A DNA stretch of 64,000 nt from Pectinatus haikarae. GTDB taxonomy: Bacteria > Bacillota > Negativicutes > Selenomonadales > Selenomonadaceae. Numbering within the stretch: position 1 is the stretch's first letter; each line of letters opens with the position of its first letter. The position numbers and the translations under genes were made by a program. The DNA lies in NCBI RefSeq assembly GCF_015732185.1, contig NZ_WIQM01000004.1, positions 248,001 through 312,000 of the forward strand. The letters are read 5' to 3'. The notes under the pieces were generated by a model. It made no database searches, had not been told where the DNA came from, and worked only from the letters and a program-made list of their open reading frames with translations. This document shows, in pieces, positions 1 through 64,000 of the stretch.

Positions 1-1
1 A

Positions 2-577
2 ATACCAATCGTTATATTGATTCTTGGTGAAACACATGTTGTTCCTATTTTTAAAATGGGAGTTCCGCAGGCCATGATTATCGGCGCGATCCTGACCTTG
101 ATCGTAACACGCACAAAGCCGTCAGATTTAGGGCAGGCATTTTTTGATGGAATGGGCAAGGCATATGGTTCCATCATAGGAATAATTATTTCGGCAGGAG
201 TTTTTGTAGCAGGGCTTACATCTATAGGCTTGGTCAAACTGTTCATTGATGAAATGCTTAATAATCCGGCCATTGTAAAAATATGTGCCGCAATTGGTCC
301 GTTTATTCTGGCTATTCTGGTGGGGTCGGGTGATGCTGCTACCTTTGCATTCAATGAAGCCATCACGCCGCATGCAGCCGACTTTGGCATGACACCGGTG
401 CAGATGGGTAGTGCTGCAACTCTGGCTGGAACATTGGGACGCACAATGTCGCCTATAGCAGGTGCTACGATTATTGTAGCCGGTATAGCAGGTGTCAATC
501 CGATAGAAATTGCCAAAAGAAATCTTTTGCCAATGCTTGGTGCCTTGATTATTGGCATGCTTATTTTATTTTTCTGA
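2..577 (+). CDS. DcuC-family C4-dicarboxylate carrier, C-terminal part
   Basis: This is the last 191 residues of a polytopic membrane carrier whose start lies left of the window; the frame is open to the first base. Visible are several hydrophobic helices, a GSGDAATFAFNEA stretch and a conserved LGRTMSPIAGATII motif near the end, which are features of the DcuC/anaerobic C4-dicarboxylate carrier family. Members exchange or export dicarboxylates such as succinate and fumarate across the inner membrane. The substrate cannot be fixed from this fragment. The gene ends 31 bases before a strong intrinsic terminator and is probably the last gene of its transcript. Confidence 0.75.
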   Translation: MPIVILILGETHVVPIFKMGVPQAMIIGAILTLIVTRTKPSDLGQAFFDGMGKAYGSIIGIIISAGVFVAGLTSIGLVKLFIDEMLNNPAIVKICAAIGPFILAILVGSGDAATFAFNEAITPHAADFGMTPVQMGSAATLAGTLGRTMSPIAGATIIVAGIAGVNPIEIAKRNLLPMLGALIIGMLILFF

Positions 578-608
578 GAAGCCGTGTGGTATTTTTATAG
601 CACTTTTA

Positions 609-640
609 ACGCCTGTCCGTGCGGACAGGCGTTTTTCCTT
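609..640 (+). terminator. Intrinsic terminator after the DcuC-type carrier
   Basis: A perfect 10-bp stem (ACGCCTGTCC / GGACAGGCGT) with loop GTGC is followed by TTTTCCTT. It lies between the carrier and the convergent glycosyltransferase. Confidence 0.85.
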
Positions 641-656
641 ATATCAATATAATTTT

Positions 657-1652
657 TTATATATGCGATTCAGGCCGGCGGTCATATTTTAGACTTTGCT
701 CAGTATAAGAATAAAGTGTGAAGAAGGCATCCAGGAGAATTTTCATATGCAGCGCACCCTGTCCGAACTGCCGGGAAAAAATATTATCTCTTAGTAAAAG
801 ACGTTCATGAGGAGACATTTTATCGTAAAGAGGTGCTATGTAACATGTGATTGATGAAAAAAAGAAGTTGGTTTCTATTTGAGAAATCATTTTCTCAGTA
901 AGACTCTTTTGCTTTTGGGTAAATTCATCTAAAAAAATGAAAAAATCATAAATAGAGCTGAATACGCCGGCTTCAACGGGTTTATGACTGACAGAATCAC
1001 AATGCTGATAATAATAATACAGAGATTTTTTTGTGCAGGTATATTTTTTTGCAAGAAACATGGCCTCAAAGGAGAAAAGCCAATCCTCACCATAACAGGG
1101 AAGCCTGAAGGAAATATCATTTTTTTTGAGGAAGGAATGTTTGTAAATTTTATTCCAGATGACAAACTCAATAGTATTAAGCTTCTCTATGAACGCATTG
1201 CCGCCGCAATATATTCCGGCATCAGGTGCATACGAGCGCAAAAAAGCATCTGACGTAATTTTATCATAACCGCATACGGCAATGTCGGCATTATCCTGCA
1301 CAGCCATATTATAAAGTGTTTCCAAAAATTCTGTGGCGATAAAGTCGTCACTGTCAACAAAAGCAATAAATTCTCCTCTGGCATGGGACAGTCCTATATT
1401 GCGGCAGATGCCGGGTCCGCCGATACCTCTGTTATGATACAGGAATACATTATCGATGCCGTCATAATATTGCTTTACTATGTTTACGCTGCTGTCGTCG
1501 GAGTTATCATCTATGACAATTATTTCTATTTCCGGCAGACTCTGCACAATGATGCTGTCAATTGTTCTTAATATATATTTTTCTGCGTTTTTCATAGCGA
1601 TAATAACAGATATTTTAACGGGAAAATTATCTTTTGATTCATTAGAAAACAT
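657..1652 (-). CDS. Family 2 glycosyltransferase (GT-A fold)
   Basis: A 331-residue soluble glycosyltransferase. The N-terminal third has the GT2 pattern: a VSVII-like first strand (KISVIIAMKNAEKY), the nucleotide-binding IDDNSDDSS, GPGICRNIGL, and the metal-binding DSDD in FIAFVDSDDF. The C-terminal half is less conserved and is typical of enzymes that decorate surface polysaccharide. The open frame extends 25 codons upstream. The ATG at 1652 is chosen because it sits 7 bases after AAAGGAG; an ATG two codons earlier would leave only one base of spacing. It is a single gene, convergent with the carrier to its left, so neighbours do not indicate the acceptor. Donor and acceptor sugars are unknown. 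Confidence 0.85.
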   Translation of the reverse strand: MFSNESKDNFPVKISVIIAMKNAEKYILRTIDSIIVQSLPEIEIIVIDDNSDDSSVNIVKQYYDGIDNVFLYHNRGIGGPGICRNIGLSHARGEFIAFVDSDDFIATEFLETLYNMAVQDNADIAVCGYDKITSDAFLRSYAPDAGIYCGGNAFIEKLNTIEFVIWNKIYKHSFLKKNDISFRLPCYGEDWLFSFEAMFLAKKYTCTKKSLYYYYQHCDSVSHKPVEAGVFSSIYDFFIFLDEFTQKQKSLTEKMISQIETNFFFSSITCYIAPLYDKMSPHERLLLRDNIFSRQFGQGALHMKILLDAFFTLYSYTEQSLKYDRRPESHI

Positions 1653-1819
1653 CTTCATACTCCTTTGCCAGACCAATAAATGGAGACTTAGCCGCTCTTT
1701 ACTCACCGCTTGCAGAAGCGGGAACATTAGAGCAGGTTAGTCATCGGATAAAATATTGACCGGTAACCTTATTTTAATTATACTGATTTTAGAAATGAAA
1801 TTATACGGAGGCAGATAAA

Positions 1820-2452
1820 ATGAAAATAAGGATCATATTGGCGGTAGTATTTTTGGCAGCGGCAGCTCTGCTGACAGGAATGAAGAGTATTCCCACCGAC
1901 ACGGAATTTTCCTGCAATGGACTGAAGCTGGGAGATTCTTATACGGCAATGGAGAATTCTTTCGGCAAGCCGTGGTACAGTGAAAACAGGCGTGTTTACG
2001 GCAGATCGGTTGACTATTATGTATATCATGATAAAACGGTGATCGGTATAGCAAAAAAGACTGGAGAAGTTGTAGATATAACAGTATCCGACAGAAAATA
2101 TTTTTTGCCGCAGGGAGTGAAAATCGGTGCCACGCCCTATAAAATGCAGTCTGTTTTCGGCAAGGGCGAAAAGGAATTTGTAGACGGGAAAATTTACTTT
2201 GTCTATAACTCTCAGTCAGCACCGCAGCAGCGTCTGCTGCTGCAATTGGATTCTATGGAAGATTTCCTGGTCGGTGTGCGGCTGACAACACTGCCTCTTG
2301 ACGACGAGGAAGCTGATGCAGCTATGTACGACGATGATGTGGATAAGATAGATGAATTGAATAATGGCGATATCGATACGAGTGCGGTTACTTCTGCTAA
2401 AAAGCAGGATGCCGCTGCGAAAATCAGAATTAATTATGAAAAATCATGGTAA
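1820..2452 (+). CDS. Exported protein with two BamE-like repeats
   Basis: I do not recognise this 210-residue protein by name. It starts with a short basic segment and a hydrophobic stretch (about residues 4-20) that looks like a signal peptide or anchor. Two internal units look alike: GLKLGDSYTAMENSFGKP (about 34-51) and GVKIGATPYKMQSVFGKG (about 95-112), each followed by a tyrosine-rich beta segment and a VVDITVSD or LVGVRLTTL strand. This short helix ending in FGKP/FGKG recalls the BamE/SmpA and KxYKxGKxW-free BLIP-like folds, but that is inference from pattern alone. The tail is acidic (DDEEADAAMYDDDVD) and probably disordered. RBS GGAGG lies 7 bases before the ATG. It is likely a small envelope protein. 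Confidence 0.6.
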   Translation: MKIRIILAVVFLAAAALLTGMKSIPTDTEFSCNGLKLGDSYTAMENSFGKPWYSENRRVYGRSVDYYVYHDKTVIGIAKKTGEVVDITVSDRKYFLPQGVKIGATPYKMQSVFGKGEKEFVDGKIYFVYNSQSAPQQRLLLQLDSMEDFLVGVRLTTLPLDDEEADAAMYDDDVDKIDELNNGDIDTSAVTSAKKQDAAAKIRINYEKSW

Positions 2453-2485
2453 TATCAATTAGGAGCGGATTTTACTAAAACGAAA

Positions 2486-3409
2486 TTATCGTATAAAATA
2501 ATCTTTAGCGTTTTTTATATCAATATTCATTTGTGTGAGCAGGGTGTCAATCGATGAAAATTTTTCTTCATCACGCAATTTTTTTAAAAAATGTATCTGG
2601 ATATGCTCGCCGTAGATATCCTTGTTGAAATCAAAAATATTTACTTCGACACGCCTTGAATGGATATTGAATGTAGGGTTGTCTCCGACATTGGCTATTC
2701 CTTCGTATTTTTCGTTATTTAGAGTTACCGTTACTATATATACGCCGTCAGGCGGCATGAGATATTTTTCGGAAACATAAACATTGGCGGTAGGAATGCC
2801 CAGCTGATGTCCGCGATTTTCTCCGTGTTCTATCTTTCCCGAGATAGTGAATGGATGCCCGAGAAGCTCATTGGCCAATTCGAGCTTGCCATCGGTGAGC
2901 GCATGGCGAACACGGGAGCTGCTGATGATCTTGTTGTGCATATAAGCTGCCTGCGGGATTTCCGCAATGAAACCGTATGCAGCGGCCATGTCATCAAGAA
3001 ATTGAGGAGTTCCTTCACCCTTGTAGCCAAAGGTGCAATTCGGACCGACCACAATGTATTTGGGTGCAAGATTGTCCTTCAGAAGCTTCAGAAAATCAGC
3101 AGGAGATATGTTGGCGAGCTTTTCAGTAAAAGGAATGTTCATGAGGATATCAATGCCGAGTGCTTTCAGATCGTGTTCTTTTTCTGTATTGTCGCTTATT
3201 TTCTTCGGGGCTCTTTGGGGAGCAATAATCTCCAGCGGATGATTGGAAAAGGTAAAGACGATGCTTTTTCCCTTTATTTTTTTTGCAAGCTCGGTGGCTC
3301 TTTTTATTATTTTTTGGTGTCCTATATGTACACCGTCAAAGGTGCCAAGGACAACGACATTATTTTGGTATTTTTCGGCGATATTGGCAATATGTGAATA
3401 AACCAGCAT
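2486..3409 (-). CDS. ribF: Bifunctional riboflavin kinase / FAD synthetase
   Basis: A 307-residue two-domain enzyme that phosphorylates riboflavin to FMN and adenylates FMN to FAD. The N-terminal FAD synthetase domain (about 1-180) has the nucleotidyltransferase signature TFDGVHIGHQKII (HxGH type) and VVGPNCTFGYKGEG. The C-terminal riboflavin kinase domain (about 185-305) has GENRGHQLGIPTANV, with the PTAN flavin/ATP motif, and NIFDFNKDIYGE. Length matches the family. It is monocistronic here, divergent from cobU with a gap of about 95 bases. No FMN riboswitch is seen in that gap. Confidence 0.95.
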   Translation of the reverse strand: MLVYSHIANIAEKYQNNVVVLGTFDGVHIGHQKIIKRATELAKKIKGKSIVFTFSNHPLEIIAPQRAPKKISDNTEKEHDLKALGIDILMNIPFTEKLANISPADFLKLLKDNLAPKYIVVGPNCTFGYKGEGTPQFLDDMAAAYGFIAEIPQAAYMHNKIISSSRVRHALTDGKLELANELLGHPFTISGKIEHGENRGHQLGIPTANVYVSEKYLMPPDGVYIVTVTLNNEKYEGIANVGDNPTFNIHSRRVEVNIFDFNKDIYGEHIQIHFLKKLRDEEKFSSIDTLLTQMNIDIKNAKDYFIR

Positions 3410-3504
3410 TATTATTACTCCTAACCAAACGAAATCGGATTAAATCGTATTTACTGTATCATAAATTTGATAAAAGGTAAACAGCCAAATTATTGGAGGT
3501 ATTT

Positions 3505-4047
3505 ATGGGCAAAATAATTTTAGTAACGGGAGGAGCACGTTCGGGGAAAAGCAGTTTTGCCGAAACATATGTGCAGAAACATGGAAAAAAAACGGCTTAT
3601 ATAGCGACAGCGCAAATTTTGGATGAGGAAATGAAACAGCGCGTGCTATTGCACAGGAAGCACAGAGAGACGGCGGACTGGCATACACTGGAAGCTCCTT
3701 TCGATGCAGAGCTGGCTATTGATGATTGTTCAGCATATGATGCTGTTTTATTTGATTGTTTGACTGTTTATATGAGCAACCTCATCTGCATGCCGCAGAT
3801 GGAGAAAAAGAAAGCGGCACAGAGGCAGAAAATTATTTTTGGCGCGATAGAAAAATTGATCTGTGCCGCAAAAAAACATGCGGGTTTTATCGTTTTCGTG
3901 ACAAATGAGGTCGGCTCCGGAATAGTGCCGGAAAATGCATTGGCCCGCCAATATCGGGATATTGCGGGTTTTTGTAATCAATATGCAGCTGAAAAGGCTG
4001 ATGAAGTATATTTTGTTGTTTCGGGGATACCCGTAAAAATAAAATAA
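3505..4047 (+). CDS. cobU: Adenosylcobinamide kinase / adenosylcobinamide-phosphate guanylyltransferase
   Basis: A 180-residue enzyme that activates adenosylcobinamide to AdoCbi-GDP in late cobalamin assembly and salvage. The P-loop GGARSGKSSF lies near the N terminus, followed by AYIATAQ and a LLHRKHRETADWHTLEAP segment that contains the histidine used for guanylylation in this family. Further on are DCLTVYMSNL and a TNEVGSGIVPENALARQYRD motif that is diagnostic of CobU. Start is the ATG at 3505, four bases after TTGGAGGT; an in-frame TTG twelve bases earlier lies before the RBS and is rejected. It is the first of three cobalamin genes (cobU, cobS, cobC) in the same direction. No cobalamin riboswitch is visible upstream. 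Confidence 0.95.
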   Translation: MGKIILVTGGARSGKSSFAETYVQKHGKKTAYIATAQILDEEMKQRVLLHRKHRETADWHTLEAPFDAELAIDDCSAYDAVLFDCLTVYMSNLICMPQMEKKKAAQRQKIIFGAIEKLICAAKKHAGFIVFVTNEVGSGIVPENALARQYRDIAGFCNQYAAEKADEVYFVVSGIPVKIK

Positions 4048-4111
4048 ACGCTTTTTATTTTCGGCATTATTTATGAGAAATAATATTATTTGGGAAGGTG
4101 TGTAGCACATA

Positions 4112-4897
4112 TTGAATTCGTTTTTTACAGGGCTGCTTTTTTTAACACGCCTGCCCATAAAGTATGACGCCGAATGGACGCCGGCGGCACGCGGCAGGAG
4201 TGTAAAGTATTTTGCGCTGATCGGCGCTGTTTTGGGGATCATAAATGTTTTTGCGGCATTTTTCCTTCTGCTGGTACTGCCTGTGTTTAATCTGAGTATA
4301 CCTCCTCTGGCAGGAGCTTTTTTGCTCCTGCTGGTGAATATAGCTTCTACCGGTGCACTTCATTGTGACGGATACACGGACACGATGGACGGTTTACTTT
4401 CAGGACGCGAGAAAAGCAGGATGCTGGAAATTATGAAGGACAGTCATGTCGGAGCACATGGTGTTACATCATTGATCATGCTGCTGTTAGGAAAATATTC
4501 TGTCATCGTGTCTATCTATCCTTCGGCAGGTGCATCAGTCACAGAATTTTACACATTAGGCAGTGCATTGTTCCTGATGCCTGTGATCGCGCGGTTATCC
4601 ATGGTGCTGGGAATTACATTGTTTCCTTACGCTCGCAGAGAAGGGTTGGGTAAAGCTTTTGCTGATTATGCAGGTAAAAAATCTCTCTTTTGGGTTTTTA
4701 TTACTGTGCTGGTATTCTTGCCGGCGGCTTACGCAAATATGTATCACGCTGCCGCAGCGCTCCTTGGGGTAATCGTTTTTGCCCTTCTCTTCTGCAGACA
4801 TGTCACAGCGAAGCTGGGCGGATTGACAGGTGATGTTTATGGAGCGGTCACGGAACTCAGCGAATTGTTAGTATTGTTGATTTTTGCGGTGCACTGA
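4112..4897 (+). CDS. cobS: Adenosylcobinamide-GDP ribazoletransferase (cobalamin synthase)
   Basis: A 261-residue inner-membrane protein that joins AdoCbi-GDP with alpha-ribazole (phosphate) to form adenosylcobalamin (phosphate). The motif HCDGYTDTMDGLLSG, followed by SRMLEIMKDSHVGAHG, carries the metal-binding aspartates of this CDP-alcohol-transferase-like family. At least five hydrophobic helices are visible. A C-terminal GGLTGDVYGAVTELSEL is also typical. The start is an inferred TTG at 4112, because no in-frame ATG precedes the conserved FLTRLP segment. A GGGAAGGTG lies 12 bases upstream, which is a somewhat long spacing. It follows cobU by 64 bases and precedes cobC by 58 bases. Confidence 0.93.
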   Translation: MNSFFTGLLFLTRLPIKYDAEWTPAARGRSVKYFALIGAVLGIINVFAAFFLLLVLPVFNLSIPPLAGAFLLLLVNIASTGALHCDGYTDTMDGLLSGREKSRMLEIMKDSHVGAHGVTSLIMLLLGKYSVIVSIYPSAGASVTEFYTLGSALFLMPVIARLSMVLGITLFPYARREGLGKAFADYAGKKSLFWVFITVLVFLPAAYANMYHAAAALLGVIVFALLFCRHVTAKLGGLTGDVYGAVTELSELLVLLIFAVH

Positions 4898-4955
4898 ACA
4901 GACAGTCGCTTTTATCTGGCTGATATAAAATTATACATAAGAGGGAAGATATTTT

Positions 4956-5576
4956 ATGCTCACAAAAATTGTACTTATCCGCCACGGCCAAACATCATGG
5001 AACTTGGAGGGACGGTTTCAGGGACAATCCGATACTGATCTTATACCGGAAGGAATAAAACAGGCTCAGCTGCTGGCGGAGAAGTTTCCGCTGCAAAAAA
5101 TAGATGCAGTATACTGCAGTGATCTTTCGCGTACAAAATGTACGGCAAAACCGATAGCAGAACGGTTTGGGCTGACGATGAAGCCTGTCAGCAAATTGCG
5201 GGAAATGAGCTTTGGCCAATGGGAAGGTATTCTATTTGAAGATATCAATAAAAAATGGCCGAATGCCATGAAGGATTTTTTTGATAATCCTCAGTCGGTA
5301 TCCATACCTGAAGGTGAAAATTTTCAGCAGGTACAGGACAGGGCAATGCAGGCAATACGCGCAGCAATAAAAGAGAATTCCGGCGGCAGTCTGGCTATAG
5401 TGGCCCACGGCGCTGTGAACAGAGCGATCTTGGCTTATGCGGTGCATATACCGTTCGAATATGTCTGGTCAGTGGGCCAAAGCAATACGGCGTATAATAT
5501 ATTGTCTTATGATGATGAATTTGATAAGTTTTATGTTCAGACAATTAATAACACATCTCACCTGCTGAAGCAGTGA
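4956..5576 (+). CDS. cobC: Histidine phosphatase, probable alpha-ribazole phosphatase
   Basis: A 206-residue histidine phosphatase. The catalytic motif LIRHGQTSWN is at residues 7-16, the second half-site is VAHGAVNRA near residue 155, and the acid residue lies in LREMSFGQWEG. The family includes phosphoglycerate mutases and general phosphatases. The call as CobC, which dephosphorylates alpha-ribazole-5-phosphate or adenosylcobalamin phosphate, rests on its place directly after cobU and cobS and on its short length. RBS GAGGGAAG lies 9 bases before the ATG. The alternative is a broad-specificity sugar phosphatase. Confidence 0.8.
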   Translation: MLTKIVLIRHGQTSWNLEGRFQGQSDTDLIPEGIKQAQLLAEKFPLQKIDAVYCSDLSRTKCTAKPIAERFGLTMKPVSKLREMSFGQWEGILFEDINKKWPNAMKDFFDNPQSVSIPEGENFQQVQDRAMQAIRAAIKENSGGSLAIVAHGAVNRAILAYAVHIPFEYVWSVGQSNTAYNILSYDDEFDKFYVQTINNTSHLLKQ

Positions 5577-5641
5577 TATATTATCAGCAGATTTGCACAG
5601 GCATAGTTTATTGGTTTTTTGAAAGAGGCATCAGGTGATTT

Positions 5642-8600
5642 ATGGGTAAATATCGTATTGTTCCGCAATCGGGTGATAAATTTCGCCGGCTTATTGATTC
5701 ACTGCCGCTTGACAGTGAATTTATGATGCTTTTGAAGGCCAGCACAATAAAGCATGTAGAAATAGATCTGAGAAAGAATACATGGGAGATACTGCTCCAT
5801 ACGTATCAATATCTGCCGGAAGACATGCTCGGTCAGGCTGCCGATTATATAGCGTCAAATTGCGGAGTCAGTGATGTTGCGTTTTATCAGGACATTATTG
5901 ATTTTGCCGCGCAGATAGATAAAAACTGGCAGAAAATAATAACTGCCGCTTCTGATGGCAATCCTACCGTAAAAATTTTGCTGCGCACCGCCAAATATTA
6001 TATTGACGGAAATCTGTTGACATTGGAGCTGGCAGGTGAGCTGGCAGGTGAGATTCTGCAGGCTCACAGTGTAAGTAAGGCATTGAAGGAAACGATACAC
6101 GAACTGCTTGAGCTTGAATGCAGAGTTGCTTTTAATACTGTGGATAATGCCGAAGAGCTTTCCGGTGAATGCGGCGATTATGTTATGGTAGATTATACTC
6201 CGCCGCCGGTAACGGAAAGACCGGCGGAAAAATACGTACCGGCTGTAAAAAATTATGGCACGGGTTCATCCCACGCAGGCGGTTACAGCAGAAAACAAGC
6301 GGGACCGCCGCCGAACAGCACAGATCCCGGCTGGATATACGGCAAGCGTATAACAGGGCAGCCTATGGAAATAGACGGCATAGACGGCGAAATGAAGCTG
6401 GCTGTCATGCTGGGGAAAATTAACAATATTAATAACCGTGAATTTAAAACCGGCAATAATCTGCTTACTTTCGAACTATCCGATAAGACCAACGGTATCG
6501 ACTGCAAGATCTTTTTTAAGGATAAGGACGAATTTGAACAGGTTAAGGGAAATCTGTCAAACGGATCGGTTATAAAAGTGGCGGGGAGTATTCGTTTTGA
6601 CAGTTTCAACAATGATTTTGTAATGATGCCTGTCAGCATTTATAAAAGCGAAATGAAGAAAAGGGCCGATAACGCACAGGAAAAGAGAGTAGAACTGCAT
6701 GCCCATACACATATGAGCAATATGGATGCCGTCGTTTCCGCGAAAGATTTGATCTGTACGGCAGCGGGATGGGGCTGGCCTGCCATTGCCATTACTGACC
6801 ATGGTGTCGTGCAAGCTTTTCCGGAAGCGGCAAAAACAGTTGCTGATAAAAAATTGGATATAAAAATAATATATGGGCTGGAAGGCTACCTTATTTATGA
6901 TGAGCAGCAGAAAAGGGCTAATCACATTATCCTGCTTGCCAGGAACGCTATCGGTCTGCGTAATATATACAGGCTTGTATCTCTCTCTCATTTGAAGTAT
7001 CTGCAAAAAAGGCCGCGAATTCCCAAAAAAATACTGGCAGAATACCGCGAGGGCATCATTATAGGTTCAGCCTGCGAAGCCGGTGAATTAGTAAGGGCTA
7101 TTGTCGCCGGACAGAGTGACGAGGAGTTGCTGCAAATAGCTTCTTTTTACGACTATCTGGAAATACAACCGATCGGCAACAATGAATTTTTAATACGCAG
7201 TGAAAATTTTCCTGATATAAAAACGGATGACGATTTGCGAAAAATAAATCTGAAGGTGGCTGAGCTGGCAAAAAAGCTGGATAAGATGCTTATTGCCACA
7301 TGTGATGTCCATTTTCTTAACCCGCAGGACAGCATTTACAGGGCTATCCTTATGACAGGGAAAGGCTTTAAAGATGCAGACCAGCAGCCGCCGCTGTATC
7401 TGCGTACAACGGAAGAGATGCTGGGTGAGTTCACATATTTGGGAGAAGATCTGGCATACAAAGCGGTGGTGGAAAATCCCCGTAAAATAGCCGAAATGAT
7501 CGATGTGATAAAGCCCATACCGGATGATCTGTATTCACCGATGATACCGGGAGCGGACGAGCAGATACATGATATGAGCTATGCAAAAGCGAAGCTGCTT
7601 TATGGCGAGAATTTGCCGCAGATAGTGTCGGAACGTCTCGAAATGGAACTGAGATCGATAATCGGACACGGCTTTGCCGTGCTGTATCTGATAGCGCACA
7701 AGCTCGTTAAAAAATCACTTGACGATGGATATCTTGTAGGTTCGAGAGGGTCTGTAGGATCTTCTTTTGTAGCGACGATGACTGATATTACTGAGGTCAA
7801 TCCTCTGCCGCCGCATTGGCGCTGTCCGAAATGCTGCAATAGCGAATTTATAACTGACGGCTCTTATGGCTGCGGATTCGATCTGCCCAATAAGACATGC
7901 CAGTATTGCGGCACAGAAATGATAAAAGACGGGCACGATATACCGTTTGCGGTATTCATGGGATTTGACGGCGATAAAGTTCCTGATATAGATTTGAATT
8001 TTTCGGGAGATTATCAGCCGGTCGCTCATAAATATACAGAAGAATTGTTTGGTAAAGATAATGTTTTTCGTGCCGGTACTATAGCAACAGTGGCTGATAA
8101 AACTGCTTACGGGTATGTCCGCGGGTATTTTAACGATAAGGGTTTGAAAAAACGCGATGCGTATATAAACAGTCTTGTCGCCGGCTGCACGGGAGTAAAA
8201 AGGACGACGGGACAGCATCCGGGCGGTATTATGGTTATCCCGAGAAATATGGATGTCCACCATTTCACGCCCATACAACATCCTGCTGATGATAAGGATA
8301 CTGCCACTATTACGACTCATTTTGACTACCATTCCATCAGCAGTCGTCTCGTAAAGCTGGATATTCTGGGGCATGATGATCCGACTGTCATAAAAATGCT
8401 TGAAAATATAACACACCGTGATCCAAAAACCATTCCCTTTGATGATCCGGCCACCATGAGCCTTTTTTCATCCACGGAAGCTTTGGGAGTGACACAGGAA
8501 GAACTTGGCGCCACTTCGGGGACTTTTGGCATACCTGAATTTCGGACTCCTTTTACGCGGCAGATGATAGATGATACGAGACCGGAAAAGTTCAGTGATC

Positions 8601-9412
8601 TTGTGCGAATAAGCGGTTTCTCCCATGGTACGGATGTTTGGCTCAATAATGCACAGGATCTTATAAAAAATGGTGTGTGTTCTCTGTCAGACGCTATTTC
8701 TGCCCGCGACGATATAATGATGTATTTGATCCATAAAGGGATAGAACCACTTCTGGCTTTTAAAACTATGGAGAACGTCCGCAAAGGGCGCGGGATCAAA
8801 GATGATGTGGTAGCAGAACTTAAGGCAGGCGGCATTCCCGATTGGTTTATAGATTCCTGTCAGAAAATAAAATATCTTTTCCCGCGGGCCCATGCTACAG
8901 CTTATGTTATGATGGCTTATCGGATTGCTTTTTGCAAAGTGCATTATCCGTTGGCTTTTTATGCAGCATATTTTTCCATACGTGCCGATGAATTTGATGC
9001 TCATCTTATAGCACAGGGACAGCAGGCCGTTAAAAACCGTCTGAGTGAATTGGCCGAGGAAGAAAAGATAAAAAAACTTTCGGTAAAGGAAAAGGGATTG
9101 CAGGTAGTGTTGGAACTTGCCTGGGAAATGTATCTGCGAGGCTATACCGTGGAAAAAGCGGATTTGTATGAATCAATGGCAGATAAATTCATTATGCATG
9201 AGAAATCGCTGCTGCCGCCTCTTTCTGCATTGCCGGGAGTGGGGATAACTGCGGCAAATAATATTGTGGAAGCCCGTAAACAGGGAGAATTTTCTTCTGT
9301 TGATGATTTGAAAAAAAGAGCAGGTGTACCGACACCGTCTATTGAGATACTGCGCGAGCACGGATGCTTGGACGGTATGAATGAAACGGATCAGATCGCT
9401 CTGTTTGTGTAG
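5642..9412 (+). CDS. polC: DNA polymerase III alpha subunit, PolC type, without the exonuclease domain
   Basis: A 1256-residue PolC, the replicative polymerase of Firmicutes. Order seen: an N-terminal PolC domain (about 1-180), a Pro/Gly-rich linker, an OB fold (about 250-335), a PHP domain starting at residue 350 (VELHAHTHMSNMDAVV, AIAITDHGVVQAFPEA), and a four-cysteine zinc motif near 728-762 (CPKC ... CQYC). The palm has catalytic aspartates in KVPDIDLNFSGDY (about D782, D784), then HPGGIMVIPR, and a C-terminal helix-hairpin-helix (LPGVGITAANNI). In typical PolC a DEDDh exonuclease of about 180 residues interrupts the PHP domain. Here IIYGLEGYLIYDE runs within a few residues into NHIILLARN and no exonuclease motif is present. 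The length equals a normal PolC of about 1440 minus that insert. Confidence 0.95.
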   Translation: MGKYRIVPQSGDKFRRLIDSLPLDSEFMMLLKASTIKHVEIDLRKNTWEILLHTYQYLPEDMLGQAADYIASNCGVSDVAFYQDIIDFAAQIDKNWQKIITAASDGNPTVKILLRTAKYYIDGNLLTLELAGELAGEILQAHSVSKALKETIHELLELECRVAFNTVDNAEELSGECGDYVMVDYTPPPVTERPAEKYVPAVKNYGTGSSHAGGYSRKQAGPPPNSTDPGWIYGKRITGQPMEIDGIDGEMKLAVMLGKINNINNREFKTGNNLLTFELSDKTNGIDCKIFFKDKDEFEQVKGNLSNGSVIKVAGSIRFDSFNNDFVMMPVSIYKSEMKKRADNAQEKRVELHAHTHMSNMDAVVSAKDLICTAAGWGWPAIAITDHGVVQAFPEAAKTVADKKLDIKIIYGLEGYLIYDEQQKRANHIILLARNAIGLRNIYRLVSLSHLKYLQKRPRIPKKILAEYREGIIIGSACEAGELVRAIVAGQSDEELLQIASFYDYLEIQPIGNNEFLIRSENFPDIKTDDDLRKINLKVAELAKKLDKMLIATCDVHFLNPQDSIYRAILMTGKGFKDADQQPPLYLRTTEEMLGEFTYLGEDLAYKAVVENPRKIAEMIDVIKPIPDDLYSPMIPGADEQIHDMSYAKAKLLYGENLPQIVSERLEMELRSIIGHGFAVLYLIAHKLVKKSLDDGYLVGSRGSVGSSFVATMTDITEVNPLPPHWRCPKCCNSEFITDGSYGCGFDLPNKTCQYCGTEMIKDGHDIPFAVFMGFDGDKVPDIDLNFSGDYQPVAHKYTEELFGKDNVFRAGTIATVADKTAYGYVRGYFNDKGLKKRDAYINSLVAGCTGVKRTTGQHPGGIMVIPRNMDVHHFTPIQHPADDKDTATITTHFDYHSISSRLVKLDILGHDDPTVIKMLENITHRDPKTIPFDDPATMSLFSSTEALGVTQEELGATSGTFGIPEFRTPFTRQMIDDTRPEKFSDLVRISGFSHGTDVWLNNAQDLIKNGVCSLSDAISARDDIMMYLIHKGIEPLLAFKTMENVRKGRGIKDDVVAELKAGGIPDWFIDSCQKIKYLFPRAHATAYVMMAYRIAFCKVHYPLAFYAAYFSIRADEFDAHLIAQGQQAVKNRLSELAEEEKIKKLSVKEKGLQVVLELAWEMYLRGYTVEKADLYESMADKFIMHEKSLLPPLSALPGVGITAANNIVEARKQGEFSSVDDLKKRAGVPTPSIEILREHGCLDGMNETDQIALFV

Positions 9413-9420
9413 AGAAAATA

Positions 9421-9455
9421 AAAAAACACCATCCTTAAAAGAATGGTGTTTTTTT
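9421..9455. terminator. Bidirectional intrinsic terminator between polC and the small RNA
   Basis: A 12-bp stem AAAAAACACCAT / ATGGTGTTTTTT with a 10-base loop is flanked by T-runs on the plus strand and by A-runs that become a U-tract on the minus strand. It can end polC on the plus strand and the convergent small RNA on the minus strand. Confidence 0.85.
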
Positions 9456-9652
9456 ACGCCCATGATGCCGTATCTTCTTACATGCCTAGACCTGCATAAT
9501 GCAGGGCGGTACCTTAAGACGATACTTTTGCTATTCGTTCGGAGACGATCCAGCAGCCATATGACAAAGTCAGGTTCCTTTTGAAAATGAGTAAGGTTAG
9601 ACATAATTAAAAAGCTTACGTACACCGCAGGCATAACGCATGCGTTATTTCT
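9421..9652 (-). ncRNA. ssrS: Structured small RNA, 6S RNA candidate
   Basis: No credible protein lies between polC and 9842, but the minus strand has a complete small transcription unit. A promoter (TTGCAC, 17 bp, TATTAT) predicts a start near 9652 and the transcript ends at the terminator at 9421-9455, giving about 230 nt, or about 195 without the terminator. Near the 5' end is UGUACGUAAGC (plus-strand 9613-9623), close to the UGUUCGCAAGC near the 5' end of E. coli 6S RNA. The segment AUGCC near the 5' end can pair with GGCAU near the 3' end (plus 9464-9468), and ACGC with GCGU just outside, so the ends close a long hairpin as in 6S. A CCUGCA/UGCAGG hairpin lies near the 3' end. The 6S name is inferred from size, architecture and this motif. 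Confidence 0.6.
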
Positions 9653-9658
9653 TAATAA

Positions 9659-9687
9659 ATAATAGCATAAATAAAAATGCGGTGCAA
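9659..9687 (-). promoter_or_regulatory. Sigma-A promoter of the small RNA
   Basis: On the minus strand, TTGCAC (9682-9687) is 17 bp from TATTAT (9659-9664). It faces the structured RNA and no protein start. Confidence 0.7.
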
Positions 9688-9841
9688 GACTTGACAAATA
9701 ATAAGGAGTAAACCTGCAGTTTACTTAGTTGTGCTATAGGAATATTTTTGGTAAAATTGGTGTAGCTTAAGTACTTGATAATTTAATAAAGCAAATAGAA
9801 TTTTTATATAATTCTTTGGTAGAAAGAGGTTTCATAAATTA

Positions 9842-10177
9842 ATGGAAAATAAATTTTGTGTCGCAGTAAGCTATTTTACACTTGGGGATTACAATGATGT
9901 CGGCTATGTTGAATACAGTGCAGAAAATAAAGCTGCTGAAGTGATTTTAAAATCAGAACAGGCTGTGGCAGCTGTTAAAGAATTTTTCTCGAAAAGCCTT
10001 ACTCTTCAGGTGCCGCATAAAACAATGCATGATTTTACATCTATTACCATAAAGCCATTGGAGAATCTGGAGAATTTTAAGCTTGCGCTGACCAGGCTAT
10101 GGGAAAATACCAATGTGTATGTTGATTGGAGTCGTCCCGTAGAATATGTTCTGAAAACACTGCATGAAGGTAAATGA
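9842..10177 (+). CDS. Small conserved-looking protein of unknown function
   Basis: A 111-residue soluble protein with no motif that I recognise. It has no signal peptide or membrane segment. The composition is that of a real alpha/beta protein: predicted strands FCVAVSYFTL, VGYVEYS and FTSITIKPL alternate with helices (KAAEVILKSEQAVAAVKEFFSK, NFKLALTRLW). The start ATG at 9842 has AGAAAGAGG about 12 bases upstream. It is a single gene between the small RNA and a strong terminator, so neighbours give no clue. Confidence 0.7.
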   Translation: MENKFCVAVSYFTLGDYNDVGYVEYSAENKAAEVILKSEQAVAAVKEFFSKSLTLQVPHKTMHDFTSITIKPLENLENFKLALTRLWENTNVYVDWSRPVEYVLKTLHEGK

Positions 10178-10230
10178 TTTTGATTTGGCTGTGCGGTGCC
10201 GATCTGTTTCATATCAGTGTGTAACTTCTA

Positions 10231-10270
10231 AACGATTCAGCTGTTTGCTGGATCGTTTTCGTTTTTTTTG
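10231..10270 (+). terminator. Intrinsic terminator
   Basis: AACGATTCAGC pairs with GCTGGATCGTT (one G-T wobble, 5-base loop) and is followed by TTTCGTTTTTTTT. It ends the 111-residue gene. Confidence 0.85.
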
Positions 10271-10327
10271 ACAATATATGAGTTTGAGTATCAGAAAAAA
10301 TTATTTGCAGATTTTTAGGAAATTGTA

Positions 10328-10978
10328 TTAGTAGCCTAATTGTTCATTGACAATAATGACTTTTATTCTGTCCTTGGTAAATTGACGTTTGATAACGACA
10401 AAGGTGTTGCAAATCCTTTCAGGGCTTTTACAGTCGACACAATACCCTAAAGTTGCGCAAGGCGTATTTTTATTCAAGCGTTTTGCATCCAGCGGGGCAG
10501 CGTAATTTCTCACTCGTTTTTCTGCTTCAGCTAAATCGCTCACAATTTTGTTTACTCCGACAACAATGATAACTTGTGCAGGAACATATATCATTGGAGC
10601 CACTCTGCTGCCGTTTCCGTCTATATTTGACAATTCTCCGTGTTCTGTCAGTGCACTTGTCCCGGATAAAAAAGTATCTGCACTGAAATTAGCCTGATAC
10701 AATTGTTTTTTTTCTTCACTGGTAATCCCGTCTTTGTACTTGTCGAGAAAATCATATGAGCCATTTCGCAGTAAATCAACTATTCCCGTATCGAATAATG
10801 TCACAGAATCACCGATGTCCACTCTGGAACCATCAGGAATAAGTTGTTTAATTTTTTCCCTTAATTCGAAATTATTATTTACAAATAATCCGCAAATATT
10901 ATTTTTTTCGAGATTGCCGATTGTTTTTTCTACTTTGTTTTTTATGTACCAAGAGATTACTTTATCCATATTCAACAT
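10328..10978 (-). CDS. LUD-domain (LutC/DUF162-like) protein
   Basis: About 216 residues of the LUD family, which includes LutC of the L-lactate oxidation complex and many stand-alone proteins from anaerobes. Seen are DGSRVDIGDSVTLFDTGIVDLL in the first third, a DAYL-like SYDFLDKY, a NIDGNGSRVAPMIYVP segment, VIIVVGVNKIV, and a C-terminal cysteine cluster in CATLGYCVDCKSPERIC that could hold a metal. No lutA or lutB neighbour is present, so this is the stand-alone type and its role is unclear. Several starts are possible (ATG at 11014, 10978 or 10969, TTG at 10975); 10978 or 10975 best fits the TGGAG just upstream. Confidence 0.8.
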   Translation of the reverse strand: MLNMDKVISWYIKNKVEKTIGNLEKNNICGLFVNNNFELREKIKQLIPDGSRVDIGDSVTLFDTGIVDLLRNGSYDFLDKYKDGITSEEKKQLYQANFSADTFLSGTSALTEHGELSNIDGNGSRVAPMIYVPAQVIIVVGVNKIVSDLAEAEKRVRNYAAPLDAKRLNKNTPCATLGYCVDCKSPERICNTFVVIKRQFTKDRIKVIIVNEQLGY

Positions 10979-11011
10979 ATACTCCATGTATTTTTTACAG
11001 AAATTATAGAT

Positions 11012-11056
11012 CAAAAAATGCAGCGAAGACAGATGGTTTTTCGTCTGTCTTCGCTG
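11012..11056 (-). terminator. Intrinsic terminator after the chemotaxis receptor
   Basis: A perfect 13-bp stem CAGCGAAGACAGA / TCTGTCTTCGCTG (11021-11033, 11044-11056) is followed on the minus strand by CATTTTTTG. It lies just past the stop codon of the receptor gene. Confidence 0.85.
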
Positions 11057-11064
11057 AAAGTTTT

Positions 11065-12780
11065 TTAGAATTTAAATTTGTGCAGCTCTATCTGCGATTC
11101 TTGGGCTAATTTTGCCAGTGATTCACTTGCCGAGGCTATTTCTTCCGCAGAGGCTGATTGCTCTTCTGTTGCGGCAGCTATAGACTGCATTTCAGAAGTA
11201 ATATTATCGCCTTGTTTTTCAATAGTATCAACTTCATGACGGACATTTTTTGCATTTTCGGTTACTTTATCCACAGCAGATGCCATAGAATTCATCTGAG
11301 TAGATACCTTATCGACAAGAACGTTGATTTCGGCAAACATATTGTGCAGATCTTCAACTGATTTTGCACCTTCAATGACTTCGGTGCGGCCTTTCTGCAT
11401 TGCTGTTACAGCTCCCGCGGTATCGGATTGGATACTGGTGATAAGTTCAGTTATTCTGGCAGTTGCTTCTTGTGATTGCTCTGCCAGTTTTCTGACCTCT
11501 TCAGCCACCACTGCAAACCCTTTTCCATGTTCTCCGGCTCTGGCTGCTTCAATGGCAGCATTAAGAGCAAGTAAATTTGTCTGACCGGCTATATTGGCAA
11601 TAGTATCTATTATCTGCCCGATTTCCTGCGAGTTTTCACCCAGCTTTTCAACTATTTCCGCAGAAGAACGCACGGTATCTTCAACTTTTTTTATCTTTTC
11701 CACAGAAGTATTGATTGAATTATTGCCTGCAGTAATGCGGTCAGCCACGCTGGCTGCATGATCGGCGACTTTATCGGACTCAGCACGTATATCTTCGATC
11801 GATGATGTAATATGGTCTACGGCTGATTTTCCTTTTTGGACTGCACTTTTATGCTGGTCGGCTACCTCCGCAGTTTCAGTGGCAGATTGAGCTACCTGTG
11901 TAGCTGTCTGCGAGGCCTGCATAGAGCTTGCCGTGAGTTCTTCGGAGGATGCAGCGACCTGCTCTACAGAACCATTCATTTTTTTCATAAAAACAGATAC
12001 GTTAGCAATAACTTCAACAAGCGCATCGGCCATTTGTCCAAATTCATCTTTGCGGTTCATCTTAGATTTTTCAGGTTGACGATAGTCCCCATCGCGCAGT
12101 TTATGACATTCTTCGATCATTGCATTTAATGAAGAGACTATTTCTTTTAAAAACCAGCCGCAGAAAACAAGCAATATTAGAATAATGATTACAGTTTTCA
12201 TGAGCATGCTGTATATTGCCGATTGGGTATCATGATTATTCTGATCATTAACATTTTTGACAGCTATGTCTTCGATCTTATTCAATTCATCAAGAGCGTC
12301 GCGCAATTTTATGGTGTCGGCAGCTCCTTGGTTTTCATAAAGTGCAGCGGCTTCCTCTTTTTTCCCCTGAAGGCTGAGGTCAACTATGCTTTGCATAGTG
12401 TTTTTAAAGGTTTGCCAGTTTTCGTGGGCAGCTGCTATTTTTTCTCTGCCCTCCGGTGATGCTGTTTCCTGATATTTTTTCCATTGTGCTTCATAATCAT
12501 CACTGAATTTTTTTATATCCGCCTGACGCTGCTGTAATTTTGCGGGATCCTTTTCGATGATCATCTGCAGCACCCGGTTCTGCACCACACGGCTGTCCAC
12601 TGTCGTTTCATTGATATATTGGACAGACTGCATATTCTGAGAATAAATACTTCCCATAGCGGACTGCGCTTTACTCAGATATGAATATCCGGTGTAACCG
12701 ACCATAATCATTCCGGCGGCGGCAACAAAAATTACAATAGCCATTTTATAGGCTACCTTAAGATTATTTAATTTTTCCAT
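11065..12780 (-). CDS. Methyl-accepting chemotaxis protein with a four-helix-bundle sensor
   Basis: A 571-residue transmembrane receptor. TM1 is at about 12-32, followed by an all-helical extracytoplasmic region of about 155 residues (4HB_MCP type, [23 protein letters not shown]...), TM2 at about 188-208, a HAMP linker, and a long coiled-coil signalling domain. The kinase-control tip [21 protein letters not shown] is intact. The C terminus ends in LHKFKF with no CheR-tether pentapeptide. The RBS AGGAGG lies upstream of the ATG. It stands alone, with no che or fli genes nearby. Its ligand cannot be read from the sequence. Confidence 0.93.
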
Positions 12781-12871
12781 AAAATAGTCCTCCTATTTAT
12801 TAACTTATATGAATACATTAAACAGATTGAATCGCTTATCCTGCGAGAATAAAAATCACTGATATACAAGA

Positions 12872-12909
12872 AGCAGGGGTGATACAAAGGAATCCGCATC
12901 GTCCCTGCT
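12872..12909 (-). terminator. Hairpin after nrdJ, weak terminator
   Basis: AGCAGGGGTGAT pairs with ATCGTCCCTGCT with two wobbles across a 14-base loop, 29 bases past the nrdJ stop. There is no good U-tract on the minus strand, so the role as terminator is uncertain. Confidence 0.4.
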
Positions 12910-12937
12910 TTGTTCAACTATCTTGTTTTATAATTTA

Positions 12938-15187
12938 TTATTCGCATTTTGACCAGCCGCAGTATGTGCAGGTCACGCAGTTGCCTTCTGGTTTAAGTGT
13001 ATAATGACTGCATTCGGGGCATTTTTTATTGATAGCGGCATCCTCCGCGCTATTAGTGTATTTTTCAGCAGGTTTTTTTTGCTGTGTTTCGTTATATATT
13101 TCTGCCAGTGCCGAAGCGATGGCATTACCACAGGAAAGAGATATATCACGTCTGCCACCGCGGATGAGCGCCTGACAGGCGGAGCATTTGCTTACGGCAA
13201 GCTGTTTTATTATATGTTTCACGCTTATGCCGGACCGGAGAGCGAGTGATGTCAGCCGGGTAATCGTTGCTATATTGCTTGAGCATCCGCCGGAGGCATT
13301 GGTGAAAACTTCAAATACCTGTCCGTCAGATGTTTTGTTGATCGTGATGTAAAGTTTGTCGACGCATGAGGTATGTCTGACTAAGGTGCAGCCATCAAGG
13401 CGGGCAATGTCATCTCTTTTGATAGGTTGAATAGTGTCATATTCTATTTTTGTTTTTGGTTCTGAAACACCCAGTATATTGCCGCGCCTGCAGCCGTCCC
13501 GAAATACGGTTATGCCCTTGCATCCGGACTTCCAGGCTGCAATGTATATATCTTTTATTTCCTCAGGAGTTGCATCATGGCGAAGATTGACTGTGGAAGA
13601 GATAGAGTTGTCTACATATTTTTGCATGGCAGCCTGCAGTTTTACACGATCAAGATAAGGAATATGATGACTTTCGATTATCCAGGGGAAGCGTTTTTTT
13701 ATTTCCGCATCATCAATATCATAGGGCAGTTTATGGTACTCGAGAAGCTCTTTTATGGCATGCGCATAAACTTTAAAAGATTTTTTTTCACCTTCCATTT
13801 TATGGGTCGTGCGCATATAGCTTATTTTATAAAGCGGTTCGCAGCCGCCGGAGAAAGTTCCCATAAGAAGTGAGATCGTTCCTGTTGGGGCAATAGACAA
13901 TAAGGTGCCGTTTCGCAGACCGTTTTCTTTTATATTGTCATATACATCGGGAGCTTCTTTATATAGTAATTCCATCAGGGGTGATGCCTTGGTTTTTTCC
14001 CATTCATAACGGCCAAAAGTATTTTTTTCTTTGGCTATTTGCGAAGAGGCTCGGGCTGATTCAATAAACATTATACGGATGACATCCGTAATAAATTGAT
14101 TGCCTTGCCGGCTGCCGTATTTTAGTTTCATAGCAATGAGAGCATCGGCAACTCCGAAGAGACCGAGACCTATGCTGCGCCAATCATCTATACATTTTCT
14201 GTTGGCTTCAAGAGGTTGGGTTTCGTATCCGTAATCGAGAATCTCATCCAGAGCCCGCACTGCCGTATCAATTGCCGAACGAAAAGGTTTTTCGTTCAAA
14301 TGAGGCATTTCGCCAAATTTATCATCAATAAAATTATAAAGATTAATGCTCATGAGATTGCAGGAATTGTAGGCATTACCGCCAAATTCACCACAGGGAT
14401 TAGTTATTTCGATATTGTAATCACTATAGCCGCTGAGTAGTGTGTAATTATTGAGCTTGTCGACAAATAAGGCACCAGGGTCACCCCAATCCCATTGAGT
14501 ACGGCAGTATTCTTTAAAAAATGAAGCCGCATTTATTTTTTTTCGTATTTTTTCACCGGTAGCTTCAACATCAAATTTCAATTCGTATTCATCGTTATTC
14601 AGGACAGCCTTCATAAAATCGTCTTTGAAAAGTATGGAAATATTCATCGAAGCCAATTTTTCATTATTTTGTTTCATATGGAGAAATTCGTAAATGTCAG
14701 GATGATCACAGTTTAGTCCGACCATCATTGCACCGCGGCGTCCGTTCTGGCTGATCACTTCGCCGGTAGAATCAAATATTTTCAGAAAAGATACTGACCC
14801 GGTTGAGGTACGTGCGGCATTATTGACAAGACTTTCTTTGGGGCGCAGCCTGCTGATATTGACACCGATACCTCCTCCGTAAGAAAATATTCTTGCAATT
14901 TCAGTATTAATTTTGAAGATAGATTCAATATTATCCTCGGGAGACGGTAATATATAACAATTGCTCAGACTTGCTTTGAATTTTCCCTTGGCACCCGTAG
15001 CATATAAAGTCCGTCCTGCAGGGCAGACCGATCCGGCTTCAAGATATTGCCGCATAGCCTTTTGCACGGGAGCAGAAAATATAGAAGTCACACGATCAAT
15101 AAAAATCTGCGGATCTTTTTCACCCACATGATAGTATTTCGATTTCAGGATATTTTTGCCTATATCACTTTCATACCATTTTTCCAA
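12938..15187 (-). CDS. nrdJ: Adenosylcobalamin-dependent (class II) ribonucleotide reductase
   Basis: A 749-residue class II reductase, which makes deoxyribonucleotides with adenosylcobalamin as radical source. The key residues are visible: the first redox cysteine in LSNCYILPSPEDN, YGGGIGVNISRLRP, the radical-site motif NPCGE, the second redox cysteine in YNSCNLMSINL, and the phosphate-binding IAPTGTISLLMG. A C-terminal extension contains TSCVDKLYITI, KCSACQALIRGG and a zinc ribbon CPECSHYTLK...CTYCGWSKCE as in bacterial NrdJ of this length. It fits the cobalamin salvage genes earlier in the window. The start is preceded by AAGGAAGCG. The gene has a 246-base leader with strong secondary structure, listed separately. 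Confidence 0.95.
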   Translation of the reverse strand: MEKWYESDIGKNILKSKYYHVGEKDPQIFIDRVTSIFSAPVQKAMRQYLEAGSVCPAGRTLYATGAKGKFKASLSNCYILPSPEDNIESIFKINTEIARIFSYGGGIGVNISRLRPKESLVNNAARTSTGSVSFLKIFDSTGEVISQNGRRGAMMVGLNCDHPDIYEFLHMKQNNEKLASMNISILFKDDFMKAVLNNDEYELKFDVEATGEKIRKKINAASFFKEYCRTQWDWGDPGALFVDKLNNYTLLSGYSDYNIEITNPCGEFGGNAYNSCNLMSINLYNFIDDKFGEMPHLNEKPFRSAIDTAVRALDEILDYGYETQPLEANRKCIDDWRSIGLGLFGVADALIAMKLKYGSRQGNQFITDVIRIMFIESARASSQIAKEKNTFGRYEWEKTKASPLMELLYKEAPDVYDNIKENGLRNGTLLSIAPTGTISLLMGTFSGGCEPLYKISYMRTTHKMEGEKKSFKVYAHAIKELLEYHKLPYDIDDAEIKKRFPWIIESHHIPYLDRVKLQAAMQKYVDNSISSTVNLRHDATPEEIKDIYIAAWKSGCKGITVFRDGCRRGNILGVSEPKTKIEYDTIQPIKRDDIARLDGCTLVRHTSCVDKLYITINKTSDGQVFEVFTNASGGCSSNIATITRLTSLALRSGISVKHIIKQLAVSKCSACQALIRGGRRDISLSCGNAIASALAEIYNETQQKKPAEKYTNSAEDAAINKKCPECSHYTLKPEGNCVTCTYCGWSKCE

Positions 15188-15434
15188 AAAATTCGCTTCC
15201 TTATCAAAAATTATTAATTCAGATGCATCGGTAAGGATGACTGAAGTTTATGAGGAACTTGGCTGCAAAATATAACCACCCGGCTGTGCAGAAACAAAAC
15301 TGTAAGCAGGTGGTTGTAATTGGACATACAAAAAGAACCGCTGACAACTTTAGGCACTCAATGCAGATGTTTTTCATCTGCCAAGATCAGCCGGTTAGTG
15401 CTTCCTGAAATGTTATTTAATAATATTTTGCTGT
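15188..15434 (-). promoter_or_regulatory. Structured leader of nrdJ, candidate attenuator or riboswitch
   Basis: No protein fits this interval. In the RNA sense (minus strand), GCACU (15401-15397) is followed by AACCGGCUGA (15396-15387), a hairpin GCAGAUG/CAUCUGC (15381-15363), then AGUGC (15358-15354) and UCAGCGGUU (15344-15336) followed directly by CUUUUUG. GCACU pairs with AGUGC and AACCGGCUGA pairs with UCAGCGGUU (one bulge). The two helices cross, so they form either a pseudoknot or two exclusive states, one of which is a terminator-like hairpin with a U-run. A second hairpin AACCACC/GGUGGUU (arms near 15308-15314 and 15277-15283) lies closer to the gene. The ligand is unknown; no cobalamin-riboswitch B12 box is present. 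Confidence 0.55.
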
Positions 15435-15440
15435 TGATAT

Positions 15441-15468
15441 AAGTTATTATAATTCAAAATCCCGTCAA
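15441..15468 (-). promoter_or_regulatory. Probable nrdJ promoter
   Basis: On the minus strand TTGACG (15463-15468) is 16 bp from TAACTT (15441-15446). The -10 is weak, but this is the best match upstream of the structured leader and downstream of the preceding terminator. Confidence 0.4.
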
Positions 15469-15602
15469 AAGCAATATTATATTTATGAAAAGCACTAAAT
15501 ATAGTAAAATAGATATGATTAATAACTACATATTGAACACAAAATGGTATGATTTTTGTTATTGCATAATAAATATTGTTTCATCAGAGAAATCTGATTC
15601 AT

Positions 15603-15647
15603 AAAAAAGCTGTCGATGAAGCAGAAATCAGCTTCATCGACAGCTTT
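15603..15647 (-). terminator. Intrinsic terminator of the ABC/ureide operon
   Basis: A perfect 17-bp stem (15606-15622 with 15631-15647) with an 8-base loop is followed on the minus strand by a run of Ts. It lies 12 bases after the substrate-binding protein gene, the last gene of the operon. Confidence 0.9.
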
Positions 15648-15658
15648 GCAATATTTTG

Positions 15659-16837
15659 TTATTCAACTATTGGTTTTACTAAACCATCTGATTTATTGAC
15701 AATATCAAAAGTCAAATTACTGTTTACTTTGCCGATATAGCTGTTCAACCAAGCATGATGATTAGTCTCATCCATTTTTATTTCACCCGCTGGTGTATCT
15801 ATTTTCAATCCTGATGCTGCTTTAATTATATCTGCGGCTGCACCAGAGTTTGCCTTAGCAATTGCGGTGGCCAACATATATACACCATGATAAGCGCCTT
15901 CTGCCTGATTCGTAACAGTGGTATCCGTACCGAATTCTGCTTCATATTTTTCAATAAATTCCTTATTGGCGGGAGTATCAATGGTATTAAAATAATCAAA
16001 TGAAGAATATGTTCCTATAGCAGATTCACCGATACCTTTAACAGTGGCTTCACTGGTGGCTATGGCGCAAATAGGAAGTTGTTTAGGATCAAGGCCATAT
16101 TGACTGTATTGTTTATAGAAGGGGACGGCACCATTTCCTGCTACTCCTGAGAAAACGACATCTGGCTTGGCTTCCTTTATTTTGTTAATCACGGATGAAA
16201 AGTCTGTATAGGTGATAGGGACATATTCTTCACCAACAATTTCTCCGCCGTTTTCTTCGGCAATTTTTTTAGCATAGGCTATACTCTTTTTAGGAAATTC
16301 ATAATCACTGCCAACAAAAAAGATTTTCTTGCCTAAATTTTTAATGATCCATGGTATATAAGCTTCTATCTGCTGACTGGGTACACTATTGGTATATAAA
16401 ACATTGTTTGACGGTTTTTCTCCTTCATAAAATGTATTATATATGAGCAGTGAATCATTTTGTTCTATCGTTGGAATTACAGCCAGCCGCGTTGCTGAGG
16501 AATTTGTGCCGACAATGGCTGTTACACCGTCTTTCATGATCAATTCCTGCGCTTTTTGTGCCGCCAGATTGGGATCAGAGGCATAGTCCATATAAATCGG
16601 TTCTATTTTTTTGCCGTTTATTCCCCCATTGGCATTAATTTCTTCAATAGCCATTTTAGCGGAATTGGCCATAGGTGTTTCACTTATGGAAAAAGGTCCT
16701 GTTGTCGAATATAAAACGCCGATTTTTATATTATCTCCTAGACTGCTTTTTCCATCATCGCTTTTACCAGGACCGGTGCACCCTGCGAAAAATAGGGATA
16801 AGCTTGCTGCTAAGAGTAGAAATAGAAATTTTTTCAT
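15659..16837 (-). CDS. ABC transporter substrate-binding lipoprotein, urea/short-amide type
   Basis: A 392-residue binding protein. A lipoprotein signal (MKKFLFLLLAASLSLFFAGC) predicts cleavage before the cysteine. The mature part is a periplasmic-binding protein of the branched-chain amino acid superfamily (type 1 fold). Within it the pattern LYSTTGPFSISETPMANSA, AVIPTIEQNDSLLIYNTFYEGE and FFVGSDYEFPKKS matches the UrtA/FmdD/AmiC branch that binds urea and short amides, rather than the LivJ branch. Start is the ATG at 16837, six bases after AGGAGG; the longer open frame before it has no RBS. It is the last gene of a seven-gene operon with its own permeases and ATPases. Confidence 0.88.
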   Translation of the reverse strand: MKKFLFLLLAASLSLFFAGCTGPGKSDDGKSSLGDNIKIGVLYSTTGPFSISETPMANSAKMAIEEINANGGINGKKIEPIYMDYASDPNLAAQKAQELIMKDGVTAIVGTNSSATRLAVIPTIEQNDSLLIYNTFYEGEKPSNNVLYTNSVPSQQIEAYIPWIIKNLGKKIFFVGSDYEFPKKSIAYAKKIAEENGGEIVGEEYVPITYTDFSSVINKIKEAKPDVVFSGVAGNGAVPFYKQYSQYGLDPKQLPICAIATSEATVKGIGESAIGTYSSFDYFNTIDTPANKEFIEKYEAEFGTDTTVTNQAEGAYHGVYMLATAIAKANSGAAADIIKAASGLKIDTPAGEIKMDETNHHAWLNSYIGKVNSNLTFDIVNKSDGLVKPIVE

Positions 16838-16887
16838 TGTATCCTCCTGAATCAAATTTATAGTTTTCACTTTTTAATTAAATAAAA

Positions 16888-17769
16888 TCAAATACTATTT
16901 GCTAAGTCCTTATACATGGCAGCGTATATTTCAGGTTTAAAATCAGGTGTTTTTTCATGATCATTTTTTTGATATATACTCCTGGTAGCTTTGGATAAAT
17001 CTATAGTTGCCGTATACAGTCCTGTTTCCTGTGCATCAGGATCATTAAAATGATGTCCGCAATAATAAGCTACCTGTCCGTAAGTGCTGGATGGACCCAT
17101 GATGTTGCTGCCACCTGAAAAATCATTATACAGATCTATTCCTCCAAGATTCGCGGAGGCAATGTATATATCATTCATTATGACTGAAGCTTCTAAAGTG
17201 ATTTGGGGTTTATTGGTATTGCGGGATTTGGCAAAAGCAGTTGCATTAATATAAAGTCTGCACCCTTTAGCGGCATAATATCTTATCAGTTCTGGGAAAT
17301 TATAAGAATCGTAGCAGACGCCGCAGCCTATTCCTCCCCATGGAGTGTCTACTATAAGAGGAGTGCTGCCGTGTTTGGCCCAATTTGCTTCTTGCAGCGC
17401 CAGATGTATTTTCCGATATGCCATAACTTTTCCATTAGGCGCACATGTCACCAATGAATTATAGATATTATTTTGAAAAAGTTCCGGCATACCAAACATC
17501 ACGTAGATATTTTCTTTTTTAGCCTTTTCTGCAATTTTTTGTACTGACGGCCCTTTCATTGTTTCAGCCGCACACTTTTGCATTTTTGCGGTGCCTTTTG
17601 CAGTAGGCTCATCGTCATATCCAGTGAGACACATTTCCGGCATCACTATAAGGTCGCTGCCTTTTGCAGCCGCATGATCTATAAATTTCATCATACGTTT
17701 CAAATTAGCTTCTTTATTCCCCCATTCAGTCTGAAAAGTAACTACCGATACTGTTATAATATCAAACAA
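16888..17769 (-). CDS. Nitrilase-superfamily carbon-nitrogen hydrolase
   Basis: A 293-residue hydrolase with the Glu-Lys-Cys triad: E in LIVMPEMCLTGYD, K in YRKIHLALQE, C in GCGVCYDSYNFPE. The superfamily cleaves amides, nitriles and N-carbamoyl groups; beta-ureidopropionase and N-carbamoyl-amino-acid amidohydrolases belong to it. The start is read as TTG at 17769, seven bases after GAGAGGAG; a GTG further upstream lacks an RBS. The gene lies between the ATPase genes and the binding protein of an amide-type ABC transporter, in one operon with an M20 ureide hydrolase, so it probably acts on the imported compound or on a product of it. Confidence 0.88.
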   Translation of the reverse strand: MFDIITVSVVTFQTEWGNKEANLKRMMKFIDHAAAKGSDLIVMPEMCLTGYDDEPTAKGTAKMQKCAAETMKGPSVQKIAEKAKKENIYVMFGMPELFQNNIYNSLVTCAPNGKVMAYRKIHLALQEANWAKHGSTPLIVDTPWGGIGCGVCYDSYNFPELIRYYAAKGCRLYINATAFAKSRNTNKPQITLEASVIMNDIYIASANLGGIDLYNDFSGGSNIMGPSSTYGQVAYYCGHHFNDPDAQETGLYTATIDLSKATRSIYQKNDHEKTPDFKPEIYAAMYKDLANSI

Positions 17770-17839
17770 TGTCTCGCTCCTCTCTTTGCTGTATAGTGCC
17801 GAAATATCCACTAAAAACGGCACAAAAATTCAATGGATT

Positions 17840-18532
17840 TTATACACTCAAATATTTTACACTTATTTCATCCGTCAGTTCTTCTATTTTACCGGCTTTA
17901 ACAATGCTTCCCTTTTGAATAATGACAAATTTGCTGCCCAATTTTTTGGCGAATTTTAAATTTTGTTCTACGATAATGACCGGAATATGTTTTTCTTTAT
18001 GATATAACATCAATATATCAGATATATGCGTTACGATATTGGGCTGGATACCTTCTGTCGGTTCATCAAGCATAAGTATATCCGGTTCCCCCATCAGTGC
18101 TCTGGCTATGGCGAGCTGTTGCTGCTGTCCTCCTGAAAGCACACCGCCTTTTCGTACCATATGTTCTGTAAGAATCGGGAAATATTCCAGTATTTCACGA
18201 AGCTTTTTTTCATAGTCCACTTTATGATATAATGCACCCATTTCAAGATTTTCAGCTACCGTCAGATCGGGAAAGATTTCCCTTCCCTGCGGTACATAAG
18301 CGATGCCCTTTTGAGAGCGCCGTGCTGCAGAATATTTTGTTATATTCTGTTCTTTGAAATATAATGTGCCTTTTATTGGCAGAATTCCCATTATGCCTTT
18401 CAATAAGGTCGTTTTCCCCACTCCGTTGCGCCCAAGAATAAAGAGACGGTCGTCTTTGTTGACGGAAAAGGAAATATCTGCCACTATATTTCCTGCACCA
18501 TAGCTAACGGAAATATTTTTTACTTCCATCAT
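17840..18532 (-). CDS. ABC transporter ATPase (LivF/UrtE type)
   Basis: A 230-residue nucleotide-binding subunit. Walker A GRNGVGKTTLLKG, signature LSGGQQQQLAIARAL, Walker B ILMLDEPTEGIQPN and the switch histidine region are all present. Lacking the longer C-terminal tail and having the EGIQPN element are typical of the LivF/UrtE branch. The ATG at 18532 follows the stop of the upstream ATPase gene within a few bases, which suggests translational coupling; an ATG at 18556 that overlaps the upstream gene is possible. It pairs with the LivG-type ATPase. Confidence 0.92.
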   Translation of the reverse strand: MMEVKNISVSYGAGNIVADISFSVNKDDRLFILGRNGVGKTTLLKGIMGILPIKGTLYFKEQNITKYSAARRSQKGIAYVPQGREIFPDLTVAENLEMGALYHKVDYEKKLREILEYFPILTEHMVRKGGVLSGGQQQQLAIARALMGEPDILMLDEPTEGIQPNIVTHISDILMLYHKEKHIPVIIVEQNLKFAKKLGSKFVIIQKGSIVKAGKIEELTDEISVKYLSV

Positions 18533-18536
18533 CGTT

Positions 18537-19286
18537 TTACACCGGTCCTTCATCATCAGTTTTTAAGTATACTTTTATAACTTCAGGGTTATGCGATATT
18601 TCATCATATGTACCTTCAGCTAAAATTTTCCCTTGATTTAGAACAGTGACGGTTTTTGCTATTTGTTTGATAAAATCCATGTCATGTTCTACAACAATAA
18701 CTGTTTTATCGTGCATAATTTCTTTTATCATTTCACCTGTCTTATATGTTTCATCATCGGTCATGCCCGCTGCCGGTTCGTCAAGAGTTATAATATCAGG
18801 GTCCTGGGCTAATATCATGCCCATTTCCAACCATTGTCTTTGACCATGTGATAAAAAACATGGCAGCATTTCTTTTTGAGTGACAAGATTAATTTTTTCT
18901 AAAATATTATAAATACGTTTTTTTATCGTTGAAGTTCTGCGAAAAAAAAATGTTTGCAATAGTTTATTATGGCCTGACAGTGCCACCTCAAGATTTTCGT
19001 AAACGGTCATATTATCGAATACATTCGGCCCTTGAAATTTTCTGCCTATTTTATACTTATCCGAAATTTCATAAGGAGTTTTACCTGCCAGATTGTTTCC
19101 TTCCAAAAGTATTTCACCATCAGCGGGCTTGGTTTTTCCTGTCAGCATATCTATGACAGTGGTTTTTCCGGCACCATTTGGACCGATAATTACACGTGTT
19201 TCACCTTTTTCTATTACCATATTAATTTTGTCGACAGCTTTAAATCCATTGAATTCTGCAGTCAGGTTTTTTAATTCGAGAAACAT
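18537..19286 (-). CDS. ABC transporter ATPase (LivG/UrtD type)
   Basis: A 249-residue nucleotide-binding subunit. Walker A GPNGAGKTTVIDM, signature LSHGQRQWLEMG, Walker B IITLDEPAAGMTDDE and the H-loop VVEHDMDFIK are present. The LSHGQRQWLE form of the signature is the one seen in UrtD-type ATPases, in line with the UrtA-like binding protein downstream. It starts 3 bases after the permease gene ends and works with the LivF-type subunit. Confidence 0.93.
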   Translation of the reverse strand: MFLELKNLTAEFNGFKAVDKINMVIEKGETRVIIGPNGAGKTTVIDMLTGKTKPADGEILLEGNNLAGKTPYEISDKYKIGRKFQGPNVFDNMTVYENLEVALSGHNKLLQTFFFRRTSTIKKRIYNILEKINLVTQKEMLPCFLSHGQRQWLEMGMILAQDPDIITLDEPAAGMTDDETYKTGEMIKEIMHDKTVIVVEHDMDFIKQIAKTVTVLNQGKILAEGTYDEISHNPEVIKVYLKTDDEGPV

Positions 19287-19289
19287 GTA

Positions 19290-20372
19290 TTATACCTCCG
19301 CTTCACGATTAGTAATTTTGGTTTCCTTTTTTTCACTGCCGTGAACTCGTCGCATATATTGCCATTCTACCAGGCTTCCTATAAGCCCCTTAGGCATCAG
19401 CATAACAATCAGCAGCAGACATATTCCCAAAATGATCTGCCACATTCCGCCGAAAATGCCCGATAAGGTATTTTGTAAAAAATTTACCAGCAGTGCACCA
19501 ACCATAGCGCCTGTAAAATTTCCTCTGCCGCCGACAGCCAGCCAAATTATCACCATCGTGGAAAACATGACACCTGAACTGTCTATTGATACGAAGGAGG
19601 CTATGGGAACATACAACATTCCTGCATAACCTGCCACAGCTGCGGAAATTGCAAAAGTAACAGTCTTGAATACGGCAGGGTCATAACTGAGAAATTGTAC
19701 TCGAGGTTCATTGTCCCGGATAGCATGGATAATTTGGCCAAAACGTATTTTATGGAGCCAGAGACAAAATAAATAGATAAAAATCAGTGAAATAAATGCT
19801 ATATAGTACCAGTCAATAATAGTGATTTTACTGCCGAAAAGCCGCAGGGTCATAACACCTGTAGCTATACCATTAATGCCGCTGGCACCGCCGGTGTATG
19901 TCTGCTGATTGACTATGAATAGTTCAAAAAGGGCTACAAATGCCAATGTAATTATATTGTAAAATACACCTTTTATTTGACTTTTGAATATAAAATAACC
20001 CAGCAGCAGCGCTATAATTATGGGAACAGCCACACTGAGAATTATGGCTGAGGCAGGATTTTGTAAAGGAGCAAAAAACCATGGAAGCTCTGTTATGCCA
20101 CCAAATGACATAAATGCAGGGAGACCTTTTTGTATAGCCATTGATATGCCGAAGATGTAACTTCCTATGCCAAAGAATATTGCAAAACCAAGATTCATAA
20201 GCCCAGCTTCCCCCCAAAGTATATCAAGGCCCAATGCAAGGATAATATATGTAATAAACTTCCCGAAAATTTGCACACTGTATAAAGATGATACAAAAGG
20301 AATAATCAACAGCATTATGAAAATTGCCAGAGCTATATATTTATCAACAGTAATATTTTTTAACTTACTCAT
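19290..20372 (-). CDS. ABC transporter permease (LivM/UrtC type)
   Basis: A 360-residue inner-membrane permease with about nine hydrophobic helices. The family motif is seen in ILALGLDILWGEAGLMNLGFAIFFGIGSY and in AISAAVAGYAGMLYVP followed by FVSIDSSGVMFSTMVIIWLAVGGRGNFTGAMVGA, as in UrtC/LivM. The C-terminal tail is charged and cytoplasmic. It forms the channel with the LivH/UrtB-type permease encoded 12 bases upstream. Confidence 0.92.
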   Translation of the reverse strand: MSKLKNITVDKYIALAIFIMLLIIPFVSSLYSVQIFGKFITYIILALGLDILWGEAGLMNLGFAIFFGIGSYIFGISMAIQKGLPAFMSFGGITELPWFFAPLQNPASAIILSVAVPIIIALLLGYFIFKSQIKGVFYNIITLAFVALFELFIVNQQTYTGGASGINGIATGVMTLRLFGSKITIIDWYYIAFISLIFIYLFCLWLHKIRFGQIIHAIRDNEPRVQFLSYDPAVFKTVTFAISAAVAGYAGMLYVPIASFVSIDSSGVMFSTMVIIWLAVGGRGNFTGAMVGALLVNFLQNTLSGIFGGMWQIILGICLLLIVMLMPKGLIGSLVEWQYMRRVHGSEKKETKITNREAEV

Positions 20373-20384
20373 TATTCTTTCTCC

Positions 20385-21248
20385 TCAACGTTTATCCTTG
20401 GCAAAAAACAGTCCCTGCGGTTTGAAACGTATAATGATGATTATTATTATGAAAATCAGCAGTTTAGCTGTTATTTCACTCATATATCCAGCCATTACAG
20501 TTGAAGATTCACTGATAACGAAGGAACCTAAAAAACTGCCAAATATGGAATTCAATCCTCCAAGAACAACAACAAGGAAACTATCGACGATATAAGATAA
20601 TCCCATATCCGGTGTCACACTTTTAATAGGAGCTATCAGCGCTCCGGCAATACCGGCTAACATGCTGCCATAGGTAAATGTTATATTATCTATTTTTTGC
20701 GAATCGACTCCCAGACATTGCACCATAGTACGGTTTTGCACATTGGCTCTGATCTGCATGCCAAATTTTGTTTTGGTCAGCATTAGCATTGTTCCTGCTA
20801 ATATCAAAATGGATACAACAATTAAAAGGAGATTATATATGGGAATAACTATGTTTCCCATATTCAAAGCGGCATTTATAGGAAGTGCCATCAACTGATC
20901 TTCCGGGCCGAAGATAGAACGTATGGTCTGCTGAAAGATATAACTTAAAGCGAAAGTAGCCAATAGTGTTTCGGCCACTCTGCCGTATAATCGTCTGATG
21001 ATGAATTTCTCGGTAATTGCACCGATGATTCCTGTAAAAACCGCCGCTGTCAGAACAGCGATTATAAAAGGAAAATGAAATTGATTTATAGAGACACAGG
21101 CACTGTAAGCTCCCAGCATGATGAATTCTCCATGTGCCATATTAACTACATCCAAAAGGCCGAATATAATTACTAGACCACTGGCCGCTAAAAATAAAAC
21201 AGCCGTATTTGTAAGTCCGTTTATTATCTGTGATACTAACAGCTCCAT
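20385..21248 (-). CDS. ABC transporter permease (LivH/UrtB type)
   Basis: A 287-residue inner-membrane permease. Motifs are AASGLVIIFGLLDVVNMAHGEFIMLGAY near the N terminus, GITEKFIIRRLYGR-like coupling region, and ANVQNRTMVQCLGVDSQKIDN ahead of the last helices, all typical of LivH/UrtB. It follows the M20 hydrolase gene by 77 bases and is the first transporter gene in the operon. Confidence 0.92.
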   Translation of the reverse strand: MELLVSQIINGLTNTAVLFLAASGLVIIFGLLDVVNMAHGEFIMLGAYSACVSINQFHFPFIIAVLTAAVFTGIIGAITEKFIIRRLYGRVAETLLATFALSYIFQQTIRSIFGPEDQLMALPINAALNMGNIVIPIYNLLLIVVSILILAGTMLMLTKTKFGMQIRANVQNRTMVQCLGVDSQKIDNITFTYGSMLAGIAGALIAPIKSVTPDMGLSYIVDSFLVVVLGGLNSIFGSFLGSFVISESSTVMAGYMSEITAKLLIFIIIIIIIRFKPQGLFFAKDKR

Positions 21249-21325
21249 TGTCTGTTCCCTCCCAAATTGCCAACTGCCGTAAGCAGCCGTCTTGATCGAT
21301 GAGAATAATTGGAATAAAAATATTC

Positions 21326-22564
21326 TTATTCGTTGATCGTTTTTTCTGTAAGACGCAGGAATGCAGCTATGGCTGTCTCCAAATCTTTATCAGGAGTATT
21401 CTCTTCCTTGCAGTGTGATAATCCGCTTGCAGACATAGTAAACATCATAATGGATGGCAATATTTTAGCCATTTCGGCAGCATCATGAAGTGGACCTGAA
21501 AAAATAGATGTAGCTTCTCCTGTTTCTTCTTTTACCGCTTCCCTGCACAATTCGGTCAAGTGTGTATCAAAAATTGTTGGAGGAATGCTCCAGACAGGCT
21601 CAAATACTACGTCTACTTTATTATCAGCAGCTGCCTTCATACAAGCGATTCGCGCTTCTTCATAAATTTTTTCGAGTATGTTTGCATCTATTGAACGTTG
21701 GTCAAGTGATATCATGCATTCTCCGGGAAAGATAGTAACTATATCCGGGAAAACTTTTACTTTTCCCACTGTACAGTAGGCATTGTGCTTAAGTCCTATT
21801 TCACGAAAAGCCAAGGATGCCTGCGCAGCTGCCAAAAATGCATCGCGGCGCATAGAAATCGGTGCACCGGAATGCGCCGGCTGGCCTTTGAAGGTAATAT
21901 ACTGACGTTCACATCCTGTGATTCCGTAAACACAAGCTGCTGATTTTCCCTGACTCTCCAATACGGGAGCCTGTTCAATATGCAGTTCTAAATAACTTTT
22001 GATATGTTTGTCCATGAATTCCTTACGTGCATTAGGAAAAGCTTCAATATTTAAATTATATCTTTTCAGTGCATCGGTAAATGCTATACCGTTATTATCT
22101 TTAAGCTTTGCTGCTTCATTTATATCGAGTGCACCGCTCACTGCTGAAGAACCTATACAGCTTCTACCGAATCGTGCACCCTCTTCATCGGCCCAGCTGA
22201 CAACATACAACGTCTTTTTGGGTTTTTTGCCATTTTTGCCATAACGTTTTATTCCACCCATGCCTGCTACTACACCTAGAGCACCATCAAGCCATCCACC
22301 GTTTGGGACACAATCCAAGTGGCTGCCGATCAGTATCGCTTCGTTTATTTCTCCTTGTATTTTTGCCCAAACATTATTGGCTGAATCAACACTTATTTCA
22401 GCACCTTCAAGTTTCATTTTCTTCTTGAACCAATCCTGTGCTTTATCCCATGTTGGTGTCCATGCAACCCGATGCGCACCATCTGCATCTGAAGTCAATG
22501 ATGCCAATTCCCGCAGGTCTTTTATGACGTCTTTTGCCGAATCTTTCCATGCTGGCTGTGTCAT
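21326..22564 (-). CDS. Zinc-dependent M20-family ureide / N-carbamoyl-amino-acid hydrolase
   Basis: A 412-residue amidohydrolase of the allantoate amidohydrolase, N-carbamoyl-L-amino-acid hydrolase and bacterial beta-ureidopropionase group. The bimetal ligands are all visible: H in LIGSHLDCVPNGG, D in WLDGALGVVAG, E in SWADEEGARFGRS, H in YLELHIEQAPVLE and H in SGLSHCKEEN. These enzymes release ammonia and CO2 from a carbamoyl or ureido group. The exact substrate cannot be read from sequence. It is the first gene of the operon that continues into an amide-type ABC transporter, so the substrate is probably imported. The hairpin upstream belongs to the aminotransferase gene. Confidence 0.9.
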   Translation of the reverse strand: MTQPAWKDSAKDVIKDLRELASLTSDADGAHRVAWTPTWDKAQDWFKKKMKLEGAEISVDSANNVWAKIQGEINEAILIGSHLDCVPNGGWLDGALGVVAGMGGIKRYGKNGKKPKKTLYVVSWADEEGARFGRSCIGSSAVSGALDINEAAKLKDNNGIAFTDALKRYNLNIEAFPNARKEFMDKHIKSYLELHIEQAPVLESQGKSAACVYGITGCERQYITFKGQPAHSGAPISMRRDAFLAAAQASLAFREIGLKHNAYCTVGKVKVFPDIVTIFPGECMISLDQRSIDANILEKIYEEARIACMKAAADNKVDVVFEPVWSIPPTIFDTHLTELCREAVKEETGEATSIFSGPLHDAAEMAKILPSIMMFTMSASGLSHCKEENTPDKDLETAIAAFLRLTEKTINE

Positions 22565-22589
22565 TTTTGTCTTATCTCTCCTTATAAAA

Positions 22590-22626
22590 AAAGATGCCTA
22601 TCCGATAAAATCGAATAAGCATCTTT
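22590..22626 (-). terminator. Intrinsic terminator after the aminotransferase
   Basis: A 17-bp stem AAAGATGCTTATTCGAT / ATCGGATAGGCATCTTT with two wobbles is followed on the minus strand by TTTTTT. It separates the aminotransferase transcript from the hydrolase/ABC operon. Confidence 0.85.
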
Positions 22627-22735
22627 GCTCAACACTGATTTAATTACAGGTCATAGTATACTAAATATTTTTCTTATTGTATATGTATAAAACTAACAAA
22701 AAGGACTGAGTGGATTTGTTAAGTATGACATTAGC

Positions 22736-24064
22736 CTACATATACTGCGCATCGACCCATGAAAGGACAGCATCCATTTTTTGCATTTCTTCTTCGAGCT
22801 GGACCTCGGTTATGATCAGCGGAGGAGCCACGAGAAGCATATTTTCATGGGAGTAGGTCATGAAAAATTTCTTTTTCAGCTGACCGATGATTGATGCCAT
22901 GATGCCTTTAGGATCAGTTCCGTAGTCGACAAGCGGTTTTCTCGTCATCTTGTCCTTTACAAGCTCAATAGCTGAAAAAAGACCTATATAACGGACATCA
23001 CCCACGCAGGGATGTTTTTCTTTCAGATTCTCCAAAATAGTGCCCAGGACTTTACCGACCTTTTGAACATTGTCAAGCACATGATGCTCTTGATAGTACT
23101 GGACGCAGGCGACACCTGCGGCACAAGACAGAGGATGTCCGCTGTAAGTGAGTCCGCAAGAAAGAAAATGTTCATCGAAATATTCGGCAATACGACTGGA
23201 TATCCCCACTCCGCCCAACTGTGTATAGCCGCAGGTAACTCCTTTGGCAAAAGTGACAAGATCAGGTTTTATGCCCCAGTGTTCAAACGCAAACATTTTT
23301 CCTGTTCTGCCAAAACCTGCCATAACTTCATCACATATCATCATGATACCAAATTCATCGCAGATCGCCCGCACACCCTGTAAATATCCATCAGGCGGTA
23401 TTATAACACCATTTGATCCGGTGATCGTTTCCATAACTATAGCTGCGACATCATTGGGGTTTTCGTAGATTATTTGTTCACGCAGTTTACTTACGTAAAA
23501 ATCAGCGGCTTCTTTTGATGAAGCAAATTTGATTTTTTCCTGATAGACATACGGATCAAAAAATTTTACAAAACCGGGTATACCCGGCTCAAGAGGATAG
23601 CGGCGCGGTTCACCGGTAAGATTGCCTGCACCAAAAGATGAGCCGTGATAACTGCGGTAACGGCTGAATATCTTTTTCCGGCCCGTATATAGTCTGGCTA
23701 TTTTTATAGCGTTTTCATTTGCGTCAGCTCCGGCGTTAGTAAAAAAGATTTTACCAAAATTATCGGGCAGCAATTTTACAATCATTTCTGCCAAATCAGC
23801 CCTGCTCTTTACAGCTATAGCAGGAGATAAAAAACAAAATTCATCGGCCTGTTTTTTTATAGCAGCAGCTATTTCCCGATTCCCATGTCCAAGATTCATA
23901 TTTACAAGTTGAGAGGACATATCCGTATAGCGGTTACCCTCATAATCCCAATAATATATATTATCGCTTTTTTCCGCGACCACAGGATTGAGATTTCCCT
24001 GTTTGGACCACGACTGAATACTATAGCGCAATGACTTTTTTTTGATTTCTTCCGATATAGACAT
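22736..24064 (-). CDS. Class III omega-aminotransferase
   Basis: A 442-residue PLP enzyme. The PLP lysine lies in VTFAKGVTCGYTQLGG, the cofactor aspartate in MMICDEVMAGFGRTG, and the phosphate-binding region in FTNAGADANENAIKIAR. Family members move the amino group of beta-alanine, GABA or similar omega-amines, usually to pyruvate. The neighbouring carbamoyl hydrolase, which can release beta-alanine from N-carbamoyl-beta-alanine, makes beta-alanine:pyruvate transamination to malonate semialdehyde a plausible role. The gene has its own terminator and lies just downstream of pucR. Confidence 0.88.
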   Translation of the reverse strand: MSISEEIKKKSLRYSIQSWSKQGNLNPVVAEKSDNIYYWDYEGNRYTDMSSQLVNMNLGHGNREIAAAIKKQADEFCFLSPAIAVKSRADLAEMIVKLLPDNFGKIFFTNAGADANENAIKIARLYTGRKKIFSRYRSYHGSSFGAGNLTGEPRRYPLEPGIPGFVKFFDPYVYQEKIKFASSKEAADFYVSKLREQIIYENPNDVAAIVMETITGSNGVIIPPDGYLQGVRAICDEFGIMMICDEVMAGFGRTGKMFAFEHWGIKPDLVTFAKGVTCGYTQLGGVGISSRIAEYFDEHFLSCGLTYSGHPLSCAAGVACVQYYQEHHVLDNVQKVGKVLGTILENLKEKHPCVGDVRYIGLFSAIELVKDKMTRKPLVDYGTDPKGIMASIIGQLKKKFFMTYSHENMLLVAPPLIITEVQLEEEMQKMDAVLSWVDAQYM

Positions 24065-24243
24065 TTATATTCCTCCCCAAAATTGGCAAACAAAAAAAGC
24101 TGCACAAGAAAGATATCCTGCCGCAAGCTTCATTGCTTTGTTTATAAGACTTTAACGTGCTTAAGTTTACGCCATTCCAGCGGGGATTGTCTATGTGGCC
24201 TTTATACAAAAAAACGCTGCCCCATTTATTCAAACTGCATAAG

Positions 24244-25416
24244 TCATTGAATAAAATTAAGAAAAGTTTTCATTTTAAATGCTATGCGAAAGTTGAGTCT
24301 TGTTTCAGAATCGTCCATGCGGCAGCCTGTTATTTCTTCTATCCTTTTCAAGCGGTAAGTAAGGGTGTTGCGATGGATGAAAAGTCTTTTTATCGTTGCC
24401 GCAGCATCTTCATTTTCTTCCAGATAGATTTCAAGAGTTCTTGTGAATTCGGAACTGTTTTTTTTATCATATCGCAAAAGATCGCCCAATACTTCTTCAT
24501 AATAATTTTTTATAAAAACGGCATCGTCGATATAATAAAACAGGCGGAAAATATTTGTATCCTTATATGCGACATATGTCCGATCACTGCTTTTTTTAGC
24601 TATATTAAGAGCAAAATGCGCCTCTTTATGACTTTTGCGCATATCAGAAAAGTCCTGATATGATCCGCCAATGCCAATAAATACATTAAGGGAAAATCTG
24701 TTAAATAACTTTTCATGCAGAGCAGAAGGAAATTGCCGGGATTTGCTGTATTCTCCTATGATAAATGCAGCTTCATTGCCATTCCATGTAAAAAAGCACG
24801 GCTGCCCATATTCCGCAGTTATTTCCTGAAAAAGAACCGACAGCTTTTCTTCCGGCTCATCAATACAATCCAACTGGTTTGTTTTAAATTCTACCAGCAT
24901 GACCTGCTTTACACCCTGCAATTTATGATCGTCAAATAAAGCTGTGTCAAATATTTTCTCTCCGGTACCGGTATCAGAAAAAAGCATCTTTTTTACGAGT
25001 CCCTGAACATTTTTATATTTTGAACGCTCTGCCAATATGAGTTCGCCTATCTTGCGTGTCATATTGCCAAGTTTTATATCCCATGGCACGGAAAAGACAG
25101 GGATTTTCACCATATTTGCATAGTCTATAACATCTTTGGGGATGTTGTGAATATACCGTCCTGTATTGATGATAAGCCCTGCGCCATGCTTTTCATATAT
25201 TCCTTTAAGCATTGCCAGTATTTTTTTATCATCAGAACCTATTGATATTCCTGTCATCAGCACCAATTCATTATTCTGCAAAAATTGTATTTCTTCTACT
25301 CCTTCTATGGCGTGAAACCAGCGAATTACACGGTCAAGTCCTTCGCTGCCGCCGCTTAAGCTTATTTTGCGATCAAGAAAGGAAAGACTTAACAATTTTC
25401 TGCAAGTAATAGGCAT
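24244..25416 (-). CDS. PucR-family transcriptional regulator
   Basis: A 390-residue regulator. The N-terminal PucR domain (about 1-120) shows VIRWFHAIEGVEEIQFL and the ELVLMTGISIG motif. The middle has a GGDEF-like degenerate region, and the C terminus has the PucR helix-turn-helix LEIYLEENEDAAATIKRLFIHRNTLTYRLKRIEEITG. The family is known from control of purine and ureide catabolism and of related nitrogen pathways. The ATG at 25416 lies 7 bases after GGGAGGAGG. The gene is divergent from the iron alcohol dehydrogenase and upstream of the aminotransferase, so it probably controls one or both and possibly the ABC operon. Confidence 0.9.
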   Translation of the reverse strand: MPITCRKLLSLSFLDRKISLSGGSEGLDRVIRWFHAIEGVEEIQFLQNNELVLMTGISIGSDDKKILAMLKGIYEKHGAGLIINTGRYIHNIPKDVIDYANMVKIPVFSVPWDIKLGNMTRKIGELILAERSKYKNVQGLVKKMLFSDTGTGEKIFDTALFDDHKLQGVKQVMLVEFKTNQLDCIDEPEEKLSVLFQEITAEYGQPCFFTWNGNEAAFIIGEYSKSRQFPSALHEKLFNRFSLNVFIGIGGSYQDFSDMRKSHKEAHFALNIAKKSSDRTYVAYKDTNIFRLFYYIDDAVFIKNYYEEVLGDLLRYDKKNSSEFTRTLEIYLEENEDAAATIKRLFIHRNTLTYRLKRIEEITGCRMDDSETRLNFRIAFKMKTFLNFIQ

Positions 25417-25548
25417 GAGAATTCCTCCTCCCACTTAAAATTTTACCACATGTATATATTTTTTTCTTGTTTTTTTTATATCCATAGTGCATTTTAACGA
25501 AAATAGACTATGGTATTTGGCAAAAGTTACAGATATATTCAATATCTA

Positions 25549-25576
25549 TTGACATTAAATATATACCATTTATACT
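25549..25576 (+). promoter_or_regulatory. Promoter of the iron alcohol dehydrogenase
   Basis: TTGACA (25549-25554) is 16 bp from TATACT (25571-25576), 33 bases before the ATG. Confidence 0.7.
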
Positions 25577-25608
25577 TAGTGGCAAATTCGAAAAAAGAGG
25601 TCATTTTA

Positions 25609-26712
25609 ATGCAGACAATGAAATTTGCTATGCCGACGAAAATATTTTTTGGGAAAAATTGCATAAGAGAACATCATGATATTTTTACACTGGGGAAAAA
25701 GGCTCTGTTGGTAACGGGACGTCATTCAGCTAAAATAAACGGTTCGCAGGATGATGTTGAAGCGGTTTTACGCGGCAATCATATACCGTATGCTGTGTTT
25801 AACGAAGTTGACAGCAATCCAGATATTCCTACTGTATACAAGGGTGCGGCGGCAGCCAAGGCAGAAGGCGCTGATTTCATTATTGCCATAGGGGGAGGAT
25901 CACCTATGGATGCGGCAAAGGGAATCGCATTGCTTGCGTGTCAGGATATTGCCGAAAATGATTTATTTTCCGGCACTTATGCCGAAAAAGTGCTGCCGAT
26001 GATACATATTCCGACCACTTCAGGCACGGGAAGTGAAGTAACGCCTTATTCTATTCTATCCAATCATTTGGCGCAGACCAAAAGTACAATTGCGACTCCT
26101 TTGATTTTTCCGGCATATGCATTGTTGGACCCAGCTTATCAAAAAAATTTGCCTGTTAGTATAACAGTCAATACGGCACTTGATGCGCTTTCTCATAATA
26201 TCGAAAGTGCGTTGTCAATAAAAATTAACCCTTTGATTGGCCAGATAGCGCAAAGCGGTATCAAGCAGATTGGTGAATGCCTGCCTGCTTTGGCAGAAGG
26301 CGGATTTACCGAAGAAATACGTGCTAAACTTATGTATGGTTCTTTGGCAGGAGGGCTTTGCATAGCCCATACGGGAACCAATATCGTTCATTCGCTGGGT
26401 TATTCTCTTACATATTTCCGTAATATAGATCACGGGCGGGCCAATGCACTTACCATTGCCAGTTATCTCCATTTCATTGCAGCCGGTGCTCCGGAAAAAG
26501 TTTCATCTATTCTGTCGGCGATGCAATTTAATAATATCGAACAATTCAGACAATATATCGATCAAATTCTTGGAAAGAAAGAAGATTTTACTGTAAGCGA
26601 ATTGCAAAAATATACACAGATAGCTCTAAAGGCAAAAAACATAAATACAAGTCTTATTGCTCCGGATGAAAGTGCTGTAATGGGATTTTATACTGACAGT
26701 TTGCTGCGTTAA
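25609..26712 (+). CDS. Iron-containing (group III) alcohol dehydrogenase
   Basis: A 367-residue NAD(P)-dependent dehydrogenase. The nucleotide site GGGSPMDAAKG, TTSGTGSEVT and metal ligands are visible: D and H in ALDALSHNIES, H in CIAHTGTNIVHSLGY and H in NIDHGRANAL. The start at 25609 is used because AAAGAGGTC lies just upstream and the conserved protein begins there; the open frame before it spans the promoter. Family members reduce aldehydes such as malonate or succinate semialdehyde, or oxidise 1,3-diols. Its place opposite pucR and next to an omega-aminotransferase suggests semialdehyde reduction, for example to 3-hydroxypropionate. That is inference. Confidence 0.9.
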   Translation: MQTMKFAMPTKIFFGKNCIREHHDIFTLGKKALLVTGRHSAKINGSQDDVEAVLRGNHIPYAVFNEVDSNPDIPTVYKGAAAAKAEGADFIIAIGGGSPMDAAKGIALLACQDIAENDLFSGTYAEKVLPMIHIPTTSGTGSEVTPYSILSNHLAQTKSTIATPLIFPAYALLDPAYQKNLPVSITVNTALDALSHNIESALSIKINPLIGQIAQSGIKQIGECLPALAEGGFTEEIRAKLMYGSLAGGLCIAHTGTNIVHSLGYSLTYFRNIDHGRANALTIASYLHFIAAGAPEKVSSILSAMQFNNIEQFRQYIDQILGKKEDFTVSELQKYTQIALKAKNINTSLIAPDESAVMGFYTDSLLR

Positions 26713-26805
26713 TTGTTCGAAAGCTGCTGTCGGAGGACGAACGTAAAAAGGATAATAATCCATGAATGAAGATGACTGCGGTTATCGGATAAAGTGCGCT
26801 TTTGT

Positions 26806-26844
26806 AACAGGAAGCTCTTGTTTTAATGAGCTTCCTGTTATTTT
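26806..26844 (+). terminator. Intrinsic terminator after the alcohol dehydrogenase
   Basis: A perfect 12-bp stem AACAGGAAGCTC / GAGCTTCCTGTT with a 10-base loop is followed by ATTTTTAT. Confidence 0.85.
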
Positions 26845-26873
26845 TATGCGCTGACCTGTTTTTTGCTGGGAAT

Positions 26874-27341
26874 TTATTCGTGTTCTTTGCCTGTAATAGC
26901 GGATATTTCTATTTTCAGTACGGTTGTTTTGGCTAATGCTCTTTCTATATATTTCAGACCTTCATCGTAAAAATCAGGACTGTATTTTTTTATTAGAGCG
27001 GAAAGCCCCCTTTTTTTATCTGTTTCGTCATTGACCATTGTGATTTTACCGAAAACAATGGCTGATTTGAATTTGGTAGAAAATTTTTGCGGCATGAGCT
27101 GTATATCTATGACAGCAGATAGGCAGACATTTGCATTGCGTGCTATATTTTCCAATTTATAACCTGCTGAAGCGCAGTGCAGATATATGGTATTGTCTTC
27201 ATAAACGAAGCTTATCGGTATAGCGTAAGGTTTGTTTTCCTCATTAATCATTGATAAGGTAGCAAACTGCGCTTTTTGCAGAACATTTTCGGCATCTGCG
27301 TCAGATATCTGCCTGTCTTTTCTTCTCATTTCTCTGAGCAT
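26874..27341 (-). CDS. Pyridoxamine 5'-phosphate oxidase-like flavin protein
   Basis: A 155-residue protein of the split-barrel PNPOx-like family. Seen are RRKDRQISDADAENVLQKAQFATLSM, AIPISFVYEDNTIYLHCASAGYKLENIARN and a beta-rich end. These proteins bind FMN, haem or F420 and often act on small redox substrates, or simply protect against antibiotics such as nitroimidazoles (NimA branch). The start is inside the gntR gene (41-base overlap), with AAAGGA nine bases before the ATG at 27341, so translation is probably coupled to the regulator. Its substrate is unknown. Confidence 0.85.
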   Translation of the reverse strand: MLREMRRKDRQISDADAENVLQKAQFATLSMINEENKPYAIPISFVYEDNTIYLHCASAGYKLENIARNANVCLSAVIDIQLMPQKFSTKFKSAIVFGKITMVNDETDKKRGLSALIKKYSPDFYDEGLKYIERALAKTTVLKIEISAITGKEHE

Positions 27342-28086
27342 TTTCAAACATCCTTTCATTTTGTATACTCGATATTATTCTGAAACGGCTTTTGTAAGCA
27401 TCTGCCTTAGAGGTTGCATATTGAATAATATTGGAATCTTTGTCATATGTCAATATTCTGGTAACAGAAAGAGGATCACCTTTTTTCAAATTTAAGTGTG
27501 TAGCCTCCTGCATATCGGAACGTTTCACTTCTATGGTTTTGTCCTCTTTATAAGGAATGACATTATTTTCCTCCAACGTTTTAAATAAAGAAGCATTTGC
27601 AAAATCTGTTTCCAAAAGATGCGGGCAGATGTTCAGCGGAATATAATCGTCAGCTAAGGAATAAAGTTCGTTATTTACGTAGCGCAATCTTTTTAGATGA
27701 AAAACCATCTCTTCCTTTTTTAAATTCAAAGAGGCGGCAATATCAGTATGCGGGAATTCAATATCCTGTTGCAAAACGTAACTTTTTGTAAATTTACCGG
27801 CAGAACTTAAAACCTGGAAAAGCCCCAATCCATGACCACTGGTATTAGAATAATCAATCGGCACTTTGTTGCCGATATAAAAAGAACCACGTCCCTGAAT
27901 TTTTGTTATGATTTTTTCCCGTTCCAGATTTTCAAGGGCTTTGCGTATAGTAGGACGGCTGACATTAAATTGCTGACATAATTCACGTTCACCGGACAAT
28001 GGCGAAAAGTAAGCCATATCGTTAAAACTGGCTAAAAGAGCCTGCTGTACCTTTAAGTGCAAGGGACTTGTTTTTTCATTTTCCAT
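27301..28086 (-). CDS. GntR/HutC-family regulator with UTRA domain
   Basis: A 261-residue regulator. An N-terminal winged helix (about 1-70; CQQFNVSRPTIRKALENLEREKIITKIQGRGSFYIG) is followed by a UTRA effector domain (about 90-240). UTRA domains sense small molecules such as sugar phosphates or amino acids. The gene is divergent from the TPI-like/yjbQ operon, whose promoter contains two copies of a palindrome, the likely operator. It overlaps the PNPOx-like gene downstream. Confidence 0.92.
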   Translation of the reverse strand: MENEKTSPLHLKVQQALLASFNDMAYFSPLSGERELCQQFNVSRPTIRKALENLEREKIITKIQGRGSFYIGNKVPIDYSNTSGHGLGLFQVLSSAGKFTKSYVLQQDIEFPHTDIAASLNLKKEEMVFHLKRLRYVNNELYSLADDYIPLNICPHLLETDFANASLFKTLEENNVIPYKEDKTIEVKRSDMQEATHLNLKKGDPLSVTRILTYDKDSNIIQYATSKADAYKSRFRIISSIQNERMFENAQRNEKKRQADI

Positions 28087-28237
28087 TTATTTTCTCCGTT
28101 ATTTATAACCTTGTAATTTATATTCTATTATAAACTATAGACATTATCAACTGAAATAAAAGCAAAGATATTTATTTCAGGACAGAATAAGATATATAGA
28201 TATATTAAAAAAATAAAAATATTTTTAATATTATGTC

Positions 28238-28266
28238 TTGATAATATATATTACCGATGGTAATAT
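28238..28266 (+). promoter_or_regulatory. Promoter of the TPI-like/yjbQ operon
   Basis: TTGATA (28238-28243) is 17 bp from TAATAT (28261-28266). RBS TTGGAGG precedes the ATG at 28311. Confidence 0.7.
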
Positions 28267-28285
28267 ATATTATAACCGATGGTAA
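28251..28285. promoter_or_regulatory. Tandem operators, probably for the divergent GntR-type regulator
   Basis: Two near-identical palindromes, TTACCGATGGTAA (28251-28263) and TAACCGATGGTAA (28273-28285), have centres 22 bp apart, about two helical turns. One lies between -35 and -10 and the other overlaps the start site of the TPI-like/yjbQ promoter. This placement fits repression. Confidence 0.7.
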
Positions 28286-28310
28286 TAATATATAGTTTGG
28301 AGGTATTGAA

Positions 28311-29000
28311 ATGGGAAAAGTAAGAAGTCCCTTCTTAGTTGTCAATCCTAAATCGTATTTGTATGGTAAAAAATCTCTCGAGTTAGCGCAGGCAGTCGAT
28401 AAAATAGCTCAAGAAAGTGGTCTGCAGATTTTTTTTACCTGTCCTTTTGCTGATATTCGTTACGTCAGAGAAAACACCGGCTGCATTGTCGTTACGGCAC
28501 AGCATATGGAATCATTGAAACCGGGACGCGGAATGGGGCATATACTTCCTGAATCATTAAAGGATGCCGGAGCGGGAGCCGTTTTCCTGAATCATGCCGA
28601 AAATCAGCTGACCTTATCCGAACTTTCCAAGACTATTGACCGTGCGAAAAAACTTTCGATGATAACTATAGCTTGTGCGGATTCATTATCGGAAGCATTG
28701 TCCATTGCCCGGTTTTCCCCGGATATTTTATTATGTGAACCCACTGATTTGATTGGGACAGGACAGGTAGCTGATAACAGCTATATTTTAGAGACCACGT
28801 CACAGATCAAAGCTGTTGATCCGGATATTGCTGTGATGGTTGCATCAGGCATAACTACAGCTGAGGATGTCTACAATGTTATCCGTCTCGGTGCTGACGG
28901 TACCGGCGGCACCAACGGTATTTTGAAAGCACCGGATCCCGTTGTCCGCGTTCAGGAAATGGCAGATGCCATGTTAAAAGCATACAAAGAAAAAGCATAA
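28311..29000 (+). CDS. Archaeal-type triose-phosphate isomerase homologue
   Basis: A 229-residue TIM-barrel protein. Length and sequence pattern match the short archaeal TPI branch, not the usual bacterial TpiA of about 250 residues. Catalytic positions are kept: Lys in VVNPKSYLYG, His in VFLNHAENQL and Glu in LCEPTDLIGTG; GHILPESLKDAGAGA is also characteristic. The phosphate-loop positions differ (VASGITT and GGTNGILKA in place of GAGIS and LLASGV), so the substrate may be another phosphorylated aldose or ketose. It is the first gene of a two-gene operon with yjbQ, divergent from and probably repressed by the GntR/UTRA regulator. Confidence 0.8.
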   Translation: MGKVRSPFLVVNPKSYLYGKKSLELAQAVDKIAQESGLQIFFTCPFADIRYVRENTGCIVVTAQHMESLKPGRGMGHILPESLKDAGAGAVFLNHAENQLTLSELSKTIDRAKKLSMITIACADSLSEALSIARFSPDILLCEPTDLIGTGQVADNSYILETTSQIKAVDPDIAVMVASGITTAEDVYNVIRLGADGTGGTNGILKAPDPVVRVQEMADAMLKAYKEKA

Positions 29001-29018
29001 TAACAGGAGGTCAAAAAA

Positions 29019-29540
29019 ATGACTGTATATAAAGAAACCATTTCTTTGCAATCTCACGGACAGAGGCCGACATTTATTGACATAACAACTCAGGTGAAAG
29101 AGACTATCGCGAAAAGCAATATTCGAAACGGCATATGCACCGTAATATCACCGCATACAACCTGCGCTGTTTTTTTTGAAGAATTTGTTCATGATCGCGA
29201 TAAAAATGGAGATGAATTTCTTCAAACGGACTTAAACAATGTTTTGAAAAAAATAATTCCTGATAATACCGCCCAGGGACAATATAATTATCCCGGCGAA
29301 AAGCATTATCAGGAAGTGGAATCCTGGCCTGAAGCAGAATTTTATCTCCCGGGGGGAGACCGCGATGCACTCTTAAACTGCGATGCGCATTTAAAAGCTA
29401 CTCTTATAGGATCAAGCCAGATATTCGATGTTGAAGAAGGAACTTTAGGGGTCGGTACTACAGGCTATATTTATTTTGTGGATTTCGACAGAGCCAGACA
29501 ACGCACCAGAAAATGTAAGATAATAATTATGGGAGAATAA
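29019..29540 (+). CDS. YjbQ/UPF0047 family protein
   Basis: A 173-residue protein of the UPF0047 family (annotated elsewhere as a secondary thiamine-phosphate synthase because E. coli YjbQ has weak such activity). The metal-site pattern is seen in ISPHTTCAVFFEE and DAHLKATLIGSSQ, with a C-terminal EGTLGVGTTGYIYFVDFD. It is longer than the usual 130-140 residues because of an insert of about 30 residues (NYPGEKHYQEVESWPEAEFY region). RBS AGGAGG precedes the ATG, 18 bases after the TPI-like gene. Its true reaction is not known; the neighbour suggests sugar-phosphate metabolism. Confidence 0.88.
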   Translation: MTVYKETISLQSHGQRPTFIDITTQVKETIAKSNIRNGICTVISPHTTCAVFFEEFVHDRDKNGDEFLQTDLNNVLKKIIPDNTAQGQYNYPGEKHYQEVESWPEAEFYLPGGDRDALLNCDAHLKATLIGSSQIFDVEEGTLGVGTTGYIYFVDFDRARQRTRKCKIIIMGE

Positions 29541-29560
29541 TTATTATACCAATGGATTTT

Positions 29561-29592
29561 GAGGTTCCTGCGGACAGGAGCCTCTTTTTTTT
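29561..29592 (+). terminator. Intrinsic terminator after yjbQ
   Basis: GAGGTTCCTG pairs with CAGGAGCCTC (one wobble, loop CGGA) and is followed by eight Ts. The T-run overlaps the stop of the convergent MFS gene. Confidence 0.88.
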
Positions 29593-30784
29593 ATGCAGTC
29601 AGACTTTGCTTATCTGTTTTTTCTTCAAAGGGTTTCACTAAAATAAAAGAGCATATTGCCGCCAGTAAGGCAAATACTGTCAATAATTCCATGGTCGCAG
29701 TCAGACCGTACTTGTCTGCGAATATACCCATCAAAGGAATGACCATACCGCCTACACTGAAGTAAAGGCCCAATGTGACACCGGATGCAAAACCTACACT
29801 GCGTGCCAAATAATTTTGACCCAGGACAACAATGGAACTGAATGGAGAGAAGATGGCAAAACCGATCGGTATCATCAGTACATAGCCAATAACGGCATTT
29901 TCCGTACGCGACAGCAGAAAGACCATAGGAACGAGAAGCGCATAGCTTATTTGCACTATTTTCAAATAGCCAAATTTGTCGGCCATCATTCCCCCGATCA
30001 TCGTCGTAACAATGCCGAACATAAACAAGATGGTCAGCGCAGAACTAGCTGCAGCCTCAGAAAGTCCCATCTGAGCTACAAGATATAAAGGAATAAAGCT
30101 TCTCAACCCGCAAATAACAAGTGAACTGCAAACGATCAGCATAGTAAGCCTCGAAAAAGCACTCCAATGATTTTCTCTGTCGGGTATCGTTGAATTATTA
30201 TTTCTTTTTTCAAAATTTGTACTGGTTGCTTCTATTTCTTTTTTTATATTGGGCACAATAAACAATAAGATAATAGACATCACCAGTGCAAGTATACTGA
30301 AAACTAATGTGCCTTTCATGCCAAAAGCACTTATAAAGGCCACTACAATTACGGGTCCAAAAGCAAATCCGGCGTTTCCGCCCATAGAAAAGATACTTAA
30401 TGCAGTTCCTTTTTTTTCACCCGAGATCTTATTGACCATGCGCGCTGCCTCTGGATGGAATATAGCACTGCCGATTCCGCTTACAGTCACTACCGCAAAA
30501 ATAATCCAATAATCTTCAAAAAGACCAATGGCACCCATTGCCACACCCGAAAGGCAGATCCCTAATGACATTATCCACACTTTGGAAATCCTGTCTGCCA
30601 GCCAGCCGAAAGTAGGCTGAACGATAGATGACAAGAAGCATGCCGCAAACATCAGCCCTGATACATCCTTATAATTCATGCCATAATTCGCAATGAAAAA
30701 AGGCAGTACAGCAGGTAAGATACCCATGCCTATATCATTGAAGAAATGTCCGGCAGATAATGCATACACGTATTTTTGCGTCAT
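29591..30784 (-). CDS. MFS exporter related to fosmidomycin-resistance proteins
   Basis: A 397-residue transporter with about 12 helices. The N-terminal ALSAGHFFNDIGMGILPAVLPF and the loop GWLADRISKVWI are typical of the FSR-like branch of major facilitator exporters. A central charged loop (about 195-215, KKEIEATSTNFEKRNNNS) separates the two six-helix halves. It lies 18 bases after a MarR-family gene in the same direction. The pair looks like a repressor-exporter operon induced by a toxic small molecule. The substrate is unknown. Confidence 0.88.
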   Translation of the reverse strand: MTQKYVYALSAGHFFNDIGMGILPAVLPFFIANYGMNYKDVSGLMFAACFLSSIVQPTFGWLADRISKVWIMSLGICLSGVAMGAIGLFEDYWIIFAVVTVSGIGSAIFHPEAARMVNKISGEKKGTALSIFSMGGNAGFAFGPVIVVAFISAFGMKGTLVFSILALVMSIILLFIVPNIKKEIEATSTNFEKRNNNSTIPDRENHWSAFSRLTMLIVCSSLVICGLRSFIPLYLVAQMGLSEAAASSALTILFMFGIVTTMIGGMMADKFGYLKIVQISYALLVPMVFLLSRTENAVIGYVLMIPIGFAIFSPFSSIVVLGQNYLARSVGFASGVTLGLYFSVGGMVIPLMGIFADKYGLTATMELLTVFALLAAICSFILVKPFEEKTDKQSLTA

Positions 30785-30802
30785 AAAAAGTCCTCCGTTT
30801 TT

Positions 30803-31258
30803 CTATTTTAAAATTTCTTTTGAATGCTTATCATACATAATATTTATATCTTCCAAAAATTTTAAGATGACATTTTGTTCTGCCGATGTATAAGCCTTTA
30901 AAAGTGCTAATTTATTTTGCATAGCCTTATCATGGTATATTCTGTGTGTTACGTAAATTTCTTTTCCTGTGTCTGTTAAATAAAAATACAGCTCTTTATT
31001 ATTTTCCACTTTTTTGTGACAGTCAATTAATTTTTTTCTCAGCAATTTTTTACAAATTTTGCTTATTGCTCCTCTGGTCATTTTCATAGAAGCGGCTATT
31101 TTTGTTACATTAGCATCTTTTGTCTTACCTATATTATCTATACAGTGGGCCTCCGCCAAATGGATACCTTCAAATATTTTTTCATGGCATTGTTTTAAAA
31201 TGTCAGGGCGTTCCTGAAATTTTGTAAGAGATTTTATGATCTGCATGGTTGTGTCCAT
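30803..31258 (-). CDS. MarR-family regulator
   Basis: A 151-residue winged-helix regulator. The recognition region KIAASMKMTRGAISKICKKLLRKKLIDCHKKVENNKELYFYLTDTGKEIY is typical of MarR. It probably represses itself and the exporter downstream: a perfect palindrome with 13-bp arms lies between its -10 element and its start codon. Its RBS is GGGAG. Confidence 0.92.
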   Translation of the reverse strand: MDTTMQIIKSLTKFQERPDILKQCHEKIFEGIHLAEAHCIDNIGKTKDANVTKIAASMKMTRGAISKICKKLLRKKLIDCHKKVENNKELYFYLTDTGKEIYVTHRIYHDKAMQNKLALLKAYTSAEQNVILKFLEDINIMYDKHSKEILK

Positions 31259-31274
31259 ATATCATTTCTCCCTG

Positions 31275-31302
31275 TTGTATTGTTTCCTTGGAAACAATAC
31301 AA
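31275..31302. promoter_or_regulatory. MarR operator
   Basis: A perfect palindrome TTGTATTGTTTCC-TT-GGAAACAATACAA lies 17 bases from the marR start codon and just downstream of a minus-strand promoter (TTTACA, 17 bp, TATACT). MarR regulators commonly use such sites. Confidence 0.75.
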
Positions 31303-31348
31303 GTATAGCATAAGTTCATTTTTCTGTAAATATACTTATGCTATACTT
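31301..31348. promoter_or_regulatory. Mirror-image divergent promoter repeat between marR and phzF-like genes
   Basis: AAGTATAGCATAAGT (31301-31315) and its exact reverse complement ACTTATGCTATACTT (31334-31348) flank 18 bp. Each arm contains TATACT, a -10 element, facing outward: the left arm for marR on the minus strand, the right arm for the phzF-like gene on the plus strand. The MarR operator touches the left arm. Confidence 0.55.
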
Positions 31349-31415
31349 AATCAAGGCTGCTGAAGAAATTCAGTTAATAATACTGAATCACTTATAGTTA
31401 GATAATGGAGAAAGG

Positions 31416-32300
31416 ATGCTATTCGTGCAATATACTTATGATCTCTATGCATTAAATGCATTTTCCATAAAAGACACAGGAGGAAATGCGGCTGCGGTTA
31501 TGTTGGACAGCAATGGGGTATCGGAAGAAAGTATGTTGAAAATTGCTGCAAAAATTAATTTTTCCGAGACAGCTTTTTTGCGAAAATTTTCTTCTGAAAA
31601 TTATGGAACACGCTTTTTTACGCCAAACAAAGAAGTATCACTCTGCGGACATGCAACAATTGCTGCATTTACTTTGCTGCGCGAGAAGAATATAATTCCG
31701 TATGATAAAGTTATCTGTCAGAAAACACTTGCCGGTATGCTGACAGTACATATCGAAAAAAGTACCGTATTTATGGAACAGGCGCTTCCTGTTTTTTATG
31801 AACATGCCCCTTGCAGAAAAGAAATAGCTCCCTGCCTAAATGTATCGGAAGATGATATTTTCAATAATTTACCGATTCAAATCGTTTCGACAGGACTAAA
31901 GGATATTTTAGTTCCCATAAAAAATCTGGGTAGCCTGCTTTCTGTAAAACCAAATTTTGAGTTAATAAAGAAAATCAGTGAAAAATACGGCACTGTTGGT
32001 ATTCATGCGTTTACGCTTGATACATTGCATGAAGGAACAGCACACTGCCGGAATTTTGCTCCTTTATATGATATTCCGGAAGAGTCGGCCACAGGAACAT
32101 CTAACGGGGCGCTCGCATGTTATCTTTACCGAAATAAGATTGTTCCTCTCAGCAATAATATTCTAAAATTTGAGCAGGGCTACGTAATGAATAAGCCTTC
32201 GGAGATTATCACTAAAATCATAGCTGCCGATAATTGTATCAGGAAAATTTTAGTGGGCGGACAGGCCTTTGTAACAGAGCTGCTGCACATCACGGTATGA
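31416..32300 (+). CDS. PhzF-family isomerase
   Basis: A 294-residue protein of the diaminopimelate-epimerase-like PhzF fold. The two halves are visible: NAFSIKDTGGNAAAV at the N terminus with the conserved catalytic glutamate region NFSETAFLRK, FTPNKEVSLCGHATIA, and the second-half ATGTSNGALACYL. Stand-alone members outside phenazine clusters are enzymes of uncertain substrate. The ATG at 31416 has GGAG five bases upstream; a GTG nine bases on is possible. It is divergent from marR and its 3' end overlaps the convergent DUF1848 gene by 11 bases. Confidence 0.88.
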   Translation: MLFVQYTYDLYALNAFSIKDTGGNAAAVMLDSNGVSEESMLKIAAKINFSETAFLRKFSSENYGTRFFTPNKEVSLCGHATIAAFTLLREKNIIPYDKVICQKTLAGMLTVHIEKSTVFMEQALPVFYEHAPCRKEIAPCLNVSEDDIFNNLPIQIVSTGLKDILVPIKNLGSLLSVKPNFELIKKISEKYGTVGIHAFTLDTLHEGTAHCRNFAPLYDIPEESATGTSNGALACYLYRNKIVPLSNNILKFEQGYVMNKPSEIITKIIAADNCIRKILVGGQAFVTELLHITV

Positions 32301-33237
32301 AAAATAACCGTTGGCATTGTTCCTTTACCGAAAGCATTTTCTTTTTAGTGATAACGGCTGCTTTGGGTATAGGTCCAAGCAGAACCGGTGCTGTTAGGGC
32401 ATGAAAGGCTGCACGATACTGTCCGCTTTGCGTGGAAGAAGCAGCGTAACAATATATGCAGCCATGTGGACAGGAATCATATGTGCCAATTTCCACACTT
32501 TCCATACAACCGCAGCCGGGACGCTGATTTGTATCTTTTTTTGAACGGACAGAGCAGCCGAGAATATTTTCAATTAGTTTTGCATCAATGCATGCGGCAT
32601 GTTCTATTCCATACTGCTGCAATTCTATTGCTTCACAGCAGGTTGCCAGCTGTATCTTGTGTTTGCGGGCAATTTTGGAAAAACCTTCCGCGATTCGCAG
32701 CATAGCTGATTCCTGCATTTGAATCAGTGCGGCATTTTGCAGGTTTTTACGTATTTTTGCATAAAAATCCAAAAAACTGAAAATACATCTACTCGTATAT
32801 CCTTCCAAAGCAGCAGCCATTTTATTAAATTGTTCTAAATGCCAGCTGGAATCAATCTGCTTTGTGCATATAATGGGATCATACCGCCATATTACTTTTT
32901 CGGCACCGATCAGCCTGCTAAGATCACGAAAAGTTTGTATCAATATGGTTTTAGACGGCAAATATTTTTCTATTTCCCGATCATACGGTGTTAAAGTAAA
33001 CTGGAAGTAAAACGGATATCCCATCGCAGCAATTTCATTTAATTTCGGAAGCATCGGCGCAGGATTCTTTGTCCAAAAGACAAAGCAGTCAACAGTCTCC
33101 GGCCGCAGCTCCACTCGGCTGTAGTTTAGAAGATTTCTTGGATTGGGAACTAATACATATCCTTCCCGCAGACGATTGAGCAGCCACGAAGAATAAAAAG
33201 CAGGAATATCCGTACGACGGCTGGCACTCACGATCAT
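32290..33237 (-). CDS. DUF1848 Fe-S protein
   Basis: A 315-residue protein of the DUF1848 family. The family opening MIVSASRRTDIPAFYSSW and VPNPRN are seen, with WTKNPAPM and FQFTLTPYDREIEKYLP. Near the C terminus is a cysteine-rich site RPGCGCMESVEIGTYDSC followed by CPHGCIYCYA. That CxxxCxxC pattern resembles a radical-SAM cluster site but lies at the C-terminal end, not the N-terminal end, of the protein. The function of the family is unknown. It is the last gene of an operon with adaA, an AlkD-like glycosylase and ogt, separated from adaA by four bases, which suggests a link to DNA alkylation damage or its repair. Confidence 0.88.
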   Translation of the reverse strand: MIVSASRRTDIPAFYSSWLLNRLREGYVLVPNPRNLLNYSRVELRPETVDCFVFWTKNPAPMLPKLNEIAAMGYPFYFQFTLTPYDREIEKYLPSKTILIQTFRDLSRLIGAEKVIWRYDPIICTKQIDSSWHLEQFNKMAAALEGYTSRCIFSFLDFYAKIRKNLQNAALIQMQESAMLRIAEGFSKIARKHKIQLATCCEAIELQQYGIEHAACIDAKLIENILGCSVRSKKDTNQRPGCGCMESVEIGTYDSCPHGCIYCYAASSTQSGQYRAAFHALTAPVLLGPIPKAAVITKKKMLSVKEQCQRLFFIP

Positions 33238-33241
33238 AGGT

Positions 33242-33796
33242 TTATCTCCTCACAGAAAATTTTTTTCGATATGCATTCGGTGAAATTCCCACTAACCGAT
33301 CAAATTGCGCGTAAAAAGTGGAAATACTATTAAATCCGCTTTGTAAGGCGACCTGCAAAATAGTATCTTGTGTATCGGAGAGTAAGATTTTTGCATTGGC
33401 TATGCGCAGCTCTTTTAAATATTTTACCGGAGTTTTTTTATAATGGTGTTGAAATAACTGAATAATTTGATTTCTGCCAAGACACAGCTTCTCTAATTCT
33501 TTTTTTAATTGAACATGATCCCCAAAATAACGATCATAGGTCAATCTTATTTTTTCGGCGTTCTCTCGATGTGGCCGGAATTCCAATAAGTCAGGACGGC
33601 ATCGCTTGCAAGGGCGAAATCCGCTCTTTCTGGCCTGTTCTTCCGCAGTAAAGAAAATTATATTTTCTCGTTTGGGATTTTTGGATTTACAAGAGGGACG
33701 GCAAAAAATTCCTGTTGTTTTTACACCGTAGAAAAATTTGTTATTATACGAAGCATCACAAGCTAGTACCGCTTCCCATTTTTCCTCTTCTGTCAT
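33242..33796 (-). CDS. adaA: Methylphosphotriester-DNA methyltransferase / transcriptional activator AdaA
   Basis: A 184-residue AdaA. The N-terminal zinc domain has four cysteines at about C32, C36 (GIFCRPSCKSKNP), C63 and C66 (RPCKRCRPD). In this family C32 (or its equivalent) accepts a methyl group from a phosphotriester, which turns the protein into an activator. The rest is an AraC-type double helix-turn-helix (NQIIQLFQHHYKKTPVKYLKELRIANAKILLSDT..., VALQSGFNSISTFYAQFDRLVGISPNAYRK). No C-terminal O6-methylguanine domain is present; that activity is encoded separately by ogt in the same operon. The ATG at 33796 follows GGAAGGA. Confidence 0.92.
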   Translation of the reverse strand: MTEEEKWEAVLACDASYNNKFFYGVKTTGIFCRPSCKSKNPKRENIIFFTAEEQARKSGFRPCKRCRPDLLEFRPHRENAEKIRLTYDRYFGDHVQLKKELEKLCLGRNQIIQLFQHHYKKTPVKYLKELRIANAKILLSDTQDTILQVALQSGFNSISTFYAQFDRLVGISPNAYRKKFSVRR

Positions 33797-33829
33797 GGAT
33801 TGTCCTTCCGTCAATTTTTACCTTTTTAG

Positions 33830-34513
33830 TCAATGCCTTTTCATAGCGCGTATCTGTTTTTTTATATCTTTATCTACCTTTAATGATTCCGTAATCTTCT
33901 GCAAAGCCTTATTATAGGTAAAATCGTCTAAACAATTCTTCTGCAGATACTGAAAAGTAATTTCAGGGAACTGAATATAACAGATGGAAATTGCCCATGC
34001 AACTGCCATCTTTGCATAATACCCGTCATGCCGCACCATATCAAGCTGATGAATGATTTCTGCAATGTGAGTTTTATCAATGTAGTAAAAAATTAACATG
34101 ACTACCGCGAAGCGAATCTGAAACTCTTCATTTGATTTTAAATACGGCTGTAAAAAATGCCACATCTGCACCGGGCATTCTTTTGTAAACTTAAGGCCGG
34201 TGCAAAAACTGTCACACACCGACCAGTTGCTGATTTTAGGGATAAATGACTGTATATAGGAAAATCGTTCTTCCGGCGGGCAGTTTACAGCACCTATCAC
34301 TATTCCCTGCAGCATGATTTCCTCAAAGGAAGAATCCTGCGCTGTTTTCAGATATCGATGCCAGTCTGACCGTGTAAGCTGTTTTGCCATTTTGCGAAGC
34401 AAGGGAAGACGCACTCCGAGAATATGTTTCGTATGCGGAAGTAGTCCTGAAGAAAAAATACGATAGTTTTCTTCTGCCAGTGCTTCAAGTTGGTGTCTGA
34501 TTTTATCTTGCAT
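33830..34513 (-). CDS. AlkD-like DNA alkylation repair protein
   Basis: A 227-residue all-helical HEAT-repeat protein of the AlkD/DNA-alkylation-repair family, which excises N3- and N7-alkylpurines. Seen are HTKHILGVRLPLLRKMAKQLTRSD, EEIMLQGIVIGA, WSVCDSFCTGLK and a C-terminal AVAWAISICYIQFPEITFQYLQ with the tryptophan and acidic positions typical of the family. Its start overlaps the end of ogt by 11 bases, so translation is coupled. Confidence 0.88.
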   Translation of the reverse strand: MQDKIRHQLEALAEENYRIFSSGLLPHTKHILGVRLPLLRKMAKQLTRSDWHRYLKTAQDSSFEEIMLQGIVIGAVNCPPEERFSYIQSFIPKISNWSVCDSFCTGLKFTKECPVQMWHFLQPYLKSNEEFQIRFAVVMLIFYYIDKTHIAEIIHQLDMVRHDGYYAKMAVAWAISICYIQFPEITFQYLQKNCLDDFTYNKALQKITESLKVDKDIKKQIRAMKRH

Positions 34514-34988
34514 CCGTTTTTTCTTCCTTATTGGCTCGTTCCAGTTTCAATAACCTTTCCTTGATCGCAAGACCAGCCGCATAGCCAACCAGTTTTCCGT
34601 CCGCACCAATGACTCGGTGACATGGTGTCACGATCAGGAGAGGATTTTTATTGTTTGCCATTCCCACAGCACGGGAAGCGTTGGGATTACCGATCATTTC
34701 CGCTATTTGCTTATAGCTGCGTGTTTCTCCATACGGGATTTTACGCAGGGCGGCCCATACACTTTTTTGAAAGGCTGTTCCTTCAGCGGCAAGCGGTAGA
34801 TCAAATTCTCTGCGCTGCCCTGATAAATATTCTGTGATCTGTTTTTCGGCTTCTTTTAGCATAGGCGTTTGTGATCCGCCTGTTGTTTTTTGCCGATTTT
34901 TTGTAAGAAAAAGTTCTGTAATAGAACCGTCAGTTTCAGATATTCCTATTGTTCCTAACTCTGTTTCAATAAAATACGTATATTTCAT
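34503..34988 (-). CDS. ogt: Methylated-DNA-[protein]-cysteine S-methyltransferase
   Basis: A 161-residue suicide methyltransferase that removes alkyl groups from O6-alkylguanine. The acceptor cysteine is C123 in IVTPCHRVIGADGKLVGYAAGL. The recognition helix SYKQIAEMIGNPNASRAVGMANNKNP is typical. First gene of the alkylation-repair operon ogt, alkD-like, adaA, DUF1848. Start is the ATG at 34988, with GGGGAGG upstream. Confidence 0.95.
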   Translation of the reverse strand: MKYTYFIETELGTIGISETDGSITELFLTKNRQKTTGGSQTPMLKEAEKQITEYLSGQRREFDLPLAAEGTAFQKSVWAALRKIPYGETRSYKQIAEMIGNPNASRAVGMANNKNPLLIVTPCHRVIGADGKLVGYAAGLAIKERLLKLERANKEEKTDAR

Positions 34989-35193
34989 AGGTTTTTCCTC
35001 CCCTCGGTGGATTTTGCGGTAAAATCCCCTGATCGTAATAAAAAACGGCTGCAGTTTTACAAGAGAACTTATCCGTATTTTAAATATACTTGATATTTAT
35101 TTATTTGTCTTCCGCTTTTGCACCATCAAATTTTATTTGCGGTGTGGTATATGCTGTCAGCTCTTTGGCGGCAGGCTTATTTTATCATTTATA

Positions 35194-35394
35194 CTATTTG
35201 TTTTTTAAATAATGCGAGATACTGTTTCTATTGACGTATATATGGAATATACTGCTTATCAGAAAAATATAGCTGAAGATTTCGTGAATTATCTTGTAGT
35301 TGAAAAGGCGATAAACTTTCAGTGAAAGGCAAATACCTGTCAAAGAAATAATTATAAAAGAGAGCATAAGTGTGTAAAAAATAATTTTTTTCAT
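35194..35394 (-). CDS. Small membrane protein, DUF4405-like
   Basis: A 66-residue protein with two hydrophobic segments (about 4-24 and 38-55). The second contains HEIFSYIFLISSIFHIYVN, a His-spaced helix pattern seen in DUF4405/cytochrome b561-like membrane proteins, where such histidines can bind haem. The protein is shorter than the usual three- or four-helix members and could be a single-unit form or a remnant. It is not in an operon. Confidence 0.55.
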   Translation of the reverse strand: MKKIIFYTLMLSFIIISLTGICLSLKVYRLFNYKIIHEIFSYIFLISSIFHIYVNRNSISHYLKNK

Positions 35395-35737
35395 AATAAC
35401 CTCATATCATATAATAACTTGTATTTTGAAATGATCCATGCCGATAAACATAACAAGGATATTATAAATCCTTTTTGAAAATAGTAACAGCCTTATAATA
35501 AATTTAACACCAAATTTTTTTATGATAGTGTATTAGATGGGGTAACGGTCTTAATGAGAAAGGTTTGCCAAGGTGCAGCGCAGGATAGTTGTGTTTAATT
35601 CTGCTATCTGAAGAGATGCTCCTTAACATAAACGTAACATTAAAATAATATATACTGCATCATGGAATGTTAAACTGAACGTATAAATATTTTTTGATTC
35701 GATTGTGTCTTATGAAACATATTCCACGGAGGGGGAA
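35395..35737. other. Intergenic stretch upstream of the second chemotaxis receptor
   Basis: No credible gene is seen in this A+T-rich interval. It contains GCCGATAA (35440-35447), the exact -10 consensus of sigma-28 flagellar promoters, but with only a poor -35 (TAACTTGT) 17 bp upstream. Confidence 0.35.
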
Positions 35738-37798
35738 ATGAAAATGAAGGGCATCACAAAGAGCATTAAGACACTTTTTATTATTGGAACAGTAGGAATG
35801 GTAATTCTGGTCAGTGGTATTCAAAGCGCCTATAGCATTTATCAGTTTAAGCAGAATATGGAAAGTGAAGTTCAGAATAATTTGCGATATCAGTCTGGCG
35901 AAATAACAAACAGTTTATCAATTCCGTTGGCAGCGACAGCCAAATATGCGGAGCTTTTGTCGTATAATGTCAGCACTATGTCACATATCGATACTGATTT
36001 ATTGCTGAATACTATGAATAAATATATTTCATCAGAGGTGCTTATTGCTGGCAGTGGTTTTTGGCTTGAGCCAAATATATATCAGCAGGGTATAACAAAT
36101 TACGGACCATATGTATTCAAAAATGACGGCAAAATTGATGTGAGCTGGGATTACAGCAATGGTGTTGATGACTATTTCAAATATGATTGGTATAAAGATG
36201 GGGTGAAAGCAAAAAACAGCGGTTATTGGAGTGAACCTTATGAAGATGCTGTAAGCAAGGTCGCAATGATCACGGTAAGCTGTCCTATAAAAAAAGATGA
36301 TAAAATTATTGGTGTAACTACGGTGGATATAGACTTGAGAGCGTTTATAGACTTCGTCCGCAATATAAAAATAGGCCAGACCGGATATGCTTTTGTTATA
36401 AGTCCTCAGGGATATTATCTTGGTGACAAGGATGACAATAAAAATCTTAAGGAAAAAATCGTAGATGACCAAAATCCCGCAGTACAGCAGCTTGGAACGG
36501 AAATCTTAAAATCGGCAGATACATTTTTGACCGAATCCTCAGCCTTTGGCGAAAACAGCTTTGTCATAGCCGCACCGATCGCCGAAACAGGAATGCATAT
36601 GGTACTGGTATATCCTACTGCGGAAGCCTATCAGAATGTCAACAAAGTAATGATCATAAGCATAATTATCTTTATCGCAGTTGTCCTGCTGCTGGTAAGC
36701 TTCATAATCATGATTTTCAACAGAAAGATCGGCAGACCGATCGAATATCTGATGCATTGTGCGGAACAGATAGCCGGAGGAGATCTATCAACAAAAATAA
36801 ATATAAAATCAGAAGATGAAATGGGAAGATTGGGCAAAAGTCTCAGCCGTATGACAGAAGACCTGCGCAGCGTTATTTCCCGTGTAGCTGACACCTCGCA
36901 GTCGGCCGCGGCTTCAAGCGAACAGCTGACTGCCAGTTCCGGCCAGTCGGCGCAGGCTGCCGATCAGGTTGCGTCTTTGGTAGCTGAAATCGCAAACAAC
37001 GCATCTGTTCAGACAAAAGAAGTAAATGACACCACTAAAACCGTTGATCAGCTATTAGCAAGAATAAAAAAAATCGCTGACAATGCCGGCCATATCGCCG
37101 AACAATCTGCCAACGCTTCGGAAAAAGCCAAAAACGGCGGTCAATCAGCAGACAAAGCCGTCCTGCAAATGAATCAGATAGCCGCAGCTGTCAATGAATC
37201 CTCACAGGCGGTAGCAAAACTTGGAACCCGATCAAAAGAAATAAGCATTATAGTGGACGCCATTTCCGGAATTGCCGGACAGACAAACCTGCTGGCGCTT
37301 AATGCCGCGATCGAAGCCGCACGGGCCGGTGAACAAGGCAAAGGCTTCGCCGTTGTTGCCGAAGAAGTCAGAAAACTGGCGGAGCAGTCAGAAAACGAAG
37401 CCAAGAAAATCGCCCAGCTGGTCGGGGAAATCCAGTCAGACACAGAAAAAGCCGTATCTGTAATGCAGTCCGGCACTCAGGAAGTACAAACAGGAGCTGA
37501 AGTAGTAGACCTGGCAGGCACTGCCTTCAAAGAAATCATAACTTCAGTGGAAAATGTCTCCGACCAAATGAAAGAAATATCTTCAGAAATACAGAAAATG
37601 CTCTCTGACAGCGGCCATATTGCCAAAGCCTTTGAAAAGATCGATCTCAACAGCAAAGAACTGGCTGACGGAACACAAGGCATTTCCGCCGCCACACAGG
37701 AACAGCTTGCCTCAATGGAAGAAATAGCCAGTTCCAGCCAAACCCTTGCAAAATTAGCCGAAGAACTGAAAACACAAATAGCTAAATTTCGTTTATAA
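35738..37798 (+). CDS. Methyl-accepting chemotaxis protein with a dCache-type sensor
   Basis: A 686-residue receptor. TM1 is at about 10-32, followed by an extracytoplasmic region of about 265 residues that has the double-Cache features [12 protein letters not shown] and [24 protein letters not shown], with [16 protein letters not shown] in the distal lobe. TM2 is at about 305-328, then HAMP and a signalling domain with the tip [21 protein letters not shown]. dCache domains bind amino acids or other small ligands; the ligand here is unknown. Start is the ATG at 35738, five bases after GGAGG; an ATG two codons on is also possible. The signalling half looks richer in G+C than the sensor half. 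Confidence 0.92.
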
Positions 37799-38114
37799 TA
37801 ATACGGAGATTTTATGCAGCGTGTTTTTTTGAATGCTTACCATAAAATTCAGAAACTGTTTTAAAGAAGAGTATGGCATGAGGAGCCTCGCTGCCTTATG
37901 TCGATATCATGCTAAGAAACCCCGCAGATTCGCTACGGGGTTTCTTAAATTTATTAACTACAAATCACTTTATATAATATAGATAGACTAAAAATTCCTG
38001 AGATAGTCTGTCTTATCAGATTTTGGGTTATAGCTCTGAGTTCTGCACTATGACCTCACAGTGATGCGAATGATATCATTTTTTGACATATAAAATATTT
38101 TAGGCAAGCCTCCG
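37799..38114. other. Intergenic stretch with a terminator and a possible 16-codon ORF
   Basis: Besides the terminator at 37913-37947, ATG at 37814 opens a 16-codon ORF (MQRVFLNAYHKIQKLF) with GGAGA six bases upstream. This is too short to support as a gene. The remainder shows no feature that I can name. Confidence 0.3.
37913..37947 (+). terminator. Intrinsic terminator after the second chemotaxis receptor
   Basis: A perfect 12-bp stem TAAGAAACCCCG / CGGGGTTTCTTA with an 11-base loop. The 5' arm ends in a short A-run and the 3' arm in a weak T-run, so termination could occur in either direction. Confidence 0.7.
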
Positions 38115-39041
38115 TTATAAATAATCTATTTTTATAAGCTGTTTAATATTCATAACATTTTCTTTTCTGATGAAACCGCTTTCCGGTTCAAGAACATTGG
38201 CCGTTCCACACGCAGAAGCAAATCGGATAGTTTCTTCAATTGGCATCTTATTGTTAAGCGATACCGCAAGTCCGGCCACATATGAATCACCGGATCCGAC
38301 GGCATTAGTGACATTTAATACCGGGGGGACGGCATGATATATTTTGTCTTTATATGCCAGAACAGAGCCTTGTTTGCCAAGTGAGATAACCGGCATAGTT
38401 ATTCCCGCCTCAAGAAAATTCTTTAATTCGCATACGGCATCTTCCAGATTATTAATTTTCCTGCCGGTAAGAGCTTCGATCTCATCTTTGTTTGGCTTGA
38501 TAAAAAACGGCCTTGCGCAAAGCCCCTTTTTAAGAGCAGAACCGCTGGTATCCAGTAAAAAACGTTTATCGGCATCATGTGCCAAATTAATAAGCAGGCA
38601 GTAAAAATCATCACCAAGATTCTGCGGTAAACTACCGGAAGCCACAACAAGCGAAGCTTCCTGCAGTAATTTTTTATAGTGAAAAAGAAAAGCATCACGT
38701 TCATCCGGGGTAACTGATGGCCCGGGCTCTAAGATTTCAGTCTGCCTGCCATCTGATGTTGCGATATTCAAGCAGCTGCGGGTTTCAGACTGGATGCGGA
38801 TACATTCGTTGCGAATATTATCCTTCCTGAGTTTACCGGCAATAAAATCACCAATATATCCGCCTAAAAAACCAGACACCATACATTTTTCACCAAGAAT
38901 ATTAATGATATTTGCTACATGAGTACCCTTTCCGCCGGCAGTATTTTGTACTTGTGAGGTGCGCATAGCCTGTCCATATTGCAGTTTTTCTATAGTATAA
39001 ATTTTATCCAATGATGGGTTAAGGTTGATGACAAGTATCAT
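38115..39041 (-). CDS. PfkB-family hexose-phosphate kinase (tagatose-6-phosphate / 1-phosphofructokinase type)
   Basis: A 308-residue ribokinase-family kinase. The N-terminal LNPSLDKIYTIEKL and TAGGKGTHVANIIN, and the C-terminal NAVGSGDSYVAGLAVSL with the catalytic aspartate, match the FruK/LacC/PfkB group. In this operon it follows a GatY-type aldolase and a galactitol PTS, so tagatose-6-phosphate is the most likely substrate, giving tagatose-1,6-bisphosphate. It is the last gene of the operon, 18 bases after the aldolase. Confidence 0.88.
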   Translation of the reverse strand: MILVINLNPSLDKIYTIEKLQYGQAMRTSQVQNTAGGKGTHVANIINILGEKCMVSGFLGGYIGDFIAGKLRKDNIRNECIRIQSETRSCLNIATSDGRQTEILEPGPSVTPDERDAFLFHYKKLLQEASLVVASGSLPQNLGDDFYCLLINLAHDADKRFLLDTSGSALKKGLCARPFFIKPNKDEIEALTGRKINNLEDAVCELKNFLEAGITMPVISLGKQGSVLAYKDKIYHAVPPVLNVTNAVGSGDSYVAGLAVSLNNKMPIEETIRFASACGTANVLEPESGFIRKENVMNIKQLIKIDYL

Positions 39042-39059
39042 AAATATATTCCTCTCGTT

Positions 39060-39950
<891 letters not shown>

Positions 39951-40004
39951 TTAGGAAAAAGTCTTAAAATAATATATAAGCAAAATTTCTGTGTACCGCT
40001 TGGA

Positions 40005-41381
40005 TTATTCACTGCTGGGAATTTCATGGCTGCTTTTCGTAGTTTTGGCAATCTGATTTCTGTGCCAGACCCAGGTACATATGATACAGAAGATATAAGA
40101 TATTCCGATTATAAGAAGACCGCCCATATCTGTATTATGCATGATTTGCGAAAGAATATAAGTTATCGGACTGCCGCCCTGATCAAGCGAAGCTACCTGA
40201 GATACACCGGCGCTTATCTGACCAGCATTTTCACCCAAAATAGTATGGAGACCGATCATTTGATTGGAAATCCAAATTGCCATGAACATGACAATTATTC
40301 CTGTAATCAATGTACGGAATAGATTTCCCTTGTGTACACCAACAGCTAAAGCAATAAAAAAGCCAATGGTAGGTAAATCGCCAAACGGTAAAATCTGATT
40401 GCCGGGGACTATGGCAGCAATAAAAATAGTTATGGGAATAAAAAGAAGTGATGCGGCAACGACACTCGGATCGCCAAGGAGTAAGGCACAGTCAAGCCCG
40501 ATATAGAATGTAGAATTTTTAAAGCGTTTTTTAAGGACAGACTTAGCTGTTTCTGATACGGGCATAAGGCCTGCCATGATATGTTTTACGACTTGCGGCA
40601 TTAAAATTATAACTGCGGCCATTTGAACACCAAGCGTGAGAATACCGCGAAGATCATATCCGGCAAGAATACCGATGATCACACCCAGGACTCCGCCCAT
40701 AATGGAAGGATCTCCCAATGCACCAAATTTCTGGAAATGTTCGAGATTTATATCAATGTCACGAATAATGGGAATTCTATCGAGCAGCCAGTTGACAGGC
40801 ACAGAAATTGGAGCAAACCAACCACTGTCCCCATGCGGCATCGCTATACCTTCCAAGCCAAAATATTCTTCTGTAACAGGTGCGAACCAATCCCCAATTT
40901 TATAAGCATAGGCAGCATGCAGTGCCACTCCCAAAACACCTAATGCATAACTTCCTGTTGCAATGTTGATAATCGCTCCGGTAAAAGCAAAATGCCATAT
41001 ATTCCAGATATCTATATTAACTACTCTCGTCATACGAAGTGTAAGCATAATAATATTCACAAGAATTGCTATCGGAATTGCGACGAGGGCTATACTGCTC
41101 GCCCAGGTCATAGGAGCTGCACCCGGCCAGCCAATATCAATAACATTCATAGACAGGCCGAAATTTGCAGACATTGCTTTGGCGGCTGGTGCAAGATTGC
41201 TTAACATAAGACCAATGACCAATCCTATTCCTATAAATCCAATACCTATGGAAAGACCGCATTTTAGAGCTTTGCCAAATGATTGTCCCAGAATCAATGC
41301 GACTATAAAAATAACAATTGGCAACATAACGGCCGGACCGAGATCAACAAAATATTTTACACAGGCTAATAAAATATCCAT
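40005..41381 (-). CDS. gatC: Galactitol-type PTS EIIC permease
   Basis: A 458-residue inner-membrane permease of the GAT family. It has about ten to eleven hydrophobic segments; SFGKALKCGLSIGIGFIGIGLVIGL and FALVALPIAIL-like helices, FEKFGALGDPSIMGGVLGV-type and PHGDSGWFAPISVPVNWLLDRIP loops are typical of GatC/SgcC. It moves the polyol during phosphorylation by GatB. It follows gatA and gatB in the operon. Confidence 0.92.
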   Translation of the reverse strand: MDILLACVKYFVDLGPAVMLPIVIFIVALILGQSFGKALKCGLSIGIGFIGIGLVIGLMLSNLAPAAKAMSANFGLSMNVIDIGWPGAAPMTWASSIALVAIPIAILVNIIMLTLRMTRVVNIDIWNIWHFAFTGAIINIATGSYALGVLGVALHAAYAYKIGDWFAPVTEEYFGLEGIAMPHGDSGWFAPISVPVNWLLDRIPIIRDIDINLEHFQKFGALGDPSIMGGVLGVIIGILAGYDLRGILTLGVQMAAVIILMPQVVKHIMAGLMPVSETAKSVLKKRFKNSTFYIGLDCALLLGDPSVVAASLLFIPITIFIAAIVPGNQILPFGDLPTIGFFIALAVGVHKGNLFRTLITGIIVMFMAIWISNQMIGLHTILGENAGQISAGVSQVASLDQGGSPITYILSQIMHNTDMGGLLIIGISYIFCIICTWVWHRNQIAKTTKSSHEIPSSE

Positions 41382-41409
41382 GAAACTACCTCCTGAAATT
41401 TATTGAAAA

Positions 41410-41685
41410 TCACCGCAAATATGAAAGTATTTTTTCTTCTGTCTCTTCCACATTTATACCGCTGAGAAAGGGCATTCCGTTTACATAAGGTTTTCCAAAA
41501 TCTTTTTTTATACGCATCGTCGTGACGATAAGATCCACACCACTGAGATTATTTTCAATTTCATTCATGCGAATCTGTAATATTTCTATAGGAATATTAT
41601 TTTTATTACAAAGTTCTCTTATTGCCGTTGCGGCAACTGTTGAAGTAGCAACAGCACCACCACAAGCTACGATAATTTTTTTCAT
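41410..41685 (-). CDS. gatB: Galactitol-type PTS EIIB
   Basis: A 91-residue phosphocarrier. The phosphocysteine is C8 in KKIIVACGGAVATSTVAA, the exact GatB-type loop. IQIRMNEIENNLSGVDLIVTT and YVNGMPFLSGINVE also fit. Two ATGs are possible, at 41691 and 41685; the second has better spacing (9 bases) from GGTGG. It works with gatA upstream and gatC downstream. Confidence 0.93.
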   Translation of the reverse strand: MKKIIVACGGAVATSTVAATAIRELCNKNNIPIEILQIRMNEIENNLSGVDLIVTTMRIKKDFGKPYVNGMPFLSGINVEETEEKILSYLR

Positions 41686-41723
41686 AATCATCTGCCACCT
41701 TTTTCAATTTTAAAATGAATAAT

Positions 41724-42191
41724 TTATTGCATGTTTTCGAGCATAAGTGTTTGAAATTTTTCGGTATTATCAGCAATTAATAACTTTTGCATTAAATCAT
41801 TTTGCTGAAAGATCCTAAAAAGTTTTTGCAGCATTGAAATATGGCCATTGGCTTCTCTCAGTGCCAACATGAAAATTATGGAAACGGATAATTTATCTTC
41901 CGAATCTTCCATGCTATGAAAAATAACGGGTTTTTTTAAGCGCAGGACAGCGATTCCATCTTTTAACACATTATTTTCCGGGGCAGCATGCGGAATAGCA
42001 ACGCCGGACGATCGCAGGGCAATTCCTGTTGGAAAATCAAATTCCCGTTTTGAAACGGTTTTTATATAGGCCGGAAGAATATATCCAGCTTTGACAAGTT
42101 CATCCCCTAATATTTTTATTGCTGAAAAATTGTCACTGGGGATTTTGTCAAAAAAAATTAACTTCTCATTAAATAAAGTGTGCGTGCTCAT
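41724..42191 (-). CDS. gatA: PTS EIIA (fructose/mannitol/galactitol fold)
   Basis: A 155-residue phosphocarrier. The phosphohistidine is H68 in SSGVAIPHAAPENN, and DGIAVLRLKKPVIFHSMED and FMLALREANGHISMLQKLFRIF are typical of EIIA-2. Start is the ATG at 42191, preceded by AGGAG at eight bases; the regulator upstream ends five bases before this start. It passes phosphate from HPr to GatB. Confidence 0.92.
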   Translation of the reverse strand: MSTHTLFNEKLIFFDKIPSDNFSAIKILGDELVKAGYILPAYIKTVSKREFDFPTGIALRSSGVAIPHAAPENNVLKDGIAVLRLKKPVIFHSMEDSEDKLSVSIIFMLALREANGHISMLQKLFRIFQQNDLMQKLLIADNTEKFQTLMLENMQ

Positions 42192-42196
42192 TAATA

Positions 42197-44137
42197 TCAC
42201 TCCTGAGGGAACTGTTTTTTAAAATTTTTGATAAAGGTGTCATACGAAGTCTCGTGCAATATTTCTTTGACACCATTATTTTTTACAAGATAATTGAATA
42301 GTTTCAGAAAAATAGGTTCCCAAAGTTTAAATTGAGATTTAGCAATACTGATTAAAAAAACAAGCTGAACAGGCTGTTCATCCCATAAGATCGGTCTATC
42401 TAAAATGAGAATAGCGATAGATGATTTTGGAGGATCGTTGTAAACGGGATGCGGTATGGCCACTAAATTGCCGATTTCTGTAGGCGATGCATTTTCACGT
42501 TCAAAAACGGAGTGCTTGGCAAGATCATCCATGAGGCCTTTACTTTTCAATTGTTCGGTGAGAAACTCAAGAACTTCATTCCTTGTATTGAACTGCATAT
42601 GCATATTAAAGCAATCTTTACGGAAAAAATCTTCTATTTCTGTTCCTATTCCTATACCTTGATGCAAAGAAAAATAATGCTGTTCCAGAAGATATATTTC
42701 CTTATTGTTCAATAAATGTTTTATCCAAATTATCTTTTCTGAGTCAATGTGTTTTATTGGAACCGTGGTGATCACAATGTCCACTGTTCTGAGCATATCC
42801 TCAGTAAGCTGATAGCCAGGAATTGTATCGACTATGACTATGCGGCTTTTAAAATGTTCTTCTAAACGGGATTTTAAAAGCACTGCGGTCCCCATGCCAC
42901 TTGCGCAAACAAGCAAAACACGCCTTACACAAGCATCAGTTTTTATATCCTGCCGATTTAAAGCTGCACCAAAATGTACGGCAATATAGCCTATCTCATT
43001 TTCATTGACAATAATGTGTTCTTTTTGTTCGAGAAAATTGCTGGCAATTACAGCAATTTGAAAAGCCAATGGATACTCGGATTTTATAATGTCAATGACA
43101 TCATTGCGAATATTCATTTTGAATTTCATTCTTGGAATAGATGTCTTAAGATGTAATGCCAGCCATTGAATTAGAGTATTGTCTTTAGAAAAATCAATAT
43201 TTACATTTTCCTTAATATTGCTAATGATTTCTCTGACCAATTCAGTCATTCTCTGAATAGAAGAATCATCTGCCTCCATATATTTTTTGCTTGCCATGAG
43301 ATGCTGAGTAAGATAGTAGACCTCACTGGTTGCCACATCAATTTTTGTCGCACGGTAAAGCTCTTCAAATATGGAAGATGCAACTTCGAATTCTTTGGTT
43401 TTTTCCATGAATCTGCTTTGATTGAGGGTATAAACGATATAGTTTTCCTGTCCGGCCCGCTTAAGGGCGATTGCAATATGCATGGAAAGATTTTGTACGG
43501 CAACATCTGTTAAATGAAGCTCATAGGCATTGATAACACGAAAAATAATATGTTCAATCAATGACAAATCAATTCCTTTGAAAACATTGCTGTAAAATGC
43601 ATTACTTTGTAAAAAGGAAGGATTCTTTTTTTGCGAAATATATTCTGATATAAAATAGCGGAGTTTTGCCTCATTGCCTATAAGCCGCATTCCTTCTGTT
43701 TTATAAGAAGCAAATTCAAGCGAGTAAGGAGCTAATATTTTTGAAGCTTCTTTGATATTAAGCTTTAGAGTAGAAAGGCTGATATAAAGTTCATCAGCTA
43801 ATTCCTGTTGAGTGAGAGAAGTATTTTTCAATGCGCATTGAAGAAATTTTTGGATGATAAAATCAACTCTGTCTTCCAGAGAAGCTGTATGAGAAACAGT
43901 TGCTCCTTGCAAAAAAAATTGAAAAAGTTTAGAATTTATAATTTCCAATACATAACCGGAACGTGTGCCAGAGTGAACTTTAATTCCATACTCATCTGCT
44001 GGTAAAATTAAGTTTTTTATATCGGAGCGAATTGTTCGAGAAGAAACACCAATATATTTTGATAGTTCTTCGCCAGTAAGACCATTTTTATGCTTTTGCA
44101 AAAGTTTGATAATCTTTTCTTGTCTATTGCTTAGCAT
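42197..44137 (-). CDS. BglG/MtlR-type PTS regulator with PRDs, EIIB-like and EIIA domains
   Basis: A 646-residue regulator. Order: an N-terminal helix-turn-helix (LSKYIGVSSRTIRSDIKNLI), a second HTH (TQQELADELYISLSTLKLNIKEA), two PTS regulation domains (phosphorylatable histidines in LSMHIAIALKRA and in LTQHLMASKKY, LALHLKTSIPRMKF), a GatB-like EIIB segment (RVLLVCASGMGTAVLLKSRL) and a C-terminal EIIA (TEIGNLVAIPHPVYNDP). Such regulators are activated or inhibited by PTS phosphorylation. It is the first gene of the galactitol operon, so it probably controls that operon and gatD. ATG at 44137 follows AGAGGA. Confidence 0.93.
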   Translation of the reverse strand: MLSNRQEKIIKLLQKHKNGLTGEELSKYIGVSSRTIRSDIKNLILPADEYGIKVHSGTRSGYVLEIINSKLFQFFLQGATVSHTASLEDRVDFIIQKFLQCALKNTSLTQQELADELYISLSTLKLNIKEASKILAPYSLEFASYKTEGMRLIGNEAKLRYFISEYISQKKNPSFLQSNAFYSNVFKGIDLSLIEHIIFRVINAYELHLTDVAVQNLSMHIAIALKRAGQENYIVYTLNQSRFMEKTKEFEVASSIFEELYRATKIDVATSEVYYLTQHLMASKKYMEADDSSIQRMTELVREIISNIKENVNIDFSKDNTLIQWLALHLKTSIPRMKFKMNIRNDVIDIIKSEYPLAFQIAVIASNFLEQKEHIIVNENEIGYIAVHFGAALNRQDIKTDACVRRVLLVCASGMGTAVLLKSRLEEHFKSRIVIVDTIPGYQLTEDMLRTVDIVITTVPIKHIDSEKIIWIKHLLNNKEIYLLEQHYFSLHQGIGIGTEIEDFFRKDCFNMHMQFNTRNEVLEFLTEQLKSKGLMDDLAKHSVFERENASPTEIGNLVAIPHPVYNDPPKSSIAILILDRPILWDEQPVQLVFLISIAKSQFKLWEPIFLKLFNYLVKNNGVKEILHETSYDTFIKNFKKQFPQE

Positions 44138-44199
44138 ATTATCATCCTCTCTATCTGAATCAAGCATAACAAAAAAACGGTGTCAAACATAGTTCATCT

Positions 44200-44220
44200 A
44201 TTTCCGATAATAGCGGAAAT
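44200..44220. promoter_or_regulatory. Inverted repeat upstream of the galactitol regulator
   Basis: ATTTCCG-ATAATAG-CGGAAAT, 7-bp perfect arms, 63 bases before the regulator start. A possible operator for the PRD regulator. A TTGACA lies between this repeat and the gene, with no good -10. Confidence 0.4.
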
Positions 44221-44300
44221 GTTTTAAATATGTTTTAGTAATTTCCTAAGAAAGATATTTCTTTTTCCTCCTACTTATTTTACTGGTTGCTGATTAAAAT

Positions 44301-44338
44301 AAAAAGCAGACATGCTATTGACAACATGTCCGCTTTTT
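44301..44338 (-). terminator. Intrinsic terminator after gatD
   Basis: AAAAGCAGACATG pairs with CATGTCCGCTTTT (one A-C mismatch) and is followed on the minus strand by TTTTTATTTT. It lies 11 bases past the gatD stop. Confidence 0.8.
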
Positions 44339-44348
44339 ATTTCAATAT

Positions 44349-45395
44349 CTATTCCATAACATACATAACTTTGATGGCTTCTTGCTTCTTATCAAGCAGC
44401 GTTTCGAAAGCCTGATAACCGGCTGAAAGAGGAAATCTATGGGTAACAAGTTCGTCCACTTTCACTTTTCCAGCCTGAAGATATTCGGCAGCGCCGCTCC
44501 ATTCTCCTCCAGGAAATGGGGCAGAATAACTCATCCAGGAACCCGTGACATTCAATTCACCGCGTAAAATAAGCTCAAATGTTTCTGCCGGAAAAGTGAC
44601 ATCTCTCGGCACTGTTCCTATATATACAACATGTCCCATTTTCTTTACCAATGCAGGAATCTGCGCCTGCAGGATATTAACTCCGGCTGTTTCAAAGGCG
44701 TAATCAACTTTGCCATGCTCGAAAAAATAATTTGATATATTGATTTTAGCCGAATTCAGTGTTTTATGAGCCCCCAGCTTTTTAGCAAGTACAAGTTTTG
44801 AATCATCAATATCGATAATATAGATGCGTTCCAAACCCTTTGCAAGTAAACATTGCATTGTCAATAAACCGATAGTACCGCAGCCATATACGATCGCCGA
44901 AGCACCGCTTTTTAAAATGCCAGCCCGCTCAACACCGTGGATAGCAACGGTAAGCGGTTCTATGCAGGCAGCCTGTTCATATGTTACATTATCCGCAATG
45001 GGAACAATATTTATAGAAGGAACAGAGACAAATTCGGCCATCGCGCCTGATTGCCGGGAGCCGACGAAAGAGTATTGGGTGCACATTGCAGGCTGCCCGG
45101 CAGAGCAGTTGGCGCAATGAGTGCACGGAATAAGAGGAGCAGCGGTAACACGCTGACCTGTTTTCAGATTTTTAACTTTACTGCCAATTTGAGTGATTTC
45201 ACCAGAAAATTCATGTCCGATAATAATAGGATAAGAATGTACTCCACCATCTCTGGCACGTGGTAAATCCGAACCACAAATGCCGCAGGCATGAACTTTC
45301 ACTAATACTTCATGATCGTTAATCTCTGGTATAGGAACGCTTTTATAATTTATTTTTTTTATACCTTCAACAACAAGAGCTTTCATTGTACCCAT
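44349..45395 (-). CDS. gatD: Zinc-dependent polyol-phosphate dehydrogenase, galactitol-1-phosphate type
   Basis: A 348-residue medium-chain dehydrogenase. The catalytic zinc ligands lie in HACGICGSDLPR and PIIIGHEFSGE; four structural-zinc cysteines lie in CTHCANCSAGQPAMC. The NAD site is VYGCGTIGLLTMQCLLAKG with DIDDSKL. The pattern matches GatD/sorbitol-dehydrogenase-like enzymes. Next to a galactitol PTS, it most likely oxidises galactitol-1-phosphate to tagatose-6-phosphate. It has its own terminator, so it is transcribed apart from the PTS operon. ATGs at 45401 and 45395 are both possible. Confidence 0.88.
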   Translation of the reverse strand: MGTMKALVVEGIKKINYKSVPIPEINDHEVLVKVHACGICGSDLPRARDGGVHSYPIIIGHEFSGEITQIGSKVKNLKTGQRVTAAPLIPCTHCANCSAGQPAMCTQYSFVGSRQSGAMAEFVSVPSINIVPIADNVTYEQAACIEPLTVAIHGVERAGILKSGASAIVYGCGTIGLLTMQCLLAKGLERIYIIDIDDSKLVLAKKLGAHKTLNSAKINISNYFFEHGKVDYAFETAGVNILQAQIPALVKKMGHVVYIGTVPRDVTFPAETFELILRGELNVTGSWMSYSAPFPGGEWSGAAEYLQAGKVKVDELVTHRFPLSAGYQAFETLLDKKQEAIKVMYVME

Positions 45396-45633
45396 GGTCA
45401 TTATCTCCTTTGCCGATAAATTCTGACAAAATTAGTATACCAAAAGCATCATATCTCCCATAGTTTGAAAATTTCCGTGTAGTGAGGAAATTATTGATGA
45501 ATGGCTAAAGTGATTTTCCAATATTTAGTAACTTGACCATCGCTCAAGATGATAATTATTATTTTCTTTATTTTACATTTGTGAGTAATTTGTTATATGA
45601 GAAATATGCCGTTCTTTTGAAATATAAATTACA

Positions 45634-45861
45634 ATGTTTTTGTGTAACGCAATCCGGCTGGCTAAAGAGCTTATTGCACAAGTAAAACTACAGCCTAACG
45701 ATAAAGTTATAATTACAGTCAATGGAGATTAAATCGTTTAAAAAAAACTTATACAGAAAAAAGAAGCTGCATTTGATGAACTTTTTAAAGACTATGAAAG
45801 GGATTGGTTTTGTTCAGAATTTGATGTCGATACAGATTTAGAAAAAGAGGTTGTCGAGTGA
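45634..45861 (+). pseudogene. mazE-like antitoxin remnant
   Basis: The frame reads NAIRLAKELIAQVKLQPNDK, VIITVNGD, then TAA (45730), IV, TAA (45739), and continues in the same frame as KKLIQKKEAAFDELFKDYER, DWFCSEFDVDTDLEKEVVE and TGA (45859). The first part is the AbrB-like DNA-binding domain of MazE without the usual WGNS start; the second is the toxin-binding tail (LxELFxDY...). Two in-frame stops split it. Confidence 0.75.
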
Positions 45862-46185
45862 AACAATTTCCAGAATCCGAGGATATTATCATCCTTAATT
45901 TTAATACGCAAAGTGGGATTGAGATTCAAAAGAATCATCTGATGCTGGTTGTCTCCGGTGGCTTGTTCAATTATGGTTTGTCCAATAATTTTGACATCAA
46001 GGGAGTTTCTTACGCATGTGGTATTTGATAATCTCACCAAAACGCATGGAGATATTTTATCTGAAAAAATAGACAGGCATAAAAAAATACAATTTGTAGA
46101 ACTGAATTGTGATTCCCCAAAATTTGCCTCATATTTAATAAAGAGCATATATGCTTTATTTTTTAAGCGATTTTATAAAAAATAA
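45858..46185 (+). pseudogene. mazF-like toxin remnant, frameshifted
   Basis: It starts at GTG 45858, overlapping the mazE end as is usual for mazEF. The first frame gives KQFPESEDIIILNFNTQSGI, then LMLVVSGGLFN, with DIKGVSYACGI and stops at 46026. The rest continues in another frame as FDNLTKTHGDILSEKIDRHK and KIQFVELNCDSP. A one-base shift near 46018-46026 and an internal deletion near GLFNYGLSNN, relative to normal MazF, make it inactive. The tail to 46185 is read-through beyond the family. Confidence 0.75.
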
Positions 46186-46195
46186 AAAATAAATA

Positions 46196-46233
46196 AAAAA
46201 ATCGCAGTAACAAACATAAACATTGTTACTGCG
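46196..46233 (-). terminator. Intrinsic terminator after glycerate kinase
   Basis: A perfect 11-bp stem CGCAGTAACAA / TTGTTACTGCG (46203-46213, 46223-46233) is followed on the minus strand by ATTTTTTTATTT. It lies about 110 bases past the glycerate kinase stop. Confidence 0.8.
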
Positions 46234-46343
46234 GGCTTTCTAAGTAGTTAGTTTTTAACGATCGAATGTAAAGAAGCAATCAGACAGTGTGCAGCAAAAA
46301 TGCGGGCGGTAAAGAGGATAAATGAGTTAGCTTGGGTAGAAAA

Positions 46344-47480
46344 TCATACCAGCAGGCGAAAAACCTGAGTAACTGTTTGCCGGAGATTAAGGCGTGCTGT
46401 TTCTGGCTGCATGGCGGTTTGAGTATCCATAGGTAAATGCAGGATCGGAAAATAAGCATCAATACCATATTGGTTTACTTTTTCAGCCATTGGTTTGGCA
46501 CCTCCGGAAAAAGCAATGACACGAGTTTCTTTGTTGATTTTTTTTGCAAGTTGTGCAACGCCTACAGGTGCTTTACCCATAATCGTTTGTTCGTCAAGAC
46601 ATCCTTCACCGGTAATTACTATGTCGGCATTTTTTAAGGCACTTTTAATATTAATGGCATCAAGTACCAGACTAACACCGGGTTCCAAGGTTGCCGGCAA
46701 AAAAGTAGCAAAAGCGTAACCCAATCCACCGGCAGCACCTGCACCTGGTTTGTCGGCTTCATCGCATCCAAGCTGCTGATGAATTTTTTTAGCAAAATTA
46801 GAGGCGGCTTTATCCAAAAACTCAATGGTTTCAGATGCAGCACCTTTTTGAGGACCATATACTGCTGCACAACCTTCATTACCGCAAAGCGGATTGGATA
46901 CATCACAGGCTATGTGAAAGCTGCAGTTTTTTATGTCTGGGCAGAGCTGTGACAGATCAATGGATACCACATCGGCGAGGTTTTGTCCATTGATGCCGGC
47001 TGGCTGACCGCAATTGTTAAAAAATTGTACGCCTAAGGCAGTCAGCATACCAATTCCGCAGTCGTTAGTGGCGCTGCCGCCTATACCGATAATAAAATTT
47101 CGGCAGTCATTATTTATGGCATGAAGTATGAGCTCGCCCAGTCCATAGGTGGTGGTATATAACGGATTACGTTTTTGGGTAGGAATGAGGGAAAGACCGG
47201 CAACATTGGCGGTTTCAATAATTGCCGTACGAGTTGATTTAATAATTCCATAATGGCAGATGATTTTCTGCCCAAGAGGTCCGGTAGCCGGAGTAGTTAT
47301 TATATGACCGCCAAGACCTTCCGTCAATGTATTTACTGTGCCCTCTCCGCCATCAGCCAGCGGAAAAATTTTAATGACGGCTGTAGGGAGCAAGGTCCTA
47401 ATGGCTGTGGCAGTTATGCTGCCGGCTTCCACAGAAGAAAGGCTCCCTTTAAAGGAATCCATTGCAATAACAATATTCAT
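46344..47480 (-). CDS. Glycerate kinase (GarK/GlxK family)
   Basis: A 378-residue kinase that phosphorylates D-glycerate, usually to 2-phosphoglycerate in this family. Motifs: MNIVIAMDSFKGSLSSVEAG at the start, IFPLADGGEGTVNTL, FIIGIGGSATNDCGIGML, KPGAGAAGGLGYAF and VITGEGCLDEQTIMGKAP. The ATG at 47480 follows GAGGTG; the longer open frame upstream overlaps the end of pheT and is rejected. The gene starts 59 bases after pheT and might be read through from the pheST transcript. Confidence 0.93.
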   Translation of the reverse strand: MNIVIAMDSFKGSLSSVEAGSITATAIRTLLPTAVIKIFPLADGGEGTVNTLTEGLGGHIITTPATGPLGQKIICHYGIIKSTRTAIIETANVAGLSLIPTQKRNPLYTTTYGLGELILHAINNDCRNFIIGIGGSATNDCGIGMLTALGVQFFNNCGQPAGINGQNLADVVSIDLSQLCPDIKNCSFHIACDVSNPLCGNEGCAAVYGPQKGAASETIEFLDKAASNFAKKIHQQLGCDEADKPGAGAAGGLGYAFATFLPATLEPGVSLVLDAINIKSALKNADIVITGEGCLDEQTIMGKAPVGVAQLAKKINKETRVIAFSGGAKPMAEKVNQYGIDAYFPILHLPMDTQTAMQPETARLNLRQTVTQVFRLLV

Positions 47481-47539
47481 TATTGACACCTCATCGTGTA
47501 TTCTTAAGCAGTATGGCATCGGGATAGTAATAAAATTTC

Positions 47540-49975
47540 TCAAGCACGCAAAGAGGCATTACAATTTTTCTGCAGTGCTTCCACAATATTTTGAAAAGCA
47601 GCGTCTATTTCCGCATCAGTTAATGTTTTGTCATTGGCCTGAAAGGTCAGAGAGAAGGCCAGACTTTTTTTGCTGCCTTCTATTTGTTTGCCTTCATAAA
47701 CATCAAATAAATCAAGGGATGATAGATATTGCCCAGCTGATTTAGTGATGGTTTTTTCAATGATTCCGGCCTCTACAGATGTATCAACAAGTATGGCAAG
47801 ATCACGGGAGGTTGAAGGATATTTGGGTAATGGTCTGCTTTTTATGGTTTTGGCTGTGTATTTCATCAAAATATCTATGTCGGCAGTGAAAATGTAAACC
47901 GGTTTTGTTATACCGAAGGCTGAAGAAACAGACGGATGAAGTTCACCCACAGTGAAAACAGTATCGCGTCCCTTTTTGAAAACGGCAGTTTTTCCGGGGT
48001 GCATAGCAAATTGTTCTCCGGCTTCTATTGTGCATCGACTGATAGATAATTTTTGCAATAATTCTTCAATAATGCCCTTTGCATCATAAAAATCTGCGAG
48101 AGAATTATCTTCACTCCAGCTGAAGGTGTTTCTGCGGCCGGATATTGCTCCGGCGATTTCTAAATGTTCTGAGGGAAGTTCGGTGACAGGCAGAGCCTTC
48201 GGCAGAAAAATAGAACCGATTTCAAATATTTTTATGTCATTGTTTTTACGGGAAAAATTCCGTGTCAGATTTTCCATTACAGAAGTCAGCAGGCAGGTAC
48301 GAACAAGCGGATATTCATCGGTAAGCGGATTCATGATAGGAATGGCATTGCGGATAAAATGATCGGCAGGTACATTCAGCTTATCCAAGATGGAGGGATG
48401 AGTAAAACTAAAGGAAACAGTTTCGCAAAGACCAAGGCTGACCATGATATTTTTGAGTTTATCCACAAAAGTTTGTTTATCCGACTGCTTTCCTTGTAAA
48501 GCCAGTCCGGACGGAAGTGTAGATTCTATTTTATCAAAACCGTAAATGCGGGATATTTCTTCAGAGATGTCCTGCATGCAGCTTATATCACCGCGCCATG
48601 AAGGAATAAAGGCAGTTATAATGCCATTTTTTTCCTCGGTTTTTATTTCAAGCTTTCGAAGAATGTCGACCATAATCCGGCTGTCAAGGCCGGTTCCCAG
48701 ATGTTTGTTTATTGCTTCTGCCGTAAAATCTATTGTGACGGGTTTTTTCTTTTCCGGATATACATCAAGGACACCTGTTACGGCAGCACAAGTTACATCC
48801 ATCTGTGTGAGCAGCTGTGCGGCCCGGTCAAGTGCACGGATGGTATTTTCTATGTCGGTGCCGCGTTCAAAACGCCCTGAAGCTTCAGAAATAAGACCGC
48901 AGGAGCGGGCAGTGCGACGTATTCCGGCTCCGTAAAATTTTGCGGCTTCCAGTACAACAGTGGTGGTTTTATCAGTTATCTCCGTTTCAAATCCACCCAT
49001 AATACCTGCGAGTCCGGCCGCCTTTTCAGTGTCTGCTATGACGAGCATATCTTTTTTTGCTTTGCGTGAAGTGTCATCAAGTGTGTGAAGCAGTTCACCT
49101 TCTATACTGCGTCTGGCGATAAGATTGTGTCCCTTTATCGCATCATAATCATAGGCATGGAGCGGCTGCCCCAGTTCGATCATAACAAAATTGGTCACAT
49201 CGACAACATTATTTATAGAACGGATCCCTGCGCCTTCAAGACGCTGCTGCATCCATTCAGGAGAGGGCCCGACCTTTATGTTTTTGAGCATACGGCAGGA
49301 AAAACGCGGGCAAAGATCTTGGTCTGCAATCTCGATTGAGATAAGATCATTTATTTTGTCAGAGGAGTTTTCTTTTAACGTGATAACAGGCCATTTTGGT
49401 TTATTGCCGGTTAATGCAGCTATTTCACGCACCAGACCAAAAACGCTGAAGCAATCGCTTCTGTTGGCGGTAAGCTCAAATTCTAAAATTACATCATTCA
49501 ATCCCAGCAGATCCTTTACAGGCATACCAATAAGAGTATCTGGCGGGAGAATATATATACCGGTTTTCTGATCGTCAGGCAAAGCTTCAAGATCCAGCTT
49601 TAATTCCTGTGCGGAACAAAGCATACCGTAGGACATTACGCCGCGCAGCTTTCCTTTTGATATTTTCATACCATTGGGTAAGTGAGCGCCGATCATGGCA
49701 ACGGGGACGATTTGTCCTTGTGCCACATTTTTTGCTCCCGTGACTATTATTATATTTTCATCGGCACCGACATTTATAGTGCATATCTGCAGATGATCTG
49801 AATTTTCGTGCGGCTTCAGTTCTTCAATACGTCCTGTAACCACTTTTTCCAGTCCGATTCCCGGATCAATTATATTTTCTACGGGAACACCTGCCATTGT
49901 CAGCATATCAGCAAGTTTTTCCGGTGTTTCCTTGAAATCTATGTAATCTTTCAGCCATTTTATGGATACCTGCAT
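47540..49975 (-). CDS. pheT: Phenylalanine--tRNA ligase beta subunit
   Basis: An 811-residue subunit of the usual bacterial length. Order: N-terminal tRNA-binding (EMAP-like) domain near 40-150 (HENSDHLQICTINVGADENIIIVTGAKNVAQGQ), the B3/B4 editing domain near 200-390 (DVTNFVMIELGQPLHAYD, AGIMGG), B5 (STIDFTAEAINK-like), the synthetase-like core (FGFDKIESTLPSG, SLGLCETVSFSF) and the C-terminal anticodon-binding domain with YPSTSRDLAILVD. It forms a heterotetramer with PheS, encoded 21 bases upstream. Confidence 0.96.
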   Translation of the reverse strand: MQVSIKWLKDYIDFKETPEKLADMLTMAGVPVENIIDPGIGLEKVVTGRIEELKPHENSDHLQICTINVGADENIIIVTGAKNVAQGQIVPVAMIGAHLPNGMKISKGKLRGVMSYGMLCSAQELKLDLEALPDDQKTGIYILPPDTLIGMPVKDLLGLNDVILEFELTANRSDCFSVFGLVREIAALTGNKPKWPVITLKENSSDKINDLISIEIADQDLCPRFSCRMLKNIKVGPSPEWMQQRLEGAGIRSINNVVDVTNFVMIELGQPLHAYDYDAIKGHNLIARRSIEGELLHTLDDTSRKAKKDMLVIADTEKAAGLAGIMGGFETEITDKTTTVVLEAAKFYGAGIRRTARSCGLISEASGRFERGTDIENTIRALDRAAQLLTQMDVTCAAVTGVLDVYPEKKKPVTIDFTAEAINKHLGTGLDSRIMVDILRKLEIKTEEKNGIITAFIPSWRGDISCMQDISEEISRIYGFDKIESTLPSGLALQGKQSDKQTFVDKLKNIMVSLGLCETVSFSFTHPSILDKLNVPADHFIRNAIPIMNPLTDEYPLVRTCLLTSVMENLTRNFSRKNNDIKIFEIGSIFLPKALPVTELPSEHLEIAGAISGRRNTFSWSEDNSLADFYDAKGIIEELLQKLSISRCTIEAGEQFAMHPGKTAVFKKGRDTVFTVGELHPSVSSAFGITKPVYIFTADIDILMKYTAKTIKSRPLPKYPSTSRDLAILVDTSVEAGIIEKTITKSAGQYLSSLDLFDVYEGKQIEGSKKSLAFSLTFQANDKTLTDAEIDAAFQNIVEALQKNCNASLRA

Positions 49976-49996
49976 GTATGATAATCTCCTTTTCCT

Positions 49997-51022
49997 TTAA
50001 AATTGTTTTAAGAAACGTGCATCATTGTCAAAAAATAAACGCAGATCTTCTATTCCATAAGAAAGCATTGCTATGCGTTCGACACCAAGGCCGAAAGCAA
50101 AACCGCTGACTTTATGGGGATCGTAGCCGCTCATTTCCAATACATGCGGATGGACCATGCCTGAACCTAAAATTTCCAGCCAGCCAGTACCTTTGCAGAC
50201 ACGGCAGCCCTTGCCGTGACACATCACACATGTTATATCGACCTCGGCACTTGGTTCCGTGAAAGGGAAGAAGCTGGGACGAAAGCGCAGATCAAGATCA
50301 TCGCTGAACAGCTGACGCATAGCTGTCGTAAGAGTGCCCTTAAGATCGGAAAAACTGATATTTTTATCTATACATAGTCCTTCGACCTGCGTAAACATGG
50401 GAGAATGTGTGGCATCATAATCATCGCGGCGAAAAACACGGCCTGGTGCTATTATGCGTATGGGGCTGTTGGGTTCGTGAGCTTGCATGGTTCGTGCCTG
50501 GACAGGAGATGTTTGTGTGCGCATCAGAATATCTTCAGTTATATAGAAAGAATCTTGCATATCACGTGCGGGGTGATCTTTTGGCAGATTCAAAGCTTCA
50601 AAATTGAAATAATCAGTTTCTATCTGAGGACCTTCCGCTATAGAGTAGCCCATGTTTCTGAATATACCTTTAAGTTTATTTAAAGTCAGTGTGAGCGGAT
50701 GCAGATGACCTATTTCGTGGCGGCGTCCGGGAAGTGTCACATCTATTTTTTCTGTTGCAAGACGAGTGGAAAGTTCATCGGCCTTTAAGGCAGACTGTCT
50801 GTTCTCTAATGATGCTTCCAGTTCACTGCGAACGTCGTTGACTAATTGGCCGATACGCGGTCTGTCTTCCGGGCTTACTTTACCCATACCGCGCAGAATA
50901 GCGGTCAGGGAACCTTTTTTACCAAGATACTTTACTCTTTGTTCATTGAGTTCGTTGAGATCACCGGCAGCTTTTATGGCTGTCAGAGCGTCTTCTTTAA
51001 TTTGGGTTAATTGCTGTTCCAA
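49997..51022 (-). CDS. pheS: Phenylalanine--tRNA ligase alpha subunit
   Basis: A 341-residue catalytic subunit. After an N-terminal coiled coil (about 1-85), class II motifs are visible: [55 protein letters not shown] and [19 protein letters not shown]. Start is the ATG at 51022 after AGGAGG. Expression is under a T-box leader. Confidence 0.96.
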
Positions 51023-51061
51023 AATGATGCCTCCTGATGAAATTGAATATATTCAGATAAA

Positions 51062-51375
51062 ATAAAAACCTCCGCCCTGCAAGGGGCGAAGGTAAAAATT
51101 CGCGGTACCACCCTAATTGATACTTTAAATGCGTTAACGCCGCCGGCGCCGCTGCTATATAAATAAGTCAGAGCTGCAGACATGACAGCGAATGTCGTGC
51201 CAAAAGCTTGTCTCAATTTTCACTGCGGGACTCAAAAGTGAACTTCTGTTCGGTTTTTTGGCATTGCTCTCAGCTAAAACAATACTTTCTGTGCAAAAGG
51301 AAGGAACATACTCTCTTTATCATCGTCAATAATAGCTGTATGATATGCAGTAATAAATAAATCAATGCATTAACA
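51062..51375 (-). promoter_or_regulatory. T-box leader of pheST
   Basis: The T-box AGGGTGGTACCGCG is at 51101-51114 on the minus strand, followed by a terminator ACCUUCGCCC/GGGCGGAGGU (51068-51093) with a U-run. Stem I lies 5' of it; GAAGTTCAC near 51236-51244 offers UUC (Phe) as the specifier. It senses uncharged tRNA-Phe and lets transcription read into pheS. Confidence 0.92.
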
Positions 51376-51378
51376 AAA

Positions 51379-51407
51379 AGTATATCATAAAAAGGAATGG
51401 AAGACAA
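51379..51407 (-). promoter_or_regulatory. Promoter of the pheST T-box transcript
   Basis: On the minus strand TTGTCT (51402-51407) is 17 bp from TATACT (51379-51384), just upstream of the T-box stem I. It sits right after the permease stop codon. Confidence 0.75.
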
Positions 51408-51413
51408 TCGACG

Positions 51414-52808
51414 TCAATTTGCTTTTTCTGCTTCCTGTTCTTTATAGGGGATTTCTTTTTTTGCCAGTCTGAAGAAATAATACACTGCCAGAAGAGCACA
51501 GAATATCCAGCCGATGATCAGTGACAGCCTCGTATCGTTATTGAGCCACATGCCGATTGTTACGAGAATAAGGAAGATTATGCAGAAGCAGTTGCTGTAA
51601 GGATAGAGAAGTGACTTGAAAGGATGCTGTTCCATAACTTTTTTCCCATATTTCCGGCGGAAATTTTTTTGAGCTATCGCCAGTACAAACCAGGCAATCA
51701 TGCCGGGGAAAACACTGGCGCTGTATATATAGAGAAATAACTTTGAATTGGGGATCAAATAATTTAGAACGACACCGAGAATTAAGAGCGTCATCGTGAA
51801 AATAATGGAATTTTTCGGAATGCCGGATTTTGATAATTTCCCGAACCATTTTGGTGCCTGATTATTTTCTGATAATGTATAGAGCATACGTCCGGCACTG
51901 TAAATACCGCTGTTACAGCCTGAAAGAGCGGCCGTCAATACTACGAAATTGATTATGCCGGCTGCTGCCGGTATGCCTATCTTAGCAAAAATCGTTACAA
52001 AAGGACTGCCAAGCATATCAAGCTGGTTCCAGGGATAAATCGTGATAACAATAAAAATAGCGCCGATATAGAAAATAAGTATTCTCCATACTATACCTTT
52101 TATGGCTTTTTTTAATGTTTCGCGAGGATTCTGCGCTTCACCCGCAGTTATGCCAACGAGTTCCACCCCTTGAAAAGAAGCAGTTACAATGCACAGGGCA
52201 GTGAGCATTCCTGACATGCCATTTGGCAGAAAGCCGCCGTGGGACCAGAGATTGGCAAAACCGAGAGGCTGTCCGCCATAACCAAAACCAAAAAGAATGA
52301 CGCCGAAGCCTACTATTATCATTACGATAATGGTAGTTATTTTTATTATGGAGAACCAAAATTCAAATTCTCCATAATATTTAACTGCTGCCATATTGGC
52401 CAGGGCAACGATGAGCATGCCGCCGAATGCCGATATCCATTGGGGAATAAAGGGAAGCCAGTATTTTACATAAATGCCGATGGCCGTTATTTCCGACAGA
52501 CCGACTGCTACCCATAAAAACCAATAGCACCATGCTGTCAGATATCCGGCAAAGGGATGAATATACTTGTAGCCATAAGAAGCAAAAGATCCGGTAACCG
52601 GTTCCAGATAAAGCATTTCTCCCATGATGCGCATTATGAAAAAAATAACAAGACCGGCAACTCCGTAGCAAAAAAGTACAGACGGACCGGCAGTCTGGAT
52701 AGTACTGGCTGATCCCATGAAAAGTCCCACACCTATTGTTCCGCCCAGAGCGATCATTTCCACGTGGCGCGCTTTGAGATTGCGCTGCAAACTTTTTTCT
52801 TCCATCAT
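51414..52808 (-). CDS. APC-family amino-acid permease (AAT type)
   Basis: A 464-residue permease with 12 helices. Typical features: [25 protein letters not shown] at the N terminus, [59 protein letters not shown] and [15 protein letters not shown]. These fit the AAT subfamily (AnsP, ProY, LysP and others). The amino acid is not fixed by sequence. It is a single gene between glyS and the pheST leader. Confidence 0.9.
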
Positions 52809-52980
52809 TTCACCTTAATTTATGCAAACTTCGCAAATATAATACGGGATGCATTTTACTATGCACAACAGGATGAGCAATACGTAATTTGCACAAAATA
52901 AGGGAAAATACGGTACAGCTCATAGAGAAAACAGTAAATACGAAGTTCGCTTTATTTATTGAAGCATAAATTTAGTAGTT

Positions 52981-55029
52981 TTAGAGTACGATTTTACTGA
53001 AATCGGCAGTTGCCTTGATCAAATTATCAATATTTTTCAACAAGGCAAGACGATTATTTTTAATTTTTTCGTCTTTATCCATGACCATTACTGCATCGAA
53101 GAAGCGATCAATGGGAGCAGAAAGAAGTGCCAATTTATCTATAACAGCATCATAATCATCACCTGATAGTCTGACGGCATCCTTTACCTTGCTGTAGTTT
53201 TGATATAATGTCGTTTCCTCAGGGCAGGTGAACAATGATTCGTCAATATTGAGAACATCTTGTTTGGCAATATTGCTGACTCGTACGAAGGATTGAACAA
53301 TACCGGTGAGGTCGGCAGAAGTTAATTTGTTATCAAGAGACAGAGCTTTCTTATAAACGGCATAGATATCATTGATATTATTAAGAACAGAATCTACAAT
53401 ATCATAACGTATATTTGCCTCTGCCAGCACATTTTTCAAACGCAGTTTTATAAAATTTATGATATTGGCGGATAAATCTTTCTGCTTATCTTCATCTATA
53501 GAAAGCAGGTTTAATGATTCTTTTATAAAAGAATTCAGCGAAATATTCATTTTGGCATTGATGATAGTATTTACAATACCCAATGCCTGACGACGCAGAG
53601 CAAAAGGATCTTGCGAGCCCGTGGGGATGAGGCCGCGGCTGAAAGTAGCAGCTATCGTATCTATTTTATCGGCAAGACTGACCAGCTGCCCGGAAACGGT
53701 TGAAGGCAGCTTATCACCGGCGAAACGTGGCATATAATGTTCATCTATGGCCTTGGCTACTTCGTCACCTTCATTGTCGAGCAAGGCATACTCACGTCCC
53801 ATTATTCCCTGCAGTTCTGTAAATTCGCATACCATGCCGGTGACTAAATCAGCTTTGGCAAGGAGCGCGGCACGCTCGGCGGATTTTTTTACAGAAGGGG
53901 CGGTTTTACATGCGTCAGCTAAATAAGCGGTCAATTTCTGCAGACGCAGAGCTTTGTCGTAAATACTGCCGAGTCCTTCCTGAAATACGACAGTTTTCAA
54001 TTTGTCTAAATAATCGACAAGTTTTTTCTTCCTGTCTTCGTCAAAGAAAAATTGTGCATCGGCAAGACGTGCCCGCAGAACACGTTCATTGCCATGCTGA
54101 ACTGTTGCTAAGGCATTGTCACCGCCATTTCGAATAGTAATAAACAATGGCAGCAGCTTTCCGGCGGCATCAGTGACAGGGAAGTAGCGTTGATGTTCAC
54201 GCATAGGAGTGATAACTGCCTCTTTAGGTAAATTAAGATATTTTTCTTCAAATTTACCGCAAAGTGCAGTAGGATACTCAACAAGATATGTTACTTCCTC
54301 CAGTAAGTCTTCTGTTATTTGTGCGTGTCCGTTATTTTCTGCGGCGAGTCTGTTGATCTGTTCTTTAATCATATCACGGCGTTTATTTTGATCGACGATG
54401 ATAAAAAGTTTTTTCATTGTCTTTTTGTAATCTGAAGCATTTTCTATGATATGCTCACCGTCACTTAAAAATCTGTGTCCGCGGGTTTTATTGCCGGAAT
54501 GAACGTTTGCTGTTGTGAAAGGGATAACTTCGCTGTCAAAAAGAGCTACGATCCAGCGAATAGGGCGCACGAAGCGAAAATCAAGGGTCCCCCAGCGCAT
54601 GTTTTTGGGAAAATTAAGACCTTCGATCAATTGCGGTAAAATTTCTGATAAAAGATCAATTGTACGGCTGCCGTGTTCGTGGACTACAGCATAAATATAG
54701 CCGTCTCTGACCGTAAGCTCGTTAACATCTATATTTTTGCCGCGGGCAAAACCAATGGCTGCTTTTGTCGGGTTATTATCATTATCAAATGCAATTTTTA
54801 CGGAAGGTCCCTTATGCTCTGTGGAAATATCAGACTGCTTCTTTGCCAAGTCTTTTATAAGCAAAGCAAGGCGGCGCGGGGTGCCATAAGTTTTAGTTTC
54901 CGAAAAATCGATATGCAGCTCAGTGAATTTTTCTTCGGCTTTTTCTTTCAGCTGTTGTAAAATAGCAGGCATAAAATGGGCGGGTATTTCCTCGGTGCCT
55001 ATTTCCATTAATAAATCTTTGCTCATCAT
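52981..55029 (-). CDS. glyS: Glycine--tRNA ligase beta subunit
   Basis: A 682-residue beta subunit. The N-terminal [74 protein letters not shown], and [31 protein letters not shown] are typical. The C-terminal third has the HD-like and anticodon-binding regions. Its ATG overlaps the glyQ stop (ATGA), so the two are translationally coupled. An ATG one codon on is equally possible. With GlyQ it forms the alpha2beta2 enzyme. Confidence 0.95.
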
Positions 55030-55904
55030 TTGTCACCTCGTTTTAACATTGGATAGCCAAGATCCTCTCTTTGTTTCAAATAGCATTTTGCGCACAGGCG
55101 GGCAAGGTTTCTGACGCGACCGATAAATGCTGTACGTTCCGACACGCTTATAGCACCGCGGGCATCAAGCAGATTGAAAGTATGGGAACACTTTAATACA
55201 TAATCGTAAGCAGGATGGACAAATCCCAGATTGATCACACGTACGGCTTCCTTTTCGTATTTGTCGAATAAATCGAAGAGAAGGGTGGTATCGGCCAATT
55301 CAAAATTGTAGGTGGATTGCTCAAATTCGTTCTGCTTGAATACATCACCATAGGTGTAATTGCCGGACCAAACAATATCAAATACGTTTTCTTTTCCCTG
55401 GATATACATTGCCAAACGTTCAAGACCGTAAGTTATTTCTGAGGCTACCGGTTTTATATCAACACTGCCGACCTGCTGAAAATAAGTAAATTGCGTTATT
55501 TCCATGCCGTCAAGCCATACTTCCCAGCCGAGGCCCCAAGCACCCAGTGTGGGTGATTCCCAATTATCCTCAACAAAACGAATGTCGTGTTCTTCAGGAT
55601 TGATGTTAAGCTTTTTCAGACTGGCTAAATATAGTTCCTGTATATTGTCAGGAGACGGTTTCATAATTACCTGGAACTGATGGTGCTGAAAAAGTCTGTT
55701 GGGATTTTCTCCGTAGCGTCCGTCGGCAGGGCGGCGGGATGGCTCCACATATGCAACATGCCACGGTTCGGGACCCAATACTCGTAAAAAAGTGGATGGG
55801 TTCATTGTGCCGGCACCCTTTTCTACATCATAAGCCTGAGCTAAAATACAGCCCTGGTCAGACCAAAATTTTTGCAATGTCAGGATAATTTCCTGAAATG
55901 TCAT
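55026..55904 (-). CDS. glyQ: Glycine--tRNA ligase alpha subunit
   Basis: A 292-residue catalytic subunit of standard length. Motifs: [78 protein letters not shown] and [14 protein letters not shown]. The start is the ATG at 55904 after GGAGG; the open frame upstream runs through the T-box leader and is not coding. First gene of glyQS. Confidence 0.96.
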
Positions 55905-55983
55905 CAAAATAAAAACCTCCTTGATAAAATAAAATTTTAAAGCGAGAATTATGCGATTATTACTGTTTTTCAGGAAGAGAGTA

Positions 55984-56182
55984 AAATAAAAATCCGTCCC
56001 TGTGATGTTGACATCACAGGGACGGATTTTTTTATAATCCGCGGTTCCACCCTGATTGGCAAATATGCCCGCTTTTAATATGCAATTTTTATGCTCACAG
56101 TCTGCCACCGGTTTCAGCGGCGTCTTTCACTGTCACGCCTCGCTTTATTTTGCAGCCGAATAATACTGTTCATCGCCAAACA
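55984..56182 (-). promoter_or_regulatory. T-box leader of glyQS
   Basis: The T-box CAGGGTGGAACCGCG is at 56040-56054 on the minus strand, followed by a strong terminator with a 21-bp stem (55988-56008 with 56011-56031) and a U-run. Upstream, ACCGGTGGCAG (near 56102-56112) offers GGC (Gly) as specifier. It responds to uncharged tRNA-Gly. Confidence 0.92.
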
Positions 56183-56187
56183 TTTTC

Positions 56188-56216
56188 AGTCTAGCAGATA
56201 AAATAATACTTGTCAA
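56188..56216 (-). promoter_or_regulatory. Promoter of the glyQS T-box transcript
   Basis: On the minus strand TTGACA (56211-56216) is 17 bp from TAGACT (56188-56193). Confidence 0.8.
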
Positions 56217-56360
56217 TCAAAGATAAAATATTCTTTTAAATTAAAGAAGCGCGAAGCAGAGACTTTATTCAGAGTTTTCCGACCAGTGATGAAGAAGTAC
56301 TATAAAAATGTGATAGGATTACGGAAAAAGATTTTTATACAGTTGATCTTTCAATAAATT

Positions 56361-57050
56361 TTAGAAGCCAACATGATTTTTGTAATCTTTGAACATAAGA
56401 TATTTGGGCAGTACATCTTCCTCGACATCAGGTAATCGTGACTGGGCTTTGTAAAAACGATTATCTGCCCTGTCATCATTTGTAGTAGAAACTTCAAACA
56501 ATGCGATATCACCGGTTCCGGGGACGCCCTGCCATTGATGGTATTGTCCTTGCTTCAATGTAATGCTTTGTCCAGGTTTTAAGAAAATATCTGATCCTGC
56601 AGGAAGGATAACTTTTTTACCGTCTATGGTTGTTTCTACATCAGTATTAGAAAATTGCTCTGTTTTATCAGAGTTGTATAAGGTGAGTTTTAATGTCCCG
56701 CCGCCGCGATTAATGATGTCTTCAATTTTGTACCAATGAAAATGAAATGGCAGAACTTGACCATCGCGTACAAACAGCAATTTTTCGCAATAGGGTTTTG
56801 GGTAGAGGTCCTTCATATTGTAATTACCATTTCTAAAAGTAAAAACAGTAAGCCCTGTCTGTGAAAAGTTTCCTGTGGCAAAATCAGTAATATCCCAGCC
56901 AAGCATATTATCTACCAACTCTTTTTCATTATCCTGCAGCATTTGCCAATTCTTCACAGTATAAAAAGCAAATGGCGGCAATGGAATTTTGAAATACTCT
57001 GCAGCTTCTATTGTATATATTATAATACTATTTATTTCTGAACGTTTCAT
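56361..57050 (-). CDS. D-lyxose/D-mannose isomerase family protein
   Basis: A 229-residue cupin of the D-lyxose ketol-isomerase family. Metal ligands: histidines and glutamate in VLPFHFHWYKIEDIINRGGG and a distal histidine in QGQYHQWQG. The family interconverts D-lyxose and D-xylulose, or D-mannose and D-fructose. It is the last gene of a fructose-type PTS operon, 92 bases after EIIC. Since sugars enter already phosphorylated, it may act on a phosphosugar, which is inference. Confidence 0.87.
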   Translation of the reverse strand: MKRSEINSIIIYTIEAAEYFKIPLPPFAFYTVKNWQMLQDNEKELVDNMLGWDITDFATGNFSQTGLTVFTFRNGNYNMKDLYPKPYCEKLLFVRDGQVLPFHFHWYKIEDIINRGGGTLKLTLYNSDKTEQFSNTDVETTIDGKKVILPAGSDIFLKPGQSITLKQGQYHQWQGVPGTGDIALFEVSTTNDDRADNRFYKAQSRLPDVEEDVLPKYLMFKDYKNHVGF

Positions 57051-57142
57051 TTTTCCCTTTCTTTTATGACTGACTTGAAAATGTATAAGTGGAAATCATT
57101 ACTGCTATTATTTTTATAAAGGTATAAAATTTTAATTGAAAA

Positions 57143-58234
57143 TCATAATCCGGATATTTTTAAGCTAGATAAGTCTAATTGTTGTTCGAGTTCTTCTTCA
57201 ATTGTTTCTTCGGTAGACTTTCTTTTTAAAAATTGCAGGCATATAGCAAACACAAATGAACCGATAAGCAGGCTCAGCAGCCAAAAGCCTGGATTAGCTA
57301 TACCGGGTAATGCAAAAAAACCTCCGGCAGGTACAGTAGAGGCACATTGCCAATACATTACCAGTGCACCATCTACAGCGGCCCCTATACCTGTGCAGAT
57401 TGTGATACGTACAAAATCATTTAAAATAATAGGATAGGAACCCTCAGTGATCTGACAACATCCCATAAGGAAAGCCGATTTTAAAGCATTGATTTCTTGA
57501 TTTGAAAAAATATTATGTTTAAAAAGCCGGCTCAGAAAATAACCTATTGTAAGTCCGAATGGTGCTATCATAGAAGCAGATATAAGTACGGAAATGGGAG
57601 TGCCTATTCCTTGAGTCATAAGCTGCATGACAAAAACGAATACTATTTTATTTATAGGTCCGCCATAATCTACAGCTGAAAGAATACCTAGAATTACTCC
57701 AAGTAAAACGATAGAACCACCACTATTTTGCATACTCATTAAAAGAGTGTATACACCATCAGTTAGTGCAAGAATAGCGATTCCCACAATATATTCCATA
57801 AATAATCCGACAATTATTGTCGTTAAAAGAGGCAGAATCATTTGTGGAACTATTCCCTCCATGAAGCTTGGTACTTTAATCGATTTTTTCAAATAGTTAA
57901 CTAAGTAACCTCCAAGATACCCTGTAAAAAGACCACCCAAAAACCCGAATCCATTTGCTCTGCAAAGAAGTCCCAATAAAAAACCTGGAGCAATACCTGG
58001 ACGGTCGGCAATAGAATATGCAATAAATGTGGAAATAAATACGGGTAATAGTCCCAGACCATCGCCCCCCAACGTTGTTAATGCATCGGCAATGGAAAAT
58101 CCCTGCCTGTAATCAGTAATTGTGCGTCCGCCAAAAATATTACCAATAACCATTAACATACCTGCGGCACAGACATAGGGAATCATATAGGAAATGCCGG
58201 TCATAATATGCTTTCTTATCTGAAGGCTGCCCAT
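57143..58234 (-). CDS. Fructose-family PTS EIIC permease
   Basis: A 363-residue membrane permease. Typical are MTGISYMIPYVCAAGMLMVIG, GIAPGFLLGLLCRANGFGFLGGLFTGYLGGY and VDYGGPINKIVFVFVMQLM. About nine to ten hydrophobic segments. It overlaps the EIIB gene by one base, so expression is coupled. The loop GPINKIV and CRANG are altered from the usual fructose EIIC, which suggests another ketose or polyol substrate. Confidence 0.9.
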   Translation of the reverse strand: MGSLQIRKHIMTGISYMIPYVCAAGMLMVIGNIFGGRTITDYRQGFSIADALTTLGGDGLGLLPVFISTFIAYSIADRPGIAPGFLLGLLCRANGFGFLGGLFTGYLGGYLVNYLKKSIKVPSFMEGIVPQMILPLLTTIIVGLFMEYIVGIAILALTDGVYTLLMSMQNSGGSIVLLGVILGILSAVDYGGPINKIVFVFVMQLMTQGIGTPISVLISASMIAPFGLTIGYFLSRLFKHNIFSNQEINALKSAFLMGCCQITEGSYPIILNDFVRITICTGIGAAVDGALVMYWQCASTVPAGGFFALPGIANPGFWLLSLLIGSFVFAICLQFLKRKSTEETIEEELEQQLDLSSLKISGL

Positions 58235-58560
58235 TATTTTTTTACCTCCACAGATTCAACAATTTCCTGTAATTTTTTTATCAAGGCTGTAGGTGAATGG
58301 ACGGCTACTTCTGTTGGAACTTCTACCATTTTTTTACCGATGAACCGATCTTTTCCTTTTATCTGAATATCTATTGCCAATATAACAATATCAGCACTTT
58401 TTATATCATTGTCCGTAAGTTTATCTTCTATGCCAATTGTTCCTTGGGTTTCTATGTGAATAGTATGTCCAGCCTTTTCAGCTGCCAAAATTAATTTCTT
58501 TTTCGCAATGTAAGTATGGGCAATTCCTGCCACACATGCGGCAACACCAATGATATTCAT
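58234..58560 (-). CDS. Fructose-family PTS EIIB
   Basis: A 108-residue phosphocarrier. The phosphocysteine is C9 in VAACVAGIAHTYIA. Most fructose EIIB have CPTGIAHT; here the residues after Cys are VA instead of PT. IETQGTIGIEDKLTDNDIKSADIVILAID fits the fold. The ATG at 58560 follows GGAGAGGA. It works with the overlapping EIIC and the separate EIIA. Confidence 0.9.
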   Translation of the reverse strand: MNIIGVAACVAGIAHTYIAKKKLILAAEKAGHTIHIETQGTIGIEDKLTDNDIKSADIVILAIDIQIKGKDRFIGKKMVEVPTEVAVHSPTALIKKLQEIVESVEVKK

Positions 58561-58578
58561 TATGATCCTCTCCTTCAC

Positions 58579-59445
58579 TCAGCAAAAGCATTTTACTTTA
58601 TCTATATCGTTGAACAAAGCCATTTTTTCTTCAATTGTATTTCGACACATGCGGATACAAGTTGGATAAATAACATTCGGTTCTCGTTCAAAGCCTTTTT
58701 CTTGCAAATATTGTTCTACACCTTTCATAAAGCTGAATTTAATATCACTGGATATATTGATTTTACAAATACCTCTTTTTACAGATTCTGCTATTTCATC
58801 GTTTTGATTGCTGGAGCCGCCGTGTAAGACAAGAGGAATATCAATAATATTTTTAATTTCTGATAATAATTCCAGTTTCAGTTTCGGTACAAAACCTTTC
58901 GGATAGATGCCGTGTGCGGTACCAATGGCTATGGCTAAAGAATCCACGCCTGTTTTTTCCACAAAAGCTTTTGCATCAGACGGTTTGGTATAAGTTATTT
59001 TAGTGGTGCCGCCTTCTATGGAATCGCCTGTTTGCCCGATGGTTCCCAATTCCCCTTCAACAGAAACTCCCACAGAATGAGCTGTATTCACAACTTTTTT
59101 AGCCAGAGCAATATTTTCAGTGAAAGGAAGCAGTGACCCATCGATCATCACGGAAGTGAATCCCAACCGGATAGCATGAATGCATTGCTCATAGGTGGCA
59201 CCATGATCAAGATGTATTACCACAGGTATTTTGGTATGGTTGGCTTCATAAATAACACTGCTGATGAAACTGTCTCTCAGAAACTTTAATTCATCAGGAT
59301 GAATGGCCATGATGACAGGTGCTTGTTTTTCTTCAGCACTTTCCATCATTGCTGTGAGCAATTGACCCGTTCCGGCATTAAAAGCAGGAACTGCAAACTT
59401 ATTTTTTTGAGCTGTTTCAAGCATTTCTTTCATGGTAATCAGCAT
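58579..59445 (-). CDS. Class II ketose-bisphosphate aldolase
   Basis: A 288-residue zinc aldolase. Sites: VPAFNAGTGQLL, PVVIHLDHGATYEQCIHAIRLGFTSVMIDGS, SVEGELGTIGQ, IGTAHGIYPKGFVPKLKLELL, LVLHGGSSNQNDE and KINISSDIKFSF. The family takes a ketose-1,6-bisphosphate (or a 1-phosphate) to DHAP and an aldehyde. It lies between the EIIA and EIIB genes, which links it to the imported sugar. It differs from the GatY-type enzyme in the galactitol cluster and has its own operon. Confidence 0.88.
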   Translation of the reverse strand: MLITMKEMLETAQKNKFAVPAFNAGTGQLLTAMMESAEEKQAPVIMAIHPDELKFLRDSFISSVIYEANHTKIPVVIHLDHGATYEQCIHAIRLGFTSVMIDGSLLPFTENIALAKKVVNTAHSVGVSVEGELGTIGQTGDSIEGGTTKITYTKPSDAKAFVEKTGVDSLAIAIGTAHGIYPKGFVPKLKLELLSEIKNIIDIPLVLHGGSSNQNDEIAESVKRGICKINISSDIKFSFMKGVEQYLQEKGFEREPNVIYPTCIRMCRNTIEEKMALFNDIDKVKCFC

Positions 59446-59505
59446 AAATAAAAACCCCTTTTATATTTATTTAAACAATTGTTTAATTAGGACCAGTTTA
59501 AAATG

Positions 59506-59976
59506 TTAACTTATTTCCTGCGATAATAAGCTGATGATCTCTGCTTTATCATTTGTTTTTAATAATCTATTCAGTATGTCATCGTCTGCCAGAGCCATTG
59601 CTATTTGCGATAATAATTTTAAATGGACTGTCGTTTTATCAACATTGCGTACAGCAAAAAGAATTACTACATGCACTGGCTTATCATCCGGACATTCCCA
59701 TATCAAATCATTTTTGGTTCTTCCGAAGGCAATAGAAGTTATTTTTACAGTATCAGATTTACCGTGAGGGATAGCAATATGATTTCCCAGACCGGTCTGA
59801 CCCTCATTTTCTCTGAGATAAACATCATCTATGAAAATCTTAGAATCACTGATGTGCCCTTCTTTATATAGATTTTTAGTTAATTCTTCTATTGCTTCTT
59901 TTTTATTAACTGCATTCATATTTAAATTAATAAGACGTTCATTAAAAACTTCATCAACTCTGGTTATACTCATCAA
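59506..59976 (-). CDS. Fructose-family PTS EIIA
   Basis: A 156-residue phosphocarrier. The phosphohistidine is H71 in GNHIAIPHGKSDTV, and VHVVILFAVRNVDKTTVHLKLLSQIAMALADDDILNRLL is typical of EIIA-2. It starts 12 bases after the PRD regulator. Two adjacent ATGs at the start cannot be distinguished. Confidence 0.92.
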   Translation of the reverse strand: MMSITRVDEVFNERLINLNMNAVNKKEAIEELTKNLYKEGHISDSKIFIDDVYLRENEGQTGLGNHIAIPHGKSDTVKITSIAFGRTKNDLIWECPDDKPVHVVILFAVRNVDKTTVHLKLLSQIAMALADDDILNRLLKTNDKAEIISLLSQEIS

Positions 59977-59988
59977 AAGACCCCCATG

Positions 59989-61782
59989 TTATTTATTTGC
60001 CAATATCCAATAATAAATCTTTTTTATAACGTTTTCAGAAAGATCATTTTTATTTGGCAGATAAATATTTATCGTTTTGTCATATTTGTTTTCTGCGATG
60101 GCAAGATTATAAATGTCAACTCTTGTTTTTGTTATTAGACTACTTGTATAAACTGCCACATGCAGGGATGGTACTATAGTCGTATATTGCACTATGCACG
60201 CGTCCTTAGCAATTTTTTCTATAGGTATTTTTTCTTTGTGTTCATGAAAAAAATCGTTGGAAAAATCCTTTTGGTCATTACTGATCATAGGAAACTGTTT
60301 CGTAAAAGATTTTCTTAGATTTTTATCATCAACTTCATTGAATAGCGCGCTTACATAAGCAATTGGTATACCTATTTTTATATTGATCTTTACAGTGGCA
60401 ATTATTAAATCAATTTGTTTGTCTGTGATGACTTTTTCAACTTGTTTGGCCGAAATTACGTCTACAATATTCCATTCTGGGAAAAATTTTTTTATGCGCT
60501 TTTTTAGGAGATGCGATGTACCTATTCCACTGGAACAGGCTATCACAACATTTTTTTTATTTATAATTTCTTCTACAGCATTTTGAAAGTATACGGTCAA
60601 ATAAGCTATTTCATCTTCACTGATCTCTGGAAGATTATATTTTATCTGGAGTTTAAGCATAATAAGTTTTAGTAAAATCATAGCTTCAGGAAATTCAGAT
60701 TTGACTTGCTCAAGAATAGGATTTTTAATATAAATTTTATAGTTTATACGATTCAGCATGGGTCTCAAATGCAGTAACAAAGCTTTATATAAGCTTTGGC
60801 TAAAAGAAAACTTCAAGGGATATATGTTTAAACTCATTTCGATAATGTCTGTGGCAATTGTCTGAACATAAATATTGTCATCAAGACCATTATTTGAATC
60901 GGCTATGCTGACTATCCCGCCGGAGGATGTCAGGTACTGATAAATATAAAAAGTCTCGGCAGAATTTAAAAAAACTTTAAAATCATTTTCTATATATTGC
61001 CTCATTAATTTTGCGGCCATATAAAATTTACTGTCATAGTGAGGCGGGTCTGATCCAAATTCAGCATATACTGTCTTGTCGTATTGTATTCGTTCTATCA
61101 GTATTAAAATATGAGTTACAAGATTTATATAATAAGGTTCTATAATTTTGTAATTCATGAAACTTTCTATTTTTTCTATAATATTTTCAATTTTTTTTAC
61201 ACTACCCTGACCAAAATGTTCTTCAAGTTCCCGCAGCGTACCATAATTTATTCGTGGATAATCGTTTGGTAAAGTATTTTCGTTTGTTTCTATAAATTGA
61301 TTTATTATATCTACTAATGCTCGGCGTATATTTGTTTCGGAGCCAACCAGAGAAGTTCCCTTAACATCTTTATGCAGCTTAAGTTCATATGCAGCCAGTT
61401 GTGTTTCGATCATTTGCAAATCATTTACAATAGAGGTTTTGCTCACAAAATATTTATCTGATAATCCTTGGATAGATAAGCGTATTTGTTTCCCTTCAAG
61501 CAGATCAAATACTATTTTCATGCGGCGTTCTTTTAGAGTATTGCTGCTTTGCTTTTGATTTAATATAGTATTTACCATATGTTTTTGTGTATCAACTATT
61601 CTTATTCCCTTGCCGGATATTTTTTCTATCTTTATGCCTTGATTTTCCCAATAGTTTAAATCATTACGAATTGTTTTATCAGAACATGATAAAATTTTTG
61701 CAAAAACTTTAACGGGTGTAAAATTATCAGTTTGGAGTAAATGCTTTAATAGTATTTTTTGTCTGTCATATAAGTTTTCCAT
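59989..61782 (-). CDS. BglG-type PTS regulator with PRDs and EIIB-like domain
   Basis: A 597-residue regulator. N-terminal helix-turn-helix (AKILSCSDKTIRNDLNYWENQG), a second HTH (LSDKYFVSKTSIVNDLQMIE), two PTS regulation domains (histidines in LVTHILILIERI and LLHLRPMLNRINYKI) and an EIIB-like domain (VVIACSSGIGTSHLLKKRI). The C-terminal EIIA domain is degenerate: it lacks a clear IPHG/IPHP site. It is the first gene of the second PTS operon and probably its controller. Compared with the galactitol regulator it is about 50 residues shorter. Confidence 0.9.
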   Translation of the reverse strand: MENLYDRQKILLKHLLQTDNFTPVKVFAKILSCSDKTIRNDLNYWENQGIKIEKISGKGIRIVDTQKHMVNTILNQKQSSNTLKERRMKIVFDLLEGKQIRLSIQGLSDKYFVSKTSIVNDLQMIETQLAAYELKLHKDVKGTSLVGSETNIRRALVDIINQFIETNENTLPNDYPRINYGTLRELEEHFGQGSVKKIENIIEKIESFMNYKIIEPYYINLVTHILILIERIQYDKTVYAEFGSDPPHYDSKFYMAAKLMRQYIENDFKVFLNSAETFYIYQYLTSSGGIVSIADSNNGLDDNIYVQTIATDIIEMSLNIYPLKFSFSQSLYKALLLHLRPMLNRINYKIYIKNPILEQVKSEFPEAMILLKLIMLKLQIKYNLPEISEDEIAYLTVYFQNAVEEIINKKNVVIACSSGIGTSHLLKKRIKKFFPEWNIVDVISAKQVEKVITDKQIDLIIATVKINIKIGIPIAYVSALFNEVDDKNLRKSFTKQFPMISNDQKDFSNDFFHEHKEKIPIEKIAKDACIVQYTTIVPSLHVAVYTSSLITKTRVDIYNLAIAENKYDKTINIYLPNKNDLSENVIKKIYYWILANK

Positions 61783-61940
61783 CTGATCTTCTCCCTGTTC
61801 TTTCTGTGCTTTTATAATATCATTTTTCTGATATTACAAAAATACCAAAATATTTCTACAATATATTCCATAAATTAGTATACTATTTTTTCTATAAGTA
61901 ATATGGAAACTTATAATATACGTCATGAAAGCATAAAATG

Positions 61941-61968
61941 AACCTTGGCAGATGCAAATGCCAAGGTT
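61941..61968 (-). terminator. Hairpin after the DapA-type aldolase, probable terminator
   Basis: A perfect 10-bp stem AACCTTGGCA / TGCCAAGGTT with an 8-base loop. The following minus-strand sequence CATTTTATG is only a weak U-tract. Confidence 0.5.
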
Positions 61969-62073
61969 CATAAATAAACTATAAATTTTGATTCAGTAAA
62001 AAGTTTAGCCGGCAGGACGATCTTCATATAAATAAGATCAATGATGTGTTTACTGTTCAATCTAATTTCAAAT

Positions 62074-62967
62074 TTATCTGCGCCATAATTTATCTGCTGC
62101 TGCGCTTAATTTTTTTTTATTTTCATCAGTCAGTGCAGACAAGGGTTCCTTGCAATATTCCTGTATAGGCTTATGCATTTCCTTCATGGCCCATTTCATA
62201 ACAGGATTAAAAGTGGAATTGATTTCATAGAAACTCATATATTTATCTATTTGCCGCTGCAGCTGCTTTATCCGTTCAAGATCTTCCTGCCGGAGAGATT
62301 CTATAACTTCATGGCACAGTTTGGGATAAACATTGGAAATAGCTCCTATGCAGCCGTTGCCGCCGGATATTACGGAGGCAATGCAGTTATTGTCGTATCC
62401 GGTAAAAATTTTGAAATCGGGATAATTGGGCTTGATATCCTGTATATATTTTTGGGTATGGCGCAGCACAGGATGGGTATCTTTTACGCCGACAAGATTT
62501 TTGTGCTTTGCCAGCAGTCGTAAAATAGTGTCGCTGGATACATCATAGCCTGTCCGATCGGCATAATTGTAAATGAGAACATTGCCGTTTATTTTGCTGA
62601 GTATATCATCATAGTAATTGAATACATCTTCCTGACTGCAGGCACTGTAATAAGGTCCTACTATGATTGCTGCATCGGCACCTGCTGCCAGAACCTCATT
62701 TGACAAACTGATTGTTTCGGATTTAGCCATACGTCCTGTGCCGGCAAGGACAATTACCCGGTGATCGATATATTTTACGGCATCAAGAAGCAGTGACTTG
62801 ATTTCATCATAGGTAAAGGCATAGAATTCACCGGCACTGCCGCCGCTTAAAACACCATCTATCCCGGCTTCTACAAGTCCGTCATATAGTACGTGCATAT
62901 CCTCATAAATCACACTGCCAGATTCATTTATTGACGTTAAAATAGGACATATATATTTGCACTCCAT
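62074..62967 (-). CDS. DapA-superfamily aldolase / synthase
   Basis: A 297-residue class I (Schiff-base) lyase. The lysine lies in LVGVKDTHPVLRHT, the tyrosine in LIYNYADRTGYDVS, and the substrate loop is GGSAGEFYA, in place of GTTGE of DapA. The superfamily includes dihydrodipicolinate synthase, N-acetylneuraminate lyase and 2-keto-3-deoxy-sugar-acid aldolases. Six bases separate it from a lactonase-mutarotase fusion, so a 2-keto-3-deoxy-L-fuconate or -rhamnonate aldolase role is more likely than lysine biosynthesis. Confidence 0.85.
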   Translation of the reverse strand: MECKYICPILTSINESGSVIYEDMHVLYDGLVEAGIDGVLSGGSAGEFYAFTYDEIKSLLLDAVKYIDHRVIVLAGTGRMAKSETISLSNEVLAAGADAAIIVGPYYSACSQEDVFNYYDDILSKINGNVLIYNYADRTGYDVSSDTILRLLAKHKNLVGVKDTHPVLRHTQKYIQDIKPNYPDFKIFTGYDNNCIASVISGGNGCIGAISNVYPKLCHEVIESLRQEDLERIKQLQRQIDKYMSFYEINSTFNPVMKWAMKEMHKPIQEYCKEPLSALTDENKKKLSAAADKLWRR

Positions 62968-62972
62968 AAATT

Positions 62973-64000
62973 TTAGTCTCCCTTTGGTATTTTTTTGTTT
63001 AGATCATATACGGGCTGCATATCAGCCCACCATTCATCCTTAGCGGCACCTTCTATGCGTGTTTGGCATGGATCTGTTTCCTTCCACCATTGTATGGTTT
63101 CGGGATCATGTGCCATCTTTTCCATATCGTATTCATAGTCATCACCGCAGTATTCCATGATTGAAAAAAGCAGATCATCACGATTGAAGATTTTGTATTG
63201 GTTTATGCCGCACTGCCTGATCATTTCATTTACACTCGGATAAGGAGAGGCATGCAGTTTTTTATAATATGATGCTTTTTCAGTCCGAAGGCGTATGACA
63301 CTGGCCCTGATCTGAGGTTTATTGATTTTATATAGTTTCTTTGCATTTTTGCTGAAAAAATCGGCATTATCATTAAAATATTTTCTTAATGTGTTTAAAT
63401 GTTCATCAAAAGATGAATAAAGACTAATAACAGGAAAATTTGAAGCGTAGAGTAGTCTTGAGGTACGGAAAATGCTTGTCAGAAAATCAAGCAGTTTTTT
63501 CAGAAATACTGTATCACCGGTGGGAAAACCGGAAACTTTGCAATATACATTTGGCAGGCTTGCCAGCTTTTTCATGATTTGCTGATAATCGGTATTAAAT
63601 TCTGTTATATTGCCGCAATGATTGATAACTGCCTTTACCTGAGGTACGGAAGAAAGAGCTTTATGCAGATCTGTCAGCTCTTCCACTCGGTTGCAGCTTT
63701 CAAAAATCAGATCATTGTCCGCCAAAATTTCAAGACCCTCGATAAAATCTTTTTTCAAGCAGCGCCCACGCGGTGACTGCACAGTGTGAAGCGGTTCTCT
63801 GACACCTGCCACACCTAAAGGCAGCCGCATGCTTTTGCATAACTGTGCCCGCATTATTTTGGCGAGTATCAGAGGGTGATTAAGGTTGAATATAAATTCA
63901 TCTTCTTTTGCGGTATTATCACAGTCTACCTCTACGTAGACACCTCCTTTGAAAAGCACATCATGACTGCCGTAGATTTTGCAAAGATTGTCCATAGTAT
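62973..64000 (-). CDS. Amidohydrolase-2 lactonase fused to an L-rhamnose/L-fucose mutarotase (5'-truncated)
   Basis: At least 341 residues; the frame is open to the window edge and the first ATG inside is probably internal. The first part (about 1-225 of what is seen) is an amidohydrolase-2 (fuconolactonase/rhamnonolactonase-like) barrel: LPLGVAGVREPLHTVQSPRG, FESCNRVEELTDLHKAL, VINHCGN, VYCKVSG and LLYASNFPV. Its N-terminal HxH metal motif must lie outside the window. The last 105 residues are a mutarotase of the RhaM/YiiL type (ASVIRLRTEKASYYKKLHAS, EYCGDDYEYDMEKMAHDPET, QWWKETDPCQTRIEGA). Together with the next gene this fits oxidative use of L-fucose or L-rhamnose. Confidence 0.85.
   Translation of the reverse strand, partial: TMDNLCKIYGSHDVLFKGGVYVEVDCDNTAKEDEFIFNLNHPLILAKIMRAQLCKSMRLPLGVAGVREPLHTVQSPRGRCLKKDFIEGLEILADNDLIFESCNRVEELTDLHKALSSVPQVKAVINHCGNITEFNTDYQQIMKKLASLPNVYCKVSGFPTGDTVFLKKLLDFLTSIFRTSRLLYASNFPVISLYSSFDEHLNTLRKYFNDNADFFSKNAKKLYKINKPQIRASVIRLRTEKASYYKKLHASPYPSVNEMIRQCGINQYKIFNRDDLLFSIMEYCGDDYEYDMEKMAHDPETIQWWKETDPCQTRIEGAAKDEWWADMQPVYDLNKKIPKGD

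Follow-up and report, generated by a model that had tools for sequence, protein, structure and literature searches.

PolC without the DEDDh exonuclease insert in Pectinatus haikarae and across the Firmicutes: distribution and candidate proofreaders

The polC locus of Pectinatus haikarae

The window analysed here is a 64,000 nt stretch of the genome of the beer-spoilage bacterium Pectinatus haikarae (Selenomonadaceae, Negativicutes), which is assembled as 3.11 Mb on 17 contigs. Positions 5642-9412 of its forward strand encode a 1256 aa PolC-type DNA polymerase III alpha subunit lacking the DEDDh exonuclease insert (hereafter Exo). The gene is preceded by cobU, cobS and a histidine phosphatase gene, and downstream of it lies a 111 aa open reading frame (9842-10177, forward strand) with no Pfam match at E <= 1e-5. 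No match to proS, rimP or nusA was found within the 64 kb window.

The N-terminal region of the protein (5678-6157; residues 13-72 and 94-172) scores 15.6 bits against PF14480, below the cut-off of 22, and 26.3 bits against PF11490, at the cut-off of 26.3. It is followed by an OB fold (6413-6607; residues 258-322; PF01336), situated N-terminal to the PHP domain as in PolC, and then by the PHP domain itself (6692-7147; residues 351-502; PF02811, 112.2 bits), which is contiguous both in the Pfam match and in a structure model. The polymerase core (7565-8110; residues 642-823; PF07733) contains the catalytic motif PDIDLNFS and is succeeded by a finger domain (8381-8791; residues 914-1050; PF17657) and a helix-hairpin-helix region (9140-9385; residues 1167-1248; PF14579), completing the domain order typical of PolC. 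The translation closes with QIALF (9392-9406), the C-terminus presumably being where the clamp motif of PolC is placed. This sequence fits the QxxLF sliding-clamp motif, named as clamp-binding in PMC12926913.

The protein scores well above the cut-offs of two full-length PolC profiles, TIGR01405 (1393.5 bits against 1043.45) and NF001688 (1524.6 bits against 873), with the stretch best matching the PolC-specific models starting only past the Exo region. Its closest relatives among named genomes, with identities computed from the OB fold to the protein end, are the PolCs of P. cerevisiiphilus (95.4%), P. brassicae (91.4%) and P. frisingensis (91.1%). The window gene is the orthologous PolC of Pectinatus, without a DEDDh exonuclease.

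Absence of the exonuclease insert

An earlier note on this DNA, made from the sequence alone, had claimed that this PolC lacks its DEDDh exonuclease through a clean excision that spared the polymerase motifs. Both points hold: the PHP domain is unbroken across residues 351-502, Pfam detects no RNase_T domain at E <= 1, and the polymerase core is intact. The PHP metal ligands E414 and H428 are separated by a junction of only 13 residues (6884-6922), at the position where 17 Exo-bearing PolCs have 210-217 residues that include the DEDDh exonuclease; the exonuclease motifs DxET, HNxxFD and HRAxxD are all present in each of the 16 Exo-bearing sequences examined for them. The statement that no DxE-type exonuclease motif is seen anywhere needs slight correction, as there are three D-x-E triplets (residues 24, 248 and 493), although none falls in a region that Pfam recognises as an exonuclease. 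A hidden exonuclease elsewhere in the protein is rejected, Pfam listing none at E <= 1. The longest linker found in any Exo-less PolC, 84 residues in L093, is of low complexity, and no DxET-type motif was found in it.

A sequencing or assembly deletion of some 540-600 bases can be dismissed as the cause, no support for it having been found, because the junction is in frame and shared by relatives: it is identical in P. cerevisiiphilus, P. frisingensis and P. brassicae (L248, L249 and L254), recurs in four congeneric genomes (L005, L006, L008 and L011, perhaps partly the same strains), and Exo is absent from every Negativicutes PolC sequence considered below.

Structure prediction, suggested in the earlier note as a check, agrees with an excised insert. 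An AlphaFold model of residues 241-1256, for which 43 aligned Exo-less PolCs served as input, has a mean pLDDT of 89.3 and a pTM of 0.76, and links the neighbouring PHP strands 408-418 and 427-433 by a short loop. The top structural matches to the model are crystals of Geobacillus kaustophilus PolC (3f2b: TM 0.94, rmsd 2.3; in another comparison the crystals gave Z 49.9-50.2 over 988-989 aligned residues at rmsd 2.2, with 3f2b at Z 49.9 over 989), followed by Enterococcus faecium PolC (9QPC) and then by DnaE structures, including that of Mycobacterium tuberculosis (7PU7). In the E. faecium enzyme, the exonuclease follows the third strand of PHP and precedes the fourth, and Exo was taken out of G. 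kaustophilus PolC for crystallisation (PMC12592400). The delta-Exo forms of the G. kaustophilus and Staphylococcus aureus enzymes have likewise lost Exo from within PHP, but are laboratory constructs that also lack the N-terminal domain (PMC3656037). Pectinatus PolC is the natural counterpart of the crystallographers' engineered deletion. It is the same polymerase as the Bacilli-type PolC, with 50-54% identity to 9QPC and 3F2B, differing in that the Bacilli-type enzyme carries the DEDDh domain.

Distribution of Exo-less PolC

The earlier note was uncertain whether such a PolC had been described for this group; it had been, in 2014, by Timinskas et al. (PMC3919608), who reported the same insert missing from the same taxa. 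In that account, 6% of PolC sequences in the genomes then available, and 16% of those in systems with both PolC and DnaE1, lacked the Exo insertion, all from Clostridia and Negativicutes except for one extra copy in Thermotogae. These forms were nevertheless classed there as PolC, the DEDDh insert being a hallmark of the typical form and not a requirement.

A class-wide profile search found a PolC match at E <= 1e-200 in 159 of 160 Negativicutes genomes and, among the matches listed, each starts at profile position 367 or later, past Exo. When one PolC sequence was read from each of 118 Negativicutes genomes, a non-random set picked by best score and by hand for spread, Exo was absent from all 118. 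A phylum sample of 71 evenly drawn genomes included 52 with PolC at the same threshold: three Negativicutes, 17 Exo-bearing, 31 Exo-less and one (G312) with a partial gene at a contig end, the sequence of which was not read. Beyond Negativicutes, Exo-less PolC thus accounts for 31 of 48 sequences and 24 of 38 families, the remaining 14 families being Exo-bearing; in each of the ten families with two sampled PolC genomes, the Exo state is uniform. Rows L009, L043 and L044 (the window's own gene) and L113 and L114 (the same genes as L082 and L065) were left out of the counts. Set against the 6% of 2014, the 24 of 38 families and the complete absence in Negativicutes indicate that this architecture, although already known, is common across the phylum.

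Some Negativicutes genomes show further variation. PolC open reading frames of genus g11, in the same family as Pectinatus (L167-L175), are short at 1039-1182 aa, the missing part being upstream of PHP and the PHP motif intact. A second near-full-length PolC match occurs in the Selenomonadaceae genomes G010, G063 and G072, with one of the G072 copies containing an in-frame TAG. Another Selenomonadaceae genome, G022 (L237; 99% complete), has no PolC match at E <= 1e-200, and its sole DNA_pol3_alpha match is inside a 739 aa open reading frame.

Gene content around polC was compared with the usual order, proS-polC-rimP-nusA. Outside Negativicutes, rimP or nusA is near polC at 24 of the 29 Exo-less loci with at least 900 nt of downstream sequence, as at 11 of 17 Exo-bearing loci, and most of these Exo-less genes are therefore ordinary polC; the idea that they are paralogues located elsewhere is, for most of them, unsupported by locus gene content. 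The equivalent figure for Negativicutes is 37 of 92, the other 55 loci, like that of Pectinatus, being uninformative with regard to paralogy.

Repeated change of Exo state

Phylogenies of the PolC core were built without the Exo columns. The full tree also excluded the short sequence L032, and both the reduced tree, which included 16 of the Negativicutes sequences, and the comparison of Exo with core additionally excluded L068, which is near-identical to L067. At least eight changes of Exo state are needed on the FastTree core tree of 105 sequences, and at least seven on an IQ-TREE core tree of 63 sequences (fast search). If only losses are allowed, no fewer than nine are needed on the IQ-TREE tree, counted across the rootings that were evaluated, and 12 on the midpoint-rooted FastTree tree. 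A tree in which every Exo-less sequence is confined to one side is 240 log-likelihood units worse and is rejected (AU p = 7e-9), and hence neither a single ancient loss nor a single gain is tenable under vertical descent. Exo presence has arisen or vanished many times, not in one event.

Across the 16 sequences compared, Exo-tree and core-tree distances are correlated (Mantel r = 0.66, p = 0.0001). The Exo alignment also rejects the core topology (AU p = 0.012), such that some regain through recombination is possible, alongside repeated loss.

The PHP metal site

The motif HHDHEH[C/H]DH, comprising nine ligands, has been described as the signature of an active PHP domain (PMC12926913). In Pectinatus PolC, alignment identifies all nine as intact, reading HHDHEHCDH: H353, H355, D362, H387, E414, H428, C478, D555 and H557, spanning 6698-7312. 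The site is complete in 144 of 149 Exo-less PolCs; seven of the ligands are invariant in all 149, and D362 and D555 vary in five sequences only. It is also intact in 15 of 17 Exo-bearing PolCs, and conservation alone consequently cannot show that PHP compensates for the loss of Exo: it is required by the idea that PHP proofreads, yet is no proof of it. The eighth ligand is an asparagine in the Exo-bearing genomes G292 and G333 and in both Bacilli PolC sequences in the PDB, which have ATGNVH in place of ATCDVH; G. kaustophilus PolC thereby differs from the D555 of Pectinatus.

The PHP domain is the proven proofreading exonuclease of M. tuberculosis DnaE1, where either D23N or D226N abolishes the activity, and two ligand mutants of that enzyme are also less stable (PMC5636811). 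Counted along the alignment to the 7PU7 chain, these residues correspond to D362 and D555 of Pectinatus PolC. The mycobacterial enzyme has the same nine ligands and likewise proofreads without a DEDDh domain; it is, however, DnaE-type, with 23% identity over 766 aligned residues, and its activity is demonstrated, whereas that of Pectinatus PolC is predicted from sequence.

PHP sites also vary among DnaE proteins. A second, shorter DnaE of 1029-1069 aa (L233-L236; genomes G283, G325, G328 and G295) has HHDHEHCNH, with asparagine as the eighth ligand. The DnaE of G336 (L224) has most ligands replaced (PHQHLHLQH), in a genome whose PolC retains both Exo and the PHP site.

Two exceptional lineages

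In genus g67, represented by five genomes (G203, G242, G246, G258 and G266), the Exo-less PolC has the motif HHNHEHCNH throughout (sequences L053, L147-L150, L246, L247 and L250; records 'Veillonella sp.' VA137, 3310 and 3891). Both substitutions are aspartate to asparagine, at positions matching those of D23N and D226N in M. tuberculosis DnaE1. As two ligands are lost in all five genomes, PolC can evidently do without a complete PHP site. The PHP site of DnaE1 is intact in all five, and G266 additionally encodes a shorter DnaE-like protein in which the N-terminal ligands are altered. Where the PHP domain of PolC is inactive, it has been described as complemented by the DnaQ domain of the same protein or by a stand-alone DnaQ (PMC12926913). 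Each g67 genome has three RNase_T matches, the same number as the sister-genus genomes G190 and G230, and thus no extra exonuclease is seen; g67 fits the complementation rule only if a generic DnaQ-like protein serves.

In family f57, both genomes examined (G299 and G338; L110 and L111) encode an Exo-less PolC with an intact PHP site, and no DnaE was found in either draft at E <= 1e-100 (TIGR00594) or 0.01 (PF07733). These genomes are 97% and 93% complete, on 70 and 200 contigs, and drafts can miss genes; a match of DnaE strength is present in both genomes examined (79% and 81% complete) of f85, the other family of the order. The f57 genomes have one and three RNase_T matches. Every species is stated to have a DnaE (PMC12926913); in f57, nonetheless, no C-family polymerase other than the Exo-less PolC seems to be present.

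Among the best matches in the open-access PubMed Central literature, nothing concerned a proofreading-null PolC, PolC-only genomes or Pectinatus PolC, and no report was found there of the breadth of the Exo-less form, of Exo-less genomes lacking RNase_T matches, of a double-null genus or of a DnaE-less family. The phrase 'lacking dnaE' in PMC3274465 refers to dnaE2.

Stand-alone DnaQ-like exonucleases

The earlier note suggested searching the complete genome for a stand-alone DnaQ-like exonuclease, and one was found. The Pectinatus genome (G000) has three RNase_T matches. The first is in an 854 aa UvrD/PcrA-like helicase, the second in a 188 aa DnaQ-family protein and the third in a 225 aa protein with a KapD match below threshold. 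The 188 aa protein (L002; G000:C6:7034-7492) scores 75 bits against TIGR00573, above the cut-off of 71.5, making it a DnaQ-family exonuclease and therefore a possible proofreader in trans in Pectinatus itself. Its gene lies approximately 250 kb from polC. Relatives were found in the two other Negativicutes of the phylum sample (48% and 44% identity, the second with a stop in frame), and also in the Exo-bearing genomes G292 (45%), G336 (42%) and G283 (39%).

The helicase has its DEDDh exonuclease embedded at residues ~487-657 (L001 886-3450, reverse strand; G000:C13:76256-76726), and some RNase_T matches in other Negativicutes fall within open reading frames of 858-893 aa.

Across the 42 Exo-less genomes, comprising 41 with a PolC sequence read and G312 with its partial gene, an RNase_T match at E <= 0.01 is present in 31 and absent from 11. 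The latter are 92-100% complete, and the search control was positive in 11 of 14 named genomes. A DnaQ-like exonuclease does not, by this measure, occur wherever PolC lacks Exo, and a separate enzyme consequently fails as a general answer. In all 11 genomes without a match, the PHP sites of both PolC and the main DnaE are intact.

Discussion

The earlier note proposed that proofreading must either be supplied by a separate enzyme or be missing, which overlooked a third option, the PHP domain of PolC itself with its nine intact ligands. With somewhat more confidence than doubt, we regard the PHP site of PolC, together with that of DnaE1, as the likeliest proofreader of Exo-less PolC. Lying between two strands of PHP, Exo is a module that can be removed, and deleting it would bring back an ordinary PHP domain and leave the polymerase undisturbed. 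Error removal would then fall back on the older C-family proofreader: PolC would use its own zinc-type PHP nuclease, and DnaE1, its partner, would contribute a PHP site too. We infer both a catalytic activity of the PHP domain in PolC and a role for it in proofreading. Consistent with this are the intact ligands, the f57 PolC found without a DnaE, the fold match to 3f2b and the precedent of M. tuberculosis DnaE1; the engineered delta-Exo PolC of S. aureus, for its part, polymerises rapidly (PMC3656037). Against it stand the loss of ligands in g67, the 188 aa DnaQ of Pectinatus and the RNase_T matches of most Exo-less genomes, and the ligands may serve structure.

An alternative, which we judge unlikely though worth taking seriously, is that PolC needs no proofreading of its own: DnaE1, whose PHP site is intact, would be the main or proofreading replicase, and DnaE1 or mismatch repair would remove the errors of PolC in trans. 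In favour of this are the intact DnaE1 site of Pectinatus (L135), of g67 and of the 11 Exo-less genomes lacking RNase_T matches, as well as the suggestion of Timinskas et al. that DnaE1 may be the main replicase (PMC3919608). Yet the retention of the PHP ligands by nearly all Exo-less PolCs is unexpected if PolC needs no proofreading, and no DnaE was found in either f57 genome. It is more improbable still that PolC relies for proofreading on a stand-alone DnaQ-like exonuclease acting in trans, be it the 188 aa protein or a different one. The three RNase_T matches of Pectinatus, the score of the 188 aa protein and its relatives in two other Negativicutes point in this direction, but they are countered by the distance of its gene from polC, by the presence of close relatives in Exo-bearing genomes and by the 11 Exo-less genomes without any RNase_T match. 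The last of these, combined with the near-universal integrity of the PHP site, makes PHP a likelier proofreader than a separate enzyme.

Extending the proposal of proofreading by PHP, we suggest more tentatively that Firmicutes with PolC have repeatedly gone back from the magnesium-dependent DEDDh exonuclease to the ancestral zinc-dependent PHP exonuclease. The g67 PolC, a natural equivalent of the inactivating D23N and D226N changes combined, might be without any proofreader, and in the small, separate family f57 the sole C-family polymerase might be a PolC that lacks Exo but keeps its PHP site, contrary to the statement that all bacteria possess a DnaE.

Ibezapolstat, an antibiotic that has reached late-stage development, targets PolC (PMC12592400), and the respective roles of PolC and DnaE1 were given as unknown by Timinskas et al. 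(PMC3919608). With neither site in g67 and no DnaE found in f57, these two lineages make the question of which polymerase proofreads directly testable. The built-in exonuclease of PolC, treated as a hallmark of the enzyme, is dispensable, its presence having changed many times, and in the Exo-less lineages nature itself offers a test of how PolC and DnaE1 divide responsibility for replication fidelity.
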